This document shows positions 1-27,513 of a DNA stretch of 27,513 bases, piece after piece. This DNA comes from a virus. A program made the translations under genes and the position numbers. The notes beneath the pieces were generated by a model. That model was not told the DNA's origin. It worked only from the letters and a program-made list of their open reading frames with translations, and did no database searches. Each line of letters begins with the position of its first letter. Positions within the stretch are counted from its first letter, which is position 1. The stretch lies in the IMG/VR virus record IMGVR_UViG_3300009606_000060, positions 1-27,513 of that record; one strand, given 5' to 3'.

Positions 1-2
1 AA

Positions 3-779
3 TACATATATCCATCTCATCTGGCCGGAGCCAACGTCCCTTTTATGAGAATAACCGCTAACCGCTATAAGTACGGTGGTGGAGGACAGCCTCGAGGCCA
101 CGTGACTCTATATCAACCGCCAGGTGTTTCTTTTTCAGACGGTGCTGGTTTCGGGTCTATGGATATGGGACCAATTGGCAATCAGCTTATGGAAGGTGTT
201 CAATCAGGTAGGTCTGGTGTAGAGATAGCAAAGCAAGCAAACCAACAGATCAATGGTGAAGGATCTAATTCTGATCTTCGATCCATGATGAGTTTAAAAA
301 TAGCAAAAGATTCTGGTCTAGGCAATTTAGTACCTGGAGCTGAGAACCTTTCTGATATGTATGGTATGTCTAAAGGTGTAGCTACTAACCCTAATACTGT
401 TGTAGCATTTCAGAATATGACACTACGTTCGTTTAGCTTTAACTTCTCCCTTGTTGCAGAAGATCCATCTGAGTCAGATGAGATTCGTAAGATCCAGGAA
501 TTCTTTCGCTCTGAAATGTATCCAGAGGCCGGAGTAGGTTCTTACATTCTAACCTATCCCTCTACCTTCTCAATTAAGTTCTATACACAGAATGGTCAGG
601 AGAATCCATACTATCCTAGAATATTTGAGTGCAACCTAACTAATCTTCAGACTAATTTTAATGAAAGTGCCCATATGCATTTTGATGGAGGTGCACCTAT
701 ATCGGTAGGCGTATCTCTTACTTTCCAAGAGACTCGTGTTCTTACTAAAAATGATATTGGTGCTGATGTGCCGGAGTAA
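3..779 (+). CDS. Baseplate tail-tube cap protein, gp48/gp54-like (5' partial)
   Basis: This is a baseplate protein of the gp48/gp54 group, which caps the central hub and primes polymerisation of the tail tube. The C-terminal half reads as a tube-protein-like beta domain: a TLRSFSFNFSLVAED strand, then helix IRKIQEFFRSEMYP, strands around YPSTFSIKFY and a final VSLTFQETRVL strand. The first ATG is at 45, but it has no ribosome site. The frame stays open back to base 3 and encodes YIYPSHLAGANVPF, which flows naturally into MRITANRYKY, so the gene is most likely cut by the window edge and starts upstream. The N-terminal part is Gly-rich and probably flexible. It is followed six bases later by gp53, the expected baseplate context. 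The family is fairly certain. The choice between gp48 and gp54 is not. Confidence 0.7.
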   Translation, partial: YIYPSHLAGANVPFMRITANRYKYGGGGQPRGHVTLYQPPGVSFSDGAGFGSMDMGPIGNQLMEGVQSGRSGVEIAKQANQQINGEGSNSDLRSMMSLKIAKDSGLGNLVPGAENLSDMYGMSKGVATNPNTVVAFQNMTLRSFSFNFSLVAEDPSESDEIRKIQEFFRSEMYPEAGVGSYILTYPSTFSIKFYTQNGQENPYYPRIFECNLTNLQTNFNESAHMHFDGGAPISVGVSLTFQETRVLTKNDIGADVPE

Positions 780-784
780 GCTTA

Positions 785-1558
785 ATGCTAAATTTCTTTA
801 AATCGTTCCCATTAGTTCAGTATCAGTTTGATGAAGAATCAGACGAAAAGAACGTTATTATTGATATAAGTCGTAATGTTCGTGCATATCTAAGCGAGAT
901 GGATAACGCAAATGCCTATCGCTACTTCGAGGTAAATGACGGGGCAAGACCCGATCAGGTATCAATGAAGCTATATGGTACTCCAGCATACTATTGGACA
1001 TTCTTTGTAGTCAATGAGGATCTAAGCAATGGATTACATGAATGGCCTAAGTCTTCCCAGGAATTAGCTAACTTTGTCGATGAGACCTACTTCCGTACTG
1101 CTCTTACCTTGGAATCTAAGCTTGGGGTATCAAGTAATTCACATCATCTATATAATTATCCTACTCTCGTAATAGGAGAGACTGTTAAGGGTCTTACATC
1201 AGATGCAACTGGTAAGATAGCAAAAATAAATTATTCTACAAACAGCCTTATACTTTCCAATGTTACTGGTACGTTTATAAACGAAGACTTTATTACTCTA
1301 ACTTCTGAATTAGCATTTGCAAAGGGCGCACAATTTAACCATTTTATTACAAAGGAAAAGGATGCGCCACATCATTATGTAGACTCACAGGGAAGAGAAA
1401 TAGATCGTTTAAACTTTAACGTCTCTGATAACCAGTTACCTGTGACTAACTTTGAGCACGAGGTAGAGGTAAACGAAGCTAAGCTATCAATTAGGGTTAT
1501 TAATCCTGCTGCTATAGATACTTTTGCCACTCGTTATCGCAAACTCATTAATTCTTAA
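785..1558 (+). CDS. 53: Baseplate wedge protein gp53
   Basis: This is a baseplate wedge component. In T4, gp53 joins neighbouring wedges around the hub. The N-terminal 110 residues carry the family features: a short FPLVQYQF strand, DISRNVRAYLSEMDN, and the LysM-like block containing ARPDQVSMKLYGTPAYYWTF and then VNEDL, with the tryptophan followed by L-x-EWP. The residues after about 130 form a second, beta-rich part (GETVKGLTSDATGKIAKINY) and a C-terminal strand (EAKLSIRVINPAAIDTFATR). At 257 residues it is longer than T4 gp53 (196), and the extra length is in the middle. A GGAG sequence about ten bases upstream, inside the end of the previous gene, supports the start. Assignment rests on motif recognition and on its place next to the hub genes. 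Confidence 0.8.
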   Translation: MLNFFKSFPLVQYQFDEESDEKNVIIDISRNVRAYLSEMDNANAYRYFEVNDGARPDQVSMKLYGTPAYYWTFFVVNEDLSNGLHEWPKSSQELANFVDETYFRTALTLESKLGVSSNSHHLYNYPTLVIGETVKGLTSDATGKIAKINYSTNSLILSNVTGTFINEDFITLTSELAFAKGAQFNHFITKEKDAPHHYVDSQGREIDRLNFNVSDNQLPVTNFEHEVEVNEAKLSIRVINPAAIDTFATRYRKLINS

Positions 1559-1567
1559 GAGTAGAAT

Positions 1568-2872
1568 ATGCCCCTCCAAAAAGGTTTACATCCTACAGAT
1601 CTTTCTGCTATATCGCCTGATTCTTTTAGGCTAACAGTAACGATCGAGGGAGCAAACGGTAAAGAAAGAGACATATCACAGCTTGTTACATCAATGAGAG
1701 TATATGAATCAATCTTTCAACAAACTCTTATGGCAGAATTTGATATATCAGACGGTATATCACTCTTTGAAGATTTAAACATATCAGGTAATGAAAAGAT
1801 AGTATCTGTTGTGCGTAAGCAGAATGATAAGAGTTCTCCCCCAATCGACATACAAAATGATTGGCATGTTCTTGATATACCTATATACGGTAAGCCTAAA
1901 CCAGATCTTGCTACATATCGTATACGATGCATTACTCCCTTTGGACTAGTATCTAAGTTTCGCCGTATCTCTTCTCCTTTATCTGGTACCTCTATTGAGA
2001 TAATAGAAGAACTATACAGACAAGTAGGGGTAACAATAGATAAGCAAGAGACACAGAGTCTAGGCACAATGAAGTTTATTCCGCCTAAGCTAACATATTC
2101 CGATGCTATATCAAATGTACTGCAGAAGAGTATGACTCCTAATGGTTCGCCACTCTTTACATATCAGACCTTTCATGACTCTGCATTTGTTTTAAACTCT
2201 TATAATAAAATGATTACGTCTGACATAGTTGATAACTATTCCCAAGGTTATTTTTATACACAAGAGTCCCAGACAGAAGGTTCATTTGAGGAAAAGAGAC
2301 TACGTATACTCGAATCAGCATCAAACATAGGCTTTTCTCCATATAAGTCTATGAAGAATGGATCATATGTTACGCGTACGCATAAGCTCGATATATCAAA
2401 TAAGACATATGAGCGAATAGATTTTAATGCCTATGAAGACAAGGTCCCACTTATAGATGGGGAGGAATCAGATCCAGTCTGGAATAGATCGTTTACAGTA
2501 TCTGGTGTAGGTCCTACGACACTCAAAGAGACAAGTAATATCTTTATAAACCAGAACTCACTTGCCATGGCAGAGACTGGCGATATAAACTATCATCAAT
2601 TCGGTGCATATAAAGAAGCAACAAAGAGATCAGTCTATTCTAATTTAGAACAGCTAGAGCATTCAATTAAACTATATGGTGATTCGCGATTAAAACCCGG
2701 ATCTATAATCAATTTAAACTTTCCTAAGACAGGACAGGTAGAAGGAGCAGGAAGACAGAACGATGAGTTTATGTCTGGACGCTATCTAATAGTGTCAAGC
2801 ACACATACCTTTAATAGTCTTGGTTACTTTACACAAGTGAAGGTACGTCGCGATTCGGTGCACAAACGATGA
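1568..2872 (+). CDS. 27: Baseplate hub protein, gp27-like
   Basis: This is a likely central hub subunit. In T4, gp27 trimers sit between the tail tube and the gp5 spike. At 434 residues it is close to T4 gp27 (391). The layout fits the VgrG/gp27 hub fold. There is an N-terminal beta domain with the hub-like stretches DISQLVTSMRVYESIF and LMAEFDISDG. The middle has ISSPLSGTSIEIIEELYRQVG followed by a KFIPPKLTYSDAISNVLQK helix. The C-terminal barrel region has YGDSRLKPGSIINLNFP (residues 370-386) and FMSGRYLIVSSTHTF (401-415), ending in strand FTQVKVRRDS. The start follows a weak AAGAG sequence. Its stop overlaps the next start (ATGA at 2869), so it is probably translationally coupled to the gp5-like spike it should bind. 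The family is confident, and the gp27 name rests partly on this neighbour. Confidence 0.72.
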   Translation: MPLQKGLHPTDLSAISPDSFRLTVTIEGANGKERDISQLVTSMRVYESIFQQTLMAEFDISDGISLFEDLNISGNEKIVSVVRKQNDKSSPPIDIQNDWHVLDIPIYGKPKPDLATYRIRCITPFGLVSKFRRISSPLSGTSIEIIEELYRQVGVTIDKQETQSLGTMKFIPPKLTYSDAISNVLQKSMTPNGSPLFTYQTFHDSAFVLNSYNKMITSDIVDNYSQGYFYTQESQTEGSFEEKRLRILESASNIGFSPYKSMKNGSYVTRTHKLDISNKTYERIDFNAYEDKVPLIDGEESDPVWNRSFTVSGVGPTTLKETSNIFINQNSLAMAETGDINYHQFGAYKEATKRSVYSNLEQLEHSIKLYGDSRLKPGSIINLNFPKTGQVEGAGRQNDEFMSGRYLIVSSTHTFNSLGYFTQVKVRRDSVHKR

Positions 2873-4194
2873 ATAAATTTATGGATACAAAGTTTGTTTG
2901 GTTTCATGGTGTTGTGGAAGACCGAGCAGATCCTCTCTATTTAAACAGAGTACGTATACGTGCCTTTGGTTATCATACTCCAAATAAGGAGTTACTGCCC
3001 ACTGAAGACCTTCCATGGGCAACTATAATGATGCCTACAACTGATTCAGGCACATCTGGTGTCGGTCGCAGTCCCCATGGATTAGTTGAGGGATCGTGGA
3101 TAGTTGGATTCTTCCGTGATGGCACAGACGCGCAAGACCCTATCGTTTTAGGTTCTATTGCAGCACTGAATACTACTGAAGCTGATACAACTATAGGCTT
3201 CTTTGATCCTGCTGGTCTTTACCCTAAGAAGACAGATGATGTAGAGACAAACTATTTAAACGAGTCTGATGTTAATAAAGCTGCTCGTGGATTAGCTACA
3301 CAGGCCAATTTAAATCAGGAGTCTATCCGAGTAGGTAAGGTAGCTAACTCAGATGCGAATACCGATCTAGGATATGTTGAATCTAAATCAAAGGCAGAAC
3401 CGTTTGCATTAGAGGCAGAAGAGGACACCGATCCTGTTAACATATTTCAGTTTGACGAGCCGCCTTCACCATCTAAACCCCAATATCCGTTTAATAAGGT
3501 TACAGAGTCTGAGTCAGGACACGTATTCGAAGTAGATGATACTGCAGACTATCAGCGTATTAAAGAGCATCACCGATCTGGTACATTCTATGAGATACAT
3601 CCAGACGGATCACGTGTACTGAAGGTTGTTAAAGACAACTATGAAGTAACATTGGGTGATGAGTATGTAAATGTAAAAGGTACATCCCGTGTTACAGTCG
3701 AGGGTGACTGCAATCTCTTTGTTGTAGGTAACTGTAACACTGAGATACAAGGTAATAAAGAAGAGCACATATACGGTGACTCTACCCAGGTTATACATGG
3801 CTCAGAGTTTAAAACGGTTAAGAAGAACGTTATTGAGAAGATTGAAGGCTTTATGACTCTGGACATAACAGAATACTTAGCTCAGGGTATAGGCACTTAC
3901 ATGACTCTTACTACTGGGGATTACTTTACACAGACAATAGCAAAAGATATGACTCTTGAAGTATCAGGAGCATTAACAGAGACTATATCTGGTGCACAAT
4001 CAACAACTGCATCTGGCAATACATCGATTAACAATAATGTTGCTATCTCTGGTCTACAAACTGTGGGTTCTACAATCAATGCTGGTGGTATTATTACATC
4101 TACATCGGATGTTAAGACCGGTTCGATATCTCTTAAGGATCATAAGCATACTTCTAACCAACAGGGCACACCAACCTCTAAACCGATTGGCTAA
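2869..4194 (+). CDS. 5: gp5-like baseplate spike without a lysozyme domain
   Basis: This is the tail spike below the hub, which pierces the outer membrane. Residues 8-125 read as the gp5 OB-fold (FVWFHGVVEDRADPLYLNRVR, LPWATIMMP, then VEGSWIVGFFRDG and DPIVLGSI). A polar linker follows at about 126-205. A gp5/VgrG-type C-terminal segment then begins with TESESGHVFEVDDT and SGTFYEIHPDGSRV, continuing as short valine/threonine/glycine repeats typical of a trimeric beta-helix (250-410). The C-terminus has DHKH, an H-x-H pair at 425-427. In phage P2 gpV and phi92 gp138, H-x-H motifs bind iron at the needle tip. At 441 residues it is shorter than T4 gp5 (575), and I see no lysozyme domain between the OB-fold and the helix. 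The ATGA overlap links it to the gp27-like gene. Confidence 0.8.
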   Translation: MNKFMDTKFVWFHGVVEDRADPLYLNRVRIRAFGYHTPNKELLPTEDLPWATIMMPTTDSGTSGVGRSPHGLVEGSWIVGFFRDGTDAQDPIVLGSIAALNTTEADTTIGFFDPAGLYPKKTDDVETNYLNESDVNKAARGLATQANLNQESIRVGKVANSDANTDLGYVESKSKAEPFALEAEEDTDPVNIFQFDEPPSPSKPQYPFNKVTESESGHVFEVDDTADYQRIKEHHRSGTFYEIHPDGSRVLKVVKDNYEVTLGDEYVNVKGTSRVTVEGDCNLFVVGNCNTEIQGNKEEHIYGDSTQVIHGSEFKTVKKNVIEKIEGFMTLDITEYLAQGIGTYMTLTTGDYFTQTIAKDMTLEVSGALTETISGAQSTTASGNTSINNNVAISGLQTVGSTINAGGIITSTSDVKTGSISLKDHKHTSNQQGTPTSKPIG

Positions 4195-4198
4195 AGGA

Positions 4199-4206
4199 CA
4201 TAAATA
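4199..4206 (+). promoter_or_regulatory. Weak candidate late promoter element (CATAAATA)
   Basis: The sequence CATAAATA differs at the first base from the T4 late promoter TATAAATA. It ends only six bases before the gp25 ATG at 4213, so transcription from it would give an almost leaderless gp25 mRNA. An AAAGGA ribosome-site candidate at 4193-4198 lies just before it and would be lost from such a transcript. It may be a chance match in AT-rich DNA. Confidence 0.22.
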
Positions 4207-4212
4207 GATACT

Positions 4213-4656
4213 ATGAGTAATCAAATCCTATCAGATAAAAGTTTAGAACTTACACGAGCTTCAGTTGTTGCTCGTTCACGTGACTTCTCTGATCTTGATC
4301 TCCGATTTAAACCCCATCCGAACCTGGGTGATCTGGTACCATTGCGAGACATAGCTGCTATTAAGAACTCTGTAAGAAATCTTATTCTTACAGGATATGG
4401 CGAAAGACCTTTTCAGCCATCCATTGGTTGTGCTATTACAGATCAGCTATTTGAAAACTTTACCCCAATTACAGTTGCAGCTATGCAGGAATCAATAAGT
4501 CGTACTATTAGCTTTCATGAACCTCGAGTATCACTTGCAGGTATATCAATAAGTGATAAGTCTGACGAAAATGCTGTGTTTGTTTCTGTAAAAGTTTCTA
4601 TAATAAACGTACCTGATCTAGTGGATATAGATATTTACTTAGAGAGAATTCGATAA
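4213..4656 (+). CDS. 25: Baseplate wedge protein gp25
   Basis: This is the gp25 wedge subunit, which in T4 binds gp6 and seeds sheath assembly on the baseplate. Diagnostic features are DLDLRFKPHPNLGDLVPLRD followed by the helix DIAAIKNSVRNLILTGYGERPFQPSIG (residues 46-72), which contains the family's G-x-R-PF-x-P turn. A second helix (ITVAAMQESISRTISFHEPRV) and closing strands around VFVSVKVSIINV follow. At 147 residues it is slightly longer than T4 gp25 (132). Its stop and the next start share a base (TAATG), so it is translationally coupled to gp6, its structural partner. The start at 4213 is the first in-frame ATG after the spike stop. Gene order 25-6 is strongly conserved in contractile tail systems. 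Confidence 0.93.
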   Translation: MSNQILSDKSLELTRASVVARSRDFSDLDLRFKPHPNLGDLVPLRDIAAIKNSVRNLILTGYGERPFQPSIGCAITDQLFENFTPITVAAMQESISRTISFHEPRVSLAGISISDKSDENAVFVSVKVSIINVPDLVDIDIYLERIR

Positions 4657-6500
4657 TGGCGAACATTAAGAACGTAACTGAATTAGACTTTGATCAGATT
4701 AAGGTCAATCTAAAAGCTTATCTGCAAGGACAAGATAAGTTTGCTGACTATGATTTCGATGGATCAGGTATGGCAGTCTTACTTGATATCCTTGCATATA
4801 ATACCCAATATAATGCTTTACTAGCTCACACTAATGCAAATGAGGCGTTCTTAGATACAGCACAGATGCGTGCGAATGTAGTATCTCATGCTAAAAGCCT
4901 AGGATATGTACCAGCTTCTTCAAAGTCATCTGAGGCTAAAATTGATGTTACCGTTATAGGCGCAGCGGGATCCAATACCTTTGCAACTATACCCCGAGGA
5001 ACAGTATTCTCTGGTCTAATTGGATCTAAGCAATTTACCTTTATAACTAACGAATCCTATATTACTTCTAAGAATATTTTAAATCGTTATGTATTTGAAA
5101 ATGTTTCAATCTTTGAGGGTGAGATCGAAACGTTTACCTATCGTGTAAACGGACAAATAGAAAATCAGAAGTTTAAAATACCAACAAACAAAGTTGATAC
5201 CTCTACTCTTGTTGTTGCCGTACGGGATTCAGCTACATCTGAAACGTCTGAGATCTACACCCACTTTAACAACATCCTTGATGTAAAATCTGACTCTCGT
5301 GTGTATTTCTTACAAGAGGGATATGGCGGTGAGTACGAAGTATACTTTGGAGATGGTATTATAGGTAGTAAGCCAACAACAGGTCAGGTAGTAGACATAG
5401 CTTATATTAAGACCAATGGTGCTGAAGCGAACGGTGCATCATCGTTTACTACTGACGCTACTATTGGGGGATTTTCTGGAGCAACAGCTGCTCTTTCGAC
5501 AGGATTTATTAAAACATTTTCTGGAGCAGATAAAGAAGATATAGATTCAATTAAGTTTAATGCACCTAAGGCCTTTCAGAGTCAGAATCGTGCAGTAACA
5601 TCTATTGACTATAACGCTATACTTAAGTTAGAATACGATTTTATTGAAGATATATCTGTATGGGGTGGTGAGGTAAACGATCCACCAACGTATGGTAAAG
5701 TGTTTATATCAATTAAGCCTACAACCGGGGACTATTTATCGACTACTACTAAAAGTATAATAAATCGATTTCTCTCTACTAAAAACGTAGGATCAATTAC
5801 AACTGAAATCGTTAACCCCGACTTCACCTATATTACAATGGAAGTGTTCTTTAAGTATGACGCAGATAATACAGCGAAATCTAAGGCTCAGTTAGAGCTA
5901 GCGGTTAAGGATGCTATAATAAATTATAACGATGTTAATCTAGAGAAATTTGACGGCGTGCTTCGATTCTCCAAGTTATTAAAAGCAATTGATAATGCTG
6001 ATAAAGGCATTTTAAACTCTACAGTTCGTTTAAAGATGCACAAGCACGTTTCTCCTATAACTGGTGAGATACGCGACTATCCTATTAAATTCTCTTCTCC
6101 GATATATAGGACTTCAAGTACAGAACAAACGCTTTCTTCTTCGAAGTTTACTTATGCTGGACAAGAGTGTGAGCTATCTGATATAGCTTCTGATACATAC
6201 CCAAATAGAATCGTGCAGATACGTAATGCTTCAACAAAAACCATTGTAAATTCTGCAGCAGGAACAATCACACCTACTACTGGCATGGTTAATCTAACAC
6301 AGATTCAAATAGATTCAGTAGCGACTCTACTCATTTTTGTAGATCCAGACTCAAATGATATAGCACCTAAGTTTAATCAGCTAGTATCGATTGAAAAAGA
6401 CCAGACTCCTGGCATTGTTATAACAGGCGAAGCAGATAGTATTGCTGCTCTCGGCTCAGTCGGCGCATCCTCATATACAACCTTTAGCAGACACGAATAA
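4656..6500 (+). CDS. 6: Baseplate wedge protein gp6
   Basis: This is gp6, the dimeric wedge protein that forms the inner ring of the baseplate (gpJ of P2 is the simple counterpart). At 614 residues it is close to T4 gp6 (660). The N-terminus is characteristic: FDQIKVNLKAYLQGQDKFAD, then DGSGMAVLLDILAYNTQYNA and the helix ANEAFLDTAQMRANVVSHAK leading into SLGYVPAS. The middle has the J-like FGDGIIGSKPTTGQVV turn at about residues 230-250 and a FNAPKAFQSQNRAVTSIDYN stretch at about 300. The C-terminal 200 residues are beta-rich and more variable. It overlaps gp25 upstream and the gp7-position gene downstream through TAATG junctions, so the three wedge genes form one translational block. Confidence 0.92.
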   Translation: MANIKNVTELDFDQIKVNLKAYLQGQDKFADYDFDGSGMAVLLDILAYNTQYNALLAHTNANEAFLDTAQMRANVVSHAKSLGYVPASSKSSEAKIDVTVIGAAGSNTFATIPRGTVFSGLIGSKQFTFITNESYITSKNILNRYVFENVSIFEGEIETFTYRVNGQIENQKFKIPTNKVDTSTLVVAVRDSATSETSEIYTHFNNILDVKSDSRVYFLQEGYGGEYEVYFGDGIIGSKPTTGQVVDIAYIKTNGAEANGASSFTTDATIGGFSGATAALSTGFIKTFSGADKEDIDSIKFNAPKAFQSQNRAVTSIDYNAILKLEYDFIEDISVWGGEVNDPPTYGKVFISIKPTTGDYLSTTTKSIINRFLSTKNVGSITTEIVNPDFTYITMEVFFKYDADNTAKSKAQLELAVKDAIINYNDVNLEKFDGVLRFSKLLKAIDNADKGILNSTVRLKMHKHVSPITGEIRDYPIKFSSPIYRTSSTEQTLSSSKFTYAGQECELSDIASDTYPNRIVQIRNASTKTIVNSAAGTITPTTGMVNLTQIQIDSVATLLIFVDPDSNDIAPKFNQLVSIEKDQTPGIVITGEADSIAALGSVGASSYTTFSRHE

Positions 6501-9397
6501 TGACTATAAGATCTAATATAGAATCGAGTAAACTCGAATCGTTAATCCCGCGTCAGTTAATAGCTGATGCAGGAGGACTAATTGAGTTTATAAAAGAATA
6601 TTATAGATTTATGCACGAGGAGCAAGGACCTTCCTATGTAATAAACAACATTCTTGCAAATAAAGATGTTGATACAGTTGTAGATACCTTTATATCTTTG
6701 GTAGAAAAAGAAATTGGAGCTGGATTTACTACTAATCTAGCAGCCAATAAGACTAATCTCTATAAAAATATAGTTCAGTTTTATCAGGCAAAAGGTTCTG
6801 AAGAATCATTTAAACTTCTTTTTCGACTTCTATATGATACAGATATTGATATATCGTTTCCTAAAGAAAAAATCCTTGTAGCTTCAGACGGGCGTTGGAT
6901 CCAGCAGAATTCAATCTTTATTGAGGTTACAGAAGGTGATCCATTTGACCTTTTTGCTAACATTACAGATGTAACCACAACTGATAGGGTTGTTAAGGTT
7001 GAAGTAGAAAGAATACGGCGTGTCGAAGAAACTGCTTTTTATGAGATCTTTATAACAAAGGATAATAACACTCGGCGAGTTACTACTGGAGCAACGATAG
7101 ATCAGTATGGTGTTAAGGCTACTGTTGTCGAGTCCTTAAACAAGTATGAGATCTATCATCCAGGTACAGGCTTTGGAATTGCACAGTTTGTCGACGTTAC
7201 ACAATCTCAAGATTTAGAATATAATTCCGGCGATTTAATCGCTATAACCTCTATACCTTCTGCTACCTTTATAGGAAAAAACGTAACGGTTGCTACAGGT
7301 ACTAACGCCTATGGTACAGGAAATAAGTTTTATATTGACGGATTATCAGGTGCAAGCCCTGACCTAGATTTGGTGGAAGAAAGAACCTATAGACTCGATC
7401 AATCAGATTCAAGTAATTCATTCCATCCAATTAAATTTTCAGAGACGGCAAACGGTACCCACGGTACCGGAACAGAGTATACTACGGGTGTAACATATGT
7501 AGGAACACCCGGTACAGCAGGAGCATATACACAAATTGTTCTTACTGCAAATACTCCTGCCCTATATTACTATTGTGCTAATCACTCTGGTATGGGAGGT
7601 ACTGCAAATACAATTGCTGGAGCTACTGAGAACTTCTTTCAGAAAGAACTTACAGTAAACGGCATTCGACTCGTATCAGCTGGCGCTGTTGGCGGTCAGG
7701 ATTCTGTACCAGACGAATGGGTTAAGAAGACAGCAAGAGTTATTGAGCTACTGACAGATCCGACAGGTGCTGGTATTAATGAGGCTGATCAAAGAAACTT
7801 AATTAAAACCCTTTCAGGCGATTCTGGCACACTTACACACCCGGGAGTTCCAACACTACAAAGAATTGCATATGGTGGTGGATCAGAGTATACCCCAGCT
7901 TTCTTAACTGATGCTGGTACTGAATATTGGAACCTAAATGGTTTATATGATACCCATGTCCAAGATGATATGGTATGGTATAAGAATGTTTCAGGACCAG
8001 ATCCCTCAACAAGTGATCGAGACATTGAAGAAATTATGGAGCACGTGTTCCATACTATTCATAACTTTGGTATTCCAGGTGCAGTGGCTGCTTCACAGGC
8101 TGAAGTACCAATGGCTTATCTGACGACACTCCTTCAACAGAGTCCTGCCTTCGATTGGCAAAACACAGCTCTTCACCTTGCTATGAAGGAGGTAATCGAC
8201 GCAGGCTTATTTGATCCCTCCGGCTATGCTGTAGATTGGGACACAGATCCAGAAGCAGCAGTTGTAGCATATAAGGAATATGCGTATCTTCTTAACTGGT
8301 CAATGTGGGACATGAAAGAGTTCTGGGAGAACGAATCTCTAGCCCCAGAGTGGAGCGATACACTCAGAACACCTGCATTTATGCTGGCAAACAACCCTTT
8401 AGGTTATGCCTTATTCAATACCTACTTTGCCCCAGTATTAAGCAAGCCAGACTTTGCTGTATTAAAAAATATTTTTCAAGCAAATGATGCTGGTGAATCA
8501 GGATATAACGCTAACGACATATCAGATGGGGATGGCGTTAAGTTTAAAGTAACTAAGGTAGATGCTGGAACAGGTGCTCTAGAAGAAATTAAATTTATAA
8601 ACTTTGGTGTAGGATACTCTTCGGAGTTCTATGCTATGATCATTCCTCGATCAGAAATAGTTGGCGGGGTTGATCTTATTATATCACAAAACCCTGCAGG
8701 GGATAAGATTACATATCCATCACGAGCAATTATAAAATTCTCTGAGTCAGTTCTTGCAGAGTATCGTGGGGAATATTCTACAAATAATGGTTTTTTATCT
8801 GACGATATATATCTACAAGACAATTTCTTTTATCAGCAGTTCTCTTACCTTATTCGATCATCCCAGCAGTTTGATAACTACAAGGATATTGTTAATAAGA
8901 CAGTTCACCCAGCTGGCATGGCTATGTTTGGTGAGTTCGAGATTAATAACTCTTTTGATATGTCTCGTGCGTTTGAGCTCTTACGTCGTTACTTCACTAA
9001 CCGTGAAGAAGATGTTATCGATACAATTGATCTAAATTTTTGGACACTGTATAAGCCACGTGAAGATGTAGCCTATGCTTCAACTACTGATTGGTTCTAC
9101 GATTTCTATAAGAATGTTTCAGAGATTGTAAACGTTCCAGATCCAGAATATAAAGACTTCTTTAAAGTTCTTGGAGATACAGCACTTAGTACCGATGAAT
9201 TAACATACGCAATTACTAAGATGAAGGAGCTGGTAGAGAATTTAGCTATATCAGAACTTGCTATACTTAGTTACTCAAAAGCTCTTACAGAAGTCATAAA
9301 TAGTAATGATTCAGGCGTTATAGAGATATTAGGTGATATCTACGCCGAAGATTATTTTGCTGAAGATTATTCCGAAGGATTAACTTCATTTACCTAG
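6500..9397 (+). CDS. Baseplate wedge protein in the gp7 position, with inserted cupredoxin-like and unknown domains
   Basis: This 965-residue protein sits between gp6 and gp8, where T4 has gp7 (1032). Sequence similarity to T4 gp7 is not evident to me, so the role rests on synteny. Residues 1-120 are helical (FIKEYYRFMHEEQ, LYKNIVQFYQAKGSEESFKL), and 120-260 are beta-rich. Residues about 262-372 look like a separate domain with H309, C359, H362 and M365, the ligand pattern of a type 1 copper cupredoxin (see findings). Residues about 373-655 form another mixed domain with an EHVFHTIHNFG helix (H515, H518, H521) and a Trp-rich stretch at 598-618. The host protein resumes around 670 and ends in a helical part (750-940) containing FQQFSYLIRSS-like segments and the PAGMAMFGEF turn. 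The TAATG overlap couples it to gp6. Confidence 0.65.
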   Translation: MTIRSNIESSKLESLIPRQLIADAGGLIEFIKEYYRFMHEEQGPSYVINNILANKDVDTVVDTFISLVEKEIGAGFTTNLAANKTNLYKNIVQFYQAKGSEESFKLLFRLLYDTDIDISFPKEKILVASDGRWIQQNSIFIEVTEGDPFDLFANITDVTTTDRVVKVEVERIRRVEETAFYEIFITKDNNTRRVTTGATIDQYGVKATVVESLNKYEIYHPGTGFGIAQFVDVTQSQDLEYNSGDLIAITSIPSATFIGKNVTVATGTNAYGTGNKFYIDGLSGASPDLDLVEERTYRLDQSDSSNSFHPIKFSETANGTHGTGTEYTTGVTYVGTPGTAGAYTQIVLTANTPALYYYCANHSGMGGTANTIAGATENFFQKELTVNGIRLVSAGAVGGQDSVPDEWVKKTARVIELLTDPTGAGINEADQRNLIKTLSGDSGTLTHPGVPTLQRIAYGGGSEYTPAFLTDAGTEYWNLNGLYDTHVQDDMVWYKNVSGPDPSTSDRDIEEIMEHVFHTIHNFGIPGAVAASQAEVPMAYLTTLLQQSPAFDWQNTALHLAMKEVIDAGLFDPSGYAVDWDTDPEAAVVAYKEYAYLLNWSMWDMKEFWENESLAPEWSDTLRTPAFMLANNPLGYALFNTYFAPVLSKPDFAVLKNIFQANDAGESGYNANDISDGDGVKFKVTKVDAGTGALEEIKFINFGVGYSSEFYAMIIPRSEIVGGVDLIISQNPAGDKITYPSRAIIKFSESVLAEYRGEYSTNNGFLSDDIYLQDNFFYQQFSYLIRSSQQFDNYKDIVNKTVHPAGMAMFGEFEINNSFDMSRAFELLRRYFTNREEDVIDTIDLNFWTLYKPREDVAYASTTDWFYDFYKNVSEIVNVPDPEYKDFFKVLGDTALSTDELTYAITKMKELVENLAISELAILSYSKALTEVINSNDSGVIEILGDIYAEDYFAEDYSEGLTSFT
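9295..9302 (+). promoter_or_regulatory. Weak candidate late promoter element (CATAAATA)
   Basis: A CATAAATA sequence lies inside the 3' end of the gp7-position gene, 115 bases before the ATG at 9410. It is one base from the T4 late consensus. Its distance from the next start is larger than for the exact copies in this window, so a chance match is likely. Confidence 0.2.
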
Positions 9398-9409
9398 GAG
9401 AAGAAAAAA

Positions 9410-9865
9410 ATGCCATTAATGAACGAGCAAGTTAGCCCTAAGGGTCAAGTCTCAATTGAGATATTTAGCCCAGACGGCAAGCTTAAGGATAAGGTAAACA
9501 TTCCAAACCTAGTCGTACAGACTGGTAGGAACTATATTGCCTCGCGTATGAACGATACAGCACAGACTGACGTAATGACTCATATGGCAGTTGGTTCTGG
9601 TTCAACTGCAGCTACATTAAGTGACACAGTTCTAGGAACTGAGCTTACTCGTGTTGTTCTTGATTCAGATAATACTGTTGATAACGTTATTACCTATATT
9701 GCTACCTATGCTCCTGGAGTTGGTACTGGTGCGATCACTGAAGCTGGTATCTTTAATGATGCTGCAGCGAACACAGGTGATCTACTTTGTCGAACGACTT
9801 TCCTTGTCGTAAATAAAGCAGTAGATGACTCTATGGTTATCACTTGGACAATTACAATATCTTAA
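9410..9865 (+). CDS. Small virion (baseplate/fibre-associated) protein
   Basis: This 151-residue beta-rich protein is of a type common next to baseplate genes in marine T4-like phages. Its exact role is unknown. It reads as a short N-terminal strand pair (GQVSIEIFSPDGKLKDKV), a helix (VVQTGRNYIASRMND), the segment MTHMAVGSGST, and paired strands ending in a SMVITWTITIS strand. The pattern 'GSGST' followed later by 'ITEAGIFND' is seen in small phage tail proteins that cap or decorate fibres. It has a strong ribosome site (AGGAGAAG) eight bases before the ATG, unlike the overlapping genes upstream, which suggests high or independent translation. It lies between the gp7-position gene and gp8, so a part in the wedge is plausible but inferred. 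Confidence 0.6.
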   Translation: MPLMNEQVSPKGQVSIEIFSPDGKLKDKVNIPNLVVQTGRNYIASRMNDTAQTDVMTHMAVGSGSTAATLSDTVLGTELTRVVLDSDNTVDNVITYIATYAPGVGTGAITEAGIFNDAAANTGDLLCRTTFLVVNKAVDDSMVITWTITIS

Positions 9866-9883
9866 TAGAATAGAGACTACCTT

Positions 9884-11449
9884 ATGTCTGCTGTAATTAG
9901 ACCTAACTTTCATCATACGATGGCTGAATCGATTTACGATAAGATTCAGAATAGATCGGCGAACTATCATTACTACCTTGGTAAGGTTTTACCATGGCAG
10001 TTTGAAGGAGCTATTGCAGATGCACCTAATCCATCCAATAATATGGATGAAGAGAACGATTCCCGTAATAATATGATCGGGATTAAGCAAATAAACATTA
10101 ATGACGTATCTTTTATTACCCGTCGAATTGATTGGACTTCAAGGGTATTTGATGCCTACGATGATTTAGATACTGTTATGGTAGAAGAAGATTTCTACGT
10201 ATTAACAGAGGATTTTAATGTTTATAAGTGCATAGAAAATAACAAGGGTGCTGTATCCACGGTTAAGCCAACTGGTTTTGATGTTGGTTATACCTCTACA
10301 GCTGATGGATATATTTGGAAGTTTATGTACTTTATGCCGCTTGCATTGCGAAATAAGTTCTTAACACCTAACTATATGCCAGTGATTAAGAAAGTTAAAA
10401 ACCAGTACTACTCAGCTGGAGTTATTGAAAACTACGTTCTAAACGACTCTGGCCAAGACTATGATCCTGATGAGACATATGCAGTTATTCAGGGTGATGG
10501 TGCAGACGGAGCAGCATCTCTTACAATAGAGAATGGCCAGATTACTGCAGTCACAATTGATAATCCTGGTACAGGTTATACTATTGCTTATCTAACTGTA
10601 ACAAAAGGTGCACTCGATCCAGGTACTGGTGCTGATATTGATCTAGTCCTTTCTTCTCCGGGAGATCTAGATTCTCAGCAAGCAGATGTTGAAACCCTTA
10701 CAGTAGATGGCGACATATCACAGATTGTTGTTACAAGATCAGATAATTCTTTTACAAGCGTGCCAGCTGTGACTATTACGGGTGATGGCACAGGAGCAAC
10801 AGCAACAGCAACACTAGATGTAAATGGCGCAGTTTCTCAGATTATTCTAAATAATAGGGGATCAGGATATACCTATGCGGATATATCAATAGCAGCGGAA
10901 TTAGATGGTCTTAGAAGTGCTACAGCTCGTGCGGTTATATCACCCCAATATGGGCATGGATTTAACGCTCCTCGTGAGTTAATCGCTGATACGCTTTGCT
11001 TCCATACTTCTTTCGAAAATGAATTAAATCAAGGTGTGTTAGTAAATAATCAATATAGACAGTTTGGGATTATTAAAGACGTCGAGATCTTTGATGCTAA
11101 GAGGTATTATATTACTGATTCTGGATCAGCATGCTATCTCGTAGAAGGGACATTGGTTGGTGATTCGTTTCCAGAGGATCAGCTTGTAGCTACAGCGGGT
11201 AGTGTTAAGATATTAAGAACTGTAACAAGCGAAGATAATAAATTACTTGCTCAGTCTCTTGATGGAACAATACCGGCAATTGGTGATATCTTTTTTAATG
11301 CTGCAGAGACTGCTTACTTTACAGTTACAGCAGTTACTAATCCTCAAATAAACAAAAAGACTGGCGAAATACTGTTTATTGATAATAGACTAGCATTTAC
11401 ATCTTCTGAGGAACAAACTGTAACATTCAGATCATTCATCAAATTTTAA
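9884..11449 (+). CDS. 8: Baseplate wedge protein gp8 with an inserted beta-repeat region
   Basis: This is gp8, a dimeric wedge protein. The N-terminal 180 residues show it: SIYDKIQNRSANYHYYLGK, the WQFEGAIADAPNP turn, and the EEDFYVLTEDFNVYKCIENN and DGYIWKFMYFMP segments (residues 101-152). The family resumes at about 360 with GHGFNAPRELIADTLCFHTS, then NQYRQFGIIKDVEIFD and a C-terminal ILFIDNRLAFTSSEEQTVTF. Between them, residues 190-350 hold an extra beta-rich region with two related units. Each reads as strand, V/I-x-NGxI/V, Ile/Val-rich strand, then G(T/S)GYT, at 213-240 and 311-336. This explains the length of 521 against 334 in T4. I see only a weak ribosome site before the ATG, inside AATAGAGACTACCTT. 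Confidence 0.85.
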   Translation: MSAVIRPNFHHTMAESIYDKIQNRSANYHYYLGKVLPWQFEGAIADAPNPSNNMDEENDSRNNMIGIKQININDVSFITRRIDWTSRVFDAYDDLDTVMVEEDFYVLTEDFNVYKCIENNKGAVSTVKPTGFDVGYTSTADGYIWKFMYFMPLALRNKFLTPNYMPVIKKVKNQYYSAGVIENYVLNDSGQDYDPDETYAVIQGDGADGAASLTIENGQITAVTIDNPGTGYTIAYLTVTKGALDPGTGADIDLVLSSPGDLDSQQADVETLTVDGDISQIVVTRSDNSFTSVPAVTITGDGTGATATATLDVNGAVSQIILNNRGSGYTYADISIAAELDGLRSATARAVISPQYGHGFNAPRELIADTLCFHTSFENELNQGVLVNNQYRQFGIIKDVEIFDAKRYYITDSGSACYLVEGTLVGDSFPEDQLVATAGSVKILRTVTSEDNKLLAQSLDGTIPAIGDIFFNAAETAYFTVTAVTNPQINKKTGEILFIDNRLAFTSSEEQTVTFRSFIKF

Positions 11450-11450
11450 T

Positions 11451-11458
11451 TATAAATA
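11451..11458 (+). promoter_or_regulatory. T4-type late promoter (TATAAATA)
   Basis: This exact TATAAATA, the T4 late promoter -10 element read by the gp55 sigma factor with the gp45 clamp, begins two bases after the gp8 stop. It lies 41 bases before the DUF4815 gene start at 11492. Transcription would begin near 11464-11466 and leave a leader containing the ribosome site AGGA at 11480-11483. It is in one of the few real intergenic gaps of the window. Confidence 0.68.
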
Positions 11459-11491
11459 TTTGGTATAAGACTTAATTTTAGGAATAAGTTA

Positions 11492-14400
11492 ATGGCAATA
11501 AATCTAAACACTGATCCGTATTATGACGACTTTGATAATACCAAAGGGTTTCATCAAATACTCTTTAAGCCAGGTGTTGCTGTACAAGCGAGAGAATTAA
11601 CCCAGATTCAATCTATTCTTCAGAATCAGATTAAATCTTTTGGTGATAACATCTTCAAAGAAGGTGCTCTTATTCAAGGTGGTCATCAATCTCTAGATAC
11701 CCAGTATCACTCAGTTAAGCTAACTGCCGCTGCGGATTCAATTGTATTGTCATTAATTGATCAAGAGGTATATGGACTAAAATCCGGTATTAAAGCTAAG
11801 GTTGTTAATGCTACCCAAGCGACCGCGGCAGGCGATCCGCCAACTATCTTTATTAAATATCTAAACTCAGGTAAAAGTAAAGAAAAATCCGGATTTGCTC
11901 AGTCTGAGATAATATGGAACGAGGCTAAAACTGTCTCCGTTACTACTGCGGCTACTTCTGTAAATTCAGTTGGAACAGCTTATACCATGACAAACGGTAT
12001 CGTATATGCTGGAGGATTCTTTGTATACTTTGCTGATCAGACAGCTATCCTAAACAAATATGGTCCAATCACCAACATTATTGTTGGATTCGATGTTAAG
12101 CAAACGATTAAAGATTTTACAGACGACTCTAGCCTAAATGATCCAGCTAACGGATCATTTAACTATGCTGCTCCTGGTGCTGATCGTCTTCAAGTAGCTC
12201 TTACACTTACAAATAGACCTTGGCAAGCTGATAATGTAGTTGATCCCGATTTTATAGAAATCGCTAGAATACAAAATAAAAAAGTTATATCTGCTGTAAC
12301 AAGCACTGCATATAATATTCTAGGTGATACCCTTGCTCGTCGCACATATGACGAGTCAGGCGATTATGTAGTTCGTCCATATGATCTTTCAATGGTAGAG
12401 CATAAAAGGACATCGCTATCTGTAAACGATGGATACTACACTGCTGCCGAAGGTGGTGATGCTAATAAGTTTATTAATAAGATCTCCCCCGGTAAAGCTT
12501 ACGTTAAAGGGTATGAGATTGATAACGTTAAAAGCGCAGCTATAGCTGGAGACAAGGCAAGAGATACAGCATTAGTAGAATCAGGATCGGTGTACACCCC
12601 ATTTGGTAACTATGTTCGTGTTACCAATATTAATGGTGTATCAGAAGAAATAGACAATCTTCCTGAAGTACAGATATACAGCCAATTTACTTCTACCCCG
12701 GGTGTACCAGAAGGAATAGCAATCGGTACTGCTCGTATTCGTCATACAGAATTCTTTTCTGGTACACCAGGAACAACTACTGCCCAGTATAACGTTTACC
12801 TCTTTGATATTAAGATGAGGACTGGATTTTCGTTTACAAACGATGCCAAGCAAATAGTCTATATTAATTCAGTATATTCTTCTGACTTTACTGCTGATGT
12901 TGTTGAAGAACTATCTAACCTAACAGGTACTATATCAACCGTTGGAGCTTCCCAAACAATACAAGGTATTGGTACACGATTCCTTACAGAATTGAGTATA
13001 GGCAACTATATCAATATAGATGGGGATACACATCGTGTTACTACAATAATTGATGATACAGGAATTGAAGTATCACCAACGCCCACCCAGAGTCGGTCAG
13101 GCTATGTATTCTCATCTGTAAAGTCTAAACTATGGAATACCGATAGGAATTCATACATATTCCCCTTACCAGTTAATATTGTTAAGTCAATTGATCCAAG
13201 TGGAGTAGATACGGTATACGAGACTCGAAGAATATTTGAAAGAACTTTAACAGCAGGTGTAGTTCAAGTAGATGCAGGCGTTAACGAAAGCTTCTCATCC
13301 GAATCACTTGATAATATGCAGCTATATGTTTCTAATGGAGATGTTGTAGATATAACTGGCGACGTAACAATATCTGGTGCAGCAAATACAGTACTCACAA
13401 TAGACATATCAGGTCAAGGATATACAACAGAAACAGTTATGCTAATTGCTACTGTTTCAAAAAATGGTTCGGCTGCTGACAAAAAGACTAAGTCTCTGCA
13501 AGCGAATCAACAGCTTGACATCCTAACAGAGGCAACATCGACTGCTCAAAGCATCTCTTTAGGTAAGGCAGATATTTATAGATTAGTCTCTGTTAAGATG
13601 ACAACAACCGGTGTATTCGGTGATGCATCGTATAACAGTACAACAGAAGTTGATATTACTAATCGTTATACCCTTGACAACGGTCAAAAGGCAACATACT
13701 ACGGATTAGGTTCTCTTCGACTAAAAAGTGGATCAAATGCACCTACAGGGCCAATCCGTATTACCTTTGACTACTTTACACATGGAACAGGCGACTACTT
13801 CTCTGTTGATTCATATACTATTGACTATAAGGATATTCCAACTCTTATTCTAGGTGGTAACGAGTACGTACTTCGAGACTGCTTAGATTTCAGACCTAAG
13901 ATTAACGATGCTGGTACCGGCTTCTCTGGTGCTGGATCAAGCGTTGGTGAATTCCCAGACTTTGAAAACGATATTACTACATCATACGAGTATTACTTAC
14001 CACGAACAGATAAGATTGTTATCAATCGCGATGGTCGTATTAAGGTAATTAAGGGTGAAAGCGGATTCGAGGCAAAAGAGCCTACCACACCTGAAGACTC
14101 AATGGCTTTGTATATCCTTAAACAAAAGCCATATGTCTTTAATATATCTACAGATATTGATATTGTTAAAATTGACAACCGACGCTTTACTATGCGTCAA
14201 ATTGGCAAGTTAGAAAATAGAATTAAAAATATCGAATACTATACTTCTCTTAACCAGCTTGAGGTTGATACCCAGAACTATCAGATTAAGGATATTAATG
14301 GATTTGATAAGTTTAAGAATGGCTTTGTTGTAGATTCATTCCAAGGTCACGGGATAGGAGACGTATATAACCCCGACTATGGTGTTGCAATCGATTATGA

Positions 14401-16732
14401 TAAGAGAGAACTTAGACCTCTATGTAAGACTGAGGCATTTACCCTAAAAGAAGTTGCAACCACAGACGCTGAAAGAGCTGCAGCTGGATATGCTAAGACT
14501 GGGGATTTGTACACTCTTCCATATACAGAAGAGAGACTAATCTCAAATAATAGATCTTCTAAAGTAGAGAATCTAAACCCATATGACGTGGTATCTTTCC
14601 GGGGTAAGATGAAAGGTAAGCAATCCGACATATGGATTGATACGATTCGTCTTCCGGATCTTCCAGTATCTGTTGACAACTATTCTTCTCTTACTGCTGA
14701 TGCAAAGGCAAAGGGAACATATGGCACAGTTTGGGGAGCATGGGAAACAGTCCATTTTGGTACATATCAAGGAACACAAGAAATTGGAACCCGAGTAGGT
14801 ACTGAAACAACCTACACTGAAGAGATTACAACAGAAACAAAACATGATATAGTAAGATCTTCTTCTGTTATAGCTAAAATGAGAGATGTTTCTATTAACT
14901 TTGAGGCAGAGGGCTTAATGCCTGACACCAGAATGTACATCTTTATGAATAATCAAGATGTTACTGCAGATTGTAAATCTACTTTGTTATACGATCATGA
15001 TCTTGTAGCTGGTGATTCTAATACAACTATTAATGCTTTTGGGCAGCAAGGGAAAATGCTTGCTACAGATGATAACGGAAAGCTAAAAGGTACATTCCAT
15101 TATTCTGCAGAAAAGTATAATTGGAACACCGGATCATATATTATTCGAATGACCGATGATTTTGAAAATAATCCAACATATGAGTTTACTGCTGCAGAAA
15201 TGACGTTTACCTCTTCGGGAGAACTTCATAATATACAAAATGAAATCGTATCAACACGAAATGCTATTGTTACTTCTAAGCCTGTTATTGAAAAGTCATC
15301 AAGAACAGACTATTTTGAAAGCGGTAAGCTTAAGAGCAAGTCTTGTAAAGGATTTGATCTATATGAAGAAAAATACGACGGGTCTGGCGGTACATACGAA
15401 GTCCTTATAGATGCAAAGAATATTGGTGTATGTGGATATGTTAAGCCTATTATAACCCCTACCCCAATCGAGCCAGATAACCCTGTAGTTGTACAGACAT
15501 GTCCGGCCGGTGGAACAATACTTGATACCTATTGTGATGCTGTTACCTTTAATCTTATGGCAACAGTGGCTGCAGGACCTGATGGTAATGGGAATTGCAC
15601 AACAACAACAGTTATTACCGAAACTGGTTCTACCCAATGTACACCAGTTAGCCCGTGCGATGTTGCTGGAACCCTAGCTCAGACGTTCTGTAAGAATCAA
15701 ACAGATCTATGGGGTCAATACTTTGACGGTACATACAACTACGTTACTGGGGATTGCAACACTTACCAATCCTTAATAGAAGCGAATAATGTTGAAGACT
15801 GTAAATATATACTTCATACTGCTTATGGTGTACCTACTGGTAACACTGAATGCTACCAGCCTGGATTTATTAAGTATGTAGAATATCACGATGGACTTGG
15901 TGGAACATATAAGAACATTGAAGAATACGGTTCAGTAGAATGTGGATATGTAACTCCGGCAGTAATCGCAGCAGCTGAAGCTGAGGGCGAAGTTGTTACA
16001 CAGGAAGAAAAAGATCTTGCTGAAACATATGATCCTGCTGATCCTATTGCAGCTGGTACACATAATCGTTATGAGTGTCGCGGCGTTGATTACTATGAAA
16101 TGATAGCTGATGGAAACTGGGGAGAAACTGCAGTTCTAATTGAAGCTAACTCTGAGTTCTACTGTAACTATACAGTTCCTAAAGATACAATCTTTATTGA
16201 AACCTTTGTCGATCTAGATCCAGACGACGATGATGACGGCGACTTAGATCCTCCACGAGCTCAAGTTGTAGATACCGTTGGATTTATAGGTGGTGTATTT
16301 AACTATGCATTTGGTAGAAACCTTACAGAAGCAGAAAGAGGAGAAGCTCAGGCTTATTTCGATGCTAACGGTATTACAGCAGACACCCTAGCAAATGCAA
16401 CAACGTCTGGCTCTAACATTACTAATGGATATATTGATGCTGACGTTGTCCCTGATGCTTATAATGCAGACGCAGAAAAAGTAGCACTTGCAGTAAAAAC
16501 CATGATTGAGGTTGGTGTAGCTAGGGGATATGGAAGTGATTCAGATGCATCTGTAACCAATTATCTAAATACTGTTGAAGGTGCAAATGTAGAAACTCTT
16601 TCAAACCAAATTGCTATTCAAGCAATTACAGCTGCTACACACATAGATAACCCTGCGATAGACGAAAGCTGGGCAAAAGAGGCTGTTAGGCTTCTTATAA
16701 ATAATACTGAAACTGGCGGAAGCCTGGTATAA
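11492..16732 (+). CDS. DUF4815-type giant baseplate/fibre-attachment protein with Cys modules and DUF4214-like C-terminus
   Basis: This is a 1746-residue structural protein. The N-terminus is the DUF4815 signature: DPYYDDFDNTKGFHQILFKPG, then VQARELTQIQSILQNQIKSFGDNIF (residues 32-55), with the conserved RELTQ and QNQI. Residues 60-900 alternate beta domains (ISPGKAYVKGYEI at 331; YVLRDCLDFRP at 792-802). Helix MRQIGKLENRIKNIEYYTSLNQLE (901-924) is a probable coiled coil. Residues 1285-1558 hold five Cys-bounded modules with 14 cysteines. An acidic linker DPDDDDDGDLDP follows. Residues 1595-1720 resemble DUF4214 (FNYAFGRNLTEAERGEAQAYF). It occupies the place of T4 gp9/gp10 and probably anchors fibres to the baseplate, which is inferred from position and from cyanophage relatives. 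It has its own late promoter and ribosome site. No DUF4815 function is established to my knowledge. Confidence 0.8.
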   Translation: MAINLNTDPYYDDFDNTKGFHQILFKPGVAVQARELTQIQSILQNQIKSFGDNIFKEGALIQGGHQSLDTQYHSVKLTAAADSIVLSLIDQEVYGLKSGIKAKVVNATQATAAGDPPTIFIKYLNSGKSKEKSGFAQSEIIWNEAKTVSVTTAATSVNSVGTAYTMTNGIVYAGGFFVYFADQTAILNKYGPITNIIVGFDVKQTIKDFTDDSSLNDPANGSFNYAAPGADRLQVALTLTNRPWQADNVVDPDFIEIARIQNKKVISAVTSTAYNILGDTLARRTYDESGDYVVRPYDLSMVEHKRTSLSVNDGYYTAAEGGDANKFINKISPGKAYVKGYEIDNVKSAAIAGDKARDTALVESGSVYTPFGNYVRVTNINGVSEEIDNLPEVQIYSQFTSTPGVPEGIAIGTARIRHTEFFSGTPGTTTAQYNVYLFDIKMRTGFSFTNDAKQIVYINSVYSSDFTADVVEELSNLTGTISTVGASQTIQGIGTRFLTELSIGNYINIDGDTHRVTTIIDDTGIEVSPTPTQSRSGYVFSSVKSKLWNTDRNSYIFPLPVNIVKSIDPSGVDTVYETRRIFERTLTAGVVQVDAGVNESFSSESLDNMQLYVSNGDVVDITGDVTISGAANTVLTIDISGQGYTTETVMLIATVSKNGSAADKKTKSLQANQQLDILTEATSTAQSISLGKADIYRLVSVKMTTTGVFGDASYNSTTEVDITNRYTLDNGQKATYYGLGSLRLKSGSNAPTGPIRITFDYFTHGTGDYFSVDSYTIDYKDIPTLILGGNEYVLRDCLDFRPKINDAGTGFSGAGSSVGEFPDFENDITTSYEYYLPRTDKIVINRDGRIKVIKGESGFEAKEPTTPEDSMALYILKQKPYVFNISTDIDIVKIDNRRFTMRQIGKLENRIKNIEYYTSLNQLEVDTQNYQIKDINGFDKFKNGFVVDSFQGHGIGDVYNPDYGVAIDYDKRELRPLCKTEAFTLKEVATTDAERAAAGYAKTGDLYTLPYTEERLISNNRSSKVENLNPYDVVSFRGKMKGKQSDIWIDTIRLPDLPVSVDNYSSLTADAKAKGTYGTVWGAWETVHFGTYQGTQEIGTRVGTETTYTEEITTETKHDIVRSSSVIAKMRDVSINFEAEGLMPDTRMYIFMNNQDVTADCKSTLLYDHDLVAGDSNTTINAFGQQGKMLATDDNGKLKGTFHYSAEKYNWNTGSYIIRMTDDFENNPTYEFTAAEMTFTSSGELHNIQNEIVSTRNAIVTSKPVIEKSSRTDYFESGKLKSKSCKGFDLYEEKYDGSGGTYEVLIDAKNIGVCGYVKPIITPTPIEPDNPVVVQTCPAGGTILDTYCDAVTFNLMATVAAGPDGNGNCTTTTVITETGSTQCTPVSPCDVAGTLAQTFCKNQTDLWGQYFDGTYNYVTGDCNTYQSLIEANNVEDCKYILHTAYGVPTGNTECYQPGFIKYVEYHDGLGGTYKNIEEYGSVECGYVTPAVIAAAEAEGEVVTQEEKDLAETYDPADPIAAGTHNRYECRGVDYYEMIADGNWGETAVLIEANSEFYCNYTVPKDTIFIETFVDLDPDDDDDGDLDPPRAQVVDTVGFIGGVFNYAFGRNLTEAERGEAQAYFDANGITADTLANATTSGSNITNGYIDADVVPDAYNADAEKVALAVKTMIEVGVARGYGSDSDASVTNYLNTVEGANVETLSNQIAIQAITAATHIDNPAIDESWAKEAVRLLINNTETGGSLV
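15344..16180 (+). repeat. Five Cys-bounded modules (protein-level repeat)
   Basis: In the DUF4815 protein, residues 1285-1563 contain five divergent modules, each opening and closing with cysteines: C1285-C1314, C1337/C1348-C1369/C1383, C1389/C1400-C1422/C1437, C1454-C1484 and C1529-C1558. Modules one, four and five share an aromatic stretch, a DG-x-G-G or similar turn, a Y-x3-I/E strand and a final C-x-Y. The spacing suggests one disulphide or metal pair per module. The DNA itself is not obviously repetitive, so the duplications are old. Confidence 0.6.
16696..16703 (+). promoter_or_regulatory. T4-type late promoter (TATAAATA)
   Basis: This exact TATAAATA lies within the last codons of the DUF4815 gene, 58 bases before the ATG at 16754. 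The predicted start near 16710 leaves a leader of about 44 bases carrying AAAGAGG at 16736-16742 as ribosome site. Like the other exact copies, it sits just upstream of a gene start. Confidence 0.55.
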
Positions 16733-16753
16733 TACAAAGAGGCTAGTTAATAA

Positions 16754-18553
16754 ATGTCATATAATGTCGTAGATCCTTTAGCTCAATCTTTTCTTGTTGA
16801 GGATACCTGTGTAGTTACTAAGGTAGAATTATTCTTTAAGAATATAGACAGAAAGACCCCTATGAGGATTCAGTTAAGGGATATGAAAGACGGATTCCCC
16901 GGAGATTATATTATTCCTCTTTCAGACAAGTTTGTATATCCTAAAAATATATCTACCTCAGCTGACGGGTCCAAGGGTACTATAGTAAGATTTGATAGCC
17001 CTGTGTTTTTAAAGAAAGGCGAATATGCTCTTTGTCTCGGTTCTGATTCAAAGAAATATACCGTGTTTATATCTGAGCTAGACACTACAGATCTGATTAC
17101 TGGTAAAAGAATTATTAAGCAGCCTTATCTAGGATCCCTGTTCAAGTCCCAAAATACCTCAACTTGGACACCCGAGCAAATGCAGGATCTTAAGTTTAGT
17201 ATTTTTAAAGCTAAATTTGATACAACTGCAGCTGGTAGTATTGATTTCAATGTTAACAATTCCCTTATGGAAACACAAGTTCTAGAAGAAGATCCTTGTC
17301 AGACCTTCTCAGGGTCTACCACAATGAGGGTAAACCATTTTAATCATGGTATGACTGATGGATCCTATGTTAAGTTATCTGGTATTGCAGAAGTAGATAA
17401 GGTATTCGGAACAACTGGAACTATACATGGTGTAGACTTTACAAATGTATTGAATACAGCTCTAGTAATAGCAAACGCTAGTCTTAACGGATATACTGTT
17501 ACACTCCCTACTGCAGCAAATGCTGATGCTAGATTTGGAGGAACTCGAGTAACCGCTACGGAAAACATTGTAGTAAATGCTCTATACCCTATTACATCTA
17601 AGATTGAAGAAACAACTACACAGGTCCAGCATTTATTTAAAGGGACTTACTCTGATTACTCTCAGGATCTAGCCTACACTGTTCTTGAACCTGGCACAAC
17701 TGAATTATCTAAGTCTAGAATTATTACTAACTCGACTACTAAAGCAGAAAACCTATCAGGAGCAGATTCGTTTAGTTATAGAATTGGTTTAAGCTCTCAG
17801 AATACTAGACTATCTCCCGTAATCGATCAGCAGCAGCTTGGGGTATTAACAGCACAAAATTTAATAAACAACCCAGACGAATCAACTGAAAATCCATTAA
17901 CAGAAGACCTTATAAACTTTATGACTTCTGTGGCTTCTGTAACATTTACAGCTATTACAACAACTTCCGGAATACTTACGGTACCCCTGGCACAACAAGA
18001 TGCTGCACTTAAATTGATACCAGGAACAACAGCATATATTACTGATTCTAATACTACCAATACTGGGACTTATCGTATATCAAATATCGCATCTAATGGT
18101 GATGAGATATTATTTACTAAGATTTCAGGTACATGTGCTACTAATACTGGAACATATACAATTTCAATTGGTAGAAACTTTGTTGCTGAAGAAGCTCCTT
18201 CTGGCGGTTCAGTATACTCTAAGTATATTACTCGTAAAATTGACTTTGCTAATCCGTCTACGTCGATTAACCTTAGATTAGATGTTAATCGGCCGGCGGG
18301 ATCAAACATTAAAGTATTCTATAAGTCAAGCCTAGTTGGTGAATCTGATGATATTGCAGAGAACGAATTCAAACACATTGATGCCTTAATACCTATTCTG
18401 CCGGTATCTCTAGACAAGAAATTCCAAGAAGTAGAGGTAGAGCTACTTGATCTTCCTCCTTTTGAAAGCATCGTATTTAAGATTGCATTTACATCAACAG
18501 ATTCTGCTAGTGTACCTAAGTGTAAGAATCTAAGGATCATAGCGTTAGCATAA
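16754..18553 (+). CDS. 'DPLAQSF' structural protein, companion of the DUF4815 protein
   Basis: This 599-residue virion protein's N-terminus (VVDPLAQSFLVED, then VVTKVELFFKNIDRKTPMRIQLRDM, the YALCLGSDSKKYTVFISEL strand pair and LGSLFKSQNTSTWTPEQMQDLKF) is a recognisable block of marine phage baseplate/fibre-connector proteins. In some of those proteins I believe the block follows the DUF4815 part on a single chain, whereas here it is a separate gene. Residues 20-170 look like a beta-sandwich. The middle (190-420) is Thr/Ala/Ile-rich. The C-terminal domain begins at about 490 with YSKYITRKIDFANPSTSINLRL and ends with VFKIAFTSTDSASVPKCKNLRI. It has its own late promoter and an AGAGG ribosome site. 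It shares TAATG with the following coiled-coil gene. It probably links baseplate and fibres, which is inferred. Confidence 0.65.
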   Translation: MSYNVVDPLAQSFLVEDTCVVTKVELFFKNIDRKTPMRIQLRDMKDGFPGDYIIPLSDKFVYPKNISTSADGSKGTIVRFDSPVFLKKGEYALCLGSDSKKYTVFISELDTTDLITGKRIIKQPYLGSLFKSQNTSTWTPEQMQDLKFSIFKAKFDTTAAGSIDFNVNNSLMETQVLEEDPCQTFSGSTTMRVNHFNHGMTDGSYVKLSGIAEVDKVFGTTGTIHGVDFTNVLNTALVIANASLNGYTVTLPTAANADARFGGTRVTATENIVVNALYPITSKIEETTTQVQHLFKGTYSDYSQDLAYTVLEPGTTELSKSRIITNSTTKAENLSGADSFSYRIGLSSQNTRLSPVIDQQQLGVLTAQNLINNPDESTENPLTEDLINFMTSVASVTFTAITTTSGILTVPLAQQDAALKLIPGTTAYITDSNTTNTGTYRISNIASNGDEILFTKISGTCATNTGTYTISIGRNFVAEEAPSGGSVYSKYITRKIDFANPSTSINLRLDVNRPAGSNIKVFYKSSLVGESDDIAENEFKHIDALIPILPVSLDKKFQEVEVELLDLPPFESIVFKIAFTSTDSASVPKCKNLRIIALA

Positions 18554-18804
18554 TGTCATTAGTTAAAGTAAAACCATTTGACGGTTATGAACATCTTCTA
18601 AAGGATACTCGGAATAAAGCTGTGATTAACCAAGACGATAAGGCTTTTTCTGATTATGTTTCAAAAAGAAATAAAATCAGAGAAGAGGAAGCTTTTAAAT
18701 ATAATATGGAAACCCAGATGCAAGATGTTGAATCGGATATAAATAATATTAAGTCCGATTTATCTGATATTAAGAATCTGCTTACTGCATTAGTAAATAA
18801 ATAA
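18553..18804 (+). CDS. Small coiled-coil protein
   Basis: This 83-residue protein has no enzyme-like features. Residues 1-45 are charged and mixed, while 50-82 (METQMQDVESDINNIKSDLS and onward) show hydrophobic residues at heptad positions (V, I, I, L, I, L, L), giving a clear coiled coil ending at the C-terminus. Its start overlaps the stop of the DPLAQSF gene (TAATG), so it is coupled to it and may bind it. The size and helix suggest a connector or assembly factor for the following fibre. I do not recognise a named family. Its coding end contains the TATAAATA element that precedes the S74 fibre. Confidence 0.65.
   Translation: MSLVKVKPFDGYEHLLKDTRNKAVINQDDKAFSDYVSKRNKIREEEAFKYNMETQMQDVESDINNIKSDLSDIKNLLTALVNK
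18738..18745 (+). promoter_or_regulatory. T4-type late promoter (TATAAATA)
   Basis: This exact TATAAATA lies inside the coiled-coil gene, 78 bases before the fibre start at 18816. The predicted start is near 18752. It allows the S74 fibre to be transcribed apart from the upstream connector genes. A second, poorer match (AATAAATA at 18796-18803) lies at the stop codon but is too close to the ATG to leave a leader. Confidence 0.5.
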
Positions 18805-18815
18805 TAGGAATCACA

Positions 18816-19772
18816 ATGTCTGTAGCACTCACACTTCGTAGTGTAAAAGGTACCCGACTAACTAATACAGAAGTCGATACTAACTTTAGTAATATTAGCA
18901 CAGAACTTGATCTTAAAGCACCTATTAATAATCCGGTCTTTACTGGATCAGGTCAATTTACTGGTGCTTTAACTGTAGACGGCGATCTAGAAGTATCAGG
19001 TACAACCACCTTTGTTAACGTACAGAATCTTGGTGTTGCTGATACCATGATCTATGTTAACCAACGAACAGAGGGAACACTAACTGCTGCTTCTGGTGAT
19101 GGAACCAATGTAACATATACAGTTGATAATAACTATGTTGTAGGGGACTTCCTCGTTGTACAGGGTGTTACCCCAGCGTCTTTTAATGTTAACGGAGCAT
19201 TGATTACCGCAACTACAGAGACATCAGTTACAATTGCTTCAACAAATACAGATACATATGTGTCTGGTGGTTCTACCTATGCTAAGACCTATGTTAATCT
19301 AGATCTTGGTTTAGCAGGGGGATATAATTCAGACGGTACAGCAGGCGGGTATGCACACACTGGCGTATTTAGAGATGCTACTGACGGCGGAACTTGGAAG
19401 TTCTATCAGGGATATACCCCAGAGCCTTCAGCTGGTGTTGACATTAATACGAGTCACGCTAGCTTTGCTCTTGCGCCAATCGCTGGATCAACAATATCAG
19501 CAACAGACTTTAATTCAACGTCTGATATTAGTTTAAAGAAAAACGTGAGAGTTATAGAAAATGCTTTAGATCTGGTAAACAGACTAGAAGGCGTAAACTT
19601 TGAATGGAAAGATTCCTCCAAAGCTGCTATAGGTGTAATTGCTCAGCAGGTAGAAGAGGTAGTTCCAACTATTGTTAATACAGGTTCAGATGGAATTAAG
19701 AGAGTATCATATGACTCGCTTATTCCTATACTCATCGAGGCAATTAAAGAGTTATCAGCTAAAGTCAAATAA
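18816..19772 (+). CDS. Tail fibre with C-terminal S74 intramolecular chaperone
   Basis: This is a 318-residue fibre protein. The N-terminus (VKGTRLTNTEVDTNFSNISTELDLKAPINNPVFTG is the recognisable zone, residues 10-44) is a typical virion-attachment and trimerisation start. Beta repeats such as GALTVDGDLEVSGTTTFVNV follow. The C-terminus from S236 is a Peptidase_S74 autochaperone: SDISLKKNVRVI with S236 and K241 in the Ser-Lys spacing known from endosialidases, then GVNFEWKDS, AIGVIAQQVEEVVP (272-285) and KRVSYDSLIPILIEAIKEL. Family members trimerise, fold the fibre, then cut themselves off just before the serine, so about 83 residues should be removed. An AGGA ribosome site at 18806-18809 precedes the ATG. 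The receptor-binding part is short, so this is a short fibre or a fibre tip. Confidence 0.85.
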   Translation: MSVALTLRSVKGTRLTNTEVDTNFSNISTELDLKAPINNPVFTGSGQFTGALTVDGDLEVSGTTTFVNVQNLGVADTMIYVNQRTEGTLTAASGDGTNVTYTVDNNYVVGDFLVVQGVTPASFNVNGALITATTETSVTIASTNTDTYVSGGSTYAKTYVNLDLGLAGGYNSDGTAGGYAHTGVFRDATDGGTWKFYQGYTPEPSAGVDINTSHASFALAPIAGSTISATDFNSTSDISLKKNVRVIENALDLVNRLEGVNFEWKDSSKAAIGVIAQQVEEVVPTIVNTGSDGIKRVSYDSLIPILIEAIKELSAKVK

Positions 19773-19806
19773 GACCTTCAGCCGAGTTTCTCTAGGAGAT
19801 ACGAAG

Positions 19807-20187
19807 ATGGCAATAAAGGTATCAGGCACTACGATTATTGATGATAATCGTAATCTCGTCGACGCCAATGTCAGGGGTAAAAAACAGGATCTAGGTAGCA
19901 TATCAGGTGTAATATCACTAGATATGAATGACGGCGAAACTGTTACAGCAACCATTACTGGCAATACTACATTCACTGCTACAAATATTGTTAGCGGTTC
20001 TGTAAACACTATTTTCTTTTATCTAACTAATCCTGGGACAGGAACAATTACCTGGCCACCAACTACTACTTGGGACAAAGGAAATTATCCAGTACTTAAT
20101 TCCTCCGGTAAGACTCTGATTATTCTAGAATCATACGATAACGGATCAAATTGGTTAGGTGTTCAGGCTTGGCGTCAAAACGCATAA
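19807..20187 (+). CDS. Small virion protein, hypothetical
   Basis: This is a 126-residue beta-rich protein. I place the start at 19807 because AGGAG at 19795-19799 precedes it and the protein from there (MAIKVSGTTIIDDNRNLVDA) looks like a fibre-type beginning. An upstream in-frame ATG lies inside the S74 gene and would give an atypical N-terminus. The chain has two strand-rich parts: SLDMNDGETVTATITGNTTF, then NTIFFYLTNPGTGTITWP, and an ending SGKTLIILESYDNGSNWLGVQAW. The GTITWP and YDNGSNWLG segments recur in small phage fibre and tail decoration proteins. It sits between two fibre genes, so a structural part is likely. I cannot assign a precise function. Confidence 0.6.
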   Translation: MAIKVSGTTIIDDNRNLVDANVRGKKQDLGSISGVISLDMNDGETVTATITGNTTFTATNIVSGSVNTIFFYLTNPGTGTITWPPTTTWDKGNYPVLNSSGKTLIILESYDNGSNWLGVQAWRQNA

Positions 20188-20196
20188 GGAAATATA

Positions 20197-22161
20197 ATGT
20201 CACGTAGATTCTGGTTAGGTACTCCAAAAGGGCAGTACACGTCAGCTGTTACTAGCTTTCTTACATCTAGACTGACTAATACAACTTTTAATACTTCAGC
20301 TCCTACGCTAACTCCTACTACTTTTATAACACAGTGGTATACACCTACACCTACGTCAAATTTAACGACTACAACCTATAACACCTTATTTACTGATCCT
20401 GGTATTGATACTGAATACTCAAGCTCTTTTATAACAAATTATATTACTAACTTTGCGAATGTTGTACCAACTGCGTTTGCTGAAACCACAATATATTCCC
20501 CGACTAGTAATCAAACGTTTAAGGGTAATTATAACACAGATATTTCTACAACTATAAGTCCTGGCACAACACAATATACTGTGCCTACTACATCTACTAG
20601 TTTTACATCTGGCACAACACAATATACTGTGCCTACTACATCTACTAGTTTTACACCTGGTACAACACAATATACTGTGCCTACTACATCTACTAGTTTT
20701 ACACCAACGGCAACTGTGTACACTAGTTATACGCCAACGGCAACTGTGTACACTAGTTATACCCCAACTCCAACTAATTATACTTATTTTTATACCTATC
20801 CCACTCAATATTTACAACCAACTAGTCATCCTACAATTAGCACTACTTACGTTACTCAGGATATTTATCAGCCCACAGAATATTCACAAAATACGACTGT
20901 TGCTGGATATTTCTATACTACATTTACAACGACAACAACATCATATACATATCCCGATTCTGCATCCGGATGCTACCTATATAATGTAGACGGATCGCCG
21001 GCCGGTACATCAGGAGACACGGTACCAAGTAACTGCTCTATTGTATCTTGTACTCCGGCCCCCAACGGCGATACATATTCTACTGGAAATGTATTTACTG
21101 ATTATCCTTATTCTCAAGCAACCTTTTATGTGTCAACATATATTTCTACACAAACAACATATACCACAACATCTTCAAACACTTACGTGGGAAACGGCCT
21201 AGGTGCTCCCCCGTTTGGGGGTTGTTATCCAGAAATAGATGCAGCCGAATATTGCGCAAGTCCTGAGTCTAACTGTTATCCTTGTGCGATCTATGAGGTT
21301 ACTTCCACAATCGCCACGTCATATGCTAATTACCCTGTTAGTGTTACAGTATATTATAATTCAGGTTATACCCTTCCTCAGTATACACAAGTTACTTATT
21401 TATCAGCATCTTGTCTAGATTGTAGTTTAACGTGTAATACCACTGAGGAGATTATCGCTGCTAATCCAACTGGAGGATACGTAGCACCTAGCTCTAGAAA
21501 TACATCTTATAATGTAAATACAGTTATCGGTAACACAATTAATACTAATTTAACGCCCACTGAAACATACTATGATTCCGGTTATTATGTTAATACCCAG
21601 GGTGAGGGATATAATGTTACTTCAACGCAGTATACCAGCTTTACCCCAGGTACAACGCAGTATACTAACCTTACACCAGGTTCAACGCAGTATACTAACC
21701 TTACACCAGTTCAAGAAACAAGGTTTGATCCAACAACATATACTAGTTTTACAACAGTTCAAGAAACAAGGTTTGATCCAACGACATATACTAACCTTAC
21801 ACCAGTTCAAGAAACAAGGTTTGATCCAACGACATATACCAGTTTTTCTACTACTGTTAGCTCCTTATTGGAAACTACTACATATCAAACTGAAACAGGT
21901 ATAACAACGTCGTTTAGAGATACTGATTATCCTACTAGTAATCCTACTTCAAAAACGACTACAACTACTTTCTTACAGAATACAGGTGCTACTTCATATG
22001 AGGTTCCAACGTCGAATCAGACTACAACTACATATGATACCGATACTTTAACCCAGCAAGAAACATCAAGAGATACCGAGGTTATTACAACTTGGTTAAC
22101 AGATGATGACATAACAACATCATTTACGACTTCTAGGTCTACGACCTGGTTCACGCAATAA
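20197..22161 (+). CDS. Thr/Tyr/Ser-rich low-complexity repetitive fibre protein
   Basis: This 654-residue protein is dominated by threonine, tyrosine, serine and proline, with very few charged residues in its first 250. The MSRRFWLGTPKG start follows AAGGA at 20190-20194. Residues 122-169 are three 16-residue units (PGTTQYTVPTTSTSFT), then two 10-residue units (PTATVYTSYT). Residues 477-504 are 10-residue units (TQYTNLTPGS type), and 505-552 are three 16-residue units (VQETRFDPTTYTSFTT type). Between the arrays (255-415) is a less repetitive part with about twelve cysteines (GCYLYNVDG, GGCYPEIDAAEYC, NCYPC, CLDCSLTC). I know of no family match. Position among fibre genes and before a chaperone-like gene indicates a virion fibre or adhesin. 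The composition also makes it a possible substrate for Thr/Ser/Tyr modification, which is inferred. Confidence 0.7.
   Translation: MSRRFWLGTPKGQYTSAVTSFLTSRLTNTTFNTSAPTLTPTTFITQWYTPTPTSNLTTTTYNTLFTDPGIDTEYSSSFITNYITNFANVVPTAFAETTIYSPTSNQTFKGNYNTDISTTISPGTTQYTVPTTSTSFTSGTTQYTVPTTSTSFTPGTTQYTVPTTSTSFTPTATVYTSYTPTATVYTSYTPTPTNYTYFYTYPTQYLQPTSHPTISTTYVTQDIYQPTEYSQNTTVAGYFYTTFTTTTTSYTYPDSASGCYLYNVDGSPAGTSGDTVPSNCSIVSCTPAPNGDTYSTGNVFTDYPYSQATFYVSTYISTQTTYTTTSSNTYVGNGLGAPPFGGCYPEIDAAEYCASPESNCYPCAIYEVTSTIATSYANYPVSVTVYYNSGYTLPQYTQVTYLSASCLDCSLTCNTTEEIIAANPTGGYVAPSSRNTSYNVNTVIGNTINTNLTPTETYYDSGYYVNTQGEGYNVTSTQYTSFTPGTTQYTNLTPGSTQYTNLTPVQETRFDPTTYTSFTTVQETRFDPTTYTNLTPVQETRFDPTTYTSFSTTVSSLLETTTYQTETGITTSFRDTDYPTSNPTSKTTTTTFLQNTGATSYEVPTSNQTTTTYDTDTLTQQETSRDTEVITTWLTDDDITTSFTTSRSTTWFTQ
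20560..20703 (+). repeat. Three tandem 48-base units in the Thr-rich fibre gene
   Basis: Three near-identical in-frame 48-base copies begin at 20560, 20608 and 20656 and differ at only a few bases (for example CCTGGC, TCTGGC, CCTGGT at the unit starts). Each encodes one 16-residue Thr-rich unit. The DNA-level identity shows recent duplication and allows copy-number change without frameshift. Confidence 0.92.
20704..20763 (+). repeat. Two tandem 30-base units in the Thr-rich fibre gene
   Basis: Two 30-base copies beginning CCAACGGCAACTGTG are identical except for the last base. Each encodes ten residues. They directly follow the 48-base array, so the two arrays form one repeat tract. Confidence 0.92.
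21625..21852 (+). repeat. Second repeat tract: 30-base units followed by three 48-base units
   Basis: Two full and one shortened 30-base unit (starts 21625, 21655, 21685; ACGCAGTATAC beginning) run into three 48-base units (starts 21709, 21757, 21805; GTTCAAGAAACAAGG beginning). All are in frame. Unit lengths of 30 and 48 bases match those of the first tract, although the encoded sequences differ, which suggests a structural period of about 16 and 10 residues. Confidence 0.92.
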
Positions 22162-22171
22162 GGAGCATTAA

Positions 22172-22681
22172 ATGTTATATGCAAGAATAAACAAAGAAAC
22201 TGACGAGGTCTTAGAGTTTCCCATAACAGAAAAAGAGCTTCGCAATGCTCTTTTAAACACCTCTCTGCCATCTAAAATTACCTCAATGACCCTAGCTGGT
22301 ACTGCTTATGTATTGGTTCCCCCGATTCATCCAGATCAGCTTACTGTTCAGGCAACTGCTGAAATGGCTATTGAGCCTGTTGGTTGTTCAAAAGATCCTG
22401 AAACAAAAGTCTGGATAAGAGAATATGGATTGGTAGAAGTACCTGAAGGTGGTCGTTTACAAAGGCTTGCCGGCCGATGGAATTATATACGAACAAGAAG
22501 GGATAGAGTTCTTAGGGCTATCGATTGGAGAGTAATAAGAAACCAAAGAGAGATTGCTTTAGGCCTTACTCCTACAGACGATATAGATACTCTATATGCT
22601 AAGGCACAAGAGATGGCTGATATTACAGATTCACATGAAGATCCGTTCTTAATTGATGCTAGTACTATAACTATAGAATAA
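22172..22681 (+). CDS. Tail-fibre assembly chaperone candidate
   Basis: This 169-residue protein directly follows the Thr-rich fibre (AAGGAG ribosome site). The second half contains RWNYIRTRRDRVLRAIDWRV and then RNQREIALGLTP (from about residue 107), which matches the R-x2-RD-x-L-x3-DW pattern of phage tail-fibre assembly and tail-assembly chaperone proteins. The first half has FPITEKELRNALLNTSLPSK and VLVPPIHP, also seen in such proteins. The family helps fibres fold or oligomerise and usually lies just downstream of its fibre gene, as here. The protein is probably not in the mature virion. Assignment is by motif and position, so the exact partner is inferred. Confidence 0.62.
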   Translation: MLYARINKETDEVLEFPITEKELRNALLNTSLPSKITSMTLAGTAYVLVPPIHPDQLTVQATAEMAIEPVGCSKDPETKVWIREYGLVEVPEGGRLQRLAGRWNYIRTRRDRVLRAIDWRVIRNQREIALGLTPTDDIDTLYAKAQEMADITDSHEDPFLIDASTITIE

Positions 22682-22701
22682 AAATACTTTTTGTTATTTT
22701 T
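22680..22701 (+). terminator. Weak AT-only hairpin with T-run
   Basis: AAAAATAC, a TTTTT loop and GTTATTTTT can form a weak seven-to-eight base-pair hairpin (one bulged T) ending in five T residues, right after the stop of the chaperone gene. The stem is almost all A-T, so it would be a poor intrinsic terminator. It may simply be AT-rich spacer in a 34-base gap. Confidence 0.18.
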
Positions 22702-22715
22702 GATAAGGTAATACT

Positions 22716-23759
22716 ATGGAAGTAAAAACAAATATGGACCCGTATGCGGCTTATTCTCCTGCAAAGGAAGAAAAAAAGCCTAAGATTGAACCTAAAATTG
22801 CCCCTCGATTATCTGATCAGCTTATGTCTGACGAAAAGACGTTCGGTTCTGGTAAGATAGGTCCATATATCTCAAGATCTAAAAGAAACAATTGGGCTAC
22901 TGATCAAGAAGCTACTCTTCGCGAAAAGTGCCCAGATTTCTATTATATCTCCTATGATGTTTCAGCAAATCAACCTAACAACTTCTCAGAATATTGCTAC
23001 ACTGAATTCCCAGCTGGTGGACTTTATAGTTCCACACAATCACGCGAGATTAATTGCAGATTAATTGATTTTGCATCTAAGGAAGAATCAGGTTTAAAAG
23101 GAGAAGAAGCCCTTACTCATTTTATTGATTCCCTGTCTGATAAATACGATCTTCTTGATATAGAAGAAAAATATCAAGGTATAAATCATGTTGTCTTTAT
23201 GCCAGGTCATAATCTTTTAGACTTAGCTGATGTTGACTATGTCCTAAGACTTATAAATGAAACCGATGATGTATATCTTAAGCCACATCCTCTAACTGTA
23301 GGTGATGCAGTTCACGGTTTAGCCGGTAGAGTTGGATGGAATAAAATCTTGCCAAAGGATGCTTCTGGTGTAAAGTTACTCCAAAACTGTACCCATGTTT
23401 ATACAACAACTGCATCCGAATTCTCTATTACTGGAGCTGCTCTTGGTAAGGCTGTTATTAATATCTCTAAATATCAATCAGAGGGAGCTGGAGTATATCA
23501 ACCATTCTCGAGAGTATTAACGATTGCCCAAAGACGTCATGGCACTGAAGAAGCAAAAAGGTTACTAGGTAATATACTGGCATGTAAGTGGTCTGGCCTC
23601 TATTTTGAGTGGCAGGATGATGTCGAGGAAAGAATGGATGCTTACTTTACTAAAACCCAAGAGCTTCGCGAGCTGTACCGCCCATTAGCACAGGGTCGTG
23701 GCGATATTGATAAAGGTGCTAAAAAAGTCCCAGTTAAGGCTGTAGCTGGAAAGAAATAA
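22716..23759 (+). CDS. GT-B-type, capsule/Kdo-transferase-like protein
   Basis: This 347-residue soluble protein has no signal peptide. Residues 1-50 are Lys/Pro-rich and probably disordered. Residues 155-265 resemble the nucleotide-sugar half of KpsC/KpsS-type Kdo transferases and capsule synthesis proteins: strand HVVFMPGH (158-165), then DDVYLKPHPLT with the hallmark K-P-H-P (189-192), then strand HVYTTTASEFSITGAALGKAVINI (227-250), in which Ser/Glu and G-K-x-V match the usual sugar-nucleotide site, then GVYQPFSR. I see no clear match in the N-terminal half, which in GT-B enzymes would bind the acceptor. The start follows AAGG at 22705-22708. It lies between a fibre chaperone and a Cys-rich gene, so it may modify a virion fibre or host surface sugars. 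Both ideas are inferred. Confidence 0.55.
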   Translation: MEVKTNMDPYAAYSPAKEEKKPKIEPKIAPRLSDQLMSDEKTFGSGKIGPYISRSKRNNWATDQEATLREKCPDFYYISYDVSANQPNNFSEYCYTEFPAGGLYSSTQSREINCRLIDFASKEESGLKGEEALTHFIDSLSDKYDLLDIEEKYQGINHVVFMPGHNLLDLADVDYVLRLINETDDVYLKPHPLTVGDAVHGLAGRVGWNKILPKDASGVKLLQNCTHVYTTTASEFSITGAALGKAVINISKYQSEGAGVYQPFSRVLTIAQRRHGTEEAKRLLGNILACKWSGLYFEWQDDVEERMDAYFTKTQELRELYRPLAQGRGDIDKGAKKVPVKAVAGKK

Positions 23760-23761
23760 AT

Positions 23762-23769
23762 CATAAATA
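23762..23769 (+). promoter_or_regulatory. Candidate late promoter (CATAAATA)
   Basis: This one-mismatch late promoter element lies 27 bases before the ATG of the Cys-rich gene, in the gap after the GT-like gene. Transcription would start near 23776, close to the AAGGAG ribosome site at 23775-23780, leaving a very short leader. Confidence 0.4.
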
Positions 23770-23788
23770 CATGTAAGGAGTCTCCTCC

Positions 23789-23989
23789 ATGTCAATAGTG
23801 GAAGGTAAAGGACACCCAGAAGTAGCAAGACGAATTGCTCTTTGCGGAAGATGTGTTCATCTTATACCTCATATGAACGTATGTAAAAAGTGCGGATGCT
23901 TTATGCCCGCCAAGACAAGATTATCCGGAGCTCGATGCCCAATAGGTAAATGGGAAAAAATCGAGATAAAAGATATAACAGAAGAATAG
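23789..23989 (+). CDS. Small Cys-rich probable zinc protein ('CPIGKW')
   Basis: This 66-residue protein has C19-x2-C22, C32-x2-C35-x-C37 and C50, plus H24 and H28. The pairs C-x2-C ... C-x2-C form a likely zinc ribbon, and the block CKKCGCFMPAKTRL followed by CPIGKW is a short motif I know from many marine phage proteins of unknown function. It is very unlike its structural neighbours: small, basic in the middle and probably cytoplasmic. A strong AAGGAG precedes it, but the bases between it and the ATG (TCTCCTCC) are complementary to the ribosome site. A short GGA-GTC-TCC hairpin or ribosome-site masking is possible. Function is unknown. Binding nucleic acid or a protein partner is a guess. 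Confidence 0.72.
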   Translation: MSIVEGKGHPEVARRIALCGRCVHLIPHMNVCKKCGCFMPAKTRLSGARCPIGKWEKIEIKDITEE

Positions 23990-23998
23990 GTAATAGCA

Positions 23999-24535
23999 AT
24001 GGCAGCAAAGATTATACTTAAGAAATCTAATACGCCTACTAGTCAACCAGGTGTATCAGATCTTGAATATGGTGAGCTTGCTATTAACTATGACGATGGC
24101 ATACTGTATTATAAAAATAATGCAGGTGCAGTTGATATTATTGCACGTAAAGCCATTGGTGGTGCATCTGGTATATCAATCACTAGGATATCTACTAGCT
24201 ATACTGCAAGTGGCGGTGATTTCCTCCTTGCCGATACTTCTCTCGGTTCATTTACTCTAACCCTACCATCCGCTCCTACAACAGGATCTTTTGTTACTAT
24301 ATTTGACGGTGGGTCTTGGACATCTGATCCTCTTATTATAGATCCAGGCCTTCTTAGTATAGATGGTGGTGCAGGCGGAAGTACTATTAATCTAGAGGTA
24401 GGCAACGTAAGGGTAGACTTAGTTTATAATGGGACAACCTGGAAAACCCACATACCAGTTGATCGCCAGTGGGTAGAAAATAGATTAACAGCATTTGAGG
24501 ATGATGTTATAACTTATGCTATAGCTTTAGGTTAG
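23999..24535 (+). CDS. Short tail fibre-like protein
   Basis: This 178-residue protein opens with AKIILKKSNTPTSQPGVSDL, then EYGELAINYDDGILYYKN, a common N-terminal module of marine phage fibre proteins (GEL-x-IN-x-DG-x-LYYKN). The middle (DFLLADTSLGSFTLTLPSAP) resembles a fibre beta-sandwich, and the C-terminus ends in the helix QWVENRLTAFEDDVITYAIALG. It has no S74 or other processing domain. The start at 23999 lies after a weak AGG. It may be a short side fibre or the first part of a multi-protein fibre with the next two small genes. Role is inferred from the N-terminal motif. Confidence 0.65.
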   Translation: MAAKIILKKSNTPTSQPGVSDLEYGELAINYDDGILYYKNNAGAVDIIARKAIGGASGISITRISTSYTASGGDFLLADTSLGSFTLTLPSAPTTGSFVTIFDGGSWTSDPLIIDPGLLSIDGGAGGSTINLEVGNVRVDLVYNGTTWKTHIPVDRQWVENRLTAFEDDVITYAIALG

Positions 24536-24541
24536 AATACG

Positions 24542-24549
24542 TATAAATA
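24542..24549 (+). promoter_or_regulatory. T4-type late promoter (TATAAATA)
   Basis: This exact TATAAATA lies in the 47-base gap after the short fibre gene, 41 bases before the ATG at 24583. The predicted start is near 24556. The spacing to the ATG equals that of the copy at 11451. It would drive the last small tail genes and the large fibre as one unit. Confidence 0.68.
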
Positions 24550-24582
24550 GTAACTATATACTAAGAATCTTAAGTAGAATTT

Positions 24583-24900
24583 ATGTCATCATTCTCTAAC
24601 ATTTCATCATCAGGAATTGGCACTACGCCAACGACCCTATTTACAGCTACAGAAAAAACTGTAGTGATTGGCTGTAATATGTCAAATGTTATTAATCAGA
24701 TCGTTCCAGTTAGCGTTATATTAAATGATGGTAGTAACGACGTATACATCAAGAAAAACTTTAGAATAGAAAATGGTTTTAATGATGAAATTATGAAGGG
24801 CAACAAAATAGTATTAGAGATAGGCGATTCAATTAAAGCTTCAGCTGCTGTTGATTCGTCTGTTGATGTAGTTCTATCCCTATTAACAGGAGTTAATTAA
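24583..24900 (+). CDS. Small tail protein, hypothetical
   Basis: This 105-residue beta-rich protein starts SSFSNISSSGIGTTPTTLFT, continues with TVVIGCNMSNVINQIVPVSVIL, the YIKKNFRIENG strand and IVLEIGDSIKASAAV, and ends DVVLSLLTGVN. The order (IGTTPTTLFTA, then VVIGC-N-x-SN, then strands and GDSIK) is typical of small phage proteins near fibres that are annotated only as structural or hypothetical. Ribosome-site match is weak (AAGTAGAA). Its stop shares bases with the next start (TAATG), so the two are coupled. I do not know its exact role. Confidence 0.62.
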   Translation: MSSFSNISSSGIGTTPTTLFTATEKTVVIGCNMSNVINQIVPVSVILNDGSNDVYIKKNFRIENGFNDEIMKGNKIVLEIGDSIKASAAVDSSVDVVLSLLTGVN

Positions 24901-25157
24901 TGGCTGGAATCGAAGGCGCAGATGACTATCCCGAAGGGTTAGATCTTGCTAATAAAACCTTTTATGGATTTAAACTAAATCCTGACAATGGCGGACTAGA
25001 TGTTCAGCTTATAGACGATGATACCATGGCGGTTTCACTTCCTAACCTACAGGATAAAATCATCGATAAATACGCATATAAACATTGGGTTTGGTCACAA
25101 AATTCCCTTCAGTTCCAGTGGAGCGATAACGGACATTTACAGGTTAAAATAGTATGA
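24900..25157 (+). CDS. Small hypothetical protein between fibre genes
   Basis: This 85-residue acidic protein has visible segments ANKTFYGFKLNPDNGGLDVQL, then a charged middle and YKHWVWSQNSLQFQWSDNGHLQVKI at the C-terminus, rich in Trp and aromatic residues. It overlaps the previous gene through TAATG and the following large fibre through ATGA, so it is locked into one translational chain with both. This suggests a part in assembling or attaching that fibre. I recognise no family. Confidence 0.6.
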   Translation: MAGIEGADDYPEGLDLANKTFYGFKLNPDNGGLDVQLIDDDTMAVSLPNLQDKIIDKYAYKHWVWSQNSLQFQWSDNGHLQVKIV

Positions 25158-27513
25158 CACAGTTAATAGATTTAGGTAAATTAAGATTTCACTTTGCGGG
25201 TGACTGGGCTTCTGGTACTACCTACGAATCCAATGACATTGTAAAATACGGTGGTAATGTATATGTTTATACGTATGCATTAAAATCTGCTGGTGTTTTA
25301 CCTACAGATGACACTCGCTGGGCCTTAATGGTTGAAGGCTTTAGATTCCAGGGTGAATTTGATGTTACTGTTGACTATAAAGTCGGCGATACAGTAGCAC
25401 ATGGTGGTGTTGTTTATGTTGCTATTGCTGATTCTGTAAACACTACACCACCCAATGCTACATACTGGAGCAAATTCCTTGATGGTATTCAATATGAGGG
25501 AATTTATGATCCGGTAGGTGTATACCAAAAGAGCGACGTAGTTAACTACGGTGGTTCAATATACATTGCTACACAAGATACATCTGGTAATTTACCAACA
25601 GATGCTACTTTCTGGAATAAGTTCGTAGAAGGTGTAAGCCCACAAGGCGTATATAACGACGCTACAGCATATGTACCAAACGACTTGGTAGCATACGGCG
25701 CTAACATCTACCGAAATAAAATCGAAAGTACTGGCAACGTTCCTTCTAATGTAACATATTGGGAACTTTACATTGGTGGTATTATCTTTACGGGTACATT
25801 TAATCCCGTTACAGAGTACTTTGTAAATGACTTGGTTATTTACGGTAACACAATTTATCGATCACGCCAAACTCAATCTGCTGTACTTCCTACTGTTACA
25901 GCTAACTGGGAATTGCTAACTGGCGGTGTTAACTACTCCGGTAACTGGGACGTTGCTACACAGTATTACATCGGTGATATTGTTGTATATGGTAATAACT
26001 CTTACCGTGCTACCGTAACTACACTTGGTGCTAATCCAACTGATCTGGTTGATTGGGTATTACAAGCTGGTGCAACATCATATCAAGGCGTATATTCTAA
26101 CGCGACTACTTACTATATTGGCGACTTAGTTAACTATGGTGGTAACGTATATCTTAACATAGCAGAATCAGTTGGCGATGTACCGACAGATACAAGTCAT
26201 TGGTCATCATATTCTGCTGGATTCTCCTATCAAGGAGTGTGGTCAAGCGCTACTCAGTATTACATTGCTCAAGTGGTTAACTACGGTGGATCGCTATACC
26301 AAGCTGATGTTGATAATAGCAATACTAATCCTACAGACACAGCGTCATGGAGTAAGATCGTACCAGGCATTAAATCGCTAGGTCCATGGGCAACGCTAAC
26401 AGAATATGCTACAGACGAAGTGGTTACATATGGCGGTAACACGTTTATCGTTCTATTACCACACGCTGCTGGTTCAGACTTTAATGTTGATCTCGCTGCT
26501 GGTAAATGGCAAAAATTTAACTCTGGCATTCGTTGGAGAGGCATTTGGTCATCAGCTACACAATATCTAAAAGATGATGTAGTAAAGGCTGGTTCATCCT
26601 CCTTTATTGCAGGCGAAGATGTAATCGGTGGTAATTCCCCAGCAAGTGATCCTGTTCCACCAGAATGGCTTGGCTTTGCAACAGGTGCTGAAGGATTCCT
26701 ATCAAAAGATGGCGATACAATGTTGGGTTTCCTTACATTGGATGCAGATCCTACTGACGCTTTACATGCGGCAACTAAAGCATATGTAGATCGCTTTGTT
26801 AATGCTACAGATGGTGGTACAGTTGAAGGCCCATTGATATTCGACAACACTTCCTCGGGTGGTGCTGGACTTACCCTGCAGAATGGTGCTGATCTTACTG
26901 TTGATGGTGGTACTGTTACACTTGAAAACGGTGCTACACTTTCAATTGACTCAGCATCAACCCTTGCAGAAGTTACTGTAGACGGTGATATTAATCTAAA
27001 TGGCGGTAACCTAGACACTACGCAGACCTCTATTAATATAGTTAATGCCAACGCTACAACAGTTAATTTTGCAGGTGCGGGTACAGCAGTGAGTATTGGT
27101 GCTGCAACAGGTACAACAACGGTTAATAATAACCTAGTCGTTACAGGTACTACTACGTTCAACGGTGGTACAATATCACTTGGTGATTCTGATGGGGATA
27201 ACGTTGTATTTGGTGCAGACGTTAACTCGAATGTTATTCCTAACATTGATGATACCTACGACTTAGGTACATCTACACAACAGTGGAAAGACATCTATAT
27301 TGATGGTACTGCCTCAATTGATACAGTCGTCGTTGATGAAACCCTAAGCGTTACGGGTAATAGCTATCTCACCGGTGACACGGTAATAACTGGTACACTC
27401 GACACATCAACGTCTGGTACTATTCCCTCACTTGCAGCTCAAGATCCTACAGGATTCGATAACCAACATGCTCCAACTCGCGGTGTTATTGAATTCTCTG
27501 ATAATGGTACACG
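25154..27513 (+). CDS. Large tail fibre with ten CBM5/12-like repeats (3' partial)
   Basis: This fibre protein starts by ATGA overlap and runs off the right edge after 786 codons. Residues 14-515 are ten tandem units, most exactly 49 residues long. Each has the pattern aromatic-x-G-x-(W/Y/F), Y-x3-D-x-V-x-YGG-x-x-Y, x-P-(T/S) and W near the end, which resembles chitin- and cellulose-binding CBM5/12 modules. Next comes LSKDGDTMLGFLTLDADP with AATKAYVD (517-555), the common fibre linker, then Gly/Thr-rich beta-helix-like strands (TVDGGTVTLENGATLS), and near residues 699-715 IDDTYDLGTSTQQWKDIYI, which often precedes an S74 chaperone. That chaperone would lie outside the window. Role: receptor binding to surface polysaccharide, inferred from the repeat type. 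Confidence 0.8.
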   Translation, partial: MTQLIDLGKLRFHFAGDWASGTTYESNDIVKYGGNVYVYTYALKSAGVLPTDDTRWALMVEGFRFQGEFDVTVDYKVGDTVAHGGVVYVAIADSVNTTPPNATYWSKFLDGIQYEGIYDPVGVYQKSDVVNYGGSIYIATQDTSGNLPTDATFWNKFVEGVSPQGVYNDATAYVPNDLVAYGANIYRNKIESTGNVPSNVTYWELYIGGIIFTGTFNPVTEYFVNDLVIYGNTIYRSRQTQSAVLPTVTANWELLTGGVNYSGNWDVATQYYIGDIVVYGNNSYRATVTTLGANPTDLVDWVLQAGATSYQGVYSNATTYYIGDLVNYGGNVYLNIAESVGDVPTDTSHWSSYSAGFSYQGVWSSATQYYIAQVVNYGGSLYQADVDNSNTNPTDTASWSKIVPGIKSLGPWATLTEYATDEVVTYGGNTFIVLLPHAAGSDFNVDLAAGKWQKFNSGIRWRGIWSSATQYLKDDVVKAGSSSFIAGEDVIGGNSPASDPVPPEWLGFATGAEGFLSKDGDTMLGFLTLDADPTDALHAATKAYVDRFVNATDGGTVEGPLIFDNTSSGGAGLTLQNGADLTVDGGTVTLENGATLSIDSASTLAEVTVDGDINLNGGNLDTTQTSINIVNANATTVNFAGAGTAVSIGAATGTTTVNNNLVVTGTTTFNGGTISLGDSDGDNVVFGADVNSNVIPNIDDTYDLGTSTQQWKDIYIDGTASIDTVVVDETLSVTGNSYLTGDTVITGTLDTSTSGTIPSLAAQDPTGFDNQHAPTRGVIEFSDNGT
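25193..26698 (+). repeat. Ten tandem 49-residue carbohydrate-binding-like units
   Basis: Units 2 to 8 are each 49 residues, unit 1 is 51, and units 9 and 10 are 53 and 55. Conserved points are the Gly-x-(W/Y/F) opening, Y-x3-D-x-V, YGG-x-x-Y and the W about eight residues before the unit end. DNA identity between units is low, so this is an old, diverged array, unlike the recent repeats of the Thr-rich gene. Confidence 0.82.

What the first reader, a model, noticed from the sequence alone, without database searches (positions are those of the whole stretch)
7283..7618. Cupredoxin-like copper-site signature inside a baseplate wedge protein
Seen: residues 262-372 of the 965-residue gp7-position protein form a compact beta-rich unit with H309 (in SFHPIKFSE), then C359-x2-H362-x2-M365 (in YYYCANHSGMGG). 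Known: type 1 copper proteins use one upstream His plus Cys, His and Met in a C-terminal loop, and amicyanin has exactly C-x2-H-x2-M. The H to C distance here (50) is in the range of small cupredoxins (plastocyanin 47). Inference: a cupredoxin-fold domain has been inserted in a virion baseplate protein. It may bind copper, act as a redox sensor during adsorption, or keep the ligands only for folding. I recall a similar YYYC-x-NH-x-GMGG motif in other marine phage virion proteins, so this may be a widespread module without a known job.
Basis: partly seen in the sequence, partly recalled or inferred. Interest (0 to 1): 0.78.

Follow-up and report, generated by a model that had tools for sequence, protein, structure and literature searches.

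The report
Copper-protein domain in marine phage baseplate
A protein of this virus's cell-attachment baseplate carries a small domain built like a copper-binding electron-transfer protein, with its four metal-holding amino acids intact; related domains are common in tail proteins of ocean phages but I found no report of them there, so whether virus particles carry and use copper is now a testable question.

Summary
Residues ~253-377 of the 965-aa gp7-position protein are a cupredoxin-fold domain. AlphaFold2 gives pLDDT 93, and all 50 structural matches shown are cupredoxin-fold proteins (best Z 9.4). Profile comparison links it to marine cupredoxins (97%; shuffled controls far lower). H309, C359, H362 and M365 form an amicyanin-length site; C359 is the protein's only cysteine.

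The site looks selected as a unit. Of 77 copies found with seeds outside the ligands, 72 keep all four. Of 159 non-redundant copies, 146 are intact; of the other 13, 11 lose Cys and second His together and one changes only Met to Gln. Some 'dead' copies share a protein with an intact one, so the fold probably does not need the site.

The family is common: gp7, gp9-like fibre connectors (one connector copy matches 328 phage records), tail fibres, and proteins in marine bacterial and archaeal genome bins. My paper searches found no report of it in virions.

Most likely it is an exposed, metal-binding (probably copper) display or adhesion domain. Metal binding is inferred; the redox-sensor idea is open. 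It adjoins a second, weakly zincin-like module, a pairing also seen in SAR86.

The parts
6500..9397 (+). gp7-position baseplate wedge protein, 965 aa, carrier of the domain
   Evidence: ORF; phrog_17744 baseplate wedge subunit E 5.6e-32 at residues 12-153, phrog_2885 at 745-935; PF23786 Baseplate_wedge 26.3 bits, just under its cut-off of 27; neighbours gp25-like, gp6-like, gp8-position
7271..7630 (+). cupredoxin-fold domain, residues 258-377 (the stretch used as query and modelled)
   Evidence: AF2 pLDDT 93.3, pTM 0.85; VIA-align: all 50 rows shown are cupredoxin-fold chains, best Z 9.4; hhalign 97% to marine cupredoxins
7424..7426 (+). H309, predicted N-terminal His ligand
   Evidence: invariant in 37 of 37 (seeds partly on the ligands); 146 of 159 non-redundant copies have the full ligand set
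7574..7576 (+). C359, predicted thiolate ligand; only Cys in the protein
7583..7585 (+). H362, predicted second His ligand
7592..7594 (+). M365, predicted axial Met ligand, loop C-x2-H-x2-M
7625..8488 (+). adjoining module (about residues 376-663) with an invariant EHxxHT stretch; weakly zincin-like predicted fold
   Evidence: 51-58% identical to 16 of 18 viral rows aligned (the others 50 and 98%), 27-31% to two SAR86 and one Prochlorococcus locus; near a cupredoxin in those too; AF2 pLDDT 74, pTM 0.78; VIA best Z 6.8, Foldseek nothing
6533..6958 (+). conserved gp7 N-terminal region (residues 12-153)
   Evidence: phrog_17744; tblastn to T4-like gp7s of hosts that are not in the tally of domain-bearing records

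Best explanation
The domain is a genuine cupredoxin with an intact type-1-like metal site (His309, Cys359, His362, axial Met365, amicyanin-length loop). It belongs to a large mobile family that marine tailed phages insert or append into baseplate, fibre and other virion proteins, and that also occurs in marine bacterial and archaeal genome bins. Shown here: homology, predicted fold, conservation of the site, joint loss of ligands in degenerate copies, and distribution. Inferred: the apo domain is made in the cytoplasm, takes up copper (or another soft metal) after release into seawater or at the cell surface, and the bound metal staples the His strand to the Cys-His-Met loop. The metal-loaded sandwich then works as a stable, surface-exposed display or adhesion module at the baseplate periphery. 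Rough likelihoods: cupredoxin homology 0.95; binds a metal in the particle 0.75; that metal is copper 0.65; role mainly structural or adhesive rather than redox 0.5.
For: Fold: AF2 pLDDT 93.3. VIA-align against 999 PDB chains: N-terminal domain of a three-domain Cu nitrite reductase Z 9.4, rmsd 2.8, 101 aligned; laccases, rusticyanin, purple cupredoxin; all 50 rows shown are cupredoxin-fold, factor VIII counted as such from recall. Homology: hhalign of A2 to four marine cupredoxins 97.2%, score 64, against a maximum of 18.5 over 20 column shuffles; two of the four come from frames over the PF00127 cut-off. Site: 72 of 77 copies found by seeds outside the ligands keep H-C-H-M; 20 of 21 non-redundant copies in loci chosen only by the neighbouring module keep the loop ligands, each with an upstream HP in the listing. 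Joint loss; at least 5 changes on a tree built without the ligand columns. Ligands persist when loop spacing changes: Cx4Hx2M in S-SKS1, Cx2Hx3M in L041. Purifying selection on the domain: dN 0.082, dS 0.505 against L249. Carriers are annotated baseplate, fibre or virion structural proteins in many phage records.
Against: No metal has been measured. Only 5 of 999 chains reach Z 8. The window copy has no Pfam match even at E 10, and none of 10 relatives tested one by one passes PF00127. Other beta-sandwich families match some relatives as weakly: CBM_4_9 in 4 of 37 (best E 2.9e-4, against 2 of 37 and 0.01 for PF00127) and in 5 of 53 (0.0088, against 7 of 53 and 1.2e-4). Foldseek gave no PDB match at E 0.001 or below, and 12 of its 50 rows are antibody, semaphorin, titin or peptidase chains. 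Against four plastocyanin-like sequences alone hhalign gives only 33%. The HMMs contain the ligand columns, so degenerate copies are under-counted. Degenerate copies show that carriers can tolerate loss of the site. Virion presence rests on annotation; no proteome was checked. The adhesive or structural role rests on location and modularity only.
Confidence: 0.66

Rival explanations
1. The beta-sandwich is an Ig-like scaffold; His, Cys, His and Met are kept for packing or folding and bind no metal.
For: Many phage virion proteins carry Ig-like decorations (recalled); Foldseek rows include antibody and titin domains; weak CBM_4_9 matches in some relatives.
Against: Degenerate copies keep other family positions yet lack Cys and second His together, in several cases in the same protein as an intact copy (S-RIM2, S-RIM12, MbCM1, S-CAM22 and P-HM2 gp7; Syn1, S-H9-2), so the fold probably does not need these residues. 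Loop spacing varies while ligands stay. The only replacement of a single ligand seen is Met to Gln in L149, a swap known in stellacyanins (recalled).
Confidence: 0.13
2. Redox or copper sensor: the metal state of the domain changes the baseplate or fibre joint and helps trigger adsorption or contraction.
For: The domain sits in gp7 and, in cyanomyoviruses, a related copy ends the gp9-like connector, the fibre-to-baseplate joint in T4 terms (recalled); that copy matches 328 phage records. It lies beside a second conserved module with invariant His/Glu residues.
Against: No evidence of redox function; other carriers are fibres or unrelated virion proteins, and cellular copies sit in large or lipoprotein-like frames, which suggests a general rather than trigger-specific role.
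Confidence: 0.12
3. Metal-mediated host docking: the metal-loaded domain mimics a host surface or periplasmic cupredoxin or metal-uptake partner and helps the phage bind (a copper counterpart of the 'Ferrojan horse' idea, recalled).
For: Genome bins titled Prochlorococcus, Pelagibacteraceae and SAR86 hold the same domain family, and two SAR86 loci carry the same cupredoxin-plus-module pair in frames with a lipobox-like start.
Against: No partner known; some of these contigs may themselves be viral.
Confidence: 0.15
4. It is a captured host plastocyanin (petE) acting in photosynthetic electron transport during infection.
For: Some cyanophages (S-RSM4, Syn9, P-SSM2) carry petE (passage of PMC2984593).
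Against: Here the domain is fused inside a baseplate protein; hhalign to plastocyanin-like sequences alone is weak (33%); the family also occurs in Pelagibacter and Methylophilales phages and in bins titled Euryarchaeota, which do not do oxygenic photosynthesis.
Confidence: 0.02

Closest known systems
Type 1 copper proteins of the cupredoxin superfamily (amicyanin, plastocyanin, pseudoazurin, rusticyanin)
   Same: Predicted fold, strand order around the site, one upstream His and Cys-His-Met in the loop before the last strand; the loop has amicyanin length (amicyanin loop recalled).
   Different: Not a small soluble electron carrier but a domain inside a virion protein; a long stretch (about residues 58-90 of the query, by my reading) between the His strand and the Cys strand; Asn where plastocyanin has Pro before the His (recalled); no match to Pfam PF00127 for the window copy.
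N-terminal cupredoxin domain of three-domain Cu nitrite reductase (2dv6)
   Same: Best structural match, Z 9.4, rmsd 2.8 over 101 residues; also a cupredoxin fused to larger partners.
   Different: 16% identity; partner domains unrelated; enzyme of denitrification.
EfeO (cupredoxin-like domain plus M75 domain; passages of PMC9174327)
   Same: An exported cupredoxin-like domain joined to a second metal-associated domain; one copy of the present family in a genome bin (L130) is followed by an M75 domain.
   Different: The window's partner module matches no Pfam family; context is virion, not iron uptake.
Cyanophage petE plastocyanin
   Same: A cupredoxin encoded by marine phages (passage of PMC2984593).
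   Different: A stand-alone metabolic gene, not a virion domain.
Unnamed domain inside PHROGs 27200, 30742, 693, 677, 708, 32294, 6005
   Same: These profiles match this domain at E 0.001 or below.
   Different: Described only as tail fibre, connector, baseplate, virion structural or unknown, not as cupredoxin.

Membership tests
Cupredoxin superfamily (type 1 copper fold) | Greek-key beta-sandwich fold | tested here: met
   AF2 pLDDT 93.3; all 50 VIA rows shown are cupredoxin-fold, best Z 9.4, 5 of 999 chains at Z 8 or more. Predicted, not solved.
Cupredoxin superfamily (type 1 copper fold) | Upstream His before a strand, then Cys-His-Met in the loop between the last two strands | tested here: met
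   P0001 H52 just before strand 54-57, C102 ends strand 98-102, H105 and M108 before strand 110-115; spatial distances not measured
Cupredoxin superfamily (type 1 copper fold) | Detectable sequence homology to established cupredoxins | tested here: met
   hhalign 97.2%, pairwise E 3.6e-11, with shuffled and reversed controls; 33% against the plastocyanin-like set alone; PF00127 weak in 7 of 53 rows, best E 1.2e-4
Cupredoxin superfamily (type 1 copper fold) | Ligands conserved among homologues | tested here: met
   72 of 77, 146 of 159, 20 of 21
Type 1 copper proteins | Bound copper with a Cys thiolate charge-transfer band | not testable with these tools
   needs purified protein
Pfam PF00127 Copper-bind (plastocyanin/azurin) | Score over the gathering cut-off | tested here: not met
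   window copy: no match at E 10; best of 10 relatives tested singly 17.4 bits against 21.2
Amicyanin (TIGR02657) | C-x2-H-x2-M loop | tested here: met
   sequence; the amicyanin loop itself is recalled
Amicyanin (TIGR02657) | Match to the family model | tested here: not met
   window copy none at E 1; 1 of 53 rows at E 0.04
EfeO-like (cupredoxin plus M75) | C-terminal M75 domain | tested here: not met
   no Pfam match in the adjoining module; L130 does have it
T4-like gp7 baseplate wedge | gp7-type N- and C-terminal regions and gene order | tested here: met
   phrog_17744, phrog_2885, order gp25-gp6-gp7-gp8; PF23786 26.3 bits, below its cut-off of 27

The most novel reading that the evidence does not exclude
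Virions of marine T4-like phages are copper metalloprotein particles: cupredoxin sites in gp7 and at the gp9-like fibre connector bind copper after lysis, and the metal's presence or redox state gates adsorption or baseplate triggering, perhaps together with the adjoining zincin-like module.
Probability: 0.12. Interest if true: 0.93.

Novelty: new variant of a known kind. Interest (0 to 1): 0.73.

Why it matters
If these sites bind copper, many ocean phages carry metal at the part of the particle that meets the cell. That would link virus infectivity to seawater copper chemistry and add a new setting for cupredoxins. It gives a concrete identity to part of several PHROG families of unknown or generic function and to the end of the gp9-like connector, whose copy in S-RIM12 matches 328 phage records. 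It makes testable whether phage tails use metal for stability, docking or sensing. The natural pairs of intact and 'dead' copies inside one protein are a ready control.

Tried and rejected
Chance motif: rejected (single Cys, expected 0.0002). Window sequence alone against PDB: no match. Profiles A1 and A2 against PDB sequences: pseudoazurin only at E 0.26 and 1, among antibody and other chains, so not used as evidence of homology. Captured petE: rejected on architecture and distribution. Ligand counts from scans whose seeds included the ligand loop (63 of 63 and 81 of 81) are biased and carry no weight here.

Foldseek against PDB for the cupredoxin model: best E 8.8e-3, none at 0.001; 38 of 50 rows contain cupredoxin domains by my reading (nitrous oxide reductase counted from recall), 12 do not. 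Foldseek for the module: nothing (best E 1.5); VIA gives zincin metallopeptidases in its top rows at Z 6.8 and below, under the level the tool treats as diagnostic, so 'zincin-like' is a lead only.

Module and cupredoxin are not obligate partners: 9 of 80 module frames in module-seeded loci hold a cupredoxin; 24 of 80 loci hold one anywhere in the stretch fetched. The HMMs include ligand columns, so degenerate copies are under-detected. In one search I dropped copies under 85 aa, with X, or 60% or more alike by 3-mers (319 plus the window to 159). Four of its non-intact rows stop short of the loop or misalign there; I read their loops by eye (Syn1, S-H9-2, S-CAM4, P-HM2), and S-CAM4 keeps Cys while losing second His and Met. 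In one search one of the five non-HCHM rows (L154) is cut off by the contig end. Tree: quick method, 112 columns, 104 of the 159 rows (every fourth of the remaining viral rows); the 12 dead rows need 5 changes at least, 3 forced by well-supported branches, and are more clustered than in any of 500 shuffles, so they are not 12 independent losses; three rows have long branches. In one search only 60 of 107 rows, and only 12 of 328, were listed; the rest are known from tallies.

Literature: searches showed no paper on a cupredoxin in phage virions, judged from titles and abstract starts (in one search only 20 of 814 were listed); the library lacks most subscription papers, so absence is not proof. 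Searches were also seen as listings only (15 of 37); PMC9174327 and PMC2984593 only as passages.
Full report
Observation. The window is a 27.5-kb virus record. ORF 6500-9397 (+) encodes 965 aa in the gp7 position, after gp25-like (4213-4656) and gp6-like (4656-6500) genes and before a gp8-position gene (9884-11449, phrog_438). C359 is the protein's only cysteine. No other copy of the domain is detected in the window.

Fold. An alignment of the window domain with 36 diverse viral copies (A1) gave an AlphaFold2 model with pLDDT 93.3 and pTM 0.85, all beta, nine strands. H52 (=H309) precedes strand 54-57; C102 (=C359) ends strand 98-102; H105 and M108 lie in the loop before strand 110-115. VIA-align put the N-terminal cupredoxin domain of Hyphomicrobium nitrite reductase first (2dv6, Z 9.4, rmsd 2.8, 101 residues), then laccases, rusticyanin, a Nitrosopumilus purple cupredoxin (5fc9, Z 7.2, 92 of 95 residues) and others; all 50 rows shown are cupredoxin-fold chains, counting factor VIII A domains as such from recall, though only 5 of 999 chains reach Z 8. 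Foldseek was weaker: nothing at E 0.001, 38 of 50 rows cupredoxin-containing by my reading, 12 antibody, semaphorin, titin or peptidase chains.

Homology. The window copy alone matches no Pfam family at E 10. Across 53 diverse rows (A2), PF00127 appears in 7 (best E 1.2e-4), CBM_4_9 in 5 (0.0088) and PF25489 in 5 (0.0049); the NCBIfam plastocyanin model appears in 6, best E 0.013. In the 37 rows of A1, CBM_4_9 (4 rows, 2.9e-4) even outdoes PF00127 (2 rows, 0.01). None of 10 relatives tested singly passes the PF00127 cut-off. A second type of marine cupredoxin bridges the gap: copies with YYYQC-x2-H-type loops. One (L149) matches plastocyanin 1b3i at E 4e-4, and two others lie in frames over the PF00127 cut-off (L255, L256). 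Profile against profile, A2 against four such sequences gives 97.2% and score 64; the highest of 20 column shuffles was 18.5 and the reversed control 12.5. Against four plastocyanin-like sequences alone it is 33% (score 26, shuffles up to 14.4). I therefore file it as a cupredoxin but not as a member of PF00127 as curated.

Is the metal site selected? A scan of genome contigs used two seeds that contain none of the four residues. Of 77 unique copies, 72 have H-C-H-M; the others are NSAM, HNNY, HCHQ, one with the loop unalignable (N at the first position), and one cut by the contig end. After removing copies 80% or more alike (56 left), the most conserved columns outside the seeds are these four and the following Gly. 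A set chosen without reference to the domain, loci seeded on the neighbouring module, holds 21 non-redundant copies in 24 of 80 loci; 20 keep the loop ligands, each with an upstream HP in the listing, and one has lost all three loop ligands. Over 159 non-redundant copies from all loci, 146 are intact. Reading the 13 others: 11 lose Cys and second His together, S-CAM4 copy 2 keeps Cys but not second His or Met, and L149 copy 3 changes only Met to Gln. Some dead copies share a protein with an intact one: in gp7 of S-RIM12, S-RIM2, MbCM1 and S-CAM22 copy 1 is intact and copy 2 dead; P-HM2 gp7 has the reverse order; Syn1, S-H9-2 and S-CAM4 show the pattern in another virion protein. PSS2 has a 112-aa stand-alone dead copy among its tail genes. 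On a tree built without the ligand columns the dead state needs at least 5 changes, 3 of them forced; it is clustered, so the dead copies are not all independent. Ligands also survive loop-length changes: Cx2Hx3M in L041 and Cx4Hx2M in S-SKS1. Such joint loss, with the rest of the domain recognisable, is what a metal site predicts and what a folding-only role does not. Against its near relative L249 the window domain has dN 0.082 and dS 0.505.

Where it occurs. tblastn in 50,697 phage records finds 107 with a match at E 10 or below, tallied by name as Synechococcus (54), Cyanophage (25), Prochlorococcus (16), Methylophilales (4), Pelagibacter (4), Marine (2) and two unspecific names. A related copy ends the gp9-like baseplate wedge tail fibre connector of S-RIM12; it matches 328 records, 324 over at least 80% of its length, and 10 of the 12 rows shown are annotated as that connector. 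Nine connectors were read and all nine have the four ligands. PHROG profiles that match the domain are called tail fibre, connector, baseplate, virion structural protein or unknown. In the BFVD library 57 viral models match at E 0.001 or below; of the 50 rows shown 20 have a name, none of them cupredoxin, and three are 'beta-sandwich' proteins of giant viruses. Copies in genome bins come from contigs titled, among others, marine Euryarchaeota, Pelagibacteraceae, SAR86, Bacteroidetes, Prochlorococcus and Photobacterium; some may be viral contigs. That carriers are in virions rests on annotation here; I checked no proteome.

Insertion and surroundings. The gp7 N-terminus matches T4-like phages of many hosts, mostly over about residues 1-150, including Stenotrophomonas and Sinorhizobium phages that are not in the tally of the 107 records with the domain, so the domain is an addition. 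Directly after it lies a module of about 290 residues; the region is 51-52% identical to gp7 of S-RIM2, S-RIM12 and S-B43 and 51-58% to 16 of 18 viral rows aligned. In several architectures it lies 0 to about 60 residues from a cupredoxin: the window, S-RIM gp7, L006, a Prochlorococcus locus (L144), and two SAR86 loci whose frames have a lipobox-like start (by my reading), a cadherin-like domain, the module and a C-terminal cupredoxin (L155, L129). The pairing is not obligate (9 of 80 module frames). Its predicted fold (pLDDT 74) resembles zincin metallopeptidases at Z 6.8 and below, with no Foldseek support; the invariant residues include EHxxHT and a later Glu, so activity is unknown.

How it likely works. 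Shown: a cupredoxin domain with a conserved, jointly lost ligand set, in proteins annotated as virion parts. Inferred: metal binding, copper being the best guess from the ligand set; loading after lysis, since phage proteins fold in the cytoplasm; and a structural or adhesive role at the baseplate edge. A redox or copper gate for adsorption fits the location but has no direct support. I rate cupredoxin homology 0.95, metal binding 0.75, copper 0.65, structural or adhesive role 0.5.

Novelty. The fold and site are a known kind; I found no description of the virion setting or of the intact/dead pairs in the listings of my searches. petE in cyanophages (passage) and EfeO (passages) are the nearest precedents in setting and architecture.

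Noticed in passing
window 7625-8488: Module after the cupredoxin with invariant EHxxHT and a later Glu; weakly zincin-like predicted fold; also beside a cupredoxin in SAR86 loci L155 and L129 and Prochlorococcus L144.
   Followed up: partly
L240 1433-1765 (S-RIM12); 328 phage records match it: C-terminus of the gp9-like baseplate wedge tail fibre connector is itself a cupredoxin with intact ligands; not annotated as such in the rows seen.
   Followed up: partly
L237, L240, L262, L263, L268, L259, L260, L267: Same-protein pairs of intact and ligand-less cupredoxin copies.
   Followed up: yes
L265 4992-5330 (PSS2 gp080): A 112-aa single-domain protein of this family, ligand-less, annotated baseplate wedge subunit, directly after the tape-measure genes.
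   Followed up: no
L130 about 4980-6462: Copy of the domain followed by a Peptidase_M75 (imelysin) domain, an EfeO-like arrangement in a Porticoccaceae genome bin.
   Followed up: no
L138, L142, L146: Frames open across the whole fetched stretch (at least about 3,420 aa) in Photobacterium isolates carry the domain; role unknown.
   Followed up: no
L149 (frame of 1890 aa, Prochlorococcus bin): One frame holds three cupredoxin copies in different states: intact second type, Met-to-Gln, and dead.
   Followed up: partly
L103, L107, L109, L111, L112, L114, L116-L120: Loci titled as marine Euryarchaeota or related archaea carry the domain at the C-terminus of a protein.
   Followed up: no
BFVD A0A481Z6J5, A0A481YVH3, A0A481YY19: 'Beta-sandwich protein' entries of Pithovirus and Marseillevirus match the model (E 4e-6 to 1e-4).
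   Followed up: no
window 26281-27246 (-): A 321-aa open frame antisense to the long 3'-open gene at 25154-27511; probably a shadow frame.
   Followed up: no
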